A stretch of DNA of 64,000 nucleotides from Cellulosimicrobium protaetiae. GTDB lineage: Bacteria > Actinomycetota > Actinomycetes > Actinomycetales > Cellulomonadaceae. The stretch covers positions 2,108,001 through 2,172,000 of the forward strand of contig NZ_CP052757.1 in the NCBI RefSeq assembly GCF_009708005.2. The letters run 5' to 3'. Of this stretch, positions 1 to 64,000 are shown one piece after another. A program made the translations under genes and the position numbers. A model generated the notes under the pieces. It ran no database searches, had not been told where the DNA came from, and saw only the letters and a program-made list of their open reading frames with translations. Within the stretch, counting starts at the first letter, position 1. Each line of letters begins with the position of its first letter.

Positions 1-1
1 C

Positions 2-778
2 CACGACCAGCCGCGCGTCGTCTCGCGCTTCGGCGACGACTCCCCCGCGCACCGCGTGGCCTCGGCCAAGGCGCTCGCGCTCCTGCTGCACCTGCACCGC
101 GGCACGCCGTACGTCTACCAGGGCGAGGAGCTCGGCATGACGAACGCGCCGTTCACCCGCGTCGAGCAGTACCAGGACGTCGAGTCGCTCGGGTACTTCC
201 GCGAGCTCACCGGCCGCACGGGTGGCCCGCGACTGCGCACCGACGGCGAGATGCTCGCCGTGCTCGCGCACGCGAGCCGTGACCACGCCCGCACGCCCGT
301 GCAGTGGGACGCGACCGTGAACGCCGGGTTCACGGCCGGGACGCCGTGGCTCGAGGTCAACCCCAACCACACCACGATCAACGCGGAGGCCGCGTGGGCC
401 GACGAGGACTCGGTGCTGCACTTCTACCGCCGGCTCGTCTCCCTGCGCCGCGACGAGCCGGTCGTCGCGCTCGGCGACTTCCGCATGCTCCTCCCCGACC
501 ACGAGGCTCTCTACGCGTTCACGCGCGGTCTCGACACGACGGGCTCCGGCGGTGGGTCCGTCCACGACGAGCTGCTCGTCGTGGTCAACGTGAGCGGCAC
601 CCCGCAGGAGGTCCCCGCCGGGGTGATCGCGGGGTGGGAGGAGGCCGTGGTGCTCGTCTCCACGCACCCGTCAAGGGACGACGACGAGGGCCGACCGGGC
701 GCCGTCGGGCACCTCCTGCCTTGGGAGGGGTGGGTGCTCCGCCGCGCGCGTGAGCACGCCCCGCGTCCCAGTGCGTGA
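2..778 (+). CDS. Alpha-glucosidase, GH13 family (3' part only)
   Basis: The reading frame is already open at the window edge, so the N-terminal half, including the barrel with the catalytic nucleophile and acid/base, lies upstream. The visible 258 residues begin with HDQPRVVSRFG, the GH13 conserved region IV (usually NHDQPR) that carries the transition-state-stabilising Asp. RGTPYVYQGEELGMTN and HARTPVQWD follow, both typical of oligo-1,6-glucosidase / alpha-glucosidase / trehalose-6-phosphate hydrolase relatives. The C-terminal beta domain ends at 778. The enzyme should cleave alpha-1,4 or alpha-1,6 glucosides in the cytoplasm. The exact substrate cannot be told from this part. It is probably the last gene of a sugar operon, because the next transcription unit has its own promoter at 796. 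Confidence 0.9.
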   Translation, partial: HDQPRVVSRFGDDSPAHRVASAKALALLLHLHRGTPYVYQGEELGMTNAPFTRVEQYQDVESLGYFRELTGRTGGPRLRTDGEMLAVLAHASRDHARTPVQWDATVNAGFTAGTPWLEVNPNHTTINAEAAWADEDSVLHFYRRLVSLRRDEPVVALGDFRMLLPDHEALYAFTRGLDTTGSGGGSVHDELLVVVNVSGTPQEVPAGVIAGWEEAVVLVSTHPSRDDDEGRPGAVGHLLPWEGWVLRRAREHAPRPSA

Positions 779-795
779 GACGGGCGCCTCGACAC

Positions 796-824
796 GTGAC
801 ATCCCCGAAACATGGGCGTACAGT
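796..824 (+). promoter_or_regulatory. Promoter of the ilvBNC leader transcript
   Basis: GTGACA (796-801) and TACAGT (819-824) are separated by 17 bp, a good -35/-10 pair. The expected transcription start lies at the GTG (833) of the leader peptide, so the leader would be translated without a 5' UTR. Confidence 0.6.
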
Positions 825-832
825 CCCATGCC

Positions 833-877
833 GTGCAGACGATTCTCCTTGTAGTACTTCCTGAGCGCGCCGGCTGA
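833..877 (+). CDS. ilvB leader peptide (branched-chain attenuator peptide)
   Basis: Fourteen codons read [14 protein letters not shown], with six consecutive Ile/Leu/Val codons. They are ATT CTC CTT GTA GTA CTT, mostly codons that surrounding genes almost never use. This is what a ribosome-mediated attenuator needs: the ribosome slows when charged tRNA for Ile, Val or Leu is scarce. An in-frame ATG at 812 would give a 21-residue version, but it lies upstream of the -10 box, so the leaderless GTG at 833 is preferred. A terminator hairpin follows at 910-950. Leader peptides of this kind precede ilvBNC in Corynebacterium and Streptomyces (family knowledge). Confidence 0.85.
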
Positions 878-950
878 GGCCACGCCACCAGGCTTCGTCA
901 GCGCGCTCACCCCTCGTTCAGCCCGGCATCCCGGGTTCGAGGGGTTTTTT
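862..950 (+). terminator. ilvBNC transcription attenuator
   Basis: The first hairpin pairs TGAGCGCGC (862-870, inside the leader codons) with GCGCGCTCA (901-909). Directly after it, CCCCTCG (910-916) pairs with CGAGGGG (938-944), with an inner CCCGG/CCGGG stem, followed by six T (945-950). This is a classic intrinsic terminator placed about 195 bp before ilvB. A ribosome finishing the leader covers the left arm of the first hairpin, and stalling at the BCAA codons changes which hairpin forms. The pairing is seen in the sequence. The switching is inferred from the known mechanism. Confidence 0.85.
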
Positions 951-1145
951 GTTGCCACCACAACGCCAGACAGAAGCGCGGACGGCCCCACCACGGCCCC
1001 GCGAGCGCCGCACCCGCGAGACCCGCGACGACCGGCCCCGCACACCGCGACCAGCACGACCGCACCACCACGGTCGGCTCCGGCACCCGGCGGAGCGCCC
1101 CCAGGGGCGCCCGCCGGGCCGAGGCCACGACACGCAGGAGACACC

Positions 1146-3053
1146 ATGGCCCAGGGTCCCACCCCGGCACCTCCGCGACCGGGGGCCCCGACGCCCGCGG
1201 CGCCGGCGCCGAAGCCCGCCCCGACACCCGCGTCGGTCGCCCCGCGCGGCGACGTCCGGCGCGCAGCCACGGCCCGCCCGGCCGGCGCAGGCGCCTCGCC
1301 CGGCGAGGAGATGACCGGCGCGCAGTCGATCGTCCGCTCGCTCGAGGAGGCCGGCGCCGAGGTCGTCTTCGGCATCCCGGGCGGCGCGATCCTCCCGACG
1401 TACGACCCGCTCATGGACTCCCAGCGGCTGCGGCACATCCTCGTGCGGCACGAGCAGGGCGGCGGCCACGCGGCGCAGGGCTACGCCCACGCGACCGGCC
1501 GGGTCGGCGTCACGATGGCCACCTCGGGCCCGGGCGCGACGAACCTCGTCACCCCCATCGCCGACGCGAACATGGACTCGATCCCGCTCGTCGCGATCAC
1601 GGGCCAGGTCGGTGCGGCGTCGATCGGCACGGACGCCTTCCAGGAGGCGGACATCGTCGGCATCACGCTGCCGATCACCAAGCACAACTTCCTCGTCACC
1701 GACCCCGACGACATCCCGCGCACCATCGCGGAGGCGTTCCACATCGCGTCGACAGGGCGCCCCGGTCCCGTGCTCGTGGACATCGCGAAGTCGGCGATGC
1801 AGTCCCGCACGACGTTCTCTTGGCCGCAGGACGTGCAGCTCCCGGGCTACCACCCGGTGACGAAGCCGCACAGCAAGCAGATCAAGGAGGCCGCGCGCCT
1901 GCTCGCGTCGGCCCGCCGGCCCGTGCTGTACGTGGGCGGCGGCGTGGTCCGCGCGAACGCGTCGGCCGAGCTGCGCCGCCTCGTCGACCTGTCCGGCGCA
2001 CCGGTCGTGACGACGCTCATGGCACGCGGCGCCGTGCCCGACACGCACCCGCAGAACCTCGGCATGCCGGGCATGCACGGCACCGTCCCGGCGGTGGCCG
2101 CGCTGCAGAAGGCCGACCTCGTCGTGTCCCTCGGCGCGCGCTTCGACGACCGCGTCACGGGCGCGCTGTCCAGCTTCGCGCCGCACGCGCAGGTCGTGCA
2201 CGCGGACATCGACCCCGCGGAGATCGGCAAGAACCGCGACGTCGACGTGCCGATCGTCGGCGACCTCAAGGAGGTCATCGCCGACCTGCTGCCCGAGCTC
2301 GAGCGTGAGCACGAGGCCAAGGGCAAGCCGGACGTCGAGGCGTGGTGGCGCCAGATCGACGACTGGCGCGAGACCTACCCGCTCGGCTACTCCGAGCCGG
2401 ACGACGGCCACCTCGCCCCGCAGCACGTCATCTCCCGCCTCGGCGAGATCTCCGGTCCCGAGTCGATCTACGTCGCGGGCGTCGGCCAGCACCAGATGTG
2501 GGCGGCGCAGTTCATCCGCTACGAGCACCCGCGCACCTGGATCAACTCCGGCGGGCTCGGCACCATGGGCTTCTCGATCCCCGCGGCCATGGGTGCGAAG
2601 GTCGGGCGCCCCGACACCACGGTGTGGGCGATCGACGGCGACGGCTGCTTCCAGATGACCAACCAGGAGCTCGCGACCTGCACGATCAACGAGATCCCCA
2701 TCAAGGTGGCGCTGATCAACAACAGCTCGCTCGGCATGGTGCGCCAGTGGCAGACCCTGTTCTACGACAAGCGCTACTCGAACACCGACCTGCACACGGG
2801 CCACGGCACGGCGCGCGTCCCCGACTTCGTCAAGCTCGCCGACGCCTACGGCTGCGAGGGCATCCGCGTCGAGTCGATGGGCGAGGTGGACGCGGCGATC
2901 AAGCGCGCGATGGAGATCGACGACCGCCCCGTGGTCATCGACTTCAACGTCTCCCGCGACGCGATGGTGTGGCCGATGGTCCCCGCCGGCGTGAGCAACG
3001 ACGACATCCAGTACGCGCGTGGCATCTCGCCCGCGTGGGACCGTGAAGACTGA
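1146..3053 (+). CDS. ilvB: Acetolactate synthase, large (catalytic) subunit
   Basis: This ThDP enzyme makes acetolactate or acetohydroxybutyrate, the first common step of Val/Leu/Ile synthesis. The 635-residue protein has a Pro/Ala-rich N-terminal extension (about residues 1-55). The ThDP-binding N domain follows with the catalytic Glu near residue 103 ([12 protein letters not shown]), then a central domain, then the C domain with the diphosphate/Mg motif [14 protein letters not shown] near 497 and [12 protein letters not shown]. The ATG at 1146 is preceded by GCAGGAG (1134-1140), so this start is used although the conserved part begins later. It is first of ilvB-ilvN-ilvC, 13 bp before ilvN, and is controlled by the attenuator at 862-950. 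Confidence 0.97.
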
Positions 3054-3066
3054 GGAGCGCGCAGCC

Positions 3067-3591
3067 ATGTCCCGCCACACCCTCTCCGTGCTCGTCGAGA
3101 ACAAGCCCGGCGTGCTCACGCGCGTCGCGGGCCTGTTCGCCCGTCGCGCGTTCAACATCCACTCGCTCGCGGTCGGCCCGACGGAGCACGAGGAGATCTC
3201 GCGCATCACCGTCGTCGTCGACGTCGAGGAGCGCCCGCTCGAGCAGGTGACGAAGCAGCTCAACAAGCTCGTCAACGTCATCAAGATCGTCGAGCTCGAC
3301 GCCGCCGCGTCCGTGCAGCGCGAGCTCCTGCTCGTCAAGGTCCGCGCCGACGGCGCGAACCGCACCGGCGTGCTCGAGGTCGTCAACCTGTTCCGCGCGA
3401 AGGTCGTCGACGTCGTGCCCGACGCCGTGACGATCGAGGCTACGGGCACCGGCGAGAAGCTGAACGCCCTGCTCGGGGCGCTCGAGCCCTACGGCGTGCG
3501 CGAGATCGTGAAGTCCGGTGCGGTCGCCGTCGGGCGCGGCTCCCGCTCGATCACCGACCGCGCGCTGGAACGCGTGGTCCGCTCCGCCTGA
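3067..3591 (+). CDS. ilvN: Acetolactate synthase, small (regulatory) subunit
   Basis: The 174-residue regulatory subunit opens with an ACT domain (residues about 3-80: RHTLSVLVENKPGVLTRVAG, then RRAFNIHSL) that binds valine for feedback inhibition. A C-terminal ALS small-subunit domain follows and contacts IlvB. The ATG at 3067 is chosen because GAGGAG (3052-3057) lies just upstream and MSRHTLSVLVEN is the usual start of the family. A GTG further upstream inside ilvB is in frame but has no support. Only 13 bp separate it from ilvB, so the two subunits are co-translated from one transcript. Confidence 0.97.
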   Translation: MSRHTLSVLVENKPGVLTRVAGLFARRAFNIHSLAVGPTEHEEISRITVVVDVEERPLEQVTKQLNKLVNVIKIVELDAAASVQRELLLVKVRADGANRTGVLEVVNLFRAKVVDVVPDAVTIEATGTGEKLNALLGALEPYGVREIVKSGAVAVGRGSRSITDRALERVVRSA

Positions 3592-4725
<1,134 letters not shown>

Positions 4726-4783
4726 CGCAGGCAGGGCGACGAAGGAGCCCTTGCCGGAGTCGGCGGGAGGCGTCTGCCCGACC

Positions 4784-4813
4784 GACTACACCGAGGGCTC
4801 TGCGGCTCGCTGA
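4784..4813 (+). pseudogene. Second, diverged copy of the ilvC 3' end
   Basis: Thirty bases encode DYTEGSAAR plus a TGA stop, the same nine residues and stop that end ilvC at 4696-4725. The first 15 bases are identical. The rest differ at synonymous positions, including AGC versus TCT for serine. The copy is 88 bp downstream and in another frame, with no ribosome entry of its own, so it is not expressed as part of IlvC. Synonymous divergence suggests a fragment from a related ilvC allele left by recombination rather than a fresh tandem duplication. Confidence 0.7.
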
Positions 4814-4835
4814 CCTGACGCGCGTCGCTCACCTC

Positions 4836-4932
4836 GAGGAGGGGGCGGCGTCGTGCGCGATCTACCATCCGGCCTCGTGCCTCGGCCTCCCGCCAGGCCC
4901 GCCACGATCGCGCAGGACGCCGCCCCCTCCTC
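4836..4932 (+). repeat. Two-stem hairpin element, copy 1 (after ilvC)
   Basis: The outer arms 4836-4862 and 4906-4932 are 27 nt each and complementary except for one position. The 43-nt interior reads TACCATCC, an inner stem GGCC/GGCC closing the loop TCGTGCCTC, then TCCCGCCAGGCCCGCCAC. A second element at 56409-56517 has the same three unpaired segments but unrelated, equally self-complementary stems. There is no T-tract, so this is not a simple intrinsic terminator. Function is unknown. Confidence 0.85.
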
Positions 4933-5117
4933 GTCCTGTCGGGTCGCCTCGGTCGTGGGTCGGTTCCAGACACGGCCGGCCCGGTGCGTCGACGACCCGG
5001 GGAGGTCAGGGGTGGTCGGGCGCGACACGGGCGGGACGAAACGCGGGAGACCGGGCAGATCGCCCGTTGGTGCGCCACGATAAGGGCATGAACCGACAGG
5101 CGAACGAGGGGGACTCG

Positions 5118-5627
5118 GTGACGGACGACGTGGCGCTGGACGAGCGGGCGGCGGAGATCCTCGCCTTCTGGGAGCTGGCCCGGCCGAGCGCAGGGATGGC
5201 GCGCGTGGGTGTGGTCACGGGGACCACGGTGGCCGAGACGGTGCCGCCGCCGGCGTGGTCGTTCGGCGACAACCCCGCGCTCGCCGACGGCCTGCTCGAG
5301 GCGGTCCTCAGCGGGGAGAAGACCGCGACGTCGTCCGCCCTGTGGGAGTACGAGGAGTCGGGGGAGCCGGTCCCGCAGGTCGGCGAGCTGTCGATCCTGC
5401 TCGACGGGGAGGGGCACCCGCGGGCGCTCATCCGCACGACGTCGGTGGACGTCGTCGCGTTCGACGCCGTCGACGCCGACTTCGCGCGGGCCGAGGGCGA
5501 GGACGACCGCTCGCTCGCGTCGTGGCGCGCTGAGCACGAGAAGTACTTCAGGCGGGTCCTGGCGCGCGAGTTCGCGCCGGACATGCCGCTCGTGTGCGAG
5601 CGGTTCGAGCTGCGCTACCCGCGCTGA
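5118..5627 (+). CDS. ASCH-domain protein
   Basis: A cytoplasmic protein of about 169 residues with the ASCH fold (PUA-like, RNA-binding superfamily). After a short helical N-terminus (ERAAEILAFWELAR), the conserved core runs from SFGDNPALADGLLEAVLSG, through KTATSSALWEY and GELSILLDG, to the C-terminal PLVCERFELRYP. GEKTATSS is the ASCH signature. The GTG at 5118 follows GAGGGGG with about 5 bp spacing and is preferred. An in-frame ATG at 5088 would add 10 residues. It is monocistronic and closed by the terminator at 5636-5676. The biological role of this subfamily is not established. Confidence 0.82.
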   Translation: MTDDVALDERAAEILAFWELARPSAGMARVGVVTGTTVAETVPPPAWSFGDNPALADGLLEAVLSGEKTATSSALWEYEESGEPVPQVGELSILLDGEGHPRALIRTTSVDVVAFDAVDADFARAEGEDDRSLASWRAEHEKYFRRVLAREFAPDMPLVCERFELRYPR

Positions 5628-5635
5628 GCGGGGTC

Positions 5636-5676
5636 GAGCGGTGGCCGGCCGTGCCACGTTCGGCCGGCCACCGCTC
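5636..5676. terminator. Bidirectional hairpin terminator
   Basis: A perfect 15-bp inverted repeat, GAGCGGTGGCCGGCC (5636-5650) with its complement (5662-5676), has an 11-nt loop. It sits between the convergent ASCH and ROK genes. No T-tract follows on either side. Confidence 0.75.
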
Positions 5677-5696
5677 ACGGGGTAGGTGAAGAGGGG

Positions 5697-6914
5697 CTAC
5701 CCCGGGACCGGTGGTGCGACGACCGGGTGGTCCGGCCGGCCCGCAGCGGCGAGCAGGAGGTTGCGGACGTCCTGCGCGACGACGGAACGGGCTCCACGCA
5801 GGACGGCGAGCTCGGGCACGGCGCTCGCGACGACCGCACCGGTGGGCTGGACCGTGCCGCGCAGGACGGCGGCCGTGGAGTCGGCGAGCTCCGCCCCGAG
5901 CGCGACGCCCGTGGGGCCCCCGAGCACGACCGCGTCGGGCTCGAGGATCGCGACGACGGGCTGGAGGACGATCGCGACGCGGCGGGCGAGGTCCTGGACG
6001 AGGTCGTGCACCGCGCTCGTGCCGTGGTGCGCGGCGACGGCGGCGACCGCGTCGGCGTACGGTGTCGACTCGGTCACCCCCGGGACGCCCGCACGGGCGG
6101 CGATCTCGACGAGGCGGAGGCCCCCGACGAGGTCCTGCACGTTGACGGAGTCGTCGATGTCGGCGGCGGGGACGGTGAGGTAGCCGATCTCGCCGGCGCC
6201 GCCTGCCGTGCCGTGGTGGACCCTGCCCTCGAGCCACGCGCCCATGCCGATGCCCTCGCCGAGCCAGAGGAGGGCGAAGCTCTGCTCGTCGCGGCCCGCG
6301 TCACGCTCGGCGATCGCGGCGAGGTTCACGTCGTTCTCGACGCGCACGTCGATGCCCAACGCGTCCTCGAGGTGCCCGCGCAGCCCGCGACGGGGCCAGC
6401 CCGGCAGCTCGCCGACGAGGGCGATGTCGCCCGTGCGCGGCGCGACGGCGGCCTGGACACCCACGACGGCGGTGGCGACGCGGGCGACGGGGATGCCGGC
6501 GGCGGTGCACGCCTCGTCCCGTGCGGTGCGCACGTCGGTGGCGGCGGTGCGGTCGGGGCCGGCCGCGACCGTCGTCTCGCCGAGGATCCGGCCGAGGGCG
6601 TCGACGACGCTGGCGCGCACGCCGTCGGGCACGACGTCGAGCGCGAGACCGACGAGGACGTCCGTGCGCGCCGCGTACTGCGTCGCCTGCGGACCGCGGG
6701 CGCCCTGGACCGATCCCGTGGGCTCGATGAGCCCGGACTCCTCGAGCCGTGCGACGATCTGCGAGGCGGTCGGCCGCGACACGCCCGTGCTGTCGCCGAT
6801 CTGGGACCGCGTGAGCGGGCCCGCGTCGAGCAGGAGCTCCAGCGCGGCGCGATCGTTGATCGTGCGCAGGAGCCCGGGGGTGCCGGGGATCCTCGACGAG
6901 GTGGGCGCGGTCAT
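5697..6914 (-). CDS. ROK-family transcriptional repressor
   Basis: The 405-residue protein joins an N-terminal winged helix-turn-helix (about 20-75, RSQIGDSTGVSRPTASQIVA) to a ROK sugar-kinase-like sensor domain (NagC/XylR/Mlc type). The ROK part shows ENDVNLAAIAERD, GEGIGMGAWLEG and GGAGEIGYLTV. The usual zinc-binding Cys cluster after the ExGH motif is absent, as in many regulator members. A perfect 17-bp palindrome lies 20 bp before the start codon (6935-6951), pointing to autoregulation. It diverges from leuB, but leuB has its own start 166 bp further on. The sugar ligand is unknown; the GH13 glucosidase or distant operons may be targets. Confidence 0.9.
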   Translation of the reverse strand: MTAPTSSRIPGTPGLLRTINDRAALELLLDAGPLTRSQIGDSTGVSRPTASQIVARLEESGLIEPTGSVQGARGPQATQYAARTDVLVGLALDVVPDGVRASVVDALGRILGETTVAAGPDRTAATDVRTARDEACTAAGIPVARVATAVVGVQAAVAPRTGDIALVGELPGWPRRGLRGHLEDALGIDVRVENDVNLAAIAERDAGRDEQSFALLWLGEGIGMGAWLEGRVHHGTAGGAGEIGYLTVPAADIDDSVNVQDLVGGLRLVEIAARAGVPGVTESTPYADAVAAVAAHHGTSAVHDLVQDLARRVAIVLQPVVAILEPDAVVLGGPTGVALGAELADSTAAVLRGTVQPTGAVVASAVPELAVLRGARSVVAQDVRNLLLAAAGRPDHPVVAPPVPG

Positions 6915-6934
6915 GGCGGTCCTTCGGAGCGATT

Positions 6935-6951
6935 TTAGGAAAGTTTCCTAA
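6935..6951. promoter_or_regulatory. ROK operator palindrome
   Basis: TTAGGAAAGTTTCCTAA is perfectly palindromic around a central G. It matches the AT-rich, GGAAA/TTTCC layout of actinobacterial ROK operators. It lies in the leader of the ROK gene, so self-repression is likely. Confidence 0.8.
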
Positions 6952-7104
6952 TAGTGCACGGATGTCGGCCCTGACGCAAGTCATGTCCGTGCGCTACCCG
7001 GGATCGGTGCGCCTCGCGCGGCGCCCGTCGCCACGGCCCTCGCGGGCTGTCGCGCGACGCGTCCGAGACGTGAGACCGCCGTCCCGAGGGGTGGCCGGGC
7101 GGCG

Positions 7105-7110
7105 TAGGCT
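7105..7110 (+). promoter_or_regulatory. Leaderless -10 box of leuB
   Basis: TAGGCT ends 6 bp before the ATG at 7117, so transcription should begin at or next to the start codon. There is no Shine-Dalgarno sequence. Confidence 0.5.
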
Positions 7111-7116
7111 CGCCGC

Positions 7117-8160
7117 ATGACGCGCACCATTGATCTGGCAGTCGTGGCCGGGGACGGCATCGGGACCGAGGTCGTCGAGCAGGGGCTCGCCGTGCTCGAG
7201 GCCGCCGTGGCCGGCTCGGACGTGAAGGTCTCCACGACGCCGTTCGACCTGGGTGCGCGGCGCTGGCACGCCACGGGGGAGACGCTCACCGACGCGGACC
7301 TCGACGCGATCCGTGGTCACGACGCGATCCTCCTGGGCGCGATCGGCGACCCGAGCGTCCCGTCGGGCGTGCTGGAGCGCGGCCTGCTGCTCAAGCTGCG
7401 CTTCGCGCTGGACCACTACGTGAACCTCCGCCCCGGCAAGCTCTACCCGGGCGTCACGTCGCCCCTGGCCGACCCGGGCGAGATCGACTTCGTCGTGGTC
7501 CGCGAGGGCACCGAGGGTCCGTACGTCGGCAACGGCGGCTCGCTGCGCACCGGCACGCCGCACGAGATCGCGACCGAGGTCTCCCTCAACACGGCGTTCG
7601 GCGTCGAGCGCGTCGTGCGCGACGCGTTCGCCCGCGCCCAGGCGCGCCCGCGCAAGCACCTGACGCTGGTGCACAAGCACAACGTGCTGGTCCACGCGGG
7701 CCACCTGTGGCGCCGCACGGTCGAGGCCGTCAACGCCGAGTTCCCCGACGTCACGACCGACTACCTGCACGTCGACGCGGCGACCATCTTCCTCACGACG
7801 AAGCCGTCGCGGTTCGACGTCATCGTCACGGACAACCTGTTCGGGGACATCCTCACGGACCAGGCCGCCGCGATCACGGGCGGGATCGGCCTCGCCGCGT
7901 CCGCGAACATCAACCCCGACCGTACGGCGCCGTCGATGTTCGAGCCGGTGCACGGCTCGGCGCCGGACATCGCCGGGCAGGGCAAGGCCGACCCGACGGC
8001 GACCGTCCTGTCGGTCGCACTCCTCCTCGACCACCTGGGCCTCGGCGACGAGGCGAAGCGCGTCGAGGCGACCGTCGCGGCCGACCTCGCCGAGCGGGGG
8101 AGCCGAGTACGCTCGACGGCCGAGGTGGGCCGCGAGCTCGCCGCTCGCGTCGCCGGCTGA
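7117..8160 (+). CDS. leuB: 3-isopropylmalate dehydrogenase
   Basis: LeuB oxidises and decarboxylates 3-isopropylmalate to 2-oxoisocaproate with NAD+, the third leucine-specific step. The 347-residue cytoplasmic enzyme has the N-terminal [15 protein letters not shown], the substrate-binding [20 protein letters not shown] and [12 protein letters not shown], and the metal-site [19 protein letters not shown]. The NAD-site segment [19 protein letters not shown] is also present. Length and motifs fit the actinobacterial type. It stands alone, apart from leuCD at 54190, with a leaderless -10 box and a hairpin at 8170-8190 after the stop. Confidence 0.97.
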
Positions 8161-8169
8161 CACCTTGAC

Positions 8170-8190
8170 CCGGGTCCCGCACGGACCCGG
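8170..8190 (+). terminator. Hairpin after leuB
   Basis: CCGGGTCC and GGACCCGG form an 8-bp perfect stem with a 5-nt loop, starting 10 bp after the leuB stop. No T-tract follows, so the assignment is moderate. Confidence 0.5.
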
Positions 8191-8369
8191 CACCGGTTCG
8201 CCCGCAGTCCCCGCACCTCGGTCGTCATCGCCCCAGGACCGGATCCCTCCCGTTCTGACCCGGTGACGCCCCTGCCGTCGTCGCACCCTCGCGCGGATCG
8301 CCGCACGAGTCGTACGGTCGTGGAAAACTAGGCGGAGACCACCCGGGTCGCCAGGTGAAAGGCCTCATG

Positions 8370-9503
8370 ATGAGCACCCTCGCAGCGCAGCACCAGCCGT
8401 CCTCCTCGGAGGAGGACCTCATCGCCCTGTTCGACGTCCGCCCGACGGACGCACCGACGCCGCCCGCCGAGCGCGAGGCCGCGATCGCGGCCCCGAAGTT
8501 CGGCACGGTCTTCACCGACCACATGGCGCGGATCAGCTGGAACTCGACCGACGGGTGGGTCGACCGCCGCATCGAGAAGTACGGCCCCCTCCTGCTGGAC
8601 CCGGCGACCGCCGTCCTGCACTACGCGCAGGAGATCTTCGAGGGCATGAAGGCGTACCGCCACGCCGACGGGTCGGTGTGGACGTTCCGCCCGGAGGCGA
8701 ACGCCGCCCGTTTCGCCCGCTCGGCGCACCGCCTCGCGCTGCCGGCGCTGTCGGTCGACGACTTCGTCGGCTCGATCACCGCGCTCGTGCGCACCGACGT
8801 GGACTGGGTCCCGTCGGGCGAGGAGGCCAGCCTGTACCTGCGTCCGTTCATGTACGCCTCGGAGGCGTTCCTCGGCGTGCGCCCGTCGCTCGAGGCCGAG
8901 TACCTGGTCATCGCCTCGCCGGTCGGGCCCTACTTCTCGGGCGGCGTGAAGCCCGTGTCGATCTGGGTCGACCGCGAGTACAGCCGCGCCGGCGCCGGGG
9001 GCACCGGGGACGCGAAGTGTGGCGGCAACTACGCCTCGAGCCTCCTGCCGCAGGTGGTCGCGCAGCAGCACGGGTGCGAGCAGGTGTGCTTCCTCGACTC
9101 CGGGACGCGCACGTTCCTCGAGGAGCTCGGCGGCATGAACGTGTTCGTCGTCAAGGCGGACGGCTCGGTCGAGACGCCGGAGCTCAGCGGCTCGATCCTC
9201 GAGGGCGTCACGCGCTCGTCGATCATCCGCCTCCTCACCGACCGCGGGCACGACGTGGTCGAGCGCCGCATCCCGCTCACCGAGCTGCTCGCCGGGATCC
9301 GGGACGGCTCGGTCACCGAGGTGTTCGCGTGCGGCACGGCGGCCGTGATCACACCGATCGGGCGCCTCGCCGGGTCGGACTTCGACCACACGATCGGCAC
9401 CGGGGAGGCGGGCTCGCTCACCATGACGATCCGTACCGAGCTCACCGACATCCAGACCGGTCGTGCCGCGGACCGGCACGGCTGGCTGCGCCGTCTCGCC
9501 TGA
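8370..9503 (+). CDS. ilvE: Branched-chain amino acid aminotransferase
   Basis: IlvE is the PLP enzyme for the last step of Val, Leu and Ile synthesis (2-oxo acid plus glutamate). The 377-residue protein is a fold-type IV class II BCAT. Visible motifs are YAQEIFEGMKAYR, YLRPFMYASEAFLGV, the Schiff-base Lys in GDAKCGGNYASSLLPQ, and FVFE-like TFLEELGGMNVFVV. ATG 8370 is preferred over ATG 8367 because AAAGG (8358-8362) is then 7 bp away. A GTG at 8355 is also in frame. It follows leuB by 209 bp and ends at a strong convergent terminator. Confidence 0.95.
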   Translation: MSTLAAQHQPSSSEEDLIALFDVRPTDAPTPPAEREAAIAAPKFGTVFTDHMARISWNSTDGWVDRRIEKYGPLLLDPATAVLHYAQEIFEGMKAYRHADGSVWTFRPEANAARFARSAHRLALPALSVDDFVGSITALVRTDVDWVPSGEEASLYLRPFMYASEAFLGVRPSLEAEYLVIASPVGPYFSGGVKPVSIWVDREYSRAGAGGTGDAKCGGNYASSLLPQVVAQQHGCEQVCFLDSGTRTFLEELGGMNVFVVKADGSVETPELSGSILEGVTRSSIIRLLTDRGHDVVERRIPLTELLAGIRDGSVTEVFACGTAAVITPIGRLAGSDFDHTIGTGEAGSLTMTIRTELTDIQTGRAADRHGWLRRLA

Positions 9504-9522
9504 GCCGGACTCCGCACCTGGT

Positions 9523-9566
9523 ACGACGACGGGGCGCACTCCTGGAGGAGGGCGCCCCGTCGTCGT
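9523..9566. terminator. Bidirectional terminator after ilvE
   Basis: A perfect 15-bp stem, ACGACGACGGGGCGC (9523-9537) with 9552-9566, encloses a 14-nt loop that is itself palindromic (CTCCTGGAGGAG). It lies between two convergent genes. Confidence 0.8.
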
Positions 9567-9594
9567 GGGTCGGCCGTGATGGCGTCGCCGAGGG

Positions 9595-10185
9595 TCAGAC
9601 GGTCGCCGGCCGGACGACGATCGTGCGCCCGGCGACGCCGGCGAGCAGCGACCAGACGGCGATCCCGATGAGCAGGTTGATGAGCCCGGACAGGGCCGCC
9701 GCCGTGACGTCGCTCGACCAGGCGAACGGGAGCACCGTGATCACGACCGTGACGAGCGCCATGATCCAGCCGAAGAACGCGCGCGGCCGGGGCGTGCTGA
9801 GGATCAGCAGGTGCAGGACGCCCGCGGCGAGGACGGCGAGGATCGCGCCGTCGATCGCCCACGCGGCCTGACGCGACTCCGTGCCGAACAGGTCGGGCGG
9901 GGGCACGAGCGTGATCGCGAAGATCCGCTCGAAGATGATCACGCCGAGCAGCCCGATGAGCGCGGCGACGAGCGCGGTCGCGGCCGCGCCCGCCCAGAAG
10001 CGGCCGGCCTCGACGGCGAGGCGCGGGTCGGAGGGGTTGACGGGCGGTCGCGGCTCGGGGAACCCGCCCTGCGGGTCGGTGGGTGGGATCGCGGGCGGTG
10101 GGGACTGCTGCGGCACGGGCGGCTGCCCGTAGCGGCGCGTCGGGGGGTTCTGCGGGTCGTACCCGCCCGGGGTCGGGTCGCTCAT
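9595..10185 (-). CDS. Four-helix membrane protein, DUF6069-like
   Basis: The 196-residue protein has a Pro/Gln/Gly-rich cytoplasmic N-terminus (about 1-60) and four predicted membrane helices. These are AGAAATALVAALIGLLGVII, AIDGAILAVLAAGVLHLLIL, FFGWIMALVTVVITVLPFAW and a last one ending AVWSLLAGVAG. The conserved linker PPPDLFGTES and the segment LSTPRPRAFFGWIM resemble DUF6069 proteins of actinobacteria (from memory of the family). The ATG at 10185 follows GAGGAG on this strand. It is divergent from the cimA leader and convergent with ilvE. Function is unknown. Confidence 0.75.
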   Translation of the reverse strand: MSDPTPGGYDPQNPPTRRYGQPPVPQQSPPPAIPPTDPQGGFPEPRPPVNPSDPRLAVEAGRFWAGAAATALVAALIGLLGVIIFERIFAITLVPPPDLFGTESRQAAWAIDGAILAVLAAGVLHLLILSTPRPRAFFGWIMALVTVVITVLPFAWSSDVTAAALSGLINLLIGIAVWSLLAGVAGRTIVVRPATV

Positions 10186-10274
10186 CGTCACTCCTCGGTC
10201 GGTCGCCGACGCGCCCGAGGGCGGCGGCTCAGTGGATGGACGCTCGTGTCCATCCTCGCGGAACCTGTGGCACC

Positions 10275-10319
10275 ATGTGCCCTGTGACACACCTCGTCTC
10301 CCAGCTCATTATCGAGTAG
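10275..10319 (+). CDS. cimA leader peptide
   Basis: A short frame reads MCPVTHLVSQLIIE and then TAG. Its second half is rich in Leu, Val and Ile codons, including the adjacent isoleucine pair ATT ATC just before the stop, as expected for an attenuator sensing isoleucine. A GTG at 10284 would give MTHLVSQLIIE and lies 7 bp after a weak -10-like CACCAT (10271-10276). The shorter version may therefore be the leaderless product. Two hairpins and a T-tract follow at once. No other explanation for the conserved arrangement was found. Confidence 0.75.
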   Translation: MCPVTHLVSQLIIE

Positions 10320-10377
10320 CGCGCCCGGTAGCACTCACCGGACGCGCAGACCTCCCGCACCCTCGGGGGGTTTTTTT
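10319..10377 (+). terminator. cimA transcription attenuator
   Basis: A first stem pairs 10319-10329 with 10337-10347 (10 bp plus one mismatch) and starts at the last base of the leader stop codon. A second stem, CCTCCCG (10351-10357) with CGGGGGG (10364-10370), is followed by seven T. This is an intrinsic terminator about 140 bp before cimA. Confidence 0.8.
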
Positions 10378-10518
10378 GTTGCTGGGCACCACCCCCGCCC
10401 GGCGGCACGGATGCCGGGCCTCCCGCCTCACGAGGGCCCCGCCCGGCGTCCTGGGAGACGGACCAGAGGGACGGACGCTGCGGCGTCCGCGACACGACGA
10501 ACGGCAGGAAGAGGCACC

Positions 10519-12177
10519 ATGACCTCGGCGACGACCCCCATGACCGGCACCCACCAGCCACGGGTCTTCCACGTCTACGACACGACCCTGCGCGACGGCG
10601 CGCAGCAGGAGGGCATGAACCTCTCCGTCGCCGACAAGCTCGCGATCGCGCCGCTCCTCGACGAGCTCGGTGTCGGGTTCATCGAGGGGGGATGGCCGGG
10701 CGCCGTGCCGAAGGACACCGAGTTCTTCCGTCGCGCCGCCAAGGAGCTCGACCTCCGGCACGCCGTCCTGGCCGCGTTCGGTTCGACGCGCAAGGCGGGC
10801 CTGCGGGCCTGGGACGACCTGCAGGTGCGGGCGCTCGTGGACTCGGAGGCGCCGGTCGTGACGCTCGTCGCCAAGTCGGACGTCCGGCACGTCGAGCGTG
10901 CGCTGCGCACGACGCCGGACGAGGGCCTGGCCATGATCGCCGACACGGTGTCGTTCCTGGTCGGCGAGGGCCGCCGGGTCGTGGTCGACGCGGAGCACTT
11001 CTTCGACGGCTACCGGTACGACCCCGCGTTCACCCGCTCCGCGGTGCAGGCCGCGTTCGAGGCGGGGGCCGAGGTCGTGGCCCTGTGCGACACCAACGGC
11101 GGGATGCTGCCCACCTGGGTCGTCGAGATCGTCGAGGAGCTGCGCGACGCCGTCGGGCTCCCGCACGGACGCGACGCGCTGCCGGGCGACGCGCTGCTCG
11201 GCATGCACGCGCACAACGACTCGGGGTGCGCCGTCGCGAACACGCTCGCCGCCGTCGAGGCGGGCGCGGCCCACGTGCAGGGGACGGTCAACGGGTACGG
11301 GGAGCGGACGGGGAACGTCGACCTGCTCACGGTCGTGGCCAACCTCCAGCTCAAGCACGGGCTGCGCACCCTGACGGGGGAGGGGCTGGAGGAGGTCACC
11401 CGCATCTCCCACGCGATCAGCGAGATCACCAACATCTCCCCGTACGCGCGCCAGCCGTACGTCGGCGCGAGCGCGTTCGCGCACAAGGCCGGCCTGCACG
11501 CGAGCGCGATCAAGGTCGACCCGGACCTCTACCAGCACATCGACCCCACGGCGGTCGGCAACGACATCCGGATGCTCGTCTCCGACATGGCCGGCCGCGC
11601 GTCGATCGAGCTCAAGGGCCGCGAGCTCGGGTTCGACCTGTCGGGCCAGGGCGAGCTCCTCACGCGCGTGACGAACCGCGTCAAGGACGACGAGGCCAAC
11701 GGGTACACGTACGAGGCCGCGGACGCGTCGTTCGAGCTCCTGCTGCGCGAGGAGATGACGGGCGAGCGCCCGCCGTACTTCCGGGTCGAGAGCTGGCGCA
11801 CGATCGTCGAGCGGGCGGGGTCGCGCGGCACCGAGGCGACGGCGGAGGCGACCGTCAAGCTCCACGCCGGGGGCGAGCGCATCGTCACGACCGGCGAGGG
11901 CAACGGGCCCGTCAACGCGCTCGACCACGCGCTCCGGCTCGCGCTCGGCCGCGTCTACCCCGAGATCGACGTGTTCGAGCTCATCGACTTCAAGGTCCGC
12001 ATCCTCGACACCGAGCAGGGGACGGACGCGATCACGCGCGTGCTCATCGAGACGACCGACGGCTCGACGTCGTGGTCGACGGTCGGCGTCGGGCCGAACC
12101 TCATCGAGGCCGCGTGGGAGGCGCTGACCGACTCCGCGATCTACGGACTGATCCACGCGGGCGTCGACCCCCGCTGA
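10519..12177 (+). CDS. cimA: (R)-citramalate synthase
   Basis: CimA condenses acetyl-CoA with pyruvate to citramalate, giving 2-oxobutyrate for isoleucine without threonine. The 552-residue protein belongs to the DRE-TIM metallolyase family. It has YDTTLRDGAQQEGMNLSV at the N-terminus, the metal His pair in GMHAHNDSGCAVANTLAA, QGTVNGYGERTGN, and a C-terminal LeuA-type allosteric domain from about residue 400. The Asp-His-rich region and length match the citramalate synthase branch rather than 2-isopropylmalate synthase. The ATG at 10519 follows AGGAAGAGG. Expression is probably set by the leader/attenuator at 10275-10377, giving control by isoleucine supply. Confidence 0.92.
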   Translation: MTSATTPMTGTHQPRVFHVYDTTLRDGAQQEGMNLSVADKLAIAPLLDELGVGFIEGGWPGAVPKDTEFFRRAAKELDLRHAVLAAFGSTRKAGLRAWDDLQVRALVDSEAPVVTLVAKSDVRHVERALRTTPDEGLAMIADTVSFLVGEGRRVVVDAEHFFDGYRYDPAFTRSAVQAAFEAGAEVVALCDTNGGMLPTWVVEIVEELRDAVGLPHGRDALPGDALLGMHAHNDSGCAVANTLAAVEAGAAHVQGTVNGYGERTGNVDLLTVVANLQLKHGLRTLTGEGLEEVTRISHAISEITNISPYARQPYVGASAFAHKAGLHASAIKVDPDLYQHIDPTAVGNDIRMLVSDMAGRASIELKGRELGFDLSGQGELLTRVTNRVKDDEANGYTYEAADASFELLLREEMTGERPPYFRVESWRTIVERAGSRGTEATAEATVKLHAGGERIVTTGEGNGPVNALDHALRLALGRVYPEIDVFELIDFKVRILDTEQGTDAITRVLIETTDGSTSWSTVGVGPNLIEAAWEALTDSAIYGLIHAGVDPR

Positions 12178-12183
12178 TCGGGA

Positions 12184-12200
12184 CCCTCGCGCGGCGAGGG
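12184..12200 (+). terminator. Hairpin after cimA
   Basis: CCCTCGC (12184-12190) and GCGAGGG (12194-12200) pair around a 3-nt loop, 6 bp after the cimA stop. There is no clear T-tract. Confidence 0.45.
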
Positions 12201-12224
12201 AGCCCCGCGGAGCGTCAGCGGGCT

Positions 12225-12230
12225 TAGGGT
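12225..12230 (+). promoter_or_regulatory. Leaderless -10 box of the lipoate ligase gene
   Basis: TAGGGT ends 6 bp before the GTG at 12237, predicting a leaderless transcript. Confidence 0.5.
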
Positions 12231-12236
12231 GGACGG

Positions 12237-13286
12237 GTGCGTGGTGAGTACAAGGTTCCCGGTGGCAAGCTCGTGGCGGTCGACGTCGAGGTGGAGGCCG
12301 GGCGGCTCGCCCGCGTCGCGGTGAGCGGCGACTTCTTCCTCGAACCGGACGACGCGCTCGAGGACATCGACGGCGCGCTGACCGGCATGCCCGAGACGGC
12401 GACCGTGACGCAGCTCGCGAGCGCCGTCCAGGGTGCGCTCGGCGACGACGTCACGATGGTCGGCTTCTCGCCCGAGGCCGTCGCGATCGCGGTGCGTCGC
12501 GCGCTCGGGCACGCGACGGGGTGGGACGACCACACGTTCGAGCTGGTCCACGAGGGGCCGGAGAGCCCTGCGATGCACCTGGCGCTCGACCAGGTGCTGA
12601 CCGAGGAGCTCGACGCGGGTCGCCGCGGGCCGACGCTACGCATCTGGGAGTGGGCGTCGCCGGCCGTGATCATCGGGTCGTTCCAGTCGCTGCGCAACGA
12701 GGTCGACGCCGAGGGCGCCGAGCGTCACGGGGTGACGGTCGTGCGTCGTATCTCGGGCGGCGGGGCGATGTTCGTCGAGCCGGGCAACACGATCACGTAC
12801 TCGCTGTACGTCCCCGCATCGCTCGTCGAGGGGCTGAGCTTCGAGCGGTCGTACGCGTTCCTCGACGACTGGGTGCTCGGCGCGCTCGCCTCCGTCGGCA
12901 TCGAGGCGACGTACAAGCCCCTCAACGACATCGCGTCGCCCGCGGGCAAGATCGCGGGTGCCGCGCAGAAGCGGCTGCGCGGCGGAGCGGTGCTGCACCA
13001 CGTGACGATGGCGTACGACATCGACGCCGACAAGATGACCGAGGTGCTGCGCATCGGCCGGGAGAAGCTCTCGGACAAGGGGACGAAGAGCGCGAACAAG
13101 CGCGTCGACCCGCTGCGCTCGCAGACGGGCATGTCGCGCGAGGCCGTCATCGGGGCGTTCGAGGACCACTTCCGGTCGCGGTACCGGACGGTCGAGGGCA
13201 AGGTCACGCCCGAGGAGCGGGCGAAGGCCGAGGAACTGGCCCGGACGAAGTTCTCCACGCCGGAGTGGACCGCGCGCGTGCCGTGA
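12237..13286 (+). CDS. Lipoate-protein ligase A family protein with N-terminal LplB-like domain
   Basis: The 349-residue protein probably attaches lipoate to E2/GcvH lipoyl domains. Residues 1-95 (GEYKVPGGKLVAVDVEVEAG, SGDFFLEPDDALEDIDGAL) look like the accessory domain that is C-terminal in E. coli LplA and separate (LplB) in Thermoplasma; here it comes first. The catalytic LplA domain follows, with RRISGGGAMFVEPGNTITYS and the adenylate-binding Lys near 238 (SPAGKIAGAAQKR). A further C-terminal stretch follows. The start is the GTG at 12237 with a -10 box just upstream. Octanoyl transfer (LipM-like) is an alternative activity. Confidence 0.87.
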   Translation: MRGEYKVPGGKLVAVDVEVEAGRLARVAVSGDFFLEPDDALEDIDGALTGMPETATVTQLASAVQGALGDDVTMVGFSPEAVAIAVRRALGHATGWDDHTFELVHEGPESPAMHLALDQVLTEELDAGRRGPTLRIWEWASPAVIIGSFQSLRNEVDAEGAERHGVTVVRRISGGGAMFVEPGNTITYSLYVPASLVEGLSFERSYAFLDDWVLGALASVGIEATYKPLNDIASPAGKIAGAAQKRLRGGAVLHHVTMAYDIDADKMTEVLRIGREKLSDKGTKSANKRVDPLRSQTGMSREAVIGAFEDHFRSRYRTVEGKVTPEERAKAEELARTKFSTPEWTARVP

Positions 13287-13377
13287 GCGTGACAGGTCGC
13301 GCTCACGCCTGACGACACATCGGGCTCACGCGTGACCGCCAGGGCTCGCCCCCGTTCTCGCGCGCACGACGACTCCT

Positions 13378-13402
13378 CGGACCAGGGTTCTACCTCGCGC
13401 GA
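13378..13402. repeat. Single copy of the GACCAGGGTTCTMCCTCGC repeat
   Basis: GGACCAGGGTTCTACCTCGC lies within the 329-bp gap between the lipoate ligase gene and the amino-sugar operon. It is one unit of the family described at 20934-21016, 22270-22375 and 47544-47670. The rest of the gap holds only the promoter at 13462-13490. Confidence 0.7.
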
Positions 13403-13461
13403 CGGGGCCACCTCGGCGGCTGCGGCGATTGTTAAGAACGTGCAACATCTGTCGACCCGGC

Positions 13462-13490
13462 TTCCGTTCGCGCAGCGGTGGCAGTAATCT
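13462..13490 (+). promoter_or_regulatory. Likely promoter of the amino-sugar operon
   Basis: TTCCGT (13462-13467) and TAATCT (13485-13490) are 17 bp apart, leaving a 5' UTR of about 120 bases. Just downstream, GGAAGTTAGTTTC (13510-13522) is an imperfect, operator-like sequence. Confidence 0.4.
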
Positions 13491-13615
13491 TCACGCATAC
13501 GTCCACTGATGGAAGTTAGTTTCAGGCCGCGCCGGACGCCCGTCCGCGCGGGGCCGTCAGGGACACACGACCCGGCCGTTCCCCCGACGGTCGACCAGAA
13601 AGGAAGTGTCACGGC

Positions 13616-14923
13616 ATGCAGCGACGCAGCACGGTGGCCGTCACGGGCACCCTCGTCCTCGCGCTCGGCCTGGCCGCGTGCAGCTCCGGTGGTGGGTCAG
13701 GCTCCGAGGCGACCGGCGGCGACGACGCCACCGACTTCTCGGGCGAGACCCTCACCGTCTGGATCATGGAGGGCACCAACCCCGACGCCGACGCGTTCTT
13801 CGACGAGGTGACGACCGCGTTCAAGGACGAGACGGGCGCCGACCTCCAGATCGAGTTCCAGCCGTGGGCCAGCGCCCACGACAAGTTCACGACCTCCATC
13901 GCCGGTGGCACGACGCCGGACGTCGCGGAGGTCGGCACGACCTGGACGGGCGAGTTCGCGGACGTCGGCGCGCTCGCCGACCTCTCCGACCGCATCGCCG
14001 AGGCCGGGCTCGAGGACGACCTCGTCCCGGGGCTCGTCGAGTCGGCGACCCTCGACGGCGGGGTCTACGGCATGCCGTGGTACGCGGGCGTGCGCTCGGT
14101 CGTCTACCGCGCCGACCTGTTCGAGGCCGCGGGCATCGAGGCGCCGACGTCGTGGGACGAGCTCGTCGCCGCGGCCGAAGCGCTCAAGGCCGCGAACCCC
14201 GAGATCATCCCGTTCCCGGTAGCCGGTGACAGCCAGTACGGGGCGATGCCCTTCATCTGGGGCGCCGGCGGCGACCTCGCGGTGCAGGACGGCGACACCT
14301 GGACGTCGGAGGTCAGCTCGCCGGAGTCGGTCGAGGGCCTCGAGTTCTACACCGGTCTCGCGACCGAGCACGGCTTCTCGACCGCCGCCGCGACGACGTG
14401 GAAGGAGACCGACCTCCTCGCCGCGTTCGAGCAGGGCCAGGTCGGCATGATGATCTCCGGGAGCTGGACGCCGGGCAAGATCCTCGCCGACGTCCCGGAC
14501 ATGGAGGGCAAGGTCGGCGCCTTCCCGATCCCCGGGCAGACCGAGGGCCTGTCCGACTCGTTCCTCGGCGGCTCGCACCTCGGCGTCTTCGAGGCGAGCG
14601 AGAAGCAGGACCTCGCCTGGAAGTTCGTCGAGATGATGACGACCGGTGAGTTCGCGGAGGAGTGGGGCCAGCAGTCCGGCTACTTCCCGGGCCAGACCTC
14701 GCTCCTGGAGAAGGTCATCGAGGAGGACGACCCGATGGTCGCGCCCTTCGCCCAGCAGATGGTCGAGGCGGGCCGGTCCGTCCCGGTGACGCCGCTCTAC
14801 GGCCAGATCCAGGGCAAGAAGACGCTCGAGACGATGCTCCAGTCGATCCTCTCGGGCAGCGCCACCGTCCAGGAGGCCGCCGACACCGCGGCCGCCGACA
14901 TGGACGAGACGTTCGGCTCCTGA
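13616..14923 (+). CDS. Sugar ABC transporter, substrate-binding lipoprotein
   Basis: The 435-residue MalE/UgpB-type (cluster 1) binding protein has a lipoprotein signal: charged MQRRST, a hydrophobic stretch, and lipobox LAAC with Cys at residue 22. A Gly/Ser-rich linker follows. The mature domain shows LTVWIMEGTNPDADAFFDEV, TTPDVAEVGTTWTGEF and MMISGSWTPGKI, all typical of oligosaccharide binders. The start follows AAAGGAAG at 9 bp. It opens an operon with two permeases, NagZ, AnmK and MurQ, so the ligand is probably a MurNAc-containing sugar such as GlcNAc-anhydroMurNAc. No ATPase gene is present; a shared MsiK-type ATPase elsewhere is presumed. Confidence 0.93.
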   Translation: MQRRSTVAVTGTLVLALGLAACSSGGGSGSEATGGDDATDFSGETLTVWIMEGTNPDADAFFDEVTTAFKDETGADLQIEFQPWASAHDKFTTSIAGGTTPDVAEVGTTWTGEFADVGALADLSDRIAEAGLEDDLVPGLVESATLDGGVYGMPWYAGVRSVVYRADLFEAAGIEAPTSWDELVAAAEALKAANPEIIPFPVAGDSQYGAMPFIWGAGGDLAVQDGDTWTSEVSSPESVEGLEFYTGLATEHGFSTAAATTWKETDLLAAFEQGQVGMMISGSWTPGKILADVPDMEGKVGAFPIPGQTEGLSDSFLGGSHLGVFEASEKQDLAWKFVEMMTTGEFAEEWGQQSGYFPGQTSLLEKVIEEDDPMVAPFAQQMVEAGRSVPVTPLYGQIQGKKTLETMLQSILSGSATVQEAADTAAADMDETFGS

Positions 14924-15009
14924 GCCGTCCCGCGCCCGGTCGCGGGACGACCCCGCGGCCGGGCGCGGCCCCCGTACGCCCGCCCGAGCACCACGTGACA
15001 GGACCTTCC

Positions 15010-16017
15010 ATGGCAGACCTTCGAGCCGCGCCCGACGCGTCGGCGGCCTCGGCCACCCTGGCCGACCGGCCGCCGTCGGGCACCGAGCCGACCGGCACCC
15101 GCCGACGCCGCCCCGGCGGTCTCGGCCACCGCTCCCCGCTGCGCCCCTGGCTGCTGCTCGCGCCGGGCCTCGTCGTCCTCGGGGTGCTCCTGCTCTGGCC
15201 CCTCGTGCGCGTGGTCCTGCTCTCGCTGCAGGACTACGGGCTGCGGCAGATCGCGAGCGGTGAGTCGAACTGGGTCGGGCTGCAGAACTACGTCGACATC
15301 CTCGGCGACAGCTACCTGTGGACCACGGTCCTGCCCAACACGGTCCTGTTCGCGCTCGCGTGCGTCGTGCTCACGGTCGTCCTCGGGACGGCGGTCGCGC
15401 TCTTCCTCAACACCCTGGGCGGCTTCTGGCGGGGCGTCGGGGCGACGGCGATCATGGTCGCCTGGGCCGTGCCCGCGATCACGGGCACGTACGTGTGGGT
15501 GTGGATCTTCGACCCGCTCAACGGCCTCGTCGCCTCGGTGCTCGAGGGCGTCGGCGCGATCGAGCCCGGCACCGTGAACTGGTTCACCGAACGCCTGTCG
15601 TTCTACGCGATCGCGACGCTCAACGTGGTGCACCACGGGTTCCCGTTCGTCGCGATCACGGTCCTCGCGGGGCTCATGACGATCCCGCACGAGCTGCACG
15701 AGGCGGCCAAGGTCGACGGCGCGTCGGCATGGCGGCGCTTCTGGGCGATCACCGCCCCGATCCTGCGCCCGGTGTTCGCCGTCGTGACGATCCTGTCGAC
15801 CATCTGGGACTTCAAGGTCTTCACGCAGATCTACCTCATGCCCGGCGGCAACGGCGGCAACAAGGACGTGTTCAACCTCGGCGTGTGGTCGTACATCGAG
15901 TCGTTCGCGCAGGGCAAGTACGGCATGGGCTCGGCCATCGCGGTCCTGCTCACGCTCATCCTGCTCGGCATCACCCTCGTGTACATGCGCACCCTGTTCA
16001 AGGAGGAGGAGCTGTGA
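15010..16017 (+). CDS. Sugar ABC transporter permease (MalF type)
   Basis: The 335-residue membrane protein has six predicted helices after a Ser/Pro/Arg-rich N-terminus (about 45 residues). The EAA loop that docks the ATPase is seen in HELHEAAKVDGASAWRRFWA. The first helix (PWLLLAPGLVVLGVLLLWPL) is followed by a periplasmic loop QDYGLRQI typical of the MalF/UgpA group. ATG 15010 follows AGGA, 86 bp after the binding protein. It overlaps the next permease by 4 bp and forms the channel with it for the sugar delivered by the lipoprotein. Confidence 0.92.
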   Translation: MADLRAAPDASAASATLADRPPSGTEPTGTRRRRPGGLGHRSPLRPWLLLAPGLVVLGVLLLWPLVRVVLLSLQDYGLRQIASGESNWVGLQNYVDILGDSYLWTTVLPNTVLFALACVVLTVVLGTAVALFLNTLGGFWRGVGATAIMVAWAVPAITGTYVWVWIFDPLNGLVASVLEGVGAIEPGTVNWFTERLSFYAIATLNVVHHGFPFVAITVLAGLMTIPHELHEAAKVDGASAWRRFWAITAPILRPVFAVVTILSTIWDFKVFTQIYLMPGGNGGNKDVFNLGVWSYIESFAQGKYGMGSAIAVLLTLILLGITLVYMRTLFKEEEL

Positions 16018-16922
16018 GCGCCGCCGTCGTCGACACCCGCACCGGCCCGCGGCCCGACGGGTCGTCCGGGCGTCCGTCCGACCAGGTCCTGCGGACCCGG
16101 GCCCGGCGCCCCGGCGTCGCGGCCGCGAAGACCGTCGGGATCGTCGCCCTCCTCGCCTTCTCGCTGTTCCCCGCCTACTGGATGTTCTCCTCGGCGATCG
16201 ACCCGGAGGCGGCGACGCGCGGCGCCCGGCTCCTGCCTGCCGGCGTCACGTGGGACAACTTCGTGACGGTCATCGACGACGGCGGGTTCGGGCACTACCT
16301 GCGCAACTCGGTGCTCGTGGCGCTGGGCACCGTCCTCGCGTCGTCGGTCGTGGCGCTCCTCGCGGCGGTCGCGGTGAGCCGCTTCCGCTTCCGGTTCCGC
16401 AAGTCGATGCTCGTGCTCATCCTCATGGTGCAGATGGTGCCGCTCGAGGCGCTCGTCATCCCGCTGTTCCTCCAGATGCGCAACCTCAACATGCTCAACT
16501 CGCTCCTGGGCCTGACGATCGTCTACCTCGCGTTCGCCCTGCCCTTCGCGATCTGGACGCTGCGCGGCTTCGTCGCCGCGGTGCCCGTCGAGCTCGAGGA
16601 GGCCGCGTACCTCGACGGCGCCTCGTGGGGCCGCATGTTCTGGAGGATCCTCGTCCCGCTCGTGGCGCCCGGCGTCGTCGCGACGAGCGTCTTCTCCTTC
16701 ATCACGGCGTGGAACGAGTTCATCTTCGCCCTGACGTTCCTGCAGCAGTCGAGCAAGTACACCGTGCCCATCGGCCTGCAGAAGTTCTTCGGCGAGAACA
16801 CGACCGACTGGGGCGCCGTCATGGCGGCGTCGACCATCATCACGTTGCCCGTGCTCGTGTTCTTCGTCCTGGTGCAGCGCAACCTGTCCTCGGGACTGAC
16901 CGCAGGGTCGGTGAAGGGATGA
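16014..16922 (+). CDS. Sugar ABC transporter permease (MalG type)
   Basis: The 302-residue partner permease begins at the GTG (16014) that overlaps the preceding stop as GTGA, with AAGGAGGAGG at 16000-16009 as ribosome site. Six helices are visible, starting VGIVALLAFSLFPAYWMFSS. The EAA motif is VELEEAAYLDGASWGRMFWR and the C-terminal WNEFIFALTFLQQSSKYTVP is typical of MalG-type subunits. The overlap and strong internal ribosome site indicate translational coupling to the first permease and to nagZ, which starts inside its stop codon. Confidence 0.93.
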   Translation: MSAAVVDTRTGPRPDGSSGRPSDQVLRTRARRPGVAAAKTVGIVALLAFSLFPAYWMFSSAIDPEAATRGARLLPAGVTWDNFVTVIDDGGFGHYLRNSVLVALGTVLASSVVALLAAVAVSRFRFRFRKSMLVLILMVQMVPLEALVIPLFLQMRNLNMLNSLLGLTIVYLAFALPFAIWTLRGFVAAVPVELEEAAYLDGASWGRMFWRILVPLVAPGVVATSVFSFITAWNEFIFALTFLQQSSKYTVPIGLQKFFGENTTDWGAVMAASTIITLPVLVFFVLVQRNLSSGLTAGSVKG

Positions 16923-18640
16923 GCGACGTGACCCTCGCACCGGTGGACGACGACGTCGTCCGCGCCGTCAACGGCGTGCTCCTGCCCGGGTTCACGGGCA
17001 CCGACGCCCTGCCCGCCTGGCTCGCGGCGGCCGCACGCGACGGGCTCGCCGGCGTCGTCCTCTTCGGGCACAACACGCCCGACGTCGCGACGACCGCCCG
17101 GCTCACCAGCCTCCTGCGCGGGGCGTCGCCCGACGTCCTCGTCGCGATCGACGAGGAGGGCGGGGACGTGTCCCGCATCGAGGCGGCGACCGGGTCGAGC
17201 CTTCCCGGCAGCGCGGCGCTGGGCGTGGTCGACGACGTCGTGGTCACCGAGGAGGTCGGCGCCGCCCTGGGCCGCCTGCTCACGGCGACCGGCGTGGACC
17301 TCGACCTCGCCCCGGACCTCGACGTGAACTCCGACCCGGACAACCCCGTCATCGGCGTGCGGTCCTTCGGTGCCGACCCGGCGCTCGTCGCCCGGCACGG
17401 CGCGGCGTTCGTGCGCGGGCTGCACGCCGGGGGCGCGGGCGCGTGCGGCAAGCACTTCCCCGGCCACGGCGCGACGAACGTCGACTCCCACCTCGCGCTG
17501 CCCGTCGTGGACGCGAGCCTCGACGAGCTGCACGCCCGCGACCTGCCGCCGTTCGTCGCGACGATGGCGCCCGGAGGCCTCTCCGGTGCGGGGGTGGACG
17601 ACGCCCGGCTCGACGCGGTCATGACCGCGCACGTCGTCGTGCCTGCGCTCGGCCCGCTCCCGGCGACGCTCGAGCCCGCGGTCGGCGCCCTCGTGCGCGA
17701 GCTCGGCTACGACGGCCCGATCGTGACCGACGCTCTCGACATGGGCGCTGTCGCCGCGTACGCCGACGCGAGGCAGACCGAGACGACCGCCGAGAAGGTG
17801 TCGACGCACGGGATCGGCGAGGTCGCCGTGCGCGCGGTCGAGGCGGGCGCCGACCTGCTGTGCCTCGGCACGACCGTCGGCCGCGACGACGAGGCGCTGT
17901 TCCGCCAGGCCCAGGTCGCGCTCGTCGCCGCCGTCGCGTCGGGGCGGGTCCCGCTCGACCGGCTGCGCGCGTCGGCCGCGCGCACCGCGGCCGCGCGGAC
18001 CGCGATCCGCGCGCGCCAGGCAGCGAGCGGCGTCGTGCCCTCGCCGGAGTCGGCGACGGCCGCGCTCGACGCGCTCGCCCGGGTGGGGTCCGACGTCGCG
18101 GCTCGCGCCGTGCGGTTCGCGGTCCCGGCGCACGACCCCGGCCCGGTCCTGACCGCGGCGCCCGACGTCGTCGACCTCCGGCTGCGGTTCGACCACGCCG
18201 CCGGGCGGACGGCGCAGCACGTCCAGCGCGCGTTCGACGACGCGTTCGGCCCTGCCGTGCGGCACCTGCGCCCGGCCGACGCCGCCGCGTGGACGGAGGC
18301 GTTCGACACCGTCCGGTCGAGCGACCGCCCGCTCGTCGTCCTCACGCGCGAGCCGGTTCCCGGCTCGGACGAGCGCGCGCGGCTCGACGCGCTGCTGGCC
18401 GACCGCCCGGACGCGGTCGTCGTCCACACCGGGTTCCCGGGCGCCGTGGCGCAGTGGTTCGGCCCCGGTGCCGGCTCCGCGACGCCCGGGCTGCCCGACG
18501 ACGCCGCGCGACAGGTCGTCGTGGTCGCGTGCGGGACGGGGCGGGCGAACGCGCGCGCCGCCGTCGCGCTCCTCACCGGGACGCAGGGCACCGCCACGGG
18601 TGCCGTCCCCGGCGACGCCACCGAGGAGGAGGACCGATGA
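16919..18640 (+). CDS. nagZ: Beta-N-acetylhexosaminidase, GH3 (NagZ type)
   Basis: A 573-residue cytoplasmic enzyme (no signal peptide) that removes beta-GlcNAc, here most likely from GlcNAc-(anhydro)MurNAc. The GH3 barrel has AIDEEGGDVSRI, the diagnostic KHFPGHGATNVDSHLALP loop carrying the Asp-His acid/base pair of NagZ enzymes, and the nucleophile in VTDALDMGAV. A second domain of about 200 residues follows, as in Gram-positive NagZ and unlike the single-domain Gram-negative form. ATG 16919 overlaps the permease stop (ATGA). The end overlaps anmK, again as ATGA. Confidence 0.92.
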   Translation: MSDVTLAPVDDDVVRAVNGVLLPGFTGTDALPAWLAAAARDGLAGVVLFGHNTPDVATTARLTSLLRGASPDVLVAIDEEGGDVSRIEAATGSSLPGSAALGVVDDVVVTEEVGAALGRLLTATGVDLDLAPDLDVNSDPDNPVIGVRSFGADPALVARHGAAFVRGLHAGGAGACGKHFPGHGATNVDSHLALPVVDASLDELHARDLPPFVATMAPGGLSGAGVDDARLDAVMTAHVVVPALGPLPATLEPAVGALVRELGYDGPIVTDALDMGAVAAYADARQTETTAEKVSTHGIGEVAVRAVEAGADLLCLGTTVGRDDEALFRQAQVALVAAVASGRVPLDRLRASAARTAAARTAIRARQAASGVVPSPESATAALDALARVGSDVAARAVRFAVPAHDPGPVLTAAPDVVDLRLRFDHAAGRTAQHVQRAFDDAFGPAVRHLRPADAAAWTEAFDTVRSSDRPLVVLTREPVPGSDERARLDALLADRPDAVVVHTGFPGAVAQWFGPGAGSATPGLPDDAARQVVVVACGTGRANARAAVALLTGTQGTATGAVPGDATEEEDR

Positions 18641-19941
18641 TCGTCCTCGGGCTGTCCTCCGGCACGTCGGTCGACGCGATCGACGCGGCCGCTGCCGACC
18701 TCACGCTCGGCGACGACGGGGTGCTGCGCATGCGGCCCCTCGGCCACACCGAGTACGCGTGGCCGCGTGCCCTGCGCGAGCGCATCCTCAAGGCCCTGCC
18801 GCCCGCAGCGGTCGACGTGGCCGAGGTCGCGCAGCTCGACACCCTCATCGGCCAGGAGCTCGGCCGCGCGGGCCGCCGCGCGATCGACGACGTCGCCGGC
18901 GGCGACGTCGACCTCGTCGCGTCGCACGGGCAGACGATCTACCACTGGGTCGTCGGCGCGCGGGCGCGGGGCACGCTCCAGCTCGGGAACGCCGCGTGGG
19001 TCGCCGAGCACGTCAAGCGCCCCGTCATCAGCGACTTCCGTGTCGCCGACGTCGCCGCGGGCGGCCACGGCGCCCCCCTCGTCAGCGTGCTCGACGCGCT
19101 GTGGCTCGGGCGCGACGACGCCGTGGGTGCGAGCGGTGCGCCGGGCTCCGGGCTCACCGCCGCGCTGAACATCGGCGGGATCGCGAACGTGTCGCTCGTC
19201 GGGCGCGTCGACGACCCGGTCACGGGCTGGGACACCGGGCCGGGCAACTGCCTGCTCGACGTCGCGGTCGCGGCGATCACCGACGGCCGCCTCGCGTACG
19301 ACAAGGACGGCGAGCTCGCCGCGCAGGGCACCGTCGACCCCGTCGCGCTCGCCGCGCTGCTCGACGACCCGTACTTCGCCGCCCCCGCGCCCAAGTCGAC
19401 CGGGCGCGAGCTCTTCGACTCCACGTACACCGCACGCCGTCTCGCGTCGGTGCGGCCCGACCTCACCGGCCCCGACCTCGTCGCGACGCTCACCGAGGTC
19501 ACCGCCGTGAGCGTGGCCGACGCGCTCGCCGGGCGCGACGTGCGCCGCGTCGTCGCGTCGGGCGGCGGGGCCCGCAACCCGGTGCTGCTCGACCGTCTGC
19601 GCGTCGCGCTCGCCGCGCGCGTGCCGCACGCGTGCGACGTCGTGACGTCCGACGCGCTCGGGCTGCCCGTGGACGCGAAGGAGGCGTACCTCTTCGCGCT
19701 CCTCGGCTTCCTCTCGGCGCACGGCCTGCCGGGCACGGCGGCGGGCGAGCACCGCCGTCGGGCGACCGGCGCCCGCCGCGCCGTGGTCCTCGGCTCGCTC
19801 ACCCCGCCCACGCCGGTGCCGTGGCCCGCCGCGAGCGGGCCCGTGCGCCGTCTGGCGCTCGCCAACACTCCGCACGGGCTGCAGCCAGGCCCGCGCACCA
19901 AGGGCCCGCTGTCGGACCCGACGAAGGGAAGCACCCGATGA
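18637..19941 (+). CDS. anmK: Anhydro-N-acetylmuramic acid kinase
   Basis: AnmK opens the 1,6-anhydro ring of anhydroMurNAc and phosphorylates it with ATP to MurNAc-6-phosphate, which MurQ then uses. The 434-residue ASKHA-fold kinase shows the phosphate-1 motif GLSSGTSVDAIDAA, ASHGQTIYH, the conserved LNIGGIANVS and DTGPGNCLLD, and SGGGARNPVLL near the C-terminus. A C-terminal tail of about 50 residues is low-complexity (Pro/Thr/Arg rich) and probably not essential. It is translationally coupled at both ends by ATGA overlaps. Confidence 0.95.
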   Translation: MIVLGLSSGTSVDAIDAAAADLTLGDDGVLRMRPLGHTEYAWPRALRERILKALPPAAVDVAEVAQLDTLIGQELGRAGRRAIDDVAGGDVDLVASHGQTIYHWVVGARARGTLQLGNAAWVAEHVKRPVISDFRVADVAAGGHGAPLVSVLDALWLGRDDAVGASGAPGSGLTAALNIGGIANVSLVGRVDDPVTGWDTGPGNCLLDVAVAAITDGRLAYDKDGELAAQGTVDPVALAALLDDPYFAAPAPKSTGRELFDSTYTARRLASVRPDLTGPDLVATLTEVTAVSVADALAGRDVRRVVASGGGARNPVLLDRLRVALAARVPHACDVVTSDALGLPVDAKEAYLFALLGFLSAHGLPGTAAGEHRRRATGARRAVVLGSLTPPTPVPWPAASGPVRRLALANTPHGLQPGPRTKGPLSDPTKGSTR

Positions 19942-20942
19942 CCGACCCGACCGTCGCCACAGAGGCCGCCTCGCGACCCGCCCCGAGCGCGGACCCGAGC
20001 GCCGACCCGAGCGCCGACGAGTGGCAGGAGCTCGTGCGCCTGGCCTCGCCGACCGAGGAGCGCAACCCGCGCACGACCGACGTCGACCTGCTGCCGACCG
20101 CGGACGTCGTCGGGCTCATCACGGACGAGGACGCGGGCGTCGCGGACGCCGTGCGGGCGCAGCGCGACCGCATCGCGGAGGCCGTCGACCTCGCGGTCGC
20201 GGCACTGCGGGCGGGAGGGCGCGTGCACTACGCGGGCTCCGGGACGTCGGGACGTCTCGGCGTGCTCGACGCGGTCGAGCTCCTGCCGACCTACGGCGTG
20301 GGGGAGGAGTGGTTCGTCGCGCACCTCGCCGGGGGCGTCGGCGCGATGATGCTCGCGGTCGAGGGAGCCGAGGACGACGTGTCGCTCGGACGGGCGGACG
20401 TCGACGCGGTCGGTCCGGACGACGTCGTCGTCGGGCTCGCCGCGAGCGGCCGCACGCCGTACGTGCGCGGGGCGCTCGACGTCGCGCGCGAGCGCGGCGC
20501 GCGGACCGTGCTCGTCTCGGCCAACCCGGACGCCCCGCTCGCGGCGGGCGTCGACGTCGCGATCCTCGTCGACACGGGTCCCGAGGTCGTGACGGGCTCG
20601 ACGCGCATGAAGGCCGCGACTGCGCAGAAGCTCGTGCTCAACACGTTCTCCACCGCGACGATGATCCGACTCGGCAAGACGTACTCGAACCTCATGATCG
20701 ACGTGCGCCCGACGAACCAGAAGCTGCGCGCCCGCATCGTCCGGATGCTCGTGCAGGCGACGGGCCTCGGCGCCCCGGAGTGCGAGGAGGTGCTGCACGC
20801 GGCCGACGGCGAGGTGCACGTCGCGCTCGTCATGCTCCTCGCGGGCGTGGACGTGGACGCGGCGCGCGCCGCGCTCGGCGGTGACGGCACCGCGGGAGTC
20901 CGCGACGCGCTCGCCCGGCTGGGCGCCCTCCCCGCGAGGTAG
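19938..20942 (+). CDS. murQ: N-acetylmuramic acid 6-phosphate etherase
   Basis: MurQ removes the D-lactyl ether from MurNAc-6-P to give GlcNAc-6-P, feeding NagA/NagB or UDP-GlcNAc synthesis. The 334-residue SIS-domain lyase has GSGTSGRLGVLDAVELLP with the catalytic Glu near 114, GLAASGRTPYVRGAL, and the C-terminal LNTFSTATMIRLGKTYSNLM and VRPTNQKLRAR. The N-terminus has a threefold SADP repeat (exact nucleotide repeat near 19985-20020). The start overlaps anmK. The stop codon TAG (20940-20942) lies inside a GAGGTAG repeat unit. Confidence 0.96.
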   Translation: MTDPTVATEAASRPAPSADPSADPSADEWQELVRLASPTEERNPRTTDVDLLPTADVVGLITDEDAGVADAVRAQRDRIAEAVDLAVAALRAGGRVHYAGSGTSGRLGVLDAVELLPTYGVGEEWFVAHLAGGVGAMMLAVEGAEDDVSLGRADVDAVGPDDVVVGLAASGRTPYVRGALDVARERGARTVLVSANPDAPLAAGVDVAILVDTGPEVVTGSTRMKAATAQKLVLNTFSTATMIRLGKTYSNLMIDVRPTNQKLRARIVRMLVQATGLGAPECEEVLHAADGEVHVALVMLLAGVDVDAARAALGGDGTAGVRDALARLGALPAR

Positions 20943-21016
20943 TACCCCGGTCTGCCGAGGTAGAACTCTGGTCGGAACCGCAGTTCTCCCTCGGCGGACC
21001 AGAGTTCTACCTCGGC
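20934..21016. repeat. GACCAGGGTTCTMCCTCGC repeat cluster between murQ and yggS
   Basis: Four units are present. 20934-20952 is degenerate and contains the murQ TAG stop. 20954-20973 and 20997-21016 form a perfect 20-bp inverted repeat, and a variant unit lies in the loop (20977-20996). The right arm contains the TAG stop of yggS on the minus strand (21007-21009). The inverted repeat can act as a bidirectional terminator for the two convergent genes. Confidence 0.85.
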
Positions 21017-21756
21017 GGAGTGAGGCGGGGGCCGAAGACGGCGGTGCCGACCCGGACGATCGTCGCGCCCTCGGCGATCGCGAGCTCGAGGTCGCCGCTC
21101 ATGCCCATGGAGAGCTCGCGCGCGTCCGCGGTGCCCGGCGCTCCCGAGCGCACGACGGCGTCGCGCACCCCGCGCAGCCGGGCGAAGCCCGCGCGGACCA
21201 CGGCCTCGTCGGGGGAGTGCGCGCCGATCGTCATGAACCCCGACAGGCGCAGCCCGTCGAGCGCGGCGACGGCGGTCGCGAGGGCGGGGGCGTCGTCGGG
21301 GGCCGCGCCGGACTTGGTCCCCTCGCCCGAGACGTTGACCTGGACCAGCACGTCGAGCACGCGGCCGTCGCGGACGGCGCGTGCGGACAGCGCCTGGGCG
21401 AGGGAGAGCGAGTCCACGCTCTCGACGCCCGTGGCCGTCGCGAGGACCTGGTTGACCTTGTTGCGCTGCAGGTGCCCGATCATGTGGACGGCGACGCGCC
21501 CCGCGGACACGAGGTCGGCGATGTCGGGCGCCTTCGCGACGAGCTCCTGCACGCGGTTCTCGCCGATCAGGTCCGCGCCCGCCTCGACCACCGCGCGCAC
21601 GGCGTTCGCGGGTTGCGTCTTCGTCGCCACGAGCAGCCGCACGTCCGACGGCGCACGCCCCGCCGCGCGCGCGGCGTCGTCCACCCGGGTCCGCACCCGG
21701 GCGAGGTTCTGCGCGATCTGCGCGGGCAGCACGGACGACGGCTCGGGGTGGGGCAT
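21007..21756 (-). CDS. PLP homeostasis protein, YggS/PLPBP family
   Basis: The 249-residue cytoplasmic protein is a single-domain PLP-binding TIM barrel that buffers pyridoxal phosphate. It has the PLP Lys in LLVATKTQPANAVRA, GENRVQELVAK, HMIGHLQRNKV, and the phosphate-site SMGMSGDLELAIAEGATIVR. No enzyme activity is known for the family. It starts at the ATG at 21756 behind a leaderless -10 box. In most actinobacteria the gene lies near ftsZ, so its location here is unusual or reflects a second copy. The C-terminus PPR-TAG is formed by a repeat unit. Confidence 0.93.
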   Translation of the reverse strand: MPHPEPSSVLPAQIAQNLARVRTRVDDAARAAGRAPSDVRLLVATKTQPANAVRAVVEAGADLIGENRVQELVAKAPDIADLVSAGRVAVHMIGHLQRNKVNQVLATATGVESVDSLSLAQALSARAVRDGRVLDVLVQVNVSGEGTKSGAAPDDAPALATAVAALDGLRLSGFMTIGAHSPDEAVVRAGFARLRGVRDAVVRSGAPGTADARELSMGMSGDLELAIAEGATIVRVGTAVFGPRLTPPR

Positions 21757-21762
21757 GCGGTC

Positions 21763-21768
21763 AGTCTA
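21763..21768 (-). promoter_or_regulatory. Leaderless -10 box of yggS
   Basis: On the minus strand TAGACT lies 6 bp before the ATG at 21756. Confidence 0.5.
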
Positions 21769-21865
21769 GGTCGGGCGGACCGCCGAGGATCCGGGTCGTC
21801 TCAGGGTGGTCCCGGATCGGCAGCGGCGGCCCGATCGGCGAGAATGGTGACGAAAGGACGGTGCC

Positions 21866-22264
21866 GTGAAGACACTGCTCAACATCATCTGGCTCGTGTT
21901 CGCCGGGCTGTGGCTCGCCCTGGGCTACGTCCTGGCGGGCATCATCTGCTGCATCCTCATCGTGACGATCCCGTTCGGCATCGCGTCGTTCCGCATCGCG
22001 GGGTACGCGCTGTGGCCGTTCGGTCGCACGGTCGTGGACAAGCCGACCGCCGGCGCGTGGTCGACGATCGGGAACGTCATCTGGGTGGTCGTCGCCGGGA
22101 TCTGGCTCGCGATCGGGCACGTGGTCACAGCGATCCCGCTCTTCGTGTCGATCATCGGCATCCCGCTCGGGATCGCGAACCTCAAGATGATCCCGGTCTC
22201 GCTCCTGCCGCTCGGCAAGGACATCGTCCCGACCGACGCCCCGTACACCGCCTACCAGCGCTGA
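21866..22264 (+). CDS. yccF: YccF-family inner membrane protein
   Basis: The 132-residue protein is almost all membrane helix, in two homologous halves. Each half has a long hydrophobic pair followed by IPFGIASFRIAGYALWPFGR in the first and IGIPLGIANLKMIPVSLLP in the second; this internal duplication is the YccF signature. The start is the GTG at 21866 behind GAAAGGA (21852-21858). It is convergent with ybaK across a repeat cluster. The function of YccF proteins is not known; they may be small transporters or membrane stress proteins. Confidence 0.9.
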   Translation: MKTLLNIIWLVFAGLWLALGYVLAGIICCILIVTIPFGIASFRIAGYALWPFGRTVVDKPTAGAWSTIGNVIWVVVAGIWLAIGHVVTAIPLFVSIIGIPLGIANLKMIPVSLLPLGKDIVPTDAPYTAYQR

Positions 22265-22269
22265 CGAAC

Positions 22270-22375
22270 GCGAGGGAGAACTCGGGTCTCGCGAGGGAGA
22301 ACGCTGGTACCGACCAGGGTTCTCCCTCGCAGGACCAGCGTTCTCCCTCGGCGGACCGGGGTGCTATCTCGCGAT
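22270..22375. repeat. GACCAGGGTTCTMCCTCGC repeat cluster between yccF and ybaK
   Basis: Five units lie head to tail: two in one orientation (22270-22288, 22289-22311) and three in the other (22311-22331, 22332-22353, 22354-22375). Opposed units form stems of about 18-20 bp. The last unit holds the TAG stop of ybaK (22364-22366 on the minus strand). Confidence 0.85.
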
Positions 22376-22867
22376 CGGGGCGGCGGTGCCGGTGGTGAGG
22401 CGCAGCAGGTCCTGCGGCGCGAGGCCGACGTCGAGGCCTCGGCGCCCGCCCGAGACGTACACCGTGTCGAACGCGAGCGCGGTGTCGTCGAGGAACGTGC
22501 GGTGGCGCTGCTTCTGGCCCAGGGGCGAGATGCCGCCGACGACGTAGCCCGTCGCGCGCTCGGCCGCGGCGGGATCGGCCATGGTCGCCTTCTTGCCGCC
22601 CGCCGCCTTGGCGAGCGCCTTGAGGTCGAGCTGGCGGTCGACCGGCACGATCCCGACGACGAGCGCTCCGCCGTCGACCACGGCGAGCAGCGTCTTGAAC
22701 ACCCGCTCCGCGGGCACCCCGATCGCGGCCGCGGCCTCGAGGCCGTAGGACAGGTCGCTCGACGGGTCGTGCTCGTAGGGGTGCAGCGTGTGGGCGACGC
22801 CCTCGCGCTCGAGGAGCACGACCGCGGGCGTGCCGGCGTGCGCGGACGACTTCGACTTCTTGGCCAC
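22364..22867 (-). CDS. ybaK: Aminoacyl-tRNA deacylase, YbaK/EbsC type
   Basis: The 167-residue protein of the YbaK/ProX fold hydrolyses mischarged Cys-tRNA(Pro) in trans. Motifs are HPYEHDPSSDLSYGLEAAAA, the catalytic-loop Lys in VFKTLLAVVDG, VPVDRQLDLKALAKAAGGKK, and YVVGGISPLGQKQRHRTFLD (GGxSP is diagnostic). The start codon is the GTG at 22867, with a CAGAAT box 7 bp upstream suggesting leaderless transcription. Its C-terminus, IAR then TAG, is encoded by a dispersed repeat unit. Confidence 0.93.
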   Translation of the reverse strand: MAKKSKSSAHAGTPAVVLLEREGVAHTLHPYEHDPSSDLSYGLEAAAAIGVPAERVFKTLLAVVDGGALVVGIVPVDRQLDLKALAKAAGGKKATMADPAAAERATGYVVGGISPLGQKQRHRTFLDDTALAFDTVYVSGGRRGLDVGLAPQDLLRLTTGTAAPIAR

Positions 22868-22891
22868 GGGCCGATTCTGCCGCAGCGCCGC

Positions 22892-22985
22892 GCCACACGG
22901 TGCCGTCGAGCAGCGAGCCGATCGCGTAGGTCACGGCCATCGCGACCGCGCCGCCGACGACGGTCCGGACAGGGGGCCACGGTAG
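22892..22985 (-). pseudogene. Possible remnant of a VIT1/CCC1-type membrane protein C-terminus
   Basis: The minus strand encodes PVRTVVGGAVAMAVTYAIGS followed by a few residues and no intact gene. This resembles the last helix of VIT1/CCC1-family transporters (VVGGALAM.VTY.IG), but no start, upstream helices or stop context remain. It occupies most of the 210-bp space before the GNAT gene. It may be a decayed gene end or chance hydrophobic coding. Confidence 0.3.
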
Positions 22986-23077
22986 GACCGTCGTCCCGCG
23001 CCCGGCGGCGGAGCGAGCAGCCCCGGCGCGTCGAAAAGAGCGTGCCCGGCACCGGACCGGTGGTGTCTGATCGACCC

Positions 23078-23995
23078 ATGGCGATCGAGACGAGCACGCC
23101 GGGCGTCGACGACCTCGGTGAGGTCCTGGACGCGCTGCGCACGTGGCAGCAGGACGCGGCACCGCTGCAGCTGCACCCGGGCGACGTGGGCTGGTTCTGG
23201 CGGTTCGGTGCCGGTGCGACCGCGGACGCGCTGCGCACGTGGCGTCGCGACGGTCGGGACCTCGCCGTCGGGCTGCTCGACGGCCCGGACCTGCTCCGGC
23301 TGGGGATCGCGCCGGACCTGCTGCACGACGAGGAGCTCGCGCGCCGGATCGCGGACGACGCCACACGGCCCGAGCGCGGCGTGCTGGGAGAGGGCGCGGC
23401 GTCGGTGGAGGCACCCGTGGGTGCGCTCGTCGACGGATACCTGGCCGAGGCGGGCTGGGGCCTCGACGAGCCGTGGGCGCTGCTGCGGCGCGACCTCGCC
23501 GAACCGGTCGAGGTACCGGACGTGCGCGTGCGGGTCGTCGGGCCGGAGGAGGCGGCCTCCTGGGCCGAGGTGCTGCGCTCGTCGTTCGGCGGGACCACGG
23601 CCGCGCCGGAGCGCTGGCACGCCCTCGCGACCGGGCTGCCGTACGCCGACGCGCGGTGCCTCGTCGTGCACGACGACCGGGCCGCCGTCGGCAGGACGGC
23701 CGGCGACCCCGGGACGGCGCCCGCGTCGGGGCCTGCGGTGGCCGTCGTCGGGGTGTGGTCGGCCGGTCCGGGGCGACCCGGGCTGATCGAGCCCATGGGG
23801 GTGCACGCCGACCACCGAGGTCGTGGCCTCGGCCGGGCGGTCACGCTCGCCGGGCTGGCGGCGCTCCGTGGGCTGGGCGCGTCGAGCGCGCTCGTCGCGA
23901 CGGCCGCGGACAACGTGGGAGGCGTCGCCACGTACGTCTCTGCGGGCTTCGTCCACCTGCCCGAGCGGCGCGACCGGCGCCGCGACGCCGACTGA
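23078..23995 (+). CDS. GNAT-family N-acetyltransferase
   Basis: The 305-residue protein appears to be two-part. An N-terminal GNAT-like half (residues 1-145) lacks the acetyl-CoA loop. A C-terminal GNAT domain carries the acetyl-CoA-binding motif in PMGVHADHRGRGLGRAVTLA (HRGRGLG, about residue 250) and the following AADNVGGVATYVSAGF. The substrate cannot be predicted. It is a single gene without close operon partners; the ATG at 23078 gives the full N-terminal half. Confidence 0.85.
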   Translation: MAIETSTPGVDDLGEVLDALRTWQQDAAPLQLHPGDVGWFWRFGAGATADALRTWRRDGRDLAVGLLDGPDLLRLGIAPDLLHDEELARRIADDATRPERGVLGEGAASVEAPVGALVDGYLAEAGWGLDEPWALLRRDLAEPVEVPDVRVRVVGPEEAASWAEVLRSSFGGTTAAPERWHALATGLPYADARCLVVHDDRAAVGRTAGDPGTAPASGPAVAVVGVWSAGPGRPGLIEPMGVHADHRGRGLGRAVTLAGLAALRGLGASSALVATAADNVGGVATYVSAGFVHLPERRDRRRDAD

Positions 23996-24088
23996 CGCGG
24001 AGACACGGGACGGCCGGGCCCGCCGACCGGGAGGCACGTCCCCGCCGCGCCCGCGCGAGACCGTTGACGCCGGCCGGTGCGCGTCGCC

Positions 24089-24094
24089 TACGCT
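24089..24094 (+). promoter_or_regulatory. Leaderless -10 box of the CMD gene
   Basis: TACGCT ends 7 bp before the GTG at 24102. No ribosome-binding sequence is visible. Confidence 0.5.
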
Positions 24095-24101
24095 GCACGA
24101 C

Positions 24102-24527
24102 GTGACGCAGGGGAACTTCACGGACGACCGACCGACCACACGCGCGGAGCGCTACGAGCACGGGCGGGGGGTGTTCGGCTCCGTCAACGAGACGGCGGGC
24201 GCCGTCCTCGCCGAGGCGCTCGCGGACGTCTCGCCCGAGCTCGAGCACCAGATCTCGGCATGGGCCTACGGCGAGATCTACGCGCGCCCGCACCTGGAGC
24301 CGCGGGACCGGCAGCTCGTCACGCTGGGGATGCTCAGCGCCCTCGGCGGGTGCGAGCCGCAGCTCGAGATCCACGTCCGTACCGCGCTCGACGTGGGCCT
24401 CACGCCGGCCGAGATCGTCGAGGCGATCCTGCAGTCCGCGGTCTACTGCGGGTTCCCTCGCGCGCTCAACTCGACCGCCGTCGCGAAGCAGGTCTTCGCC
24501 GAGCGGGGGCTGCTGCCGGTCGCGTGA
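24102..24527 (+). CDS. Carboxymuconolactone decarboxylase (CMD) family protein
   Basis: The 141-residue all-helical CMD-fold protein resembles the gamma-carboxymuconolactone decarboxylase branch: RYEHGRGVFGSVN, the conserved PRDRQLVTLGMLSALGG, and EIHVRTALDVGLTPAEIVEA. It lacks the CxxC pair of AhpD-type peroxidase partners, so a lyase or isomerase role is more likely. No protocatechuate genes are nearby, so the substrate is open. The start is a GTG at 24102 with a -10 box 7 bp away. Confidence 0.85.
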   Translation: MTQGNFTDDRPTTRAERYEHGRGVFGSVNETAGAVLAEALADVSPELEHQISAWAYGEIYARPHLEPRDRQLVTLGMLSALGGCEPQLEIHVRTALDVGLTPAEIVEAILQSAVYCGFPRALNSTAVAKQVFAERGLLPVA

Positions 24528-24543
24528 CCGGTGGCGGCCCGCC

Positions 24544-27276
24544 CTACAGCGGGCCGACCGCGAGCACGGTCACGACCGGCTCGCCCGCCTCGTCGCTCGC
24601 CGCGAGGTCGACGCTCGCCGTGATCGCCCAGTCGTGGTCGCCCGCCGGGTCGTCGAGCACCTGCCGCACGAGCCACGTGCCCGCGGGGACGACCCCGCCC
24701 GGGGCGTGCTCCGCCGTCGGGCCCTCGTGGCCGGCCGGAACCTCCGCGCCGGCCTCGACGACCTGGAACAGCGCGGCGGCACGGGCCCCCGGGCCGATGC
24801 CGATCGCGTCGTCGCCCTGGTCCTCGAACAGCGGGTCGAGCGCGTCGCCCCACGCGTCCGCGTCCCAGCCCGCGCCGCCGTCGAGCGCCCCGAGCGCGCG
24901 GTAGTCCTCGCGGGACGCGAGCTCGACGCGGCGGAACAGCGCGTTGCGCACGAGGCGCCGGAACGAGCGCGGGTTGCCCGTGACCGGGCGCGTCGGCGCC
25001 TCCGCGCCCGCGCCCGAGAGCGGGCCGTCGCCGACCTCGGTGTCCGCGTCGTCGTCGACCGGGTGCGCGAGGCGCTCCCACTCGTCGAGGAGCGACGAGT
25101 CGACGCCGCGCACGAGCTCGCCGAGCCACTCGACGATCTCCTGCACCTCCTCGGTGCGGTGCTCCTCCGGGACGACCTGCCGCAGCGCGCGGTAGGCGTC
25201 CGCGAGGTACCGCAGCACGACGCCCTCGGTGCGCTCGAGGCCGTAGACGGACACGAACTCGGCGAACGTCATGGCGCGCTCGACCATGTCGCGGACCACG
25301 GACTTGGGGGAGAGCTCGGCGTCCGCGACCCACGGGTTCGACCGCTTGTACATCGCGAACGCGGGCGCGAGCAGCTCCTCGAGCGGCTTGGGCCACGTGA
25401 TCTCCTCGAGCAGCGCCATGCGCTCCTCGTACTCGTAGCCCTCGGCCTTCATCGCGGCGACGGCCTCGCCCTTGGCGGCGTTCTGCTGCGCGTAGAGGAC
25501 CTGGCGCGGGTCGTCGAGGGTCGCCTCGATGACGGAGACGACGTCGAGAGCGTGGGTCGCGCCCTCGACGTCGAGCAGGTCCAGGGCCGCGAGCGCGAAC
25601 GGCGAGAGCGGCTGGTTGAGCGCGAACTCGCGCGGCAGGTCGCCGACGAGCCGCACGCTCGGGCGGTAGCCCTGCGGGCGCGACGGGTCCTCGACGCGCA
25701 CGCGCTCGACGATCCCCGCCACGCGGAGCGAGCGGTAGATGCGCAGCGTCTGGCGCACGTGCTCGCGGCGCTGGGTGTCGGTGTCGTGGTTCGCGAGCAG
25801 CAGGTGCCGCATCGCCTCGACGGGGTCGCGGCGGGGGTCGGCGGGGTCGACGTGCCCACGGCCGTGCTGCGCCGTGCGCGCGAGCACGTTGAGCACCATC
25901 GCGTGGGTCACGGTGAAGTGGCTGGTCAGGGGCTCGGGCTCGGCGTCGCGCAGGCGCTCGAACGTCGCGTCGGTCCAGTTGACCGAGCCCTGCGGGGCCT
26001 TCTTGCGGACGATCTTCTTGAGCTTCTTCGGGTCGTCGCCCGCCTTGGCGAGCATCTTGCGGTTCTCGATGACGTGGTCGGGCGCCATGACGAGGACCTC
26101 GCCGACCGTGTCGTACCCGGCCCGGCCAGCGCGGCCGGCGATCTGGTGGAACTCGCGCGCCGTGAGGTGGCGCATGCGCTCGCCGTCGAACTTCACGAGG
26201 CTCGTGAGCAGCACGGTGCGGATGGGCACGTTGATGCCGACGCCGAGCGTGTCCGTGCCGCACACGACCTTGAGCAGACCGGCCTGCGTCAGGCGCTCGA
26301 CGACGCGCCGGTACTTGGGGAGCATGCCCGCGTGGTGCACGCCGACGCCGTGCCGCAGGAACTTGCTCAGCGTCTTGCCGAACCCGGTGCCGAAGCGGAA
26401 GTCGCCGAGCTCTGCGGCGATCGCCTCCTTCTCGGACTTCGTCGCGACGTTCATCGACAGCAACGACTGCGCGCGCTCGACGGCGTCCTTCTGCGTGAAG
26501 TGCACGACGTACACGGGCGCGCGGCGGGTGCTGACGAGCTCCTCGATGACCTCGGTGAGCGGCTCGACGACGTAGCTGAAGTGCAGCGGGACCGGCCGCT
26601 GGGCGGTGGTCACCTCGGCGACGGGACGGCCCGTGCGCTCCTCGAGCTCCTCGACGAACCGGGTCGTGTCGCCGAGCGTCGCGGACATGAGCAGGAACTG
26701 GGTGTTCGGGAGCTCGAGCAGGGGCACCTGCCACGCCCAGCCGCGCTGCGGGTCGGCGTAGAAGTGGAACTCGTCCATGACGACCTGGGAGATCGCGTCC
26801 TCGCCGTCGGACCCGGCGTCCCCGCCGCCGCGGCGCAGCGCGATGTTCGCGAGGATCTCCGCCGTGCAGCAGATGATCGGGGCGTCGGGGTTCACCGCGG
26901 AGTCGCCCGTCGTCATGCCGACGTTCTTGGACCCGAACGCCGCCACGAGCGCGAAGAACTTCTCGCTGACGAGCGCCTTGAGCGGGGCCGTGTAGTACGT
27001 GCGGCCGCCGCGGCCCGACCGGTGCGCGGCGAGCGCCGCGAACTGCGCGCCCATCGCGACGAGCGACTTCCCCGAGCCGGTGGGCGTCGACAGGATGACG
27101 TGCGAGCCCGTGACCAGCTCGATGAGCGCCTCGCTCTGGTGCGGGTACAGCTCCAGACCCTGTTCCGTCGCCCAGGTGGTGAACCCCTCGTAGAGCGCGT
27201 CCGGGTCGGGGGCCTTGCCCGTCGGTGCGGGCACGTGCGCGAGGAGAGCCGGGGTGCGGCCGGTCGTGGTGGTCAC
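24544..27276 (-). CDS. DEAD/DEAH-box helicase with C-terminal DUF3516
   Basis: The 910-residue SKI2/Mtr4-related superfamily 2 helicase is predicted to be cytoplasmic and to unwind RNA or DNA. The order is: Q-like region, Walker A STPTGSGKSLVAMG near residue 60, Walker B as VVMDEFHFYADP, motif III MSATLGDT, the RecA2 domain with GVGINVPIRTVLLTSL, motif VI HQIAGRAGRAGYDT, then the long DUF3516 C-terminal region (about 480-910). It is typical of actinobacteria. A CAGACT box 6 bp before the GTG suggests leaderless transcription. The gene is monocistronic and diverges from the GH92 gene. Confidence 0.92.
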   Translation of the reverse strand: MTTTTGRTPALLAHVPAPTGKAPDPDALYEGFTTWATEQGLELYPHQSEALIELVTGSHVILSTPTGSGKSLVAMGAQFAALAAHRSGRGGRTYYTAPLKALVSEKFFALVAAFGSKNVGMTTGDSAVNPDAPIICCTAEILANIALRRGGGDAGSDGEDAISQVVMDEFHFYADPQRGWAWQVPLLELPNTQFLLMSATLGDTTRFVEELEERTGRPVAEVTTAQRPVPLHFSYVVEPLTEVIEELVSTRRAPVYVVHFTQKDAVERAQSLLSMNVATKSEKEAIAAELGDFRFGTGFGKTLSKFLRHGVGVHHAGMLPKYRRVVERLTQAGLLKVVCGTDTLGVGINVPIRTVLLTSLVKFDGERMRHLTAREFHQIAGRAGRAGYDTVGEVLVMAPDHVIENRKMLAKAGDDPKKLKKIVRKKAPQGSVNWTDATFERLRDAEPEPLTSHFTVTHAMVLNVLARTAQHGRGHVDPADPRRDPVEAMRHLLLANHDTDTQRREHVRQTLRIYRSLRVAGIVERVRVEDPSRPQGYRPSVRLVGDLPREFALNQPLSPFALAALDLLDVEGATHALDVVSVIEATLDDPRQVLYAQQNAAKGEAVAAMKAEGYEYEERMALLEEITWPKPLEELLAPAFAMYKRSNPWVADAELSPKSVVRDMVERAMTFAEFVSVYGLERTEGVVLRYLADAYRALRQVVPEEHRTEEVQEIVEWLGELVRGVDSSLLDEWERLAHPVDDDADTEVGDGPLSGAGAEAPTRPVTGNPRSFRRLVRNALFRRVELASREDYRALGALDGGAGWDADAWGDALDPLFEDQGDDAIGIGPGARAAALFQVVEAGAEVPAGHEGPTAEHAPGGVVPAGTWLVRQVLDDPAGDHDWAITASVDLAASDEAGEPVVTVLAVGPL

Positions 27277-27282
27277 GGCACG

Positions 27283-27288
27283 AGTCTG
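27283..27288 (-). promoter_or_regulatory. Leaderless -10 box of the DUF3516 helicase
   Basis: CAGACT on the minus strand lies 6 bp before the GTG start at 27276. Confidence 0.4.
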
Positions 27289-27381
27289 TCAGGTGTCGCG
27301 CGCCCCGGGTGTCGGTCCGTCGCGCGGCGTTCGCTCCACGCGCGGTCCCGCGCCGCACCCGGCGTCGCCGCTGACCAGAGG

Positions 27382-27444
27382 TTGCCGAACCCGGGTTGCT
27401 CCCCGGTTCGCCGTCGAACTGGGGGACAACCCCGGGTTCGGCAG
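27382..27444. repeat. Long imperfect inverted repeat in the GH92 promoter region
   Basis: The arms 27382-27410 and 27415-27444 pair over about 28 bp (one bulge, a few G-T or mismatched positions) around a CCGT loop, giving a cruciform or RNA hairpin 24 bp before the LacI-type operator. It may terminate upstream transcription or insulate the divergent genes. The remaining part of this 312-bp gap holds the operators and the start of the GH92 gene. Confidence 0.7.
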
Positions 27445-27467
27445 CTCGGCAGATCGGGGCGAGGGGG

Positions 27468-27483
27468 TTGATAGCGCTGTCAA
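27468..27483. promoter_or_regulatory. LacI-family operator upstream of the GH92 gene
   Basis: TTGATAGCGCTGTCAA is a 16-bp near-perfect palindrome with the central CG of LacI/GalR-family sites. It lies 105 bp before the GH92 ATG. Confidence 0.75.
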
Positions 27484-27588
27484 CGTGTGCGAGGGTATGC
27501 GGCGGGACCGGCGTCGAGGCTGGGCCCGGCCTCCGAGTCATCGATGACCACCGACCCCACGCCGCCGTGGGACCAAGGGGAGCACCAC

Positions 27589-30500
27589 ATGCGGATAGAC
27601 AGCGCTGTCAACGCTGATCGCGATCCATTCCCGGCACGTACCGGACCGTCACTCTCTCGCCCGTCGCGTGCCAGCGGACGTCGGCGACGCGCGGGCGCCG
27701 TCGTCGCGCTGGCCACCGCGGCGAGCCTCGCGCTCCCGCTGGCTGCGTACGCGGCGCCCGGGCTCGCGGCGTCGCCCACGACCGCCGCCGGGACGGAGGC
27801 AGCGACGAGGTCCGATGTCGCCGCTGCCGCCGTCGACGGCCCGCTGGTCGACTACGTCAACCCTTTCATCGGGACCAAGGACGACGGCAACACCTACCCG
27901 GGGGCGGCCGTTCCGTTCGGCATGGTGCAGCTCTCGCCGGACAACGGGCACAACGTCGGCTACGACTACGACCGCACGTCGGTCCGCGGGTTCTCGCTCG
28001 TGCACCTGTCCGGCGTCGGTTGCGGCCTCGGCGGCCCGCTCCCGACTCTGCCGACGACGGGCGCGATCACCTCGACCGACTACGGCCAGTACGCCCTCGG
28101 CTTCTCCCACGACGACGAGGAGGCCTCGCCCGGCTACTACCGCGTGGGTCTCCAGGCACCCGCGGGCACGATCGAGGCCGAGCTCACCGCGACCGCGCGC
28201 ACGGGCGTCCAGCGCTACACGTTCCCCGCGACGGCGCAGGCGAACGTCCTGCTCAACGCCGGCCAGGCGCTCAACCGGGTCACGGAGTCGGACGTGCGCG
28301 TCGTCGACGACCGCACGGTCGAGACCCGGATCACCGTGCGCGGGTTCTGCCAGGACACCGAACCGCAGACGATCTGGACCCGCACGACCTTCGACCGCCC
28401 CTTCGTCGCGCACGGCACGTGGGACGGCGCGACCGTCACCGCGGGCTCGGACGCCGCGTCCGGCGGCGAGGGGCGCCGTGGTGCGTACGTCACGTTCGAC
28501 ACCACGGGCGGCGACCTCGACGTCGAGGCCGTCACCGCGATGAGCTACGTGGGTGCCGACGGCGCCGCGGCGAACCTTGCCGCGGAGGCGGGGACGTTCG
28601 ACGCCGTGCACGACGCCGCGCGCGCGGCCTGGGAGGCGCGGCTCGGCCTCGTGCAGGTCGCGCAGGGGGCCGAGGACGACCTGCGCACGTTCTACTCCTC
28701 GCTCTACCGCAGCTTCCTCGCGCCGAACGTCGGCTCCGACGTCGACGGGCGCTACCGCGGCTGGGACCAGGAGGTCCACGCCGCCGAACCGGACTTCACC
28801 TACTACCAGAACTACTCGCTCTGGGACACGTACCGCACGCAGCAGCAGCTCCTGTACCTGCTCGCGCCCGACGAGTCGGCCGACATGGCGCTCTCGCTCG
28901 TGCGCCAGGGCCAGCAGGGCGGCTGGCTGCCGCGCTGGGGGTACGGCACGGTCGAGACGAACATCATGACCGGCGACCCGGCCACGCCGTTCCTCGTCAG
29001 CGCGTGGCGTCAGGGCCTGCTCGCGGGCCACGAGGAGGAGGCGTACGCCGTCCTGCAGCAGAACGCCGACGGCGTCCCACCCGCGGACTCGCCGTTCAAC
29101 GGGCGTGCGGCGAACGTCGAGTACCTGCGCGACGGGTTCGTCCCGCACGAGCCGGCGCGCTCCGGCAAGCCGGGCGACTACGACCTCCAGCACGGCGCCT
29201 CGGCGACCATGGAGTACGCCCTCGCCGACGCGATGCTCTCGACGATGGCGCGCGGCCTCGGCCACGACGAGGACGCCGACCGGTACGCAGCCCGCGGCCA
29301 GAGCTACCGCAACGTGTTCGACCCGCGCACGGACAACTTCCGGGCGCGCAACGCCGACGGGTTCTTCGTGGGCGACGCGGACCCTGCGCACTCGGACGGG
29401 TTCCACGAGGGCACCGCGGTGCAGTACCAGTGGCTCGTGCCGCAGGACGTGCCGGGCCTGTTCGACCTCATGGGCGGGACCGACGCCGCGATCGAGCGCC
29501 TCGACGCGTTCTTCGCGTACGACGAGCTCGTCGCCGACCCCGCGCGCGTCGCGAGCGAGGTCTGGGTCAACGGCACGTACGACTACTACGGCTGGGAGAC
29601 CTACAACCCCAACAACGAGCCGAACCTCCACGCGCCGTACGTCTACCTGTGGACCGGGCAGCCCTGGAAGACGACGGACGTCGTGCGCGCCGCGTCGACG
29701 CTGTTCACCGACGGCCCCGACGGCGTCACGGGCAACGACGACCTCGGCACGATGTCCGCGTGGCACGTGCTGTCGTCGATCGGCGTGTACCCGATCGTGC
29801 CGGGCACCGACCTGTGGGGTCTGACGACCCCGCTCTTCGACGACGTGACGATCACGCTCGACCCCGAGGTCTTCGGCCGCGACACGCTGCACCTCACCGC
29901 CGACGGTGTCGCGCCCGACGCGCACTACACGCAGTCCGTCTCGCTCGGCGGCGAGCCGCTCGCCCGTGCCTGGGTCACGGGCGACGAGCTCACCGCCGCG
30001 GGCACGCTCGACGTCGCGGTCGGCTCCGAGCCGTCCGCGTGGGCGACCGACCCCGCGGCCTCGCCGGGCGCCGTCGTGCCCGCGGACGGCACGGTCGAGC
30101 GCCTGTTCGTCGGGGCGACGCCGCGGCAGCCGGTCCTCGCGCCGGGCGGGCAGACCGACGTCGCCGTCCAGGTCGTCGCGCAGGGCGTGGGGACCTCGAC
30201 GGGGACGCTCGAGGTCACGTCCGACGGCGCCGTGACGGCGACGACCGACCTCGCTGAGTGGACCGCCGAGTCCGACGGCCTGCCGGCCACGGTCGAGGGG
30301 ACGGTCACCCTTGCCGCGGCGGCGGACGCCGAGCCGGGCGTGCACACCGTGCGGCTCGTCGTGCACGACGCCGCAGGGACCGAAGCGGTGCGTGAGATCT
30401 CGGTCGTCGTGTCCGGGGAGTCGTGGATCGCGGGCGCGTTCGACAACGTCGGCATCGGCGATGCCGGGGCGGCCAACGCGAACCTCGACGGGTCCGGCGC

Positions 30501-31272
30501 GTACCTCCTGCGCGACCTGCTCGCCGACCTCGGCGTGGTCCAGGGCCTCGAGCTGACCGTCCCGGGCACCGACCTGACCTACCTGCTCGGCGCCGCACCC
30601 GCTGGCGAGCCCGACAACGTCGCGGCGAACGGCCAGGTGCTCGAGGTGCCCGAGGCGCAGCGCGGCACGCGCACGCTCTCGGTCGTCGGGACGGCGACCC
30701 ACGGCACGCAGCGCGGCGACCTCGTGCTCGGGTTCGCTGACGGGACGAGCCAGACGGCCCAGGTCGCCCTGAGCGACTGGTGCACGGGCTCGCCCGAGCC
30801 CAGCAACATCCTCGTCGCCAAGCCGGGCGCACGGGGCAACGGGACCGGGACAGACAGGTTCGGCTGCGGGCTCTACGCCACCGCGCCCGTCACCGTGCCC
30901 GAGGGCAAGGTGCTGACGAGCCTCACCCTGCCGCGCAACACGCGGTTCCACGTGTTCGCGGTCGCGACCGACGCGGCCGGGGTCGTCCCCGCGCCCCAGG
31001 TCGAGGTCACGACGCAGGCCCGCTGCCTCGGCGGCAAGGCCTTCGTCGCGGTGCGCGCGCTCAACACCGGCGAGCAGCCCGCCGCGATCGAGCTCGCGAC
31101 CCCGTACGGCTCGAAGGTCTTCGCCGAGGTCGCGCCCGGGGCGAACGCCTACCAGTCGTTCGCCACGCGCGCTTCCGCCGTCGAGGCGGGCGAGGTCACG
31201 GTGACCGTGACGACGCCCGACGGCGAGCCCCAGCAGGTCACGGCCGCGTACGACGCCGTCGCCTGCTCCTGA
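27589..31272 (+). CDS. Secreted alpha-mannosidase, GH92, multidomain
   Basis: The 1227-residue exported enzyme attacks alpha-mannosides of N-glycans or yeast mannan. A long N-terminus carries a basic RRRR, a hydrophobic stretch and an AYA-A cleavage site near residue 55. GH92 follows from about 86 (LVDYVNPFIGTKDDGNTYPG) to 820, with GGWLPRWGYGTVETNIMTGD, ATMEYALAD (Glu542, which I take as the catalytic acid position) and GNDDLGTMSAW near 715 (base region). After it come a NEW3-like beta domain, a further beta-rich domain, and an 89-residue C-terminal module shared with the next gene. ATG 27589 follows AAGGGGAG. LacI-type operators flank the start. The Glu suggests ordinary mannosidase rather than phosphodiester-uncapping activity. 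Confidence 0.92.
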   Translation: MRIDSAVNADRDPFPARTGPSLSRPSRASGRRRRAGAVVALATAASLALPLAAYAAPGLAASPTTAAGTEAATRSDVAAAAVDGPLVDYVNPFIGTKDDGNTYPGAAVPFGMVQLSPDNGHNVGYDYDRTSVRGFSLVHLSGVGCGLGGPLPTLPTTGAITSTDYGQYALGFSHDDEEASPGYYRVGLQAPAGTIEAELTATARTGVQRYTFPATAQANVLLNAGQALNRVTESDVRVVDDRTVETRITVRGFCQDTEPQTIWTRTTFDRPFVAHGTWDGATVTAGSDAASGGEGRRGAYVTFDTTGGDLDVEAVTAMSYVGADGAAANLAAEAGTFDAVHDAARAAWEARLGLVQVAQGAEDDLRTFYSSLYRSFLAPNVGSDVDGRYRGWDQEVHAAEPDFTYYQNYSLWDTYRTQQQLLYLLAPDESADMALSLVRQGQQGGWLPRWGYGTVETNIMTGDPATPFLVSAWRQGLLAGHEEEAYAVLQQNADGVPPADSPFNGRAANVEYLRDGFVPHEPARSGKPGDYDLQHGASATMEYALADAMLSTMARGLGHDEDADRYAARGQSYRNVFDPRTDNFRARNADGFFVGDADPAHSDGFHEGTAVQYQWLVPQDVPGLFDLMGGTDAAIERLDAFFAYDELVADPARVASEVWVNGTYDYYGWETYNPNNEPNLHAPYVYLWTGQPWKTTDVVRAASTLFTDGPDGVTGNDDLGTMSAWHVLSSIGVYPIVPGTDLWGLTTPLFDDVTITLDPEVFGRDTLHLTADGVAPDAHYTQSVSLGGEPLARAWVTGDELTAAGTLDVAVGSEPSAWATDPAASPGAVVPADGTVERLFVGATPRQPVLAPGGQTDVAVQVVAQGVGTSTGTLEVTSDGAVTATTDLAEWTAESDGLPATVEGTVTLAAAADAEPGVHTVRLVVHDAAGTEAVREISVVVSGESWIAGAFDNVGIGDAGAANANLDGSGAYLLRDLLADLGVVQGLELTVPGTDLTYLLGAAPAGEPDNVAANGQVLEVPEAQRGTRTLSVVGTATHGTQRGDLVLGFADGTSQTAQVALSDWCTGSPEPSNILVAKPGARGNGTGTDRFGCGLYATAPVTVPEGKVLTSLTLPRNTRFHVFAVATDAAGVVPAPQVEVTTQARCLGGKAFVAVRALNTGEQPAAIELATPYGSKVFAEVAPGANAYQSFATRASAVEAGEVTVTVTTPDGEPQQVTAAYDAVACS
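27596..27611. promoter_or_regulatory. Second LacI-family operator, inside the GH92 gene start
   Basis: TAGACAGCGCTGTCAA contains the perfect 12-bp palindrome GACAGCGCTGTC. It overlaps codons 3-8 and is 128 bp (centre to centre) from the first operator, a spacing that allows repression by looping. Confidence 0.7.
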
Positions 31273-31274
31273 TC

Positions 31275-31312
31275 GACGGTGGTGCGGGGCCGTACGGTCC
31301 CGCACCACCGTC
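31275..31312 (+). terminator. Terminator hairpin after GH92
   Basis: A 17-bp stem (31275-31291 with 31296-31312, one G-T pair) with a GTAC loop starts right after the stop codon. It separates GH92 from the phosphatase gene, although read-through remains possible. Confidence 0.7.
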
Positions 31313-31448
31313 CTCCATGTGCGTTCTGCCCGCTGCTCCTGACCGACGACGTACCGGCGCGACGGCCGTAGGAGCACGACTGCCGTACCTGCACGAGCGG
31401 TGTCACCGACCACGCCCAGCACGACGACAACGACGAGAGGGACGACCC

Positions 31449-33584
31449 ATGACCGGTACGACGACGTACCCGGCCCCGCGACCCCGCGACCGCCGGACCA
31501 CCGCGCCGCTCGCCCTGCTGGCGGCGCTCACGACGCTCGCGCTCGTGCTCGCCGCGGCGCTCCAGGCGCCGGCGGCGCGCGCCGCGGAGGCGTTCACACC
31601 GACCGAGGTGGTCGGCGCCGGCACGACCTGGCGCTTTCTGGACGACAACACCGACCCGGCCGCGGGTGCCGCCGACCGGACCGCGTGGGCGGACCCGGCG
31701 TTCGACGACGCGGCGTGGAAGACCGGCACGCCGGGCTTCGGCGCGGTCAACGGGACCGCGAGCGGCTTCGGCGGCGGCAACATCATCACGACGCTGCTGA
31801 GCTACTGGATCACCCAGACGCCCAAGGTCGTCGTGCCCGCGTACTTCTTCCGCACGACCGTGACCCTCGACGGGGCCACGCTCGACGAGATCACCGGCCT
31901 GCGCGGCACGCTCGTCTACGACGACTCCGCCACCGTGTACGTCAACGGCGAGCGCGTCGCGGGCTGGGGCGACTCGATGATCACCCGGAACCTCCAGTAC
32001 CAGGACAAGGCGGGCGCGACCGCGCCGCTGCGCGAGACCCTCGTCATCCCGGCCGACGTGCTCGTCCCGGGCGAGAACACGATCGCGGTCGAGATCCACC
32101 AGTGCAACGAGACGAGCTCGGACGTCTTCTTCTCCCTCGCGCTCTCCACCACCGACGACCCGTCGATGCCGTTCCCGCAGGACGTCCTCGACCGGACCTA
32201 CGCGTCCGACGCGACGCCGTCGGCCCCGGGCGGGCAGGACTGGTTCACCTGGACGCTGCGCGGGTTCGCCGACCTGCGGGCGAACCACCCCGAGATCCTC
32301 TCGCCCAACGAGCCCGGCCAGCCCACGAGCGCCAACGACCTCGGCTCGCTCGCGCGCAACAACGCGTACGTCGCCGGCGACGCGCAGGTGCAGCGTGCCC
32401 TGACCGACGGGCGCGGCTCGGCGTACGAGACCATGGCGGACGCGCTCGGCAGCGAGCTGGGGCCGATCTACCGCGACGCGCTCGCCGACGGCCGCCTCCC
32501 CAAGACGAAGGCCCTGCTGTCCGGGCGCGTCGAGAAGTCGGTCGGCAACCACGAGCCCGCGAAGGCGGCGTACGACTACAAGCGGCCGTTCGTCAGGTTC
32601 GGCTTCACGTCCGCGGGAGGCCACGTCAACGCGTTCGAGACCTCCGGCAGCTACGAAGGGCTCCGCAACAACGGCTCGTTCCCCAGCGGGCACACCAACC
32701 ACGGCTACGCGCAGGGCACCGTGCTCGCCACCCTCCTGCCAGAGCTCGCGCCGCAGATCCTCGCGCGCGCGTCCGAGTACGGCGACAACCGCCTCGTGCT
32801 CGGCTTCCACTACCCGCTCGACGTCATGGGCGGGCGCATGGCCGGGCAGAACATCGCACAGCTCCGGTGGTCCGACCCCGCGTTCCGCGTGCTCCTCGAG
32901 CAGGCCCGGACCGAGCTCGTCACCGTGCTGGAGCGGGCGTGCGGCGACGAGATCGCCGCGTGCGTCCAGGACCAGGTGCCCTACCTCCCCACCGACCAGG
33001 CGCTCGCGGTCTACGACCAGCGCCTGACGTACGGGTTCCCGCGGGTCGGCGAGGCGGGCCGCGAGGTCCGGGTGCCCGCCGGCGCCGAGGACCTGCTGCG
33101 TACGGCGTTCCCCGACCTCACGGGCGACCAGCGCCGCCTCGTCCTCGCCGCGACCGCGCTCGACTCGGGCTACGCGCTCGACGTCGCGGGCGAGGCCGAG
33201 TGGCAGCGACTCGACCTCGCGGCCGCCATGGCGGCGGACGTCGTCGTGAACGCCGACGGCACGCTCACCGTGGACGGCGAGGTCGTCGGCGAGCCGACCG
33301 CACCGCTCGTCGACGTCGAGACCTCCGCGCGCTGCCTCGCCGGGGCGCCGTACGTCGCGGTCCGCGCCCGGAACGTGTCCGACGGCGCGCTCGCCGTCGC
33401 GCTCGTCACCGGCGCGGGGGAGAAGTCCTTCGCCGCGGTGGCCCCCGGCGCCAACGCGTACCAGTCCTTCGCCGTGCGCGGCGTGGAGACGGGGGCGGAC
33501 GTGCCCGTGACCGTCACGGCGACCGGCCCGGGCGGCGCGACCCAGGAGGTCGCGCGAGACGTCGCCGTCCCGTCCTGCGGCTGA
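31449..33584 (+). CDS. Secreted acid phosphatase, PAP2 superfamily
   Basis: The 711-residue exported phosphatase has a signal peptide ending near AARAA (residue about 46) and an N-terminal beta-sandwich-like domain (about 50-235, TTWRFLDDNTDPAAG to ETSSDVFFSLALS). The class A acid phosphatase / PAP2 core follows, with KRP at 378 (YDYKRPFVRF), PSGHTNHGYA at 412 and NRLVLGFHYPLDVMGG with His454, the complete catalytic triad motif set. The last 90 residues repeat the C-terminal module of the GH92 protein. It lies 176 bp downstream of GH92 with its own ribosome site (CGAGAGGGA). Together they could strip mannose and phosphate from phosphomannan. Confidence 0.88.
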   Translation: MTGTTTYPAPRPRDRRTTAPLALLAALTTLALVLAAALQAPAARAAEAFTPTEVVGAGTTWRFLDDNTDPAAGAADRTAWADPAFDDAAWKTGTPGFGAVNGTASGFGGGNIITTLLSYWITQTPKVVVPAYFFRTTVTLDGATLDEITGLRGTLVYDDSATVYVNGERVAGWGDSMITRNLQYQDKAGATAPLRETLVIPADVLVPGENTIAVEIHQCNETSSDVFFSLALSTTDDPSMPFPQDVLDRTYASDATPSAPGGQDWFTWTLRGFADLRANHPEILSPNEPGQPTSANDLGSLARNNAYVAGDAQVQRALTDGRGSAYETMADALGSELGPIYRDALADGRLPKTKALLSGRVEKSVGNHEPAKAAYDYKRPFVRFGFTSAGGHVNAFETSGSYEGLRNNGSFPSGHTNHGYAQGTVLATLLPELAPQILARASEYGDNRLVLGFHYPLDVMGGRMAGQNIAQLRWSDPAFRVLLEQARTELVTVLERACGDEIAACVQDQVPYLPTDQALAVYDQRLTYGFPRVGEAGREVRVPAGAEDLLRTAFPDLTGDQRRLVLAATALDSGYALDVAGEAEWQRLDLAAAMAADVVVNADGTLTVDGEVVGEPTAPLVDVETSARCLAGAPYVAVRARNVSDGALAVALVTGAGEKSFAAVAPGANAYQSFAVRGVETGADVPVTVTATGPGGATQEVARDVAVPSCG

Positions 33585-33590
33585 CAGACC

Positions 33591-33625
33591 GACCCGGGAG
33601 GCGCCGAGGGAACGCCTCCCGGGTC
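33591..33625 (+). terminator. Terminator after the PAP2 gene
   Basis: A perfect 13-bp stem, GACCCGGGAGGCG (33591-33603) with 33613-33625, has a 9-nt loop and starts 6 bp after the stop codon. Confidence 0.8.
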
Positions 33626-33689
33626 ATCTCCCTGGCGCCTCACCGACCCGTCGGGCACGCTGGTGCCCCGCCGCGACGACGGAGGCTCA

Positions 33690-34283
33690 GTGACCGAGGA
33701 GTACCAGGGCAGGCCGGCGATCCATGCGGAGACGCCGCAGGAGTGGCGGGCGTGGCTCGCCGAGCACCACGACGACCCCGAGCCCGGGGTGTGGCTGCTC
33801 ACCTGGCGCCGCGAGAGCGGCCGCGCGACCTACGGGTACGAGCCCTGGATCGAGGAGGCGCTGTCCTACGGCTGGATCGACGGGCAGGCCGCGACGGTCG
33901 ACGCCGACCGGCACGCGCTGTGGTTCACGCGCCGCCGGCGCGGCAGCCGCTGGACCCGGCTGAGCAAGGAGCGTGTCGCGCGCATCGAGGCGGACGGGCG
34001 CATGACCGACGCCGGCCGCGCCGTGGTTGAGGCGGCGAAGGCCGACGGGTCGTGGACGCGGCACGACGACGCCGAGGCGCTCGTCGTGCCCGACGACCTC
34101 GCCGTGGCGCTCGCCGAGCGGCCGGGTGCCCGGGAGCACTTCGACGCGTTCACGCCCGGGGTCCGCCGCTCGATCCTCGGCTGGATCGTCGAGGCGAAGC
34201 GTCCCGAGACCCGCGCGCGCCGGATCGCGGAGACCGCCGAGCAGGCCGAGCAGGGCGTCGCGGCACACCAGCCGCGCCGCTAG
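33690..34283 (+). CDS. YdeI/OmpD-associated family protein
   Basis: The 197-residue cytoplasmic protein shows the YdeI signature: EWRAWLAEHHDDPEPGVWLL, the very conserved EEALSYGWIDGQAATVD, FTRRRRGSRWTRLSKERV, and the C-terminal PGVRRSILGWIVEAKRPETR with RRIAET. The family is widespread and named for an E. coli gene linked to peptide resistance; biochemical function is unknown. The GTG at 33690 is preceded by GGAGG (33681-33685). It is a single gene between the mannosidase locus and an XRE regulator. Confidence 0.88.
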   Translation: MTEEYQGRPAIHAETPQEWRAWLAEHHDDPEPGVWLLTWRRESGRATYGYEPWIEEALSYGWIDGQAATVDADRHALWFTRRRRGSRWTRLSKERVARIEADGRMTDAGRAVVEAAKADGSWTRHDDAEALVVPDDLAVALAERPGAREHFDAFTPGVRRSILGWIVEAKRPETRARRIAETAEQAEQGVAAHQPRR

Positions 34284-34292
34284 CCCGAACGC

Positions 34293-35081
34293 TCAGCGCA
34301 CGACGCCCAGGGCGGCGGCCGTGGCGTCGTCGGCGGGGAAGAACGACTCGATCGCGACCTCGTCGAGCGTGACGTCCCGCGGGGATCCGAACACCGTCAT
34401 CGTGTAGAGGAACGCGAGCTCGCCCTGCGGGGTCGTCAGGCGCAGCGGCACGACGGCGTCGTTCGCGGGGGAGCGGTCGTCGCGACGACGCTCCTCGTGG
34501 GGCAGGTAGCCCTCCACCTCGGCGAGCAGGTCGACGAGCGCGGGGTCGCCCGTGCGGTCGAGCTGGCGGCGCACGCGCCGTCGGACGTGCGCACCCCACT
34601 CCGCGAGGTTCGCGATCCGCGGAGCGAGGCCGTCGGGGTGCAGCGTCAGGCGCAGCACGTTCACGGGCGGCTCGCGCAGCCGGTCGGGCACACCGTCGAG
34701 GAACGTGCTCGCGGCAGCGTTGGCGGCGAGCAGGTTCCAGCGCCCGTCGACGGCCATCGCGGGGAACGGCTCGTGCCCGGCGAGCACGAGGTCGACGGCG
34801 CGGCGGGCCGCCGCGAGCGTCGCGGTCGACAGCGGCGTCTCGCGGTGCCGCGGGGCGTAGCCCGCCGCGAGGTAGACGTCGTTGCGCGCGCGCAGCGGGA
34901 CGTCGAGCTCGTCGCACAGGCGGTCGATCATGTCCCGGCTGGGCTGCGCCCGGCCCGTCTCCACGAAGCTGACGTGGCGCGCCGAGACGTCGGCGCCCAG
35001 CGCGAGGTCGAGCTGCGAGCGCCGACGCCGCACGCGCCACTCGCGCAGCATCGATCCGGCGGGTGCGTCCACGGGAGGCAT
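34293..35081 (-). CDS. XRE-family regulator with MmyB-like ligand-binding domain
   Basis: The 262-residue DNA-binding protein has an N-terminal XRE helix-turn-helix (about 12-65: LREWRVRRRRSQLDLALGAD, SARHVSFVETGRAQPSRDM). A C-terminal MmyB-like domain (about 85-262) follows, with AMAVDGRWNLLAANAAAS and VNVLRLTLHPDGLAPRI. Family members usually repress a divergent oxidoreductase or dehydrogenase and respond to a small hydrophobic ligand. The ATG at 35081 follows AGGGTGG; in-frame starts at 35132 or 35138 are possible. It diverges from the SnoaL-like gene at 35226, the most likely target. Confidence 0.87.
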   Translation of the reverse strand: MPPVDAPAGSMLREWRVRRRRSQLDLALGADVSARHVSFVETGRAQPSRDMIDRLCDELDVPLRARNDVYLAAGYAPRHRETPLSTATLAAARRAVDLVLAGHEPFPAMAVDGRWNLLAANAAASTFLDGVPDRLREPPVNVLRLTLHPDGLAPRIANLAEWGAHVRRRVRRQLDRTGDPALVDLLAEVEGYLPHEERRRDDRSPANDAVVPLRLTTPQGELAFLYTMTVFGSPRDVTLDEVAIESFFPADDATAAALGVVR

Positions 35082-35225
35082 GGACCCACCCTGCCGCTCC
35101 CCGGGGGCCGGGCCAACTACCTCCGAGGTCATCGACACCGTGTCGTGGCCCGGCCGACGGTGGTGCTCCGGCCACCCGCCGGACCGTCACGGCGCCACGG
35201 ACCAGGCGCCGGCACAGGAGGAACC

Positions 35226-35618
35226 ATGACCGAGACGACGACGCGGACCGCGACGGCGGTCGAGCGCTACCTGGAGTTCTGGAACACGGCGGACGCGGCC
35301 GAGCGCGACCGGCTCGCGTGCGACACGTTCTCCCGCGACGTCGAGTACGTCGCACCCGTGACACGCGCCGTGGGGTGCGACGCCGTCCTCGCGTTCGCGA
35401 CGGAGCTGCTCACGCACGTCGCGCAGCACCGGTTCGAGGCGCGCGCGGAGCCGGACCTGCTCGACGACCGGCTGCGGCTGCGCTGGCGCGCGCTCGCGCC
35501 CGACGGGTCGGAGTTCGCGACCGGCACCGACGTCCTGCACGTGCGTCCCGACGGGCTCGTGTCGTCGGTGACGACGTTCCTCGACCGCGCACCCGACGGC
35601 TTCGCCACCCACCACTGA
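35226..35618 (+). CDS. SnoaL-like / NTF2-fold protein
   Basis: The 130-residue single-domain NTF2-fold protein has TATAVERYLEFWNTADAAER, FSRDVEYVAPVTRAVGCDAV and a C-terminal strand set with GTDVLHVRPDGLVSSVTTFL. The fold serves as polyketide cyclase, isomerase or hydrolase, and the active site cannot be assigned. The ATG at 35226 is well supported by AGGAGG (35216-35221). It is divergent from the XRE regulator and probably controlled by it. An inverted repeat starts one base after the stop. Confidence 0.82.
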   Translation: MTETTTRTATAVERYLEFWNTADAAERDRLACDTFSRDVEYVAPVTRAVGCDAVLAFATELLTHVAQHRFEARAEPDLLDDRLRLRWRALAPDGSEFATGTDVLHVRPDGLVSSVTTFLDRAPDGFATHH

Positions 35619-35682
35619 CGCTGAGTGCATGAAACAGTCGCGGTCGCATCGAGACGACCGCGACTATTTCACGCACTCAGCG
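35619..35682. repeat. Long inverted repeat with CTGAGTGC ends, copy 1
   Basis: The 28-nt arms (35619-35646 and 35655-35682) differ at two positions and enclose an 8-nt loop, between two convergent genes. The ends read CGCTGAGTGC, shared with the inverted repeat at 57576-57634. It is probably a bidirectional terminator without a T-tract. Confidence 0.8.
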
Positions 35683-35694
35683 GGTTCGGGGGCG

Positions 35695-36516
35695 TCAGGA
35701 GAGGTCCCAGAGCAGGCGGTAGTAGGCGATGCGCTCGGGATCAGGGTCGATGCCGTAGCCCGCGTAGACGTGGCCGTCGTACCCGGGGCCGTAGTTCCAC
35801 TCGGTGCTCCAGGCGGCGACGGCGAGGTCGGCCCAGCGGTCCGCGACCCCCAGGGAGCCGAGGTCGACGTGCGCGGCGAACGCGCCGTCGTCGTGCAGGA
35901 GCGTGTTGGGCACGCACGCGTCGCCGTGGCACACCACGAGGTGCTCGACGGCGGGCAGGTCGTCGAGCCGGGACCTCGCCTCGGCGGCGGTCAGGTCGCG
36001 GTGCTCGGGGAACCACCCGTCCGGGCCGTCACCGCGGGCGAGGCGCGCGTCGGCGTCCGCCACGCGATCCTCGACCGCCCAGGTGAACGGGCACGACGCG
36101 ACCGGCAGCGCGTCGTGCAGCGCCCGCAGCCCGCGCCCGATCGCGACGGCGGCGGTCGCCGGGTCGGCGACCCAGCGCGGCTCGACCGCGGACCGTCCCG
36201 GGACGGCGCGCGTGACGATCCAGGCACCGTCGTCGTCGGCGCCCGCGTCGAGGACCTGCGGCACGGGGGAACGGTCCCCTACCCAGGCGAGGCGCTCGGC
36301 CTCGCCCGCGAGGTCGATCTCCGGCGTCCCGGCGGGCACCCACTTGGCGTACCGGGCGTCTCCCGTCGACCCGTCGACGGGTTCGAGCCGGAACGTCAGA
36401 CCGCCGAGCCCGTTGCGCCACACGGGCGTGACGTCGTCGTCGCCCGCGAGCGCGCGGACGGCGCCGGGCACGACGACCGGACCGGTCGGGACGGCGGCGA
36501 GCGGGGGGCGTGTCAT
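35695..36516 (-). CDS. APH(3')-like aminoglycoside phosphotransferase family protein
   Basis: The 273-residue kinase-fold protein has a Brenner motif, VVCHGDACVPNTLL, with catalytic Asp, and a metal-site motif AHVDLGSLGVADRWADLAVA. These are close to the APH(3') class (HGDACLPN, FIDCGRLGVADRYQD). The N-lobe has RNGLGGLTFRLEP and KWVPAG with the ATP Lys. It may phosphorylate an aminoglycoside or another sugar alcohol. No mobile element or resistance cassette is adjacent and codon use is like its neighbours, so it looks chromosomal and intrinsic. A GAGGAT box precedes the ATG by 7 bp. Confidence 0.87.
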   Translation of the reverse strand: MTRPPLAAVPTGPVVVPGAVRALAGDDDVTPVWRNGLGGLTFRLEPVDGSTGDARYAKWVPAGTPEIDLAGEAERLAWVGDRSPVPQVLDAGADDDGAWIVTRAVPGRSAVEPRWVADPATAAVAIGRGLRALHDALPVASCPFTWAVEDRVADADARLARGDGPDGWFPEHRDLTAAEARSRLDDLPAVEHLVVCHGDACVPNTLLHDDGAFAAHVDLGSLGVADRWADLAVAAWSTEWNYGPGYDGHVYAGYGIDPDPERIAYYRLLWDLS

Positions 36517-36644
36517 GCGCGCGATCCTCGCACGACGCCGTCCGACGCATCACGAGCAGACCGTCGCCCTCCCTCCGGACGGGGGCGCGGGACCCCGACG
36601 GCGGGAGCACCCCGCCGGTCCCGCGACTGCGGAAGGGAACGACG

Positions 36645-37115
36645 ATGACGACTCTCCTGACGACACTGCCGTCCTGGCCGCGCGTGCGCCGCGGCGCGAA
36701 CGGGCACCCGGTCCAGACGCTCCAGCACCTGCTGCGGCACCGTGGGCACGAGCTCGCGGTCGACGGGGTGCTCGGGCCTCGTACCGAGGGCGCCGTGCGC
36801 GCCTTCCAGGACACGGCGGGGCTCGACGTCGACGGCGTCGCGGGGTCGGCGACCTGGGCCGCGCTCGTCGTGGTCGTGCGCCGGGGGAGCGTCGGCGAGG
36901 CCGTGCGCGCCGTGCAGCGCGAGGCGATCGCACGCGACCTGTCCGGCGGACCGGACCCGGTGCTCGACGTCGACGGACAGTTCGACCCGCGCACCGAGGC
37001 GTGGGTGCGCGGCTTCCAGGGCGCGCTGCACGCGGGCTTCCCGGAGGTCGCCGTCGACGGTGTCGTCGGGCCCGTGACCTGGCGGTGCCTCGTCAGCGGG
37101 ATGCTGTCGCACTGA
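36645..37115 (+). CDS. Peptidoglycan-binding-domain protein
   Basis: The 156-residue protein is made of two PG_binding_1 repeats: residues about 15-70 (RRGANGHPVQTLQHLLRHRG, VDGVLGPRTEGAVRAFQ) and 80-150 (RRGSVGEAVRAVQREAIA, VDGQFDPRTEAWVRGFQ). There is no signal peptide or catalytic domain, which is odd for a wall binder. Export by another route, or a cytoplasmic role, must be considered. The ATG follows GGAAGGGA. Its 3' end overlaps the convergent gene at 37093 by 23 bp. Confidence 0.85.
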   Translation: MTTLLTTLPSWPRVRRGANGHPVQTLQHLLRHRGHELAVDGVLGPRTEGAVRAFQDTAGLDVDGVAGSATWAALVVVVRRGSVGEAVRAVQREAIARDLSGGPDPVLDVDGQFDPRTEAWVRGFQGALHAGFPEVAVDGVVGPVTWRCLVSGMLSH

Positions 37116-38100
37116 CCTCGGGCGCGTCCGGGGCGCTGCCGAGGAGCGCGTCGCAGACCTCGACCAGCCGTGCGCGCAGGGCCGCGCCACGCTCGGCGAA
37201 CTCGCGTTGGTGGCGCACGTACTCGGCCTTGCCCTCGGGCGTCTCGATCGCGACGGGTTCGAGCCCGTACGCCGACACGTCGTAGGGCGACGCCCGCATG
37301 TCGACGACGCGGACGTCGCGCGCGAGCTCGAAGCAGTCGAGCACGAGTTCGCCCGGGACGGCGGGGGAGAGCTTGAGCGCCCACTTGTAGAGGTCCATGG
37401 TCGCGTGCAGGCAGCCGGGCTGCTCCATCGCGGGCTGGGTCTCGCGCGTCGGCCGGAGGCGGTTCAGGGGACCGGCCTCGGGCGTGAAGAAGCGGAACGC
37501 GTCGAAGTGCGAGCACTGCACGGGGTGGGACTCGACGACGTGGTCCGTGCCCTCGTGCCCGAGGCGTAGCGGGAGCGGGTGCCGGTGGTCGCGACCGGCC
37601 TCCCGGTCGCGGTAGACCATCGCCCACTCGTGCAGCCCGAAGCACCCGAACCGGCCGGGCCGCGACGCCGTGGCAGCGAGCAGGGTGCGCAGGTACCGGA
37701 CGGTGTCGCCGCGGTCGGCGAGGAACGCGTCGGCGTCGAGCACCAGACCCTCCGGTGCCTCGCGGTACCACCGCCACCCGGTGCGCGCGGTGTACGGGTC
37801 GGCAGGCTCGTCGTCGGGCCGGGGGGTGCGAGTGGAAGCGGGGCACGGCGGGCGGGCGAGCACGACGCCGGGACCCGGGTGCCAGCGGCGGAGCTGGGCC
37901 GGGCGCGTGGGGTAGTAGGTGAAGAGGAAGTCCTCGATCGCGTGCTGCTCGCCCCGCGGCTTGCGCTCCCGCCACCCCGCGGTGAACGCGTCCGCCCGCT
38001 CGGCGTGGGCCAGCTCGCGCGCGATCCACTCCTCGACGGCGAGCACGACGGGACCGACGGCGTCGGTCGTCGGGGCGGTCACGGTGGCGGTGCGGGGCAC
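37093..38100 (-). CDS. Conserved actinobacterial protein, often labelled 3-methyladenine DNA glycosylase
   Basis: The 335-residue cytoplasmic protein is recognisable by RKPRGEQHAIEDFLFTYYPT, RPAQLRRWHPGPGVVL, RFGCFGLHEWAMVYR, QCSHFDAFRFFTPEA and QPGCLHATMDLYKWALKLSP. Database entries commonly call it 3-methyladenine DNA glycosylase, but I see no HhH-GPD motif or Tag/AAG fold features, so that name is doubtful. Conserved His and Cys residues (QCSHFDAF, CLHATMD) hint at a metal or catalytic site. The start is a GTG with a TACCCT box 6 bp upstream (leaderless). Confidence 0.7.
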   Translation of the reverse strand: MPRTATVTAPTTDAVGPVVLAVEEWIARELAHAERADAFTAGWRERKPRGEQHAIEDFLFTYYPTRPAQLRRWHPGPGVVLARPPCPASTRTPRPDDEPADPYTARTGWRWYREAPEGLVLDADAFLADRGDTVRYLRTLLAATASRPGRFGCFGLHEWAMVYRDREAGRDHRHPLPLRLGHEGTDHVVESHPVQCSHFDAFRFFTPEAGPLNRLRPTRETQPAMEQPGCLHATMDLYKWALKLSPAVPGELVLDCFELARDVRVVDMRASPYDVSAYGLEPVAIETPEGKAEYVRHQREFAERGAALRARLVEVCDALLGSAPDAPEVSATASR

Positions 38101-38106
38101 GCTCTC

Positions 38107-38112
38107 AGGGTA
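38107..38112 (-). promoter_or_regulatory. Leaderless -10 box of the gene at 37093-38100
   Basis: TACCCT on the minus strand is 6 bp from the GTG at 38100. Confidence 0.5.
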
Positions 38113-38226
38113 CGAGAGCGCGAGCGGGAGCCTGCTCCGGGGACTTCACCCGGGCGGGCATTTTCCCGATGTGGGCAGGACCGGGGAAGAATGCTCGTGA
38201 ACGTGCTGTGAAGGCCCGGCGCGTCC

Positions 38227-38253
38227 GTGCGGCCGACCACCTTTCGGCCGCAC
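38227..38253 (+). other. 5' UTR hairpin before the DUF4190-type gene
   Basis: GTGCGGCCGA (38227-38236) pairs perfectly with TCGGCCGCAC (38244-38253) around a 7-nt loop, 41 bp before the ATG at 38295. It does not match a riboswitch class I know. Confidence 0.5.
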
Positions 38254-38294
38254 CCGAACGACCACGACGCGCGGCGAGGCCGCGGAGGAGCACC

Positions 38295-39344
38295 ATGTCG
38301 CAGCCGCCCACGGCACCGCAGGACCCGTACCAGTTCGACCCCTACCAGCAGCACGGCGGCGGCCCCACGCAGCAGGCGCCGTCGCACGACGCCTGGGCGC
38401 AGGGCGAGGCGCCGACGCAGCCGTACGGCGCGGCCGACGGCGGGTACGGTACCCCGGGCTACGCGGCGGCGCCGGCCCAGGCTCCGTACGGCGCGGGCCA
38501 GGCGCCCGCCTACGGCACGGAGCAGCAGGCGTACGGTCAGCAGGCCGGGTACGGCGGCCAGCCCTCCGGCAACCCCGCGCAGCAGCCCTACCCGCAGCCG
38601 TACCCGGACCCGGCGCAGCAGGCGTACGGCCAGCCCTACGGCGACCCGGCCCAGCAGCCCTACGGCAGCCCCTACGGGAACGGCTACTCCGCGTACACCG
38701 CACCCACCCCGTCCACGAGCACGCTCGCGATCGTCGGGTTCGTCCTGGCGATCCTGGGCTTCCTCGGGAGCTGGATCCCGTTCGTCAACATCTTCGCTGC
38801 CCTGCTCGGGATCACGGGCGTCGTGCTCGGGTTCGTCGGGCTGTCCCAGGCGAAGCAGGGCCGGGGCGGCAAGGGCTTCTCGATCGCGGCGATCGTCCTC
38901 GGCGTGGTGTCCGTCCTGGTGACGATCCTCATGTGGGTGGTCTTCGTCGTCGCGGCGAACAGCGCCTCGTCGCAGTACGAGCAGTCGCTCTCCGAGATCC
39001 AGGAGGACTCCGACCGCGCGTTCGGCGAGGCGACGGACGACGTCCTCGCGAACGACCTCGGCGTGGAGTTCGGGACCTTCGAGGGCACGGCCGACGAGTA
39101 CGGCTGGGTCGAGTCCGCGCTGCCGGTGACGTTCACGAACACGTCCGACGAGCCCCTCACGTTCGACATCGACATCGACGCGGTCGCGGCCGACGGCACC
39201 GTCATCGAGAGCGACTGGGCCTACTCCGAGGTTCTCGAGCCGGGCGCCTCGGAGACGGTCGAGGTCTTCGACATCATCGACGCCGAGAACCTCGAGGCGA
39301 TGAAGACCGCCACCTTCGAGGTGACGCAGGCGAGCGCGTACTGA
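38295..39344 (+). CDS. DUF4190-type membrane protein with low-complexity N-terminus
   Basis: The 349-residue protein has a 130-residue N-terminal tail made of Gln, Tyr, Pro, Gly and Ala (repeats of QPYG, QQPY, PYG). Two membrane helices follow (LAIVGFVLAILGFLGSWIPF..., SIAAIVLGVVSVLVTILMWV) joined by a basic loop GLSQAKQGRGGKG, which is the DUF4190 pattern. An extracellular acidic C-terminal domain of about 120 residues (VTFTNTSDEPLTFDIDIDAV) resembles DUF4352/FxLYD-type beta sandwiches. The ATG follows GGAGG. It is a surface-sensing or scaffold candidate; function is unknown. The gene at 39374 may be co-transcribed. Confidence 0.8.
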   Translation: MSQPPTAPQDPYQFDPYQQHGGGPTQQAPSHDAWAQGEAPTQPYGAADGGYGTPGYAAAPAQAPYGAGQAPAYGTEQQAYGQQAGYGGQPSGNPAQQPYPQPYPDPAQQAYGQPYGDPAQQPYGSPYGNGYSAYTAPTPSTSTLAIVGFVLAILGFLGSWIPFVNIFAALLGITGVVLGFVGLSQAKQGRGGKGFSIAAIVLGVVSVLVTILMWVVFVVAANSASSQYEQSLSEIQEDSDRAFGEATDDVLANDLGVEFGTFEGTADEYGWVESALPVTFTNTSDEPLTFDIDIDAVAADGTVIESDWAYSEVLEPGASETVEVFDIIDAENLEAMKTATFEVTQASAY

Positions 39345-39373
39345 CGGCGACGGCGCGGAACGGAGCACCGAGC

Positions 39374-40309
39374 GTGGACGACCCCACGACCTCGCCGGGT
39401 CCGGCGTCGTCCGAGCCCGCGTGGGGCACGGCCCCCGGCACGGAGACGGGCGGAGCGAAGGGCGGCCGCGTCCCGCCGGACCCCGAGGAGCCGGGGGCAC
39501 CACCCGGTCCCGACGAGCACGACCCCGTCCAGGCAGCCACGACGGCGCAGCGCCGGGGGCGGTGGTCGTGGCGCACGGCCGCGCTCGTGGCGGCGACCGC
39601 GGGCGTCCTCCTCGTCGTCGCGGTGCTCGCCACGGAGGCGGTGACGGCCCGGCGCGGCTGGGCGCACGTCGGGGGTCTCTATGCGGTCGCGGGCGCGGCG
39701 GTGGTCGCGGTCGGTGCGGTCGTGTGGCGGCGCGGCACGCGTGGCGTGGCCGGCGCGACGCGCGCGCTCGTCGCGCTCCTGGCGGGCACCGTGGTGCTCA
39801 CCGCGTGGGTGACGGTCGACGTCGTGACGGCGGGCGGGCCCGGGTACGGTCCCAGCAGCTCGCTGCGCGGGTACCCCCTGGGTGGCGGCTACGACGAGGG
39901 GCCCGAGATCGGGGCTGCCTCGGACCGGGTCTGGTACGGCGATTCCGTGCGGTACGCGGACGGCCTGGTCGTCGCGGTGTCCGCGCCGCAGCCATACACG
40001 CCCACGGAGCACACCACGGCGCGCGAGGACGACTTCCCGGACTCGGTCCGGGTGCGCGTGCGCGTCACGAACGGGACCGACCGGGCGGTCGACCCGGGCG
40101 GGCTCGACCTGCAGCCCGTCTCGGGCGGCCTCGTCGCCCGCAAGGTGTTCGACTACGCCCCCGACGTGCTGCTCGACCGCCCGGACACGATCGCTCCGGG
40201 GACGAGCGCCGAGTGGGACGTCGTGTACAACGTGTACGACCCCGAGGACGTCGCCGTCGGGCTCGAGCCGACCTGGGCGAACTACGCGGTGGCCGTGTTC
40301 TCCTGGTGA
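39374..40309 (+). CDS. Membrane-anchored protein with extracellular beta domain
   Basis: The 311-residue protein has a Pro/Glu/Gly-rich cytoplasmic tail (about 1-65), then three hydrophobic segments (AALVAATAGVLLVVAVLATE, GLYAVAGAAVVAVGAVVW, ALVALLAGTVVLTAWVTVDV). An extracellular C-terminal domain of about 150 residues contains VRVRVTNGTDRAVDPGG and APGTSAEWDVVYNVYDP. The domain resembles the DUF4352-like fold of its upstream neighbour. The start is a GTG 29 bp after that gene. I do not recognise a named family. A two-gene unit with 38295-39344 is likely. Confidence 0.7.
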   Translation: MDDPTTSPGPASSEPAWGTAPGTETGGAKGGRVPPDPEEPGAPPGPDEHDPVQAATTAQRRGRWSWRTAALVAATAGVLLVVAVLATEAVTARRGWAHVGGLYAVAGAAVVAVGAVVWRRGTRGVAGATRALVALLAGTVVLTAWVTVDVVTAGGPGYGPSSSLRGYPLGGGYDEGPEIGAASDRVWYGDSVRYADGLVVAVSAPQPYTPTEHTTAREDDFPDSVRVRVRVTNGTDRAVDPGGLDLQPVSGGLVARKVFDYAPDVLLDRPDTIAPGTSAEWDVVYNVYDPEDVAVGLEPTWANYAVAVFSW

Positions 40310-40327
40310 CCCCGTCGTGCTCGGGTG

Positions 40328-40708
40328 TCACTCCGTGCGGTCGAGGTACTCCTGCGCGAGGCGCTTCGGGGCGCGCGAGAGCCACGCGTCCTGCAGCAGC
40401 TCCTCGAGCTCCGGCACGGCGACGAGATCGAGCCGCGCGAGCACGATCGGATAGCCGTCGAAGTGGCTCGTCGTGAGGAACACGGCGGGGTCGTCGCCGA
40501 GCAGCGCCGCCTTCTCGCCCTCGTCGGCGACGCGGAACGCGACGGGCGGCTCGGCGGGCGCGGCGTCACCGAGCTCGTCGAGGTCCTTCGCGCGCAGGGG
40601 CCGTTCCCAGACGAACAGCTTGCCGTGCACGGTCCACTGCCGCGGACCCTTGAGGTCCGTGTCCGGCAGCACCGCCACGATCCGCTCGACGTCCTCCCAC
40701 GAGGCCAT
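40328..40708 (-). CDS. MmcQ/YjbR-family protein
   Basis: The 126-residue protein of the MmcQ/YjbR (cyclophilin-like or DNA-binding-like) family. Motifs are SWEDVERIVAVLPDT, KLFVWERPLRAKDLDEL, DPAVFLTTSHFDGYPIVLA and the C-terminal LLQDAWLSRAPKRLAQEYL. Family members have a double-wing fold and unclear biochemical function. The ATG at 40708 is preceded by GGAGG at very short spacing and by TACCGT 6 bp upstream, so both leadered and leaderless expression are possible. It is convergent with the gene ending at 40309, with 18 bp between them. Confidence 0.87.
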   Translation of the reverse strand: MASWEDVERIVAVLPDTDLKGPRQWTVHGKLFVWERPLRAKDLDELGDAAPAEPPVAFRVADEGEKAALLGDDPAVFLTTSHFDGYPIVLARLDLVAVPELEELLQDAWLSRAPKRLAQEYLDRTE

Positions 40709-40714
40709 GCCTCC

Positions 40715-40720
40715 ACGGTA
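40715..40720 (-). promoter_or_regulatory. Leaderless -10 box of the MmcQ/YjbR gene
   Basis: TACCGT on the minus strand is 6 bp from the ATG at 40708. Confidence 0.45.
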
Positions 40721-40774
40721 GGCCGCCCGTCGGCGACGGACCACACGACCGGTGGACCGGCTCGGTGCGGCACG

Positions 40775-41782
40775 TCAGAACGGCGCGACCTTCCCGAGCG
40801 GCGGGAAGATCTCGTCGAGCTCGGTCAGGTCCTCGGCCGTGGGAGCCCAGGCGCCCGCGGCGGCGTTCTGGCGCACCTGCTCGGGCTTCGTCGCGCCGGC
40901 GATGACGCTCGACACCTGCGGGCGTGACAACAACCACCCGAACGCGACCTGCACCTCGGTGATCCCGCGCACCTGGCAGAACGCGCCGAGGCGCGCGAGC
41001 GCCTCCCACGGTGCCGACTCCAGGAGGTGCGGCTTGGTCCTGACGAGGCGGCCGTCGTCGGGCCGCGCTCCGTGCGCGTACTTGCCCGTGAGCAGGCCGT
41101 TCGCGAGCGGGAAGTAGGGGAGGATCCCGAGCCCGTACGCGGTGGCGGCGGGCAGCACCTCGAGCTCGGCGGCGCGGTCGACGAGGTTGTACTGGTTCTG
41201 CGCGGACACGAAGCGCACCGTCCCGGCCGCGCGGGCGATGAGCTCGGCCTCGGCGATCTGCCACCCCGCGCGGTTCGAGTGCCCGACGTAGAGCACCTTG
41301 CCCGCGCGCACCAGGTCGTCGAGCGCCGCGAGCGTCTCGTCGATCGGCGTCCGCGGGTCGGGCGTGTGGAACTGGTAGAGGTCGATCCGGTCGGTGCCGA
41401 GACGACGCAGCGAGTCCTCCACGGCGCGCACGACGTAGCGCCGCGACCCGCGCGCGTCGAAGTCGTCGCCCGCGACGCCGCGCATCGACATGCCGAACTT
41501 CGTCGCGACCACGGCGTCGTCGCGGCGCGACCCGAGCGCCTGACCGAGCAGCTCCTCGCTGAGCCCCGGGCGGCCGCCGTACGTGTCGGCCGTGTCGAAG
41601 AACGTCACGCCCGCATCGAGAGCGGCGTCGACGACGGCGCGCGTGCCCTCGAGCGTCTCGGTCGCGGTGGTCGGGCGACCGAAGTTGTTGCAGCCCAGCC
41701 CGACGGCGGAGACGGCCAGACCGGACCGGCCGAGGCGGCGCAGGGCGGGGCGGGGAGCGGTACCGTCGTTCGCAGTCGTCAT
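40775..41782 (-). CDS. Aldo/keto reductase
   Basis: The 335-residue NADPH-dependent TIM-barrel oxidoreductase has FFDTADTYGGRPGLSEELLG with catalytic Asp/Tyr, VVATKFGMSM with Lys, and LYQFHTPDPRTPIDETLAAL with His. The cofactor loop near the C-terminus is VIAGATKPEQVRQNAAAGAW. It resembles the AKR11/YhdN-type group that acts on varied carbonyls. A TAGGGT box lies 6 bp before the ATG. It lies 66 bp from the MmcQ gene on the same strand, but each has its own -10 box. Confidence 0.93.
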   Translation of the reverse strand: MTTANDGTAPRPALRRLGRSGLAVSAVGLGCNNFGRPTTATETLEGTRAVVDAALDAGVTFFDTADTYGGRPGLSEELLGQALGSRRDDAVVATKFGMSMRGVAGDDFDARGSRRYVVRAVEDSLRRLGTDRIDLYQFHTPDPRTPIDETLAALDDLVRAGKVLYVGHSNRAGWQIAEAELIARAAGTVRFVSAQNQYNLVDRAAELEVLPAATAYGLGILPYFPLANGLLTGKYAHGARPDDGRLVRTKPHLLESAPWEALARLGAFCQVRGITEVQVAFGWLLSRPQVSSVIAGATKPEQVRQNAAAGAWAPTAEDLTELDEIFPPLGKVAPF

Positions 41783-41788
41783 GCGGCG

Positions 41789-41794
41789 ACCCTA
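41789..41794 (-). promoter_or_regulatory. Leaderless -10 box of the aldo/keto reductase
   Basis: TAGGGT on the minus strand ends 6 bp before the ATG at 41782. Confidence 0.5.
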
Positions 41795-43012
41795 CGACGA
41801 GGCGCGGGCGCGCGTGACCGCGGACGCGCGCGACGCGACCGTCGCGAAGAGCCGTTCGAGCGGCCCGCGCCCGAGTGCCCAGCGCCAGAGCGTCGCGACC
41901 GCGAGGGTGGCGAGCACGAGCGCGAGGAGAGGGCCGTTCGTCGTCTGGTCGTAGGCGTCGTCCCCCCACGCCCACAGCACGACGATCTGCGCCGAGTAGA
42001 CCGTGAGCGCCGTCGCGCCGACCGCCGCGACCGGGGCGAGCACCCAGCGCCCGACGCGGCCCGCGAAGAGGCACAGCCCCAGCAGCGCGACGGCGAACCC
42101 GCCCGACCCCACGACCTCCGGCAGGGTGTCCGTGTGCGGGCCGGCGAGCCACAGGTACGCGCTCGTGGGCCACGGGTCGGACCAGCCGAGCGGCTCGGGC
42201 CGGAAGCTGCTCGACCACGCTGCCGCCGCGTCCTCGACGGCCTCGGCCCCGCCGAGCGGCCCGGTCATCGTCGCCGAGACGCCGTAGCCGATCCCCGCCG
42301 CGAGCAGCCCGCCGCCCACGAGGCCGACGCGCGTGGCGGTCGACGACAGGTCGGAGCGCCCGATCGCGATCCCGACGAGGACGTAAGCCATCCAGACGAC
42401 GGCGGGGTAGTGCCCGGACACGAGGAAGTCGGTGAGGGCGCCCGACCCGTCGTCCGGCACGTGCAGCCCGGCACGCGCGAGCACCTCGGGGAGCCAGTAC
42501 GCGAGCACCGGCCCGACCACGGCGACCGCGCCCGCGAGCACGAGCAGGTCGCGGCGGCGCCAGCGCAGGACGGGCAGGGCGAGCACGAAGTACGCCGCGT
42601 AGAAGCCGAGGATGAGCAGCACGCGCGTCCCGAGCAGGTCCAGCAGGCCCACGAGACCGAGGAGCATCACGGCGCGCACGAGGACGCGCGTGCGGGTCTG
42701 CAGCGCGGGCAGCCCGTCGAGGGGCGTCCGCCCTCCCGAGACGATCGCGAGCGACACCCCCGCCACGAGCGCGAAGAGGATCGACGACCGCCCGTGGGAC
42801 AGCGAGAGCCAGCCGGAGACCTCGCCGAAGTCCTCGGAGGTGTACCCGACGTGGGCCGCGAACATCCCGAGGACCGCGATCCCGCGCGCGACGTCGAGGC
42901 CCGTGACGCGGCCCGGGCCGCCGAGCAGGAGCGCGGCGTGGCGGCGCGCGAACCCGGGGGAGGGGCGAGCGGGTTCGCCGGGGGCGGGAGTCGTGCCGGT
43001 CGCGGCCGTCAT
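41792..43012 (-). CDS. Multipass membrane protein, acyltransferase/DUF418-like
   Basis: The 406-residue protein has about ten membrane helices. The N-terminal RVTGLDVARGIAVLGMFAAH motif is shared by DUF1624/heparan N-acetyltransferase-like and DUF418 proteins. HGRSSILFALVAGVSLAI follows the second helix, and the C-terminal TALTVYSAQIVVLWAW motif (YxxQ) is typical of DUF418. It may transfer an acyl group to a surface polymer. The ATG at 43012 has no clear ribosome site. It is divergent from the methyltransferase at 43153. Confidence 0.82.
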   Translation of the reverse strand: MTAATGTTPAPGEPARPSPGFARRHAALLLGGPGRVTGLDVARGIAVLGMFAAHVGYTSEDFGEVSGWLSLSHGRSSILFALVAGVSLAIVSGGRTPLDGLPALQTRTRVLVRAVMLLGLVGLLDLLGTRVLLILGFYAAYFVLALPVLRWRRRDLLVLAGAVAVVGPVLAYWLPEVLARAGLHVPDDGSGALTDFLVSGHYPAVVWMAYVLVGIAIGRSDLSSTATRVGLVGGGLLAAGIGYGVSATMTGPLGGAEAVEDAAAAWSSSFRPEPLGWSDPWPTSAYLWLAGPHTDTLPEVVGSGGFAVALLGLCLFAGRVGRWVLAPVAAVGATALTVYSAQIVVLWAWGDDAYDQTTNGPLLALVLATLAVATLWRWALGRGPLERLFATVASRASAVTRARASS

Positions 43013-43140
43013 GGGGGGATTGTCCGCGCGCGGGCGCGCTCCCACCAGGCCGCCACGCCGGTGCGGACGGGGACGCCGCCCCGGCGCGGACCGCGCGCCC
43101 AGAGTGTGAGAACGGGGTCGAGAACGATGCACGTCCGGCC

Positions 43141-43146
43141 TACGGT
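43141..43146 (+). promoter_or_regulatory. Leaderless -10 box of the methyltransferase at 43153
   Basis: TACGGT ends 6 bp before the ATG at 43153. Confidence 0.5.
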
Positions 43147-43152
43147 GCGGGT

Positions 43153-44043
43153 ATGACCCACACGCCCCACGGTGCCGCCGCGGCCGCCGACCACCACGCC
43201 GACGCCCCCACCGGGGCCGGGAGCGACCCCGCGCAGGAGTCCGAGTCGTACACGCACGGGCACCACGAGTCCGTGCTGCGCTCGCACCGGTGGCGCACCG
43301 CCGAGAACTCGGCCGGCTTCCTCCTGCCGCACCTGCGCGCGGGCATGAGCGTCCTCGACGTGGGCTGCGGCCCGGCGACGGTCACCGTCGACCTCGCCGA
43401 CCGCGTGGCCGGGGGACGGGTCGTCGGGGTCGACGCGTCCGAGGCCGTCCTCGAGAGCGCGCGCGAGCTCGCCGCTCAGCGCGGCACCGCGAACATCGCG
43501 TTCCAGCACGCGAACGCGTACGAGCTGCCGTTCGCGGACGGCACGTTCGACGTCGTCTACGCGCACCAGCTCCTGCAGCACCTGTCCGACCCGGTCGGTG
43601 CCCTGCGGGAGATGAAGCGGGTCGCCAAGCCCGGCGGCCTCGTCGCCGTGCGCGACGCCGACTACGCCGCCATGACCTGGTACCCCGAGTCCCCGGGCCT
43701 GACGGAGTGGAACACGCTCTACCACGAGGTGACGCACGCGTACGGGTTCGAGGCCGACGCCGGTCGTCGCCTCTTCTCGTGGGTCCAGGACGCCGGGTTC
43801 GACCTCGACGGGATCGAGCCCAGCGCGAGCACGTGGTGCTACGCGACCCCTGCCGACCGCACGTGGTGGGGCGGGCTGTGGGCCGAGCGCTGCGTGGCCT
43901 CGAACTTCGCGGTGCAGGCGAAGGAGTCGGCGCTCGCGGACGACGTAGCGCTCGAGCAGCTCGCGCAGGACTGGCTGCGCTGGGCCGAGGAGCCCGCCGG
44001 CTGGTTCGCGGTCCTCAACGGTGAGGTCCTCGCCCGGGCGTGA
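43153..44043 (+). CDS. Class I SAM-dependent methyltransferase
   Basis: The 296-residue methyltransferase of the UbiE/Methyltransf_11 type has a His/Ala-rich N-terminus (about 1-40), then motif I SVLDVGCGPATVTVDLAD near residue 72, motif II VVGVDASEAVLESAREL, and motif III FDVVYAHQLLQHLSDPVGAL. A C-terminal cap domain contains WWGGLWAERCVASNFA. The substrate is unknown. An internal start is possible near RTAENSAGF, but the -10 box favours the ATG at 43153. Confidence 0.9.
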   Translation: MTHTPHGAAAAADHHADAPTGAGSDPAQESESYTHGHHESVLRSHRWRTAENSAGFLLPHLRAGMSVLDVGCGPATVTVDLADRVAGGRVVGVDASEAVLESARELAAQRGTANIAFQHANAYELPFADGTFDVVYAHQLLQHLSDPVGALREMKRVAKPGGLVAVRDADYAAMTWYPESPGLTEWNTLYHEVTHAYGFEADAGRRLFSWVQDAGFDLDGIEPSASTWCYATPADRTWWGGLWAERCVASNFAVQAKESALADDVALEQLAQDWLRWAEEPAGWFAVLNGEVLARA

Positions 44044-44099
44044 CCGGGCGGGCGCTGCTCGCGCCACGGTCCCGCGCGGTCGCGCGGGCGCGGGCCGGA

Positions 44100-44105
44100 T
44101 AGCCT
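44100..44105 (+). promoter_or_regulatory. Leaderless -10 box of the FAH-family gene
   Basis: TAGCCT ends 6 bp before the GTG at 44112. Confidence 0.5.
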
Positions 44106-44111
44106 GGGCCC

Positions 44112-44894
44112 GTGCGCATCGCGAGATTCACCACCGGAGACGACCCCCGCTACGCCCTCGTCCAGCAGGAGGGGGACCGCACGTACCTCGCGGTCCTCAC
44201 GGGCGACCCGCTGTACATGCCCGTCACGCCGACGGGCGAGCGCATCGAGCTGGGCGACGGCGTCCGGCTCCTCGCGCCGGTGATCCCGCGCTCCAAGATC
44301 GTCGCCGTGGGACGCAACTACGCGGACCACGCGAAGGAGATGGGCAACGACGTCCCGACGAGCCCGCTGCTGTTCCTCAAGCCGAACACCTCGGTCGTCG
44401 GCCCGGACGACCCCATCGTCCTGCCGGACTTCTCGCAGGAGGTCTCCTACGAGGCCGAGCTCGCGATCGTCATCGGCCGGCTCGCCAAGGACGTCTCTCC
44501 CGAGGCGGCGCCGGGGTACGTGCTCGGCTACACGGTCGCGAACGACGTCACCGCGCGCGACGCGCAGCGCACCGACGGGCAGTGGGCGCGCGCGAAGGGC
44601 TTCGACTCGTCGTGCCCGCTCGGCCCGTGGATCGACACCGACCTCAACCCCGAGGACGTCGGCGTCCGCAGCCGCGTCAACGGCGAGGTGAAGCAGGACG
44701 GCCGCACGAGCGACATGATCTTCGACATCCCCTTCCTGGTGTCGTACATCTCCGAGGCGATGACCCTCCTGCCGGGCGACGTCATCCTCACCGGCACGCC
44801 CGCGGGCGTGGGCCGGATCGACGTCGGCGACCGCGTCGAGTGCGAGGTCGAGGGGATCGGCGCCCTGAGCAACCCGGTCGTCCGGCGGGCCTGA
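44112..44894 (+). CDS. Fumarylacetoacetate hydrolase (FAH) family protein
   Basis: The 260-residue cytoplasmic enzyme has the FAH catalytic domain from about residue 60: [14 protein letters not shown], the metal ligands in [41 protein letters not shown] and the C-terminal [19 protein letters not shown]. Relatives act as acylpyruvases, oxaloacetate decarboxylases or homoprotocatechuate isomerases. In Micrococcales it is often located just before gltX, as here, so a general metabolite-repair role (FAHD1-like) is plausible. The start is the GTG at 44112 with a leaderless box. Confidence 0.93.
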
Positions 44895-44896
44895 GC

Positions 44897-45181
44897 GTGC
44901 GACCCGCCCCCGGTCGGACCGTCGCGCGAGGAGCCGGCTGGGGTGCGGTCGTGCCGTGCGCGGTCGTCGTCGTGCTCGTGGTCCTCGCCGTGGTCGCCGG
45001 GGGCGTCCCCACCGGGGAGGCGTTGTCGTACGGGATCGTCCTCGCGATCGTCAGCGTCCCGGTCTGCGCCCTCGCGGGCGCTGCGGTCGGCGGGCTGGTC
45101 GTCCTCGCGCGGTCGCGACGGCGTGACGTGCCTCGTCCGGCGACGACCGGTGCGCCGTCGGCGAGTGCCGCCCGGGACTGA
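44897..45181 (+). CDS. Small two-helix membrane protein
   Basis: The 94-residue protein starts at a GTG two bases after the FAH stop codon and is very probably co-transcribed with it. Two hydrophobic segments are visible: WGAVVPCAVVVVLVVLAVVA and YGIVLAIVSVPVCALAGAAVGGLVVLA. A basic and Thr/Ala-rich tail follows. No family is recognised. It could be a membrane peptide without enzyme activity, or a chance frame preserved by GC bias, but the tight spacing supports a gene. Confidence 0.55.
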   Translation: MRPAPGRTVARGAGWGAVVPCAVVVVLVVLAVVAGGVPTGEALSYGIVLAIVSVPVCALAGAAVGGLVVLARSRRRDVPRPATTGAPSASAARD

Positions 45182-45234
45182 GACGACCACGCAGGAGAGG
45201 CCGGACACCCGGGCGGCGGACGACGTCGGGCAAC

Positions 45235-45240
45235 TACGCT
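45235..45240 (+). promoter_or_regulatory. Leaderless -10 box of gltX
   Basis: TACGCT ends 7 bp before the GTG at 45248, inside the short gap after the small membrane protein. Confidence 0.5.
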
Positions 45241-45247
45241 GGGCACC

Positions 45248-46750
45248 GTGATCCCCGCACCTGGTACCTCGCCCGTCCGCGTCCGCTTCTGCCCGTCCCC
45301 GACCGGGACGCCGCACGTCGGGCTCATCCGCACCGCGCTGTTCAACTGGGCGTACGCGCGGCACACCGGCGGCACGTTCGTGTTCCGCATCGAGGACACC
45401 GACGCCGCGCGCGACAGCGAGGAGAGCTACCAGCAGCTCCTCGACGCGCTGCGCTGGCTCGGGCTCGACTGGGACGAGGGCGTCGAGGTGGGCGGCCCGC
45501 ACGAGCCGTACCGGCAGTCGCAGCGCGCGGACATCTACCAGGACGTCATCGCGCGGCTCGTCGAGGGCGGGTACGTGTACGAGTCGTTCTCGACTCCCGA
45601 GGAGTCCGACGCGCGCAACGCCGCCGCGGGCGTCAAGACCAAGGGGTACGACAACTTCGACCGCACCCTCACGGACGAGCAGAAGGCGGCGTTCCGCGCC
45701 GAGGGCCGCGAGCCGGTGCTGCGCCTGCGCATGCCCGACGAGGACATCACGTTCACGGACCTCGTCCGCGGCGAGATCACGTTCAAGGTGGGCTCGGTCC
45801 CGGACTACGCGCTCGTGCGCGGCAACGGCCAGCCGCTCTACACGCTCGTCAACCCCGTCGACGATGCGCTCATGGGGATCACGCACGTGCTGCGCGGCGA
45901 GGACCTGCTGTCGTCCACGCCGCGCCAGATCGCGCTGTACCGGGCGCTGCTGGAGATCGGCGTCGCGCAGGTGATGCCGGAGTTCGGCCACCTGCCGTAC
46001 GTCATGGGCGAGGGCAACAAGAAGCTCTCCAAGCGCGACCCCGAGTCCAACCTGTTCCTGCACCGTGAGCGCGGCTTCACGCCCGAGGGCCTGCTCAACT
46101 ACCTCGCGCTGCTCGGCTGGTCCATCTCGCCGGACCACGACATCTTCACCGTCACCGAGCTGGTCGAGGCGTTCGACGTCCACGACGTCCTGCCCAACCC
46201 GGCGCGTTTCGACCTCAAGAAGGCGGAGGCGATCAACGCGACGCACGTGCGCCTGCTCGCGCCGGAGGACTTTCGCGACCGCCTGGTCCCGTACCTGCAC
46301 GCGGGCGGCCTCGTCCCCGCGGACTCGTTCGCCGACCTGTCCCCGCGCAACCAGGAGATCCTCACGGCGGCGGCGCCGCTCGTCCAGGAGCGCATGGTGC
46401 TGCTCGGGGAGTCGGTCGGGATGCTCGGCTTCCTCTTCACGGCCGACGACGCCCTCACGGTCGAGGACGACGCGCGGGGGGCGCTGCGCGACGACGCGAA
46501 GGACATCCTCGCCGCGGCGATCGCCGCGCTCGACGTGCTGCAGGACGACGAGTTCGTCACCGCGGCCATCGAGGAGCGCCTGCGCGACGCGATCGTCGAG
46601 GGGATGGGCGTCAAGCCGCGCTTCGCGTTCACGCCGCTGCGCGTCGCGCTCACGGGCCGTCGCGTCTCGCCGCCGCTGTTCGAGTCCATGGAGCTGCTCG
46701 GCAAGGGCTCGACCCTGGAGCGCCTCGTGCGCCTGCGGGACGCGCTGTGA
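45248..46750 (+). CDS. gltX: Glutamyl-tRNA synthetase
   Basis: GltX charges tRNA-Glu with glutamate; a tRNA-Glu gene lies 5 kb away. The 500-residue class I synthetase has the HIGH region [20 protein letters not shown] at residue about 15, [54 protein letters not shown], and KMSKS as [11 protein letters not shown] near 260. The C-terminal anticodon-binding helical domain is complete. Actinobacteria usually charge tRNA-Gln indirectly through this enzyme and GatCAB, so it may be non-discriminating. The GTG start has a leaderless box. The end overlaps the HAD gene (GTGA). Confidence 0.97.
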
Positions 46751-47553
46751 CGGACCTCGGCGTCTCGGCGACCCCCGCGCCGCTCGAGGGAGTCCTGTTC
46801 GACGTCGACGACACGCTCGTCGACACGCGCGCCGCGTTCGCGGAGGCGATCGCCGCCGCGTCGCGGGTCTGGCTCCCGCACCTGCCCGAGGACCGGTACG
46901 ACGAGGTCCTCGCGCTGTGGCGCTCCGACCCGAACGGCCACTACCGCGCGTACACGCGCGGCGAGATCGACTTCGACGCGCAGCGCATGGCGCGCGCGAA
47001 CGAGCTCCAGGCGACGTTCGGCGGCGAGCTGCTCGACGACGCCGCGTACGTGGACTGGAAGGACCTCTTCTGGGGCACGTTCGAGGCCTCGTGGACGGGG
47101 TTCGAGGACGCGCGCCCGGTCGTGGACGCGCTCGTCGCGGCGGGGGTCCGCGTCGGCTCCCTGACGAACGCGCGCGTCGAGCTCCAGACCCGCAAGCTCG
47201 CCGCGGCGGGCCTGCCCGACGTCCCTCTGCTCGTCGGGGTGGACACGCTCGGCTTCGGCAAGCCCGACCCGCGCGTGTTCGCCGAGGCGTGCGCGCGGCT
47301 CGGCACCGACCCGGCGCGCACGGCGTACGTCGGCGACGAGCTCGACGTCGACGCGCGCGCCGCGCTGGCGGCCGGGCTGGTCGGCGTCTGGCTCGACCGC
47401 CCCGGGACGCGCCGCGGCGGCCCGCACCCCGAGGACCCGACGTCGGCCCGCGCGTCGGGCGTGCACGTGGTCCACGGCCTGGCCGACCTGCCCGCGACGC
47501 TCGGCATCACCGTCCCCGCCCCGCTCCCCGCCGCGACCCCCGCACCGAGATAG
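46747..47553 (+). CDS. HAD-family hydrolase
   Basis: The 268-residue phosphatase-type HAD protein has motif [20 protein letters not shown] with nucleophile and acid Asp, motif II SLTNAR, motif III Lys in [12 protein letters not shown], and motif [22 protein letters not shown] four-helix cap lies between about 35 and 105. The substrate is unknown (phosphoglycolate or nucleotide type). The GTG start overlaps the gltX stop by 4 bp, implying coupled translation. The C-terminal 35 residues are a Pro/Ala-rich tail. The TAG stop (47551-47553) lies inside a repeat unit. Confidence 0.92.
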
Positions 47554-47670
47554 AACCCCGGTCCGCCGAGAGAGAACCCTGGTACCGCGAGATAGAACCC
47601 TGGTACCGCGACACGGGCTCTGGTCATCGACCACGGTTCTACCTCGCGCTACCGCGGTTCTCCCTCGGCG
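47544..47670. repeat. GACCAGGGTTCTMCCTCGC repeat cluster between the HAD and yeiH genes
   Basis: Five clear units lie between convergent genes: 47544-47563, 47565-47585, 47586-47606 (one orientation), 47629-47648 and 47650-47670 (opposite). A degenerate stretch lies at 47611-47628. The first unit encodes the last residue and TAG stop of the HAD protein. Opposed units form stems of about 18 bp. Confidence 0.85.
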
Positions 47671-47678
47671 ACGCGGCA

Positions 47679-48857
47679 TCAGGTGAGGAGCACGACGCCG
47701 ACGAGGGCCGTCGTCGTGACGAGGAGCGCCGAGAGCCCGCCGAGGACGAGCGCGCGCCGCCCCGTGCGCAGCAGGTAGGGCACGTCGACGCCCAGCCCGA
47801 GCGCGAACATCGCGGCGACGAACGCGAGAGTCGTCGCGGTCGCCAGCGCGACGAGCAGCGGAGCCGGCACGACGCCCAGGCTGCGCAACGCCACAGCGAC
47901 CACGAACCCGACGACGAACCACGGCACCGGCGCGACCCGCGGCGGGGTCGCGTCCGTCGTCGTGCCCGGAGCGCCAGCGAGGTCCGTGCCGACCGTGGAG
48001 CCGACGCGAGCGAGGGCAGCGCGCCGAGCGCCGCGGGCGACGACGACGCCCGCCACGGCGACGAGAGGCGCGAGCAGCGCGACCCGCGCGAGCTTGGCGA
48101 CCGTGGCGGTCGCGAGCGCGGGGTCCGAGATGGTCCCGGCGGCGGTGACGACCTGCGCGACCTCCTGCACGCTCGCGCCGATCCACAAGCCTGCCTGGTC
48201 GTCGGTGAGACCGACCAGCGAGGCGAGCCAGGGGAGCGCGACGATCGCGAGCGTGCCGTAGACGGTGACGAGCGCGAGGGACGCGGCGACTCCGTCGTCG
48301 TCCTCGCGGACCTGACCAGGGGTGCGCCCGGGGCCGGCGACGACGCCCTGCATGGCCGAGATCGCCGCGGCCCCGCACACCGAGAACCCGGTCGCGACGA
48401 GCAGCGTCGTGACGCGCGGGACGCGCAGGACCCGGCCGAGCGCGAGCGTGCCCGTGAAGGTGACGAGGAGCGTCGTCGTCACGACGACGAGACCCCGCCA
48501 CCCCAGCGCCAGGACCTCGGGGACCGAGAGCTGGAAGCCGAGCAGCACGACTCCGGTGCGCAGGACGACGCGCGACGTCCAGGCGACCCCGGGCCGGGTC
48601 GCCGCGACGGGAGCCGCGCCACGCCGGGTCCCGCCCACCCGGCCGAGGACCGGCGCGACGAGCGCTCCGAGCACGAGCGCGACGACGAGCGGGGACACCG
48701 TCGGGACGAGCCGCGCACCGAGCAGCACGACGAGCGTCGCCGCGGCGACCAGCCCGAGCCCGGGGAGCAGCGCACGGGAGCCCGCGGCGCGGCGGGACGT
48801 GCTCGTCGTCGCGACGGGTGGCGCGGTGCGGGTCGTGCCGGGTGTGGGAGGGGCCAT
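47679..48857 (-). CDS. yeiH: YeiH-family membrane protein (putative sulfate/anion exporter)
   Basis: The 392-residue protein of the YeiH/UPF0324 family has about ten membrane helices. Signatures are SRVVLRTGVVLLGFQLSVPE, VATGFSVCGAAAISAMQGVV, QAGLWIGASVQEVAQVVTAA (SVHEVAQV-type motif) and FVAAMFALGLGVDVPYL. A 25-residue Thr/Ala-rich N-terminus precedes the first helix. It diverges from a LysR-type regulator, the same arrangement as yeiE-yeiH in enterobacteria, so the regulator probably controls it. The transported compound is not proven in the family. Confidence 0.9.
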   Translation of the reverse strand: MAPPTPGTTRTAPPVATTSTSRRAAGSRALLPGLGLVAAATLVVLLGARLVPTVSPLVVALVLGALVAPVLGRVGGTRRGAAPVAATRPGVAWTSRVVLRTGVVLLGFQLSVPEVLALGWRGLVVVTTTLLVTFTGTLALGRVLRVPRVTTLLVATGFSVCGAAAISAMQGVVAGPGRTPGQVREDDDGVAASLALVTVYGTLAIVALPWLASLVGLTDDQAGLWIGASVQEVAQVVTAAGTISDPALATATVAKLARVALLAPLVAVAGVVVARGARRAALARVGSTVGTDLAGAPGTTTDATPPRVAPVPWFVVGFVVAVALRSLGVVPAPLLVALATATTLAFVAAMFALGLGVDVPYLLRTGRRALVLGGLSALLVTTTALVGVVLLT

Positions 48858-48912
48858 GCTCACGAGCGTGCTGCGCGCGGCGGCGCCGCGGAAGGGCGAT
48901 CTTCCTCGCAAC

Positions 48913-48931
48913 CCATAGAGTGGGCCTATGG
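48913..48931. promoter_or_regulatory. LysR-type box in the yeiH-lysR intergenic region
   Basis: CCATAG-N7-CTATGG is a perfect interrupted palindrome with a T-N11-A core that overlaps both the -10 box (48916-48921) and the ATG of the regulator gene. Binding there would block the regulator's own leaderless promoter. Confidence 0.6.
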
Positions 48932-49854
48932 CACAGTCCTCGCGCGACCGGACCTCGCTCTCCGCGCTCGAGCTGCTCGTCGCGACCGACTCGCACGGCT
49001 CGATCAGTGCCGCGGCGCGGGCGCTCGGCGTCGCCCAGCCGACGGCGTCGGCGGGCCTGCGGGCGCTGGAGCGCCGTCTCGGGCTCGACCTCCTCGAGCG
49101 CACGACGCGCGGTGCGCGGCTCACCGAGACGGGCCGGGCCACCGCGGCGTGGGCGCGCGAGGTGATCGAGGCCTCCGACCGGTTCGAGACGTCGGTCGCC
49201 GCGCTGCGGGACGCCCCGTCCGCCCGGGTGCGGGTCGCGGCGAGCCTCACGGTCGCCGAGTACCTGGCCCCGCGCTGGCTCGCGCGCCTCGCGCTCGAGG
49301 GGCCCGGACCGGGCGGGGGAGCACCGGACGTCGAGCTCGTCGTCCGCAACTCGCGCGAGGTCACCGACCTCGTGCTCGACGGCGCTGTCGAGCTGGGCTT
49401 CGTCGAGAGCGCGACGCTGCGCCGCGGTCTGCGCAGCCGGACCGTGGCGCACGACCGGCTCGTCGTCGTCGTCGGGCCGGCGCACCGCTGGGCACGGCGG
49501 AGCGCGCTGCGCGTCGACGAGCTCCTCACGGGCGGGCTCGTCGTGCGCGAGCGCGGGTCAGGGACCCGCGAGACGCTCGAGCGCGGCCTCGCGGCGGTCG
49601 GCGAGCGACTGCCCGACCACCTGCCCTACCTCGGCTCCACGGCGGCCCTCAAGACCGCGGTGCAGCACGGCGGCGCCGTCGCCGTCCTGTCGAGCCTCGC
49701 CGTCGCCGACGACGTCGCGCGCGGCGCACTCGTGCGTCTCCCGGTCCCCGGTCTGGAGCTGGACCGTCGGCTGCGCATGGTGTGGAAGGACGGCACGGCG
49801 CTCTCCTCGGCCGCGCGGCGCATCGCGGCCGCTGCGGCCGCCTCCTCGGGCTGA
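48928..49854 (+). CDS. LysR-type transcriptional regulator (YeiE-like)
   Basis: The 308-residue protein has an N-terminal winged helix (about 8-65: SALELLVATDSHGSISAAAR, VAQPTASAGLRALERRLGLD, LLERTTRGARLTETG) and a substrate-binding PBP2 domain (about 95-305). The divergent partner is yeiH, as in yeiE-yeiH pairs, so it probably senses an anion or sulfur compound and activates yeiH. The start ATG at 48928 follows TAGAGT by 6 bp and sits within a palindrome, so it should be autoregulated. Confidence 0.92.
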   Translation: MAQSSRDRTSLSALELLVATDSHGSISAAARALGVAQPTASAGLRALERRLGLDLLERTTRGARLTETGRATAAWAREVIEASDRFETSVAALRDAPSARVRVAASLTVAEYLAPRWLARLALEGPGPGGGAPDVELVVRNSREVTDLVLDGAVELGFVESATLRRGLRSRTVAHDRLVVVVGPAHRWARRSALRVDELLTGGLVVRERGSGTRETLERGLAAVGERLPDHLPYLGSTAALKTAVQHGGAVAVLSSLAVADDVARGALVRLPVPGLELDRRLRMVWKDGTALSSAARRIAAAAAASSG

Positions 49855-49901
49855 GGGGCGCGGTCCGTGCCTCCCTCCGTGCCGGGCCGTGATGGTGCGG
49901 G

Positions 49902-50540
49902 TCAGCGCACCGCCGCGTCCCACCGCCAGCGCGTGCGCTGCGGCCTGTCGGGCAGCTCTTCGCGCCCGGTCGCCCACAGGAGCACAAGGTCCGCGTCCTC
50001 GTCGGGTCGAGGTTCGACGTCCGGGAAGAGGCGTGCGAGGACCCGCGGCGCCAGACCCGCGGGGAACGGCACGTGCTCGCCCGCGAGGCCGAGCACCACG
50101 TCGTGACCGTGCACGAGGACCTCGGCGACGCCCATCGCCGCAAAACCCTCGGCGTCGGAGGTGCCGTAGGGGTGGTAGGCGCGCGCGGCGACCGGTCGGG
50201 TCTCGGCAAGGGTCGCGAGGAGCTCGCCCCCGCCGAGCAGGGCCTCCGCGAGGCCCGCCGTCCCGGCCGCGCGGTCGACGTGCGCGATCTCGTCCTCCCC
50301 ACGCGGTCCGACGAGCGGCACGTACGCCAGGCGCGGCAGCGCGGCGAGCTGGAGCGCGTAGGCGAGCAGGTCGTCGACGACGTGCTCCGTCGTCGTCCAG
50401 CACGACCAGCGGACGGGACCGGCCTGCCGGTCGAACGCCGCGACCGGGTGCCGCGCGAGGTGGTCCGCGAGCCAGCGCGCCGCCGTGCGGACGTCGTCGC
50501 CGGTGACGGCGCCGGCGGCGCCGTCGGGTCGGGCGCTCAC
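49902..50540 (-). CDS. DinB/maleylpyruvate-isomerase-like N-terminal domain protein
   Basis: The 212-residue protein resembles the mycothiol-dependent maleylpyruvate isomerase N-terminal (DinB-like four-helix) family: CWTTTEHVVDDLLAYALQLA, AYHPYGTSDAEGFAAMGVAE and VLVHGHDVVLGL with the conserved His set of the metal site. Members use mycothiol or bacillithiol, consistent with an actinobacterium. The GTG start overlaps the stop of the methyltransferase (GTGA), so the two are one operon. The specific reaction is unknown. Confidence 0.8.
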   Translation of the reverse strand: MSARPDGAAGAVTGDDVRTAARWLADHLARHPVAAFDRQAGPVRWSCWTTTEHVVDDLLAYALQLAALPRLAYVPLVGPRGEDEIAHVDRAAGTAGLAEALLGGGELLATLAETRPVAARAYHPYGTSDAEGFAAMGVAEVLVHGHDVVLGLAGEHVPFPAGLAPRVLARLFPDVEPRPDEDADLVLLWATGREELPDRPQRTRWRWDAAVR

Positions 50541-51310
50541 GCGCTGCCCGCAGCGAGCGCGTCGGCGCGCCAGCACTCGGCGCGGTACGGCAGGTCCACG
50601 TCGGTGCGCCCCGCGAGGGCCGGGTGGGTCGCGACGAGGTCGTCGATCTCGCCGAGCAGCTCCTCGCGGCGCGGCTCGGGAAGTGTCAGGAGGTAGCTGC
50701 GCGACGCGGCGAGCGGGCGGAGCGACGACGTCGGCACGCGGTCCGCCCAGGGCACCGTGCGGTGCTCGGGCGCGGAGAAGTGCTGCGGGGAGAGCGCGGG
50801 CTCGCGGTAGCTGTGCTCGAGGGTGTCGCCCCGGTGGATGATCTCCGTGAACCGGCCGACCCAGTCGACCGCGTTGTCGCGGACGTTCCACACGATGCCG
50901 AGCCGGCCGCTCGGGCGCAGCACGCGCGCGATCTCGGGCTGGGCCGCGGGGGAGAACCAGTGCCATGCCTGGGCGACGAGCACGGCGTCGACGCTCGCGT
51001 CGGGGAGGGGGATCTTCTCGGCCGACCCGGGCGCTGCCTGCGCGCCCGGGACGGACTCCGCGAGGCGGGCGCGCATCGCGTCCGAGGGCTCGACGGCGAC
51101 GACGTCCAGCCCGCGGGCGACGAGCCGCTCGGTGAGCTTCCCGGTGCCCGCGGCGAGGTCGAGGACGCGGCGTGCGCCGGCGGGCAGGAGCCAGTCGACC
51201 GCCTCCTCCGGGTAGGAGGGGCGCGTGGACGCGTACTGCGCGGCGCCCTGCTCGAACGACGCGGCGCGGTCGGCGCGCGAGCCGGGGTCGGGGGAGTCTC
51301 CTGAGCTCAT
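50537..51310 (-). CDS. Class I SAM-dependent methyltransferase
   Basis: The 257-residue Methyltransf_11-type enzyme has an N-terminal helix FEQGAAQYASTRPSYP, motif I RVLDLAAGTGKLTERL, motif II VVAVEPSDAMRARLAE, motif III DAVLVAQAWHWFSPAAQPEI and GRLGIVWNVRDN. It resembles the yeast Crg1/Tmt1-like small-molecule methyltransferases. The ATG at 51310 follows GTCGAGGC closely. It is the first gene of a two-gene operon with 49902-50540. The substrate is unknown. Confidence 0.9.
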   Translation of the reverse strand: MSSGDSPDPGSRADRAASFEQGAAQYASTRPSYPEEAVDWLLPAGARRVLDLAAGTGKLTERLVARGLDVVAVEPSDAMRARLAESVPGAQAAPGSAEKIPLPDASVDAVLVAQAWHWFSPAAQPEIARVLRPSGRLGIVWNVRDNAVDWVGRFTEIIHRGDTLEHSYREPALSPQHFSAPEHRTVPWADRVPTSSLRPLAASRSYLLTLPEPRREELLGEIDDLVATHPALAGRTDVDLPYRAECWRADALAAGSA

Positions 51311-51393
51311 GCCTCGACGGTGCCAGACGGCGGCCGTGCGAGTCGACCTGTACACGCCCGTCGTGTGCCGTGCTCGTGGTGTGCGGGTCGCAT

Positions 51394-51422
51394 TTGGTCC
51401 GCGTCGTCATGTCCGGTAATGT
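51394..51422 (+). promoter_or_regulatory. Promoter of the tRNA cluster
   Basis: TTGGTC (51394-51399) and TAATGT (51417-51422) are 17 bp apart, a strong housekeeping-type promoter about 90 bp before tRNA-Gln. Confidence 0.65.
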
Positions 51423-51458
51423 TCTCGGCCGGTGGGACCTCCACGGGAGGGAGCCAGG

Positions 51459-51478
51459 GGACGAGTCTCGACTCGTCC
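51459..51478 (+). other. Hairpin in the tRNA-Gln leader
   Basis: GGACGAGT and ACTCGTCC form a perfect 8-bp stem closed by a CTCG tetraloop, 34 bp before tRNA-Gln. It may guide RNase processing of the precursor. Confidence 0.5.
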
Positions 51479-51511
51479 TGGCGGCGTCCTGACAGTGGTC
51501 GGTTACCCCCT

Positions 51512-51583
51512 TGGGGTATGGTGTAATTGGCAGCACGAGTGATTCTGGTTCACTTAGTCTAGGTTCGAGTCCTGGTACCCCAG
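51512..51583 (+). tRNA. tRNA-Gln (anticodon CTG)
   Basis: The acceptor stem TGGGGTA pairs with TACCCCA. The anticodon stem AGTGA/TCACT closes the loop TTCTGGT (anticodon CTG), and the T stem CTAGG/CCTGG closes TTCGAGT. The discriminator is G and CCA is not encoded. Confidence 0.93.
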
Positions 51584-51603
51584 CGAAGAGCTCCGGCTCA
51601 GAT

Positions 51604-51623
51604 CGAGCGGTCAGAACCGCTCG
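51604..51623 (+). terminator. Hairpin between the two tRNA genes
   Basis: CGAGCGGT (51604-51611) pairs with ACCGCTCG (51616-51623) around CAGA, 20 bp after tRNA-Gln. It may be a terminator or a processing signal. Confidence 0.5.
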
Positions 51624-51682
51624 AAACATGAGGTAGAGTTCTCGACGGAGAAACGGACCGGAAACGGTACGAAGATCCACAG

Positions 51683-51755
51683 GCCCCCATCGTCTAGCGG
51701 CCTAGGACGTCGCCCTCTCACGGCGGTAACACGGGTTCAAATCCCGTTGGGGGTA
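51683..51755 (+). tRNA. tRNA-Glu (anticodon CTC)
   Basis: The acceptor stem GCCCCCA/TGGGGGT (closing G-T pair), the anticodon loop CTCTCAC (anticodon CTC) on a TCGCC/GGCGG stem, and the T arm with TTCAAAT are all seen. The discriminator is A and no CCA is encoded. Confidence 0.95.
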
Positions 51756-51760
51756 CAGAG

Positions 51761-51795
51761 AAAGGCCCGGTCACCATCACGGTGACCGGGCCTTT
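51761..51795 (+). terminator. Terminator after tRNA-Glu
   Basis: A perfect 15-bp stem AAAGGCCCGGTCACC/GGTGACCGGGCCTTT around ATCAC starts 6 bp after the tRNA. The run to 51952 beyond it shows no gene. Confidence 0.85.
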
Positions 51796-51952
51796 GTCAT
51801 GTCCGCAGAGGCTTCAGCGGCGCTCGACGCGCGTCGTGGTGCCGGTGCGCGCCGGTGTGACGAAGGTCGCGGCCCGAGGCGGTGGAGGCCGATCGCCGGG
51901 CTGGTTCGACGGAACACCGTCCGCCAGCGTTCGTGAGCTCGTCGAGACGCCG

Positions 51953-52918
51953 TCAGGGCGCGCCGTCGCGACCCGGGCCGGGCTCATAGGGCTTCGGGAT
52001 CGGCGTCGGCGTGGGGCGAGGATGGATGACCGGCACGTAGGTCGCCCGGTGCTCCCCGGAGATCGCCCAGCCCGGCTCGTCGTCCCCGTGGCCCTCGTCG
52101 TGCCCGCGGTCGTGCCCGGCGTCGTGCCGTGCGCTCTCGCGGCGCCCGGCGACGGGGAGCGGCTGGGTCGGCCCGCTCGACTCCCCAACGGGCCTGCCCG
52201 GCACGACGACCACCGGCTCGTCGGCGCGGGGCGGGGCGGGTACGGGAGGCGTCGTCGCGGGGCTGCGCCCGTCCCACGCCGGGGCGGGGGCGACGGGCGA
52301 AGGCTCGGCCGGCTGCGTGGCGCGCGGTCCCGACGGCGCGACGGGCACCGGGGCGACGACGCTCGGCGGTGCCGGCGGCGGGCTCGCGCCACCCCCGGGC
52401 GGGGTGCCGGGACGGCTGCCCGGTGTGAAGAGCGTGTCGCACAGGAGCCGGTACGTGGAGTCGGGGTGCGAGACCCAGTCGATCTGGCGCAGCGCCTGGT
52501 CCTGTCCGGCGGACTCCAGGAGGAACTGCCCGTAGCCGAACACGCGTCCGACCGGCGAGCGCCCGTAGTTCATGTCCGTGACCTTGGTGAGCGGCATCAT
52601 CGCGACCTTGTGCGTGATGAGCCCGTACAGCAGGAGCAGGCGCTTGTCGGTGGCGACGAACCACTCGTTGCGCCACTCGAAGACCTTCCACACCAGGCGC
52701 CCGGCGAGGATCAGCCACAGCCACCACAGGAACAGCACGCCGTCCCCGACGGCGGGCCCGGCCTGCACGACGAGCCAGGCGACGACGACCGCCCCCGCGA
52801 CGGTGGTGGCGACGGGCTCGAGCAGCATCCCCCAGTGGTGGCGCGTGGCCACCACGACCCGCTCGCCGCTCAGCACGTAGCGGTCGAGGATCCTGCTCCG
52901 GGGACGGCCGCGGGCCAC
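51953..52918 (-). CDS. PH-domain (bPH2-like) membrane protein with Pro-rich tail
   Basis: The 321-residue protein starts at a GTG (52918) two bases after the stop of the small gene upstream. Residues 1-35 (RSRILDRYVLSGERVVVATR) lead into two membrane helices (TTVAGAVVVAWLVVQAGPAV, GVLFLWWLWLILAGRLVWKV). A bacterial PH domain (bPH2/YdbT type) follows, with WFVATDKRLLLLYGLITHKV, LTKVTDMNYGRSPVGR and FGYGQFLLESAGQDQALRQI. The last 170 residues are Pro/Ala-rich and disordered with His-Asp repeats (GHDRGHDEGHGDD). It probably senses or organises the membrane. Confidence 0.85.
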   Translation of the reverse strand: MARGRPRSRILDRYVLSGERVVVATRHHWGMLLEPVATTVAGAVVVAWLVVQAGPAVGDGVLFLWWLWLILAGRLVWKVFEWRNEWFVATDKRLLLLYGLITHKVAMMPLTKVTDMNYGRSPVGRVFGYGQFLLESAGQDQALRQIDWVSHPDSTYRLLCDTLFTPGSRPGTPPGGGASPPPAPPSVVAPVPVAPSGPRATQPAEPSPVAPAPAWDGRSPATTPPVPAPPRADEPVVVVPGRPVGESSGPTQPLPVAGRRESARHDAGHDRGHDEGHGDDEPGWAISGEHRATYVPVIHPRPTPTPIPKPYEPGPGRDGAP

Positions 52919-52920
52919 GA

Positions 52921-53088
52921 TCAGTCCAGGAGCGAGTTGAAGAACTGGCCGATGGAGCTGAAGGCGCCGACGATGACGTCCCAGATGCCCTCGACGATGT
53001 CGGCGGCGCGGTCGGGGCTCCTGATGACGGCATAGACGGCGAAGATCACCAGCACCCAGATCAGGGTCATCTTCACCTTCGGATGCAT
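52921..53088 (-). CDS. Small membrane peptide upstream of the PH-domain gene
   Basis: The 55-residue gene begins MHPKVKMTLIWVLVIFAVYA and ends GQFFNSLLD. GAGGAG is well placed before the ATG at 53088. One membrane helix (about 7-22) is followed by an amphipathic segment (RAADIVEGIWDVIVGAFSSI). The stop is two bases from the PH-domain start codon, so the two are translated together and may form a complex. Similar short peptides precede PH-domain genes in Cellulomonas relatives, as I recall. Confidence 0.75.
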   Translation of the reverse strand: MHPKVKMTLIWVLVIFAVYAVIRSPDRAADIVEGIWDVIVGAFSSIGQFFNSLLD

Positions 53089-53317
53089 CGGGACTCCTCG
53101 TGTCTCGGGTTCGGACGGTCAGGCGCCCCCTGCCGCCACCGAGCCGTCCGGCGCCGGGGCACGCACAGCATGGCAGCAGCCGGTGACATTTTGACAGGGC
53201 ACGTCCCGTTTGCGGCCCGCGGCACGCCGACCGACGCCGACCTCGGCACGACGTCGTCCACCGAGGCCCGACCGTGCCCACCCCTCGCGGTGAGCGTCGG
53301 TCCGGCGCGATCTTCCG

Positions 53318-54037
53318 CTACTCGCCGGCGCGGCGCAGCACCTCGGTGAGGCGGTTCGCGGCGGCCACGACCGACCCGGAGTGCAGGCGGCCGGGCTGGC
53401 GGCTCAGGCGCTCGACCGGGCCGGAGATGGAGACCGCGGCGACGACGCGGCCGGACGGCCCGCGGACCGGTGCGGACACCGAGGCGACGCCGAGCTCGCG
53501 CTCGGAGACGGACTGGGCCCAGCCGCGGCGTCGGACGCCGGAGAGGATCGTGGCCGTGAAGACCGCCTCGCGCAGGCCGCGGTGGAGCCGGTCCGGCTCC
53601 TCCCACGCGAGGAGGATCTGCGCCGCGGAGCCGGCGCCCATCGTGAGCGTCGCGCCGACCGGGATCGAGTCGCGCAGCCCGACCGGGCGCTCGGCGGCCG
53701 CGACGCAGATGCGGTGGTCGCCCTGGCGGCGGTAGAGCTGGGCGCTCTCGCCGGTGTGGTCGCGCAGCGCGGTGAGCACAGGGTTCGCCGCGGCGAGCAG
53801 GCGGTCCTCGCCGGCCGCCGTGGCGAGCTCGTTGAGCCGCGGGCCGAGGACGAAACGACCCTGCATGTCGCGCGCGACCATGCGGTGGTGCTCGAGCGCG
53901 ACGGCGAGCCGGTGCGCCGTCGGGCGGGCCAGGCCGGTGGCCGTGACGAGCTGGGCGAGGGTGGCTGGTCCGGACTCCAGGGCGCCCAGGACGGAGGCCG
54001 CCTTGTCCAGCACTCCGACTCCGCTAGTATTGTCCAT
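53318..54037 (-). CDS. IclR-family regulator (NdgR/LtbR type)
   Basis: The 239-residue protein has a winged helix (about 8-60: LDKAASVLGALESGPATLAQ, LVTATGLARPTAHRLAVALE) and an IclR effector domain (ESAQLYRRQGDHRICVAAAE, RDSIPVGATLTMGAGSAAQI, RGWAQSVSERELGVASVSAP). It is divergent from leuCD. In actinobacteria this is the constant neighbour known as LtbR in Corynebacterium and NdgR in Streptomyces, a repressor/activator of leuCD and other amino acid genes. The assignment is thus strong from context. The operator is probably the TGAGATGC repeats at 54053-54088. Confidence 0.93.
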   Translation of the reverse strand: MDNTSGVGVLDKAASVLGALESGPATLAQLVTATGLARPTAHRLAVALEHHRMVARDMQGRFVLGPRLNELATAAGEDRLLAAANPVLTALRDHTGESAQLYRRQGDHRICVAAAERPVGLRDSIPVGATLTMGAGSAAQILLAWEEPDRLHRGLREAVFTATILSGVRRRGWAQSVSERELGVASVSAPVRGPSGRVVAAVSISGPVERLSRQPGRLHSGSVVAAANRLTEVLRRAGE

Positions 54038-54052
54038 AGGTCGATATTGACG

Positions 54053-54088
54053 TCTCATGCTCTGAGATGCAAGCCAGAGCTGAGATGC
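54053..54088. promoter_or_regulatory. Probable NdgR/LtbR operator in front of leuC
   Basis: TCTCA-N5-TGAGA (54053-54067) is a perfect palindrome, and TGAGATGC recurs at 54063-54070 and 54081-54088, 18 bp apart. It lies in the divergent promoter region of the IclR gene and leuC. Confidence 0.55.
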
Positions 54089-54189
54089 AGGTCCGGCACG
54101 GATGTTCCACCCGCTGGACGTTCTCCCCGGCACGTGGCCGGACGGCGGACGATCGACCCAGGCGATGCTCCATACCCCCCAGGAGCGCC

Positions 54190-55698
54190 GTGACAGACGA
54201 CGAGGAGATGAGCAACATGGCCGGCACGCTGGCGGAGAAGGTCTGGGACGCGCACCTGGTGCGACGAGGCACCGACGGGTCGCCCGACCTCCTCTACATC
54301 GACCTCCACCTCGTGCACGAGGTCACCAGCCCCCAGGCGTTCGAGGGGCTGCGCCTCGCGGGCCGCCAGGTCCGCCGTCCCGACCTCACGATCGCGACCG
54401 AGGACCACAACACCCCGACGCTCGACATCGACCTGCCGATCGCGGACCTCACGAGCCGCACGCAGATCGACACGCTGCGCAACAACGCGCGCGAGTTCGG
54501 CGTCCGCATCCACTCGCTCGGCGACGCGGACCAGGGCATCGTGCACCAGGTCGGGCCGCAGCTCGGTCTCACCATGCCGGGCCTGACGGTCGTGTGCGGC
54601 GACTCGCACACCTCGACGCACGGGGCGTTCGGCGCGCTCGCGTTCGGCATCGGCACGTCCGAGGTCGAGCACGTCATGGCGACCCAGACGCTCCCGCTCG
54701 CGCCCTTCAAGACGATGGCGATCAACGTCGACGGCGAGCTGCCCCCGGGCGCGACGAGCAAGGACATCATCCTCGCGATCATCGCCAAGATCGGCACCGG
54801 CGGCGGCCAGGGCTACGTCCTGGAGTACCGCGGCGAGGCCATCCGCAGCCTCTCCATGGAGGCGCGGATGACGATCTGCAACATGTCGATCGAGGCCGGC
54901 GCGCGCGCCGGCATGATCGCCCCGGACGACACGACGTTCGAGTACCTCAAGGGCCGCCCGCACGCGCCCGAGGGTGCCGACTGGGACGCGGCCGTCGAGT
55001 ACTGGCGCACGCTGCGCTCCGACGACGACGCCGTCTTCGACACCGAGGTCACGCTCCGCGCGTCCGACCTCGAGCCCTTCGTCACCTGGGGCACCAACCC
55101 CGGCCAGGGTCTGCCGATCTCCGCGACCGTCCCCGTCCCCGAGGAGATCGCGGACGAGAACGAGCGCGTCGCGGCCGAGCGCGCGATCGAGTACATGGGC
55201 CTCACGCCCGGCCAGCCGCTGCGCGAGGTCTCCGTGGACACCGTGTTCATCGGGTCGTGCACCAACGGTCGCATCGAGGACCTGCGCTCCGTCGCCAAGG
55301 TCGTCCAGGGCAAGCAGAAGGCCGACGGCGTCCGCGTCCTCGTCGTCCCGGCCTCCGCGCGCGTTCGCCTCCAGGCCGAGGCCGAGGGCCTCGACAAGAT
55401 CTTCCTCGACTTCGGCGCCGAGTGGCGCAACGCCGGCTGCTCCATGTGCCTCGGCATGAATCCCGACCAGCTCCAGCCGGGCGAGCGCGCGGCGTCGACC
55501 TCGAACCGCAACTTCGAGGGCCGCCAGGGCAAGGGCGGGCGCACGCACCTCGTGTCGCCGCTCGTCGCCGCCGCCACCGCGCTGCGCGGGACGCTCTCCT
55601 CGCTGAGCGACCTCGACCTGCCCGAGGGCACCGACATCACGTCCTTCGACGGCACGCCGCTCGCTCCGCTCGACCCGCGCGTCCTCGTGCAGGTCTGA
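54190..55698 (+). CDS. leuC: 3-isopropylmalate dehydratase, large subunit
   Basis: LeuC holds the 4Fe-4S cluster that isomerises 2- to 3-isopropylmalate, the second leucine-specific step. The 502-residue aconitase-family subunit has [34 protein letters not shown], and the three cluster cysteines in [14 protein letters not shown] (one) and [14 protein letters not shown] (two). The GTG at 54190 follows AGGAG; in-frame ATGs at 54208 and 54217 are alternatives, the latter 9 bp from GAGGAG. It is followed 56 bp later by leuD and controlled by the divergent IclR regulator. Confidence 0.97.
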
Positions 55699-55754
55699 GC
55701 CACCCGCGCCGCGCTGCCCACTCGTCGCCCCGAAGACTCGAAGAGGTTCCTGCC

Positions 55755-56393
55755 ATGGAGAAGTTCACGACCCACACCGGCGTCGGCGTCCCGCTGCGCC
55801 GCAGCAACGTCGACACCGACCAGATCATCCCCGCCGTCTACCTCAAGCGCGTGACGCGCACGGGGTTCGAGGACGCGCTGTTCGCCGCCTGGCGCGGTGA
55901 CCCCACGTTCGTCCTCAACCAGGACGCCTACCGCGCCGGCTCCGTGCTCGTCGCCGGCCCCGACTTCGGCACCGGCTCGTCGCGCGAGCACGCCGTCTGG
56001 GCGCTCAAGGACTACGGCTTCCGCGTCGTCCTCGCGTCGCGCTTCGCCGACATCTTCCGCGGCAACTCCGGCAAGCAGGGTCTCGTCGCCGGCATCGTCG
56101 CGCAGGAGGACATCGAGCTCCTCTGGAAGATCCTCGAGACCAACCCCGGCACCGAGGTGACCGTCGACCTGGTGAACCGCACCGCGTCGGCGCAGGACGT
56201 CACCGTGCCGTTCCAGATCGACGACTACACGCGCTGGCGCCTCATGGAGGGCCTCGACGACATCGGCCTCACCCTCCAGCACGAGGACGAGATCTCCGCG
56301 TTCGAGGCGACGCGTGCGTCGTGGCGCCCGAAGACGCTGCCCGCGAAGACGCTGCCGAAGGTGGAGATCGAGGCTGCTCGGCCCGTCGGCTGA
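55755..56393 (+). CDS. leuD: 3-isopropylmalate dehydratase, small subunit
   Basis: LeuD is the swivelling domain partner of LeuC. The 212-residue protein shows [40 protein letters not shown] and [18 protein letters not shown], all diagnostic. The ATG at 55755 is preceded by AAGAGG (55741-55746) and gives the usual MEKFTTHTG start. The C-terminal tail [18 protein letters not shown] is typical of actinobacterial LeuD. The hairpin element at 56409 begins 16 bp after the stop codon and could end the leuCD transcript. Confidence 0.97.
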
Positions 56394-56408
56394 GAGGTTA
56401 TGGCTGGG

Positions 56409-56517
56409 GGGCGGGCTCTGGGGTGGTGACGACGGGTCTACCATCCGCAGGGCTCGTTCCTCGCCCTGCTCCCGCCAGGCCCACCACGACCCGTCGTCAC
56501 CACCCCAGAACCCGCCC
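56409..56517 (+). repeat. Two-stem hairpin element, copy 2 (after leuD)
   Basis: The outer arms (56409-56438 and 56488-56517, 30 nt) are complementary except at one position. The 49-nt interior reads TACCATCC, an inner stem GCAGGGC/GCCCTGC closing TCGTTCCTC, then TCCCGCCAGGCCCACCAC. Compared with copy 1 (4836-4932), both stems have changed sequence while keeping pairing, and the three unpaired segments are identical apart from one base in two of them. The remaining bases to 56634 show no gene. Confidence 0.85.
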
Positions 56518-56634
56518 GCCGAGCTGGCGCCGACACGTCGGTCGGGGCGAACGGATCGACGGCGGCTGCTTGGCGCAGTCGTCCGTCTCACCGTCGTCCG
56601 GGGGTGACTTTCACACCGTCTGGTGGTGGCTTTC

Positions 56635-57537
56635 TCAGCGGGACGACGGGGGGCCCGCGTGGATCGCGTCGAGGAGCGACTCCGGGGTCGCGGTCTCGGG
56701 GTTCCAGCGGGACTCGACCCACCACGTGGCACCGGCGTCGGCGAGGCCGGCGAGCTGGTCCGCCGCCGCGGAGCGGTCCGTCGGGAGCTCGCCCTGGACG
56801 ACGACGTCGAACGGGCGGCCCGCGTCCAGGCCCAGCTCCGCGCGGCGCGTGGTGAGCCACTCGACCAGGGCGGAGACGTCGTCGGGCGTGGGGACGTCGA
56901 AGCCGCGCTCGCCGCGGAGCTGGAGCACGATCCCGTCGGCGCGCAGCGCGCGGTCGAGCGAGCGCAGCGGCGGTCGCTCGGCGTCCCAGACGCCCACGGG
57001 CCACACCGGCACGTGGTGCCCGACGACGGGGCGCTCCACGGGTCGCGGGAGGAAGAGCATCTCGCCCGCGTGCACGTGCGTGCCGTCGAAGGAAAACTTC
57101 TCCCCGGACCAGGCGCGATCGAGGTAGGCGATCGCGTCGTCGAGCAGCTCCGCGCGCTCGCGCAGGGACTGGAGCTGGCCCGGGACGGCCGAGAAGCCGC
57201 CGTCGTCGAGCACGCCCACCCCGACGGGCAGGACCAGGCGCCCGCCCGACAGGTGGTCGACGGTCAGCGCCTGCCGCACGACCTCCCACGGGCGGCGGCG
57301 GGGGAGCGCGAAGACCATCGCGCCGAGCGCGATGCGCTCCGTCCGGACCGCCGCCGCGGCGAGCACCGCCCACGGGTCGAACGTGTCGACCGGCATCGAC
57401 AGCAGGCTCAGCCCGTCCCACGAGAAGAACCCGTCCCAGCCGGACTCCTCGGCCCCGACGGCCATGTCCAGCACCTGGGCCGCGGAGCCGAAGCTCCCGA
57501 CCACCCCGACCTTGATCCCCGTCTTCGCTGCGCTCAT
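56635..57537 (-). CDS. LLM-class flavin/F420-dependent oxidoreductase
   Basis: The 300-residue luciferase-like TIM-barrel protein has GVVGSFGSAAQVLDMAVGAE, ESGWDGFFSWDGLSLLSMPV, TERIALGAMVFALPRRRPWE, the conserved VDHLSGGRLVLPVGVG, and PVWPVGVWDAERPPLRSL. F420 is the usual cofactor in actinobacteria, but FMN cannot be excluded. The substrate is unknown. The ATG has a TAGCGT box 7 bp upstream. Confidence 0.9.
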   Translation of the reverse strand: MSAAKTGIKVGVVGSFGSAAQVLDMAVGAEESGWDGFFSWDGLSLLSMPVDTFDPWAVLAAAAVRTERIALGAMVFALPRRRPWEVVRQALTVDHLSGGRLVLPVGVGVLDDGGFSAVPGQLQSLRERAELLDDAIAYLDRAWSGEKFSFDGTHVHAGEMLFLPRPVERPVVGHHVPVWPVGVWDAERPPLRSLDRALRADGIVLQLRGERGFDVPTPDDVSALVEWLTTRRAELGLDAGRPFDVVVQGELPTDRSAAADQLAGLADAGATWWVESRWNPETATPESLLDAIHAGPPSSR

Positions 57538-57544
57538 CCTGGCG

Positions 57545-57550
57545 ACGCTA
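57545..57550 (-). promoter_or_regulatory. Leaderless -10 box of the LLM oxidoreductase
   Basis: TAGCGT on the minus strand is 7 bp from the ATG at 57537. Confidence 0.5.
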
Positions 57551-57575
57551 CGCCCCGCCACCCACACCCGATCCG

Positions 57576-57634
57576 CTGAGTGCTGGGTATGTGTCGTCTC
57601 CGGGTGCCCGGGACGACAAGTACCCAGCACTCAG
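57576..57634. repeat. Long inverted repeat with CTGAGTGC ends, copy 2
   Basis: The 23-nt arms (57576-57598, 57612-57634) differ at two positions and enclose a 13-nt loop. The right arm holds the TGA stop of the CNNM gene. The ends CTGAGTGC match the inverted repeat at 35619-35682. It is probably a terminator for the CNNM gene. Confidence 0.8.
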
Positions 57635-58938
57635 GGGAGCGGGGTGACGTCGAGACGGACGATGCGGCGGCGGGCGACGTCGGTCACGGTGAGGCGGCGG
57701 TCGTCGACGTCGACGTGGTCGCCCACGACCGCCAGGCGGCCGAGCTGCGCGACGACGTACCCCGCCACGGTCTCGTACGGGCCGTCGGGGAGCTCGACGC
57801 CGGTGCGCCGCGCGAACTCCTCGATCGTCTGCCCGGCGTCGACGCTCGTCGCGGCGCCGTGCTCGCGCGCCGGCGAGGGCTCGTCGGGGTCGTACTCGTC
57901 CCGGATGTCGCCCACGAGCTCCTCGACGAGGTCCTCGAGCGTGACGATCCCGTCGGTCCCGCCGTACTCGTCCACGACGACGGCGATGTGCACCCCCTCG
58001 CGGCGCATCTGCGACATGGCGGGGAGCACGGTGTTCGTCGCGGGCAGCGCGAGGATCGGGCGGACGACGTCGCGCACCGCGAGGGCGCGCCCCGTCGCCG
58101 GGTCGGTGGCCGGGTGGTCGGGGCAGTCGCGCCCGAGGAGGTCGCGCACGTGGAGGAACCCGACGACGTCGTCGAAGTCGTCGCCGGTGACCGGGTAGCG
58201 CGAGTACGGGCCCGCCGCGACGGTCTCGGCGGCGTCGGCGAGGGTCGTGTCGGCCGGCAGGAACGCGACCTCGCCGCGGGGCGTCATGGCCTCGGCGAGC
58301 GACCGGTCGCCCGCGGCGAACACGTCGTCGAGGATGCGGCGCTCGTCCTCGGGCAGCGACTCGTGCGCGAGCACGATCTCCCGGAGCTCCTCCTCGCTCA
58401 TCTGCTCGCTGCGTGCTCTCGGGTCCCCGCCGAGCAGGCGCACGACCACGTCCGTCGACCGCGACAGCAGCCAGATGACGGGCCGCATGAGCGTCGCGAA
58501 CCGGTCCAGCGGCGGCGCGACGACGAGGGCGACGCCCGCCGAGCGCTGGAGCGCGATGCGCTTGGGCACGAGCTCGCCGAGCACGAGCGAGAGGTACGCG
58601 ATGACGAGCGTCAGCCCGACGAGCGCGACCGTGTCCGCGAGCCCGCTCGACAGCCCGAGACCCTCCAGAGACGGCGCGAGGTCGGGAGCGAGCGTCGAGG
58701 CGCCGTACGCGGCCGAGAAGAAGCCCGCGACGGTGACGCCGATCTGCACGGCCGCGAGGAACCGGTTCGGGTCGCGCGCGACCGCGGCGACCCGCGCACC
58801 GCGCGCCGACTGCCTCTCGAGCCGCGCGACCTGGCTCTCGCGCAGCGAGACGAGGGCGATCTCGGTGCCGGCGAACACGCCGCCGACGAGGATGAAGAGC
58901 AGGACGAGGCCGATGTTGGCCCAGGTGCCGGAGTCCAT
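57631..58938 (-). CDS. CNNM/CorC-type (hemolysin family) transporter
   Basis: The 435-residue membrane protein has an N-terminal DUF21/CNNM domain (about 1-185) with LFILVGGVFAGTEIALVSLR and LSLVLGELVPKRIALQRSAG. Two CBS domains follow (about 205-330; EAMTPRGEVAFLPADTTLAD, VHIAVVVDEYGGTDGIVTLE), then a C-terminal CorC_HlyC domain (EEFARRTGVELPDGPYETVA). Relatives are Mg2+/Na+ or Co2+ exporters; hemolysin is a historical name. CBS domains probably bind adenine nucleotides. The stop codon lies in an inverted repeat. Confidence 0.93.
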   Translation of the reverse strand: MDSGTWANIGLVLLFILVGGVFAGTEIALVSLRESQVARLERQSARGARVAAVARDPNRFLAAVQIGVTVAGFFSAAYGASTLAPDLAPSLEGLGLSSGLADTVALVGLTLVIAYLSLVLGELVPKRIALQRSAGVALVVAPPLDRFATLMRPVIWLLSRSTDVVVRLLGGDPRARSEQMSEEELREIVLAHESLPEDERRILDDVFAAGDRSLAEAMTPRGEVAFLPADTTLADAAETVAAGPYSRYPVTGDDFDDVVGFLHVRDLLGRDCPDHPATDPATGRALAVRDVVRPILALPATNTVLPAMSQMRREGVHIAVVVDEYGGTDGIVTLEDLVEELVGDIRDEYDPDEPSPAREHGAATSVDAGQTIEEFARRTGVELPDGPYETVAGYVVAQLGRLAVVGDHVDVDDRRLTVTDVARRRIVRLDVTPLP

Positions 58939-58974
58939 GCTCCATCCAAGCAGGCCGTCCGGCCCGCCGCGGGA

Positions 58975-60078
58975 TCAGCGGTCGGTCGGTTTCCGGTCGG
59001 GGTCCGTGGGCTCGGGGTCGGCCGGCGCCTCGATCGTGTCCGTCGGCGGCGTCGCCGCGCGCGTCGGGCCGTCCGCCCCGCCGGTCGTCGTCCCGGTCGT
59101 CATCTCGACGTCCATCTCGTCGGTCGTCGTCGTCGCGTCGTCCGCCGGTGCGTGCTTGCGGCGCGGGATGAAGTGCGCGACGAGGACCACGACGCCACCC
59201 ACGAGGATGCCGACGACGGCCGAGCACGCGGTGTTGACGAGCCAGCCGAGGAACCCGCCCACGCCCGCGACGCCGGTGACCGCGTGCTCGAGGTGGTGCA
59301 CGACGTCGTACGGGCCGTGCCAGCCGAGGTCGTACGTGCCCTGCAGCAGGATGTGCCCGCCGACCCACAGCATCGCGATGATCCCGACGAACGAGATGAC
59401 CGCCATGACCTTCGGCATCGCGCCGACCAGACCGCGGCCGAACGACTGCACCCACGGCGTCTCGCGCTTCGCGAGGTGCAGGCCGATGTCGTCCATCTTC
59501 ACGATGAGCGCCACGACCCCGTACACGACCGCGGTGATGAGGAACGCGACGATCACGAGGATGACGAGGCGCGACCAGAAGCCCTCCGAGGCGACCTCGT
59601 TGAGGGCGATGACCATGATCTCGGCGCTCAGGATGAAGTCGGTGCGCACCGCGCTCGACACGACCGAGTCCTCGTCGACGGCCTTCTTCTCGGCCTTCGT
59701 CTCGACCTCGGCGTGATGCTTGCCGGAGATCAGCTCCCACACCTTCTCGGCGCCCTCGAACGCGAGGTACGTCCCGCCGAGCATGAGCAGCGGCGTGAGC
59801 AGGAACGGCAGGAACTCGCTGAGCAGCAGGATCGCCGGGAGGATGAAGAGGAGCTTGTTGCGCAGCGACCCGGTCGCGATGCGCTTGATGACGGGCAGCT
59901 CGCGCTTGGCCGCCAGGCCCTCGACGTAGCGGGGGGTGACGGCGGTGTCGTCGATGACGACGCCGGTCGCCTTGGCGCTCGCGCGCCCGGCGGCGGCGCC
60001 GACGTCGTCGATCGATGCGGCCGCGAGCTTGGCGAACGCCGCGATGTCGTCCAGCAGGGCGGCGAGTCCGAACGCCAT
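58975..60078 (-). CDS. DUF808 (YedI-like) membrane protein
   Basis: The 367-residue protein has the DUF808 signature MAFGLAALLDDIAAFAKLAA, GVVIDDTAVTPRYVEGLAAK and RELPVIKRIATGSLRNKLLF. Several membrane helices follow, with VRTDFILSAEIMVIALNEVA and the glycine-rich LVGAMPKVMAVISFVGIIAM. A low-complexity Thr/Asp/Pro tail covers the last 60 residues. The function of DUF808 proteins is unknown. It lies between leuS and the CNNM gene, all on the same strand but each separated by likely terminators. Confidence 0.92.
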   Translation of the reverse strand: MAFGLAALLDDIAAFAKLAAASIDDVGAAAGRASAKATGVVIDDTAVTPRYVEGLAAKRELPVIKRIATGSLRNKLLFILPAILLLSEFLPFLLTPLLMLGGTYLAFEGAEKVWELISGKHHAEVETKAEKKAVDEDSVVSSAVRTDFILSAEIMVIALNEVASEGFWSRLVILVIVAFLITAVVYGVVALIVKMDDIGLHLAKRETPWVQSFGRGLVGAMPKVMAVISFVGIIAMLWVGGHILLQGTYDLGWHGPYDVVHHLEHAVTGVAGVGGFLGWLVNTACSAVVGILVGGVVVLVAHFIPRRKHAPADDATTTTDEMDVEMTTGTTTGGADGPTRAATPPTDTIEAPADPEPTDPDRKPTDR

Positions 60079-60197
60079 GGGTGCTCCGTCGTGTCGTGGC
60101 CGGCCCGCGTGGCCGCCCACGAGCCCGCAGGTGCGTTCCGTCGCGGCTGCACGGCATCGTAGCGACTCCACGCCCCGGCGACGGTGACGTCCACCGC

Positions 60198-60255
60198 CGA
60201 GAAGCGGGCATCCGCCCCCGGAACCGCTGATCCTGGGGCGGATGCTCACTTCTCG
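60198..60255. repeat. Inverted repeat between leuS and the DUF808 gene
   Basis: The 21-nt arms (60198-60218, 60235-60255) pair with two mismatches around a 16-nt loop. The position, 15 bp past the leuS stop, suggests a terminator on the minus strand. Confidence 0.75.
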
Positions 60256-60269
60256 ACAGCGGGCCGTCG

Positions 60270-62924
60270 TCAGGTGGGTCGGTCCGTGGTCACGATGTTG
60301 ACCAGGCGCGGCGGGCGGACGACGACGCGCACGACGTCGCGGCCCGCGGTCGCCCTGGCCGTGCCCGGTGAGGCGAGCGCTCGCGCTCGCAGGGTCGCGT
60401 CGTCGACGTCCGCGGGCACGACGACGCGGCCGCGCACCTTCCCGTCGACCTGCACGACCGCCTCGATCGTGTCGTCCACCAGCAGCGTGGCGTCCACCGC
60501 CGGCCAGGTGGCGTCCGCGACCGACGGCGCGTGGCCGAGGCGCTCCCACGCCTCCTCGGCCGTGTGCGGGGCGAAGACGCTCAGCAGCACCGCCACGGTC
60601 TCGGCCGCCTCACGCACCGCGGCGTCGTGCGGCGCGGTGTCCTCGCCCGGCCCGGGTCCGGCGTCGGACGCCCGCCGCGCAGCCGTGACCAGCTCCATGA
60701 CGCGCGCGACGACGACGTTGAACCGGCTCCGCTCGAGCAGGTCCTGCGCCTCGTGCACGGCGCGGTGCGTGACGCGACGCAGGGCGTGCGCGCGGGTCCC
60801 GGGCCGGGTCGTGGTGTCGACGCGCACCCCCGGGTCGGCGGGCGCGCCGTGGTTCTCGGCCGCCACGGCGCCCGCGGCCGGGCCCGGCCCGACGGCGTCG
60901 GCGATCCGTAGCACACGGGCGCAGAACCGCCGCATCGCGCCCGGGTCGACGTCCGCCCAGTCCACGTCGTCCTCCGGCGGCCCGGCGAACACCATCGCGA
61001 GCCGCACGGCGTCCGCCCCGTGCCGGTCGAGCTGCTCGCCGAGGTCCACGCCGTTGCCCAGCGACTTGCTCATCGCGCGACCACCGTTGAGGACCTGCCC
61101 CTGGTTGAGCAGCGTCGCGAACGGCTCGACGACGTCCACCCACCCCTCGTCGTGCAGGAACTTCGTGACGAACCTGCTGTACAGCAGGTGCAGGATCGCG
61201 TGCTCGACGCCGCCCACGTATTGCGCCGCGGGCATCCACCGCCGCGCGTCCTCGGGACGGAACGGGACGTCGTCGGGCGAGCCGTCGTCGCCCAGCGAGC
61301 AGTACCGCAGGAAGTACCAGGACGAGTCCACGAACGTGTCGAGCGTGTCCGGGTCGCGCTCCGCGTCCGCGCCGCAGCGCGGGCACGGCACGCGCCGCCA
61401 CGCGTCGGCGGCGGGCGAGGCGAGCGGCGAACGGCCGCGGGGGAGCAGGTCGTCGCCGGCCAGGTCCGGCAGCCGCACGGGCAGCTCGTCGTCGGGGACG
61501 GGCACGACGCCGCAGCCCGGGCAGTGCACGACCGGCACCGGGGCGCCCCAGTAGCGCTGGCGCGAGACCAGCCAGTCGCGCAGCCGGTACGACGTCGCCC
61601 GCTCGCCCGCGCCGTCAACCTCCAGCCGGGCGATCGCGTCCTCGACGCCGGGCCACGTCTCGCCCGAGCCCGCGGGCAGGCCGTGCGCGGCGGCGAAGCG
61701 CGCGTCGCGGTCGTCGTGCGCGGGCACTCCCATGACCGCGCCCGTCCCGTAGCCGGGAAGCACGTGGTCGGCCGCCCAGACGGGCAGCCGCGCACCCGTC
61801 TCCGGGTGGCGCACCCACGTGCCCAGGAACGTCCCGGCGCTCGGGCGCTGCACGTTCGTCCGCTCGATCTCCCCGGACGCCAGCGCGGCCTCGCGGTGCC
61901 GGGCCAGTGCGTCCGCACGCTCCGGGGCGCACAGCGCCGCCGCGAGCGGCCCGTCCGGCGCGACGGCGACGAACGTCGCGCCGGGCAGCGTGTCGGGGCG
62001 CGTCGTGAAGACCTCGACGTGGGCCGGGCACGCGGGGACGGGAGACGCGTCGACCGGCCCGTCCGTCGCCTTCTTGCGTGATGGCCCGGCCGCCGCGTCG
62101 CGCCCCGGGTGCGGGCCGCCGTCGGGCACGATCTCGAAGCGCACGCGCGCACCCGTGCTGCGCCCGACCCAGTTCCGCTGCATCGTCAGCACGCGCGCGG
62201 GCCACTTGCCGTCGAGCGCGTCCATGTCGTCGAGCAGGCGGTCGGCGTACGCGGTGACGCGGACGAACCACTGCGTGAGCTCGCGCTGCACGACGACCGC
62301 CCCGCACCGCTCGCAGCGTCCGCCCACGACCTGCTCGTTGGCGAGCACCGTCCGGTCGGCGGGGCACCAGTTCACCGGGGCCGTCGCGCGGTAGGCGAGG
62401 TCGCGCTCCAGCAGCCGCACGAACAGCCACTGCGTCCAGCGGGAGTACTCCGGGCGGTGGGTCTCCAGGCGGCGCGACCAGTCGAACGACACCCCGTACC
62501 GGTGGGCCGTCGCGGCCTGCGTCGCGATGTTGGTCTCGGTGAAGACGGCGGGGCTCTCCCCGCGGCGGATCGCCGCGTTCTCGGCGGGCAGGCCGAACGA
62601 GTCCCAACCGATCGGGTTGAGCACGTCGAAGCCGCGCAGGCGCCAGTACCGCGCGACGACGTCCTCGAGGGCGAACACCTCGGCGTGGCCCATGTGCAGG
62701 TCGCCCGAGGGGTACGGGAACATCGTCAGCAGGTAGCGCCGGGGGCGCGCGCCGTCGTCGCGCGCGCGGAACGTGCCGTGCTCGGCCCAGTACCGCTGCC
62801 AGCGGTCCTCGATCTCGCGGGGTGACCCGCCGAGCATGCGGTCGTCGCCCGAGATCGGCTCGACATGGTCGATCCCCGCAGGGTCGGCGGGGGCGGAGGG
62901 GTGAGGTGGGTGTGCGGCGTCCAC
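60270..62924 (-). CDS. leuS: Leucyl-tRNA synthetase
   Basis: The 884-residue class I synthetase has the HIGH region [20 protein letters not shown] near residue 75, [20 protein letters not shown], a zinc-like CxxC pair (RCERCGAVV), and the CP1 editing domain with [12 protein letters not shown] and [17 protein letters not shown] is seen as [11 protein letters not shown] near 615, followed by the anticodon-binding and C-terminal domains. The GTG at 62924 is chosen because GAGGAG lies 8 bp before it. The sequence follows the LHMGH type rather than the AGLHVGHPLG type common in high-GC actinobacteria. A leucine-rich leader peptide lies upstream. Confidence 0.93.
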
Positions 62925-63010
62925 GGGAAGGCTCCTCGAGAAGGTGGGCTTCGTCGTCGGGCACTCGCCGTGCGCTGGCCGAGAGCTCGACCGGGACGCG
63001 CAGGCACCGC

Positions 63011-63045
63011 CGCGCTGAGCGTGCCCGCCCGGCGGGCTCAGCGCG
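63011..63045 (-). other. leuS leader hairpin (putative attenuator)
   Basis: CGCGCTGAGC and GCTCAGCGCG form a perfect 10-bp stem. On the RNA the left arm contains the TGA stop of the leader peptide, so a ribosome reaching the stop would melt it. A competing 7-bp pairing joins 63021-63027 with 62958-62964. No T-tract is present, so control may be translational or Rho-based. Confidence 0.55.
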
Positions 63046-63076
63046 GCCGGCGAAGGAGGAGCCGCAGGTGTCGCAT
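63038..63076 (-). CDS. leuS leader peptide
   Basis: The minus-strand frame reads [12 protein letters not shown] and stop: four Leu codons in five positions after MRH, three of them consecutive (CTC CTC CTT). It starts at an ATG (63076) 7 bp after a CACGAT -10 box, so it would be leaderless like the ilvB leader. An ATG at 63085 would add MSG. The hairpin at 63011-63045 overlaps its stop codon. This resembles amino-acid attenuators but sits in front of a tRNA synthetase gene, 114 bp before the leuS start codon. Confidence 0.65.
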
Positions 63077-63083
63077 CCCGGAC

Positions 63084-63113
63084 ATCGTGACCCGCCCGAC
63101 GGCGTAGGGTCAA
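63084..63113 (-). promoter_or_regulatory. Promoter of the leuS leader transcript
   Basis: TTGACC (63108-63113) and CACGAT (63084-63089) on the minus strand are 18 bp apart. The predicted start is at the leader ATG. Confidence 0.5.
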
Positions 63114-63181
63114 CCCTCGCGGGGCCCGCAGGTGTGGCGGACGTCGCCCGCGCACGCACCCCAGGGCCGATCCGGCGCCAG

Positions 63182-63187
63182 TAGGCT
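63182..63187 (+). promoter_or_regulatory. Leaderless -10 box of lpdA
   Basis: TAGGCT ends 7 bp before the ATG at 63195. Confidence 0.5.
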
Positions 63188-63194
63188 GGTCGCC

Positions 63195-64000
63195 ATGGCA
63201 TCCCACTACGACGTCGTCGTCCTCGGTGCAGGTCCCGGTGGTTACGTGGCCGCGATCCGTGCAGCCCAGCTGGGCCTGTCGGTCGCGGTCGTGGAGGAGA
63301 AGTACTGGGGTGGGGTGTGCCTCAACGTGGGCTGCATCCCGTCCAAGGCGCTCCTGCGCAACGCCGAGCTCGCGCACATCTTCCAGCACGACGCGAAGAC
63401 CTTCGGCATCTCCGGAGAGGTCAGCTTCGACTTCGGCGCAGCGTTCGACCGCTCGCGCACCGTCGCGGAGGGGCGCGTCAAGGGCGTGCACTTCCTCATG
63501 AAGAAGAACAAGATCACCGAGTACGACGGCCGCGGCACGTTCCGTGACGCGCACACGCTCGACGTGAAGCTCGCCGACGGCTCGACCGACCAGGTGACGT
63601 TCGACAACGTCATCATCGCGACCGGCTCGAAGGTGCGCCTGCTTCCGGGCGTCGAGCTGTCCGAGAACGTCGTCACGTACGAGAAGCAGATCCTCACGCG
63701 CGACCTGCCCCGCTCCATCGCCATCGTCGGCGCCGGCGCGATCGGCATGGAGTTCGGTTACGTCCTCAAGAACTACGGCGTGGACGTCACGATCATCGAG
63801 TTCCTCGACCGCGCGCTGCCCAACGAGGACGCCGACGTGTCGAAGGAGATCGCCAAGCAGTACAAGAAGCTCGGCATCAACCTGCTCACGTCGACCGCCG
63901 TCCAGACCGTCAAGGACAACGGCACGGCCGGCGTCACCGTCAGCTACAAGGGCGTCAAGGACGACAAGCCGGGCGAGCTCGTCGTCGACAAGGTCCTCAT
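63195..64000 (+). CDS. lpdA: Dihydrolipoyl dehydrogenase (5' part)
   Basis: The E3 flavoprotein of 2-oxo acid dehydrogenase and glycine cleavage complexes reoxidises lipoamide with NAD+. The visible 268 residues have the FAD Rossmann motif [20 protein letters not shown], the redox disulfide [13 protein letters not shown] (Cys42/Cys47), the second FAD motif [15 protein letters not shown] and the NAD-binding [20 protein letters not shown]. The C-terminal dimer interface with the catalytic His-Glu lies outside the window. It functions with lipoylated E2, which the ligase at 12237 could supply. It has a leaderless -10 box and is divergent from leuS. Confidence 0.97.

Follow-up and report, generated by a model that had tools for sequence, protein, structure and literature searches.

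A 64,000 nt stretch of the Cellulosimicrobium protaetiae genome (the window) carries, at two places shortly after genes, a long GC-rich hairpin whose paired arms differ between the two sites and whose unpaired parts are almost the same. The locus therefore raises the question of what kind of element would keep its single-stranded segments while leaving its stems free, and whether such an element is best regarded as a mobile repeat, a terminator or a binding site. We addressed this question by computational analysis of the window and of related genomes.

Two hairpins in the window share a plan

The preliminary description of this DNA proposed that two loci share a plan of long self-complementary outer stems and conserved unpaired segments, and direct reading of the sequence together with pair counts confirmed this architecture (Table 1). 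Pairing was counted at 26 of 27 outer-stem positions in copy 1 and at 29 of 30 in copy 2. The arms of the two copies are unrelated to each other, and each copy is nearly self-complementary. Over both copies, the unpaired segments read TACCATCC, TCGTKCCTC and TCCCGCCAGGCCCRCCAC.

Table 1. Coordinates and parts of the two window copies and of the genes that precede them.
Feature	Position	Strand	Basis or remark
Copy 1, outer stem, left arm	4836..4862	+	read from sequence, pairs counted
Copy 1, unpaired segment 1, TACCATCC	4863..4870	+	read from sequence
Copy 1, inner stem GGCC/GGCC with loop	4871..4887	+	read from sequence
Copy 1, 9 nt loop, TCGTGCCTC	4875-4883	+	complement GAGGCACGA, for which GA-G-GNA-C-GA is the suggested structural reading
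Copy 1, unpaired segment 3, TCCCGCCAGGCCCGCCAC	4888..4905	+	read from sequence
Copy 1, outer stem, right arm	4906..4932	+	read from sequence, pairs counted
Copy 2, outer stem, left arm	56409..56438	+	read from sequence, pairs counted
Copy 2, unpaired segment 1, TACCATCC	56439..56446	+	read from sequence
Copy 2, inner stem GCAGGGC/GCCCTGC with loop	56447..56469	+	read from sequence
Copy 2, loop, TCGTTCCTC	56454-56462	+	read from sequence
Copy 2, unpaired segment 3, TCCCGCCAGGCCCACCAC	56470..56487	+	read from sequence
Copy 2, outer stem, right arm	56488..56517	+	read from sequence, pairs counted
ilvC (KARI_N and KARI_C domains), upstream of copy 1	3631..4725	+	longest frame; start at 3700 by the gene caller
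Aconitase_C protein, 212 aa, upstream of copy 2	55755..56393	+	probably leuD, from size and context

When the window was searched with a covariance model, only copy 1 (4844-4924, 80.6 bits) and copy 2 (56420-56506, 99.7 bits) were matched, and the runner-up scored 15. The model was built from 30 dissimilar copies that include both of these, and their match is thus by construction. Separately, positions 4696-4814 of the window hold a partial duplication of the ilvC 3′ end with its stop codon and following spacer, and in related species (L233, L234) further copies of this unit lie between ilvC and the hairpin.

Stems covary around a nearly invariant core

The 30 dissimilar copies permit a direct view of which parts of the hairpin are held constant. 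Among their 740 stem cells, 93.2% are paired, compared with 64.3% (sd 1.2) in shuffles, and structures slid along the same alignment pair at only 37-50% of cells. Changes on both sides are seen at 23 of the 26 stem pairs, the covariation score is 0.638 versus 0.149, and the arms vary freely over the 19 + 7 pairs counted. The outer arms thus pair without conserving their sequence, unlike the terminal inverted repeats of a MITE, the exception being one subfamily (termed ‘standard’) whose members share their arms. Any motif in the flanks of the 30 copies is weak. A G-quadruplex in the internal loop was also considered and was set aside, as it appears in the predicted minimum fold of just one of the 30 copies and brings no gain in energy.

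At the tip of this hairpin, the family core consists of ACCATCC, the inner stem around TCGTNCCTC, and TCCCGCCAGNCCCR(N)CCA. When copies that differ in arm and inner stem are each counted once, 94 of 96 have ACCATCC as segment 1, all 96 have TCGTNCCTC as the loop, and segment 3 stays near TCCCGCCAGNCCCR(N)CCA; these copies were found by pattern, which largely fixed their core beforehand, and two further distinct copies that fall outside the pattern are not part of the count. The comparison of orthologous sites described below provides a view of the core across species. Together with the 30-copy covariation, it supports the earlier proposal that the structure is constrained and the unpaired segments are near-invariant, with selection as the suggested cause.

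Copies in the C. protaetiae genome

The pattern YACCATCC-N3..25-TCGTNCCTC has 53 matches in the C. protaetiae genome and none for a reversed control. With the covariance model the total reaches 59 copies, of which 58 lie at loci fetched from this genome (L017 left out, and variants added by way of segment 3) and the remaining one is copy 1 from the window; two of the fetched loci (L041, L042) have no match to the model. Fifty-six of the 59 copies score at least 80 bits and three score 48-58 bits. Segment 3 by itself, with up to three mismatches, gave at least two matches in 17 of 100 shuffles of a window, and such a pair of matches is not unusual.

Elements are approximately 95-125 bp long. 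Thirty-three of the C. protaetiae copies form the standard subfamily, with a common arm pair and common flanks, and those outside this subfamily each have their own arms. No clear bias between replication strands is evident by eye for the pattern matches in this genome. Many standard copies are flanked by short, inward-pointing arrays of a 21 bp repeat, CGAGGTAGAACC-S-TGGTC-NNN (for example L007, L026 and L036). With one mismatch allowed, the 18-base pattern of this repeat occurs 380 times in the genome and never in the control, and no such repeat was seen within the window. These arrays look like the ends of some larger repeat unit.

Distribution across genomes

With the strict pattern, all 17 sampled Cellulosimicrobium genomes contain the element, in 1-52 copies each. 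Further copies, for which the preliminary description proposed a search, are present both in this genome and in its relatives (59 in C. protaetiae and at least one in each of the 17 genomes of the genus). Among the matches listed, the genera with at least one covariance model match are Cellulosimicrobium, Actinomyces, Luteimicrobium, Antribacter, Pseudactinotalea, Isoptericola and Oerskovia, a list that rests on at least 120 stretches from a scan of named genomes. A looser pattern that omits the 3′ segment matches 38 of 396 genomes (C. protaetiae included) in an order-wide sample, and the strict pattern matches two of 394 genomes in a class-wide sample, both of the same order as C. protaetiae. 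Occurrence in the order Actinomycetales is thus patchy. For example, one genome (G030) has 10 pattern matches and a congener (G012) has none.

The quality of the more distant matches is uneven. Among 40 loci fetched from relatives, 26 reach at least 50 bits, one (L063) reaches just 24.8 bits, and 13 that lay outside the model run (L088-L100) are chance-like as judged by their 3′ segment. Beyond the order, one copy of 66.1 bits occurs in a contig titled as a Jatrophihabitans MAG (L215). Pattern matches in contigs titled Saccharibacteria, Lentisphaerae, Albimonas and Methanoregulaceae have no match to the covariance model and were dismissed. The single pattern match in viral contigs scores an unconvincing 18 bits, and no match was obtained when plasmids were searched with one standard copy and phages with copy 2. 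In 1.2 Mb from three genomes, all 20 model matches score 80-102 bits and none is lower (E up to 1, default filters). Degenerate copies are likewise few at the other loci searched with the model, where seven matches of 22-34 bits were found. Draft contigs frequently terminate or are garbled at the hairpin (L113, L114, L126, L143, L183), and copy numbers in draft genomes may therefore be underestimates.

Elements lie mostly after genes and sometimes within them

Gene positions were taken from a codon-usage caller that had been trained on the window, where it predicts 54 genes and a coding share of 89%. Of 52 placed copies in the C. protaetiae genome, 21 lie between convergent genes, 12 between tandem genes and oriented as these are, 10 between tandem genes and oriented against them, and one between divergent genes; the other eight fall within predicted ORFs or have no called neighbour. 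A wider set of 195 rows includes orthologues and 28 rows with weak stems. Its 137 non-standard rows comprise 41 convergent, 40 tandem same-direction, 21 tandem opposite-direction and no divergent intergenic sites, along with 34 rows within predicted ORFs and one for which a neighbour is missing. The corresponding numbers for its 58 standard rows are 27, 10, 12 and 4, with a neighbour missing in five. A check of position relative to 3′ ends, suggested at the outset, therefore places the element mostly just after genes and rarely between divergent ones. The two window copies follow branched-chain amino acid genes, and this association proved to be a coincidence, given that the 59 copies accompany many other genes and also occur inside ligD, pcrA/uvrD and biotin carboxylase.

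Where a non-standard row has an upstream gene on the same strand, the stop codon of that gene lies 14-182 nt before the core in 81 of 91 cases. A GC-rich hairpin shortly past a stop codon is the arrangement of an intrinsic terminator. Given this placement, the exchange with plain hairpins described below and the strength of the fold, the element likely acts as a terminator.

Several of the predicted ORFs with an internal element are real genes, which by Pfam encode LigD, an HrpA-like helicase, a UvrD/PcrA helicase, an RNase_H_2/AAA protein, a biotin carboxylase and a formate/nitrite transporter. Some of these copies are in-frame and correspond to protein linkers; in LigD, the element sits between the phosphoesterase and ligase domains. 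Intragenic copies occur in both orientations and in different reading frames in different genes, and consequently encode no conserved peptide. At the biotin carboxylase linker, the frame is kept in all 16 genomes that have both anchors (a 17th genome lacks them), and the element is present in 12. Three of these 12 copies have one change in segment 1, and the copy designated L363 has a variant core. At four loci (L333, L335, L336, L337), C. protaetiae included, the hrpA linker is occupied by a hairpin variant whose core differs.

Gain, loss and constraint at orthologous sites

Across species, the sites after ilvC and leuD hold the element, a plain hairpin or nothing. The leuD site carries the element in nine of 17 genomes, and the presence of related arms in nine species indicates that this copy is old. 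Among these nine, pairs of copies differ by 0.056 in the loop and 0.059 in segment 3; the arms differ by 0.07-0.33 and the flanks by 0.39-0.69. The ilvC site is filled in 11 genomes. Counted over pairs of these, segment 1 shows 0/385 differences, the loop 10/440 and segment 3, for pairs of equal length, 46/630. The inner 20 nt of the arms differ there by 0.25-0.33 in the 11 genomes, and the flanks by 0.51-0.54 in nine of them, the diverged L234 and L247 standing outside this comparison; in L234, both the loop and segment 3 are changed. All 20 filled copies at the two sites have ACCATCC as segment 1, and the search expression, which requires this sequence, cost no filled copy at either. These results suggest that selection preserves the core at settled copies.

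Absences at these sites are also informative. The ilvC site of one genome (G399) lacks the core, which is retained by five relatives whose arms are the same (G397, G401, G404, G406, G409); this case is best read as a deletion of the core. At hrpA, the left arm alone remains in five genomes (G397, G399, G400, G402, G403), and one standard copy has lost its core and right arm and kept its left arm. Neither a clean pre-insertion site nor a target duplication was found at the orthologous sites compared, and several absences of the element are better read as deletions. We also considered whether the arms might derive from the host through fold-back insertion. This idea is weakened by the hrpA copy, which has a 96% match over its palindrome to a copy elsewhere, as well as by the core deletion in G399 and the standard copy reduced to its left arm.

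Two further features of these sites were observed. Plain hairpins at the leuD site (L260, L261, L262, L267) have a common apical motif containing ACGTC, CGACACGTC or nearly so, which in other species is found again a short way downstream of the full element. Hairpins with this motif are possibly a second family. Moreover, three genomes (G402, G403 and G405, represented by L237, L238 and L234) have several hundred extra bases between ilvC and the next gene, a stretch that by eye appears to code for an isochorismatase-like hydrolase.

The complementary strand is probably the folded one

Because a G.T mismatch reads as A.C on the opposite strand, the ratio of the two can tell which strand stays folded. 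On the strand as first read, stem mismatches in unique contexts comprise 42 A.C and 12 G.T (p 5e-5); in 41 mutually dissimilar copies the counts are 13 and 5 (p 0.096). A.C mismatches exceed G.T mismatches for elements after genes (10:4), against genes (7:2) and between convergent genes (14:3), and the two are tied (1:1) in an intragenic class of five copies. The sign of the bias is thus kept in the three intergenic contexts whatever the direction of the gene. As a control, 75 ordinary hairpins that follow genes in three genomes were taken together and show 33 G.T and 15 A.C mismatches in the gene direction (p 0.013).

The anatomy of the loop points the same way. On the complement, the loop is GAGGNACGA, and with its closing C-G pair, which is invariant in 30 of 30 copies, it reads C-GA-G-(GNA)-C-GA-G. 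Such a sequence can fold into tandem sheared G.A pairs and then a G-C pair, with a GNA triloop on top; the apical loop of the complement may take this form, and its one variable base is the middle N of GNA. Beside the inner stem, GGA lies opposite GGA on this strand, and the internal loop is purine-rich. RNA energies favour the complement in 28 of the 30 copies (with one tie and one against), partly through alternative pairings, and the complement of both window copies folds strongly, with z about -7. On the basis of the mismatch bias and the loop anatomy, the relevant strand is probably not the one on which the element was first described but its complement. The bias may reflect a mutational asymmetry that is tied to the element.

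Search for a mobilizing gene

The preliminary description pointed to a hairpin-acting, transposase-like gene as a possible partner, and the searches did not bear this out. The Y1/HUH transposase domain (PF01797) was found in none of the 17 Cellulosimicrobium genomes and in five of 14 control genomes, and a reverse transcriptase domain was found in three of the 17, C. protaetiae not among them. No transposase is present among four recurrent neighbour clusters that were inspected. Their proteins, which might have been mobilizers, look by eye like an ABC transporter ATPase, a response regulator, a histidine kinase and a LigD fragment; a LigD was the one recurrent-neighbour protein that was scanned with Pfam.

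The preliminary description gave no matching named motif for the element, and this assessment stands. Rfam yields nothing above its gathering threshold, the window giving two tRNAs only and four loci giving eight chance-level matches, all below threshold, and no description of the element was found in openly licensed papers. The copies look like a family of short, dispersed, structured repeats of the Actinomycetales that has been amplified in Cellulosimicrobium and for which we found no prior description.

Candidate explanations for the element

We judge the chances slightly better than even that this is a dispersed repeat, similar to REPs or MITEs, that replaces terminators and whose core is read as a folded single strand by some factor. 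The hairpin lies where a terminator would after genes, or in frame within protein linkers, and a copy after a gene could thus replace an ordinary terminator hairpin; many arm sequences would be tolerated provided that they pair. The core would be recognized as a folded single strand, most likely the complement of the strand first read. Recognition of the folded complement is favoured because the core persists at sites whose arms and flanks have changed, and because the strand signal is independent of gene direction. The existence of such a recognizer is suggested by these data, and the mobility of the element by its distribution. Spread might occur as non-autonomous units moved by a separate enzyme, one subfamily perhaps being the passenger of a larger unit bounded by the 21 bp repeats, and settled copies would keep their core through selection. 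We consider unlikely a more specific version of this explanation, in which a strand-specific folded module, with a purine-rich internal loop and an apical loop of tandem G.A pairs and a GNA cap, sits at terminator tips, is bound by a protein that acts on the folded single strand, takes arms that are supplied by the host or re-templated, and has a host role that preserves settled copies.

A purely selfish element of the REP or MITE type, in which the core is a transposition signal and its conservation results from recent spread and deletion of damaged copies, would account for the patchy distribution, the subfamilies with common arms, the absences that retain one arm and the core variants at intragenic sites. 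Copies in protein linkers also fit, as the consulted parts of two papers report in-frame insertion for Rickettsia palindromic elements (PMC10969869) and for other palindromic repeats (PMC3733652). However, recent spread leaves unexplained the old leuD copy, whose core differs by 0-6% among nine species when its flanks differ by 39-69%, and the searches described above identified no transposase. We regard this explanation as possible but well short of even. An alternative that also appears unlikely is a cis-acting RNA module, namely a terminator or 3′-end structure whose tip is bound by a protein in the mRNA. Its location shortly past stop codons, the plain hairpins that take its place in other species and the strong fold of the complement are what such a module would show, but orientation relative to genes is nearly free (12 versus 10 tandem copies in C. 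protaetiae and 40 versus 21 in the wider non-standard set), intragenic copies occur in both orientations, and the strand-specific mismatch bias is the same whichever way the gene runs. Compensatory changes in the stems of a dispersed repeat do not by themselves prove an RNA. Ordinary quasi-palindromes perfected by template-switch repair would yield perfect arms of unrelated sequence with no need for selection on the stems, and two near-identical genomes (L252, L253) do have different mismatches at the same pair. Because this process leaves both the near-invariant core and the excess of A.C over G.T mismatches unexplained, we view it as improbable.

Comparison with known systems

The bcr1 element of the Bacillus cereus group is a dispersed repeat of about 150 bp with a conserved predicted fold. 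The element described here is likewise dispersed with a conserved fold, although it belongs to another phylum, and the likeness drawn here is one of description. Integron attC sites are strand-specific folded hairpins with conserved unpaired features and variable stems. Unlike attC sites, the present element has no conserved R/L box pair in its arms (as judged from the 30-copy alignment), and it occurs as single copies after ordinary genes rather than in cassette arrays. Uptake signals are short linear words that are arranged in inverted pairs when they form terminators, in contrast to the folded core of the present element. DNA uptake sequences are repeats that double as terminators, as the consulted part of one paper describes (PMC2267715).

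The sections consulted of a study of REPs (PMC3733652) describe GTAG REPs with stems of 5-13 bp that are linked to Y1 transposases, and CGTC REPs with stems of 8-9 bp and loops of 4-5 nt that have no dedicated transposase. Like REP/BIME repeats with RAYT transposases, as presented there, the element is a short palindrome that is numerous, patchy, mostly located after genes and partly intragenic, and its targets similarly include replication and repair genes. It differs from GTAG REPs in its outer stems, which are approximately 27-30 bp and free in sequence, in its conserved unpaired core, and in the absence of Y1 from all 17 genomes. With CGTC REPs and Rickettsia palindromic elements it shares in-frame insertion in genes (PMC3733652, PMC10969869), the latter encoding a conserved peptide according to the portion consulted of the second source; a conserved internal loop with free stems is not part of either description in those portions. 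Palindromic repeats in the compared papers are, in the same portions, recognized by stems and tags. The present element instead combines a kept unpaired core with stems that vary under strong covariation, in tens of chromosomal copies and at old orthologous sites, and it may serve as a test case for distinguishing a selfish repeat from a terminator or a binding site and for establishing which strand is read. It lacks two features that define REPs, a short conserved stem and a Y1 transposase. Among known repeats it stands nearest to REPs, to CGTC repeats and to Rickettsia palindromic elements.
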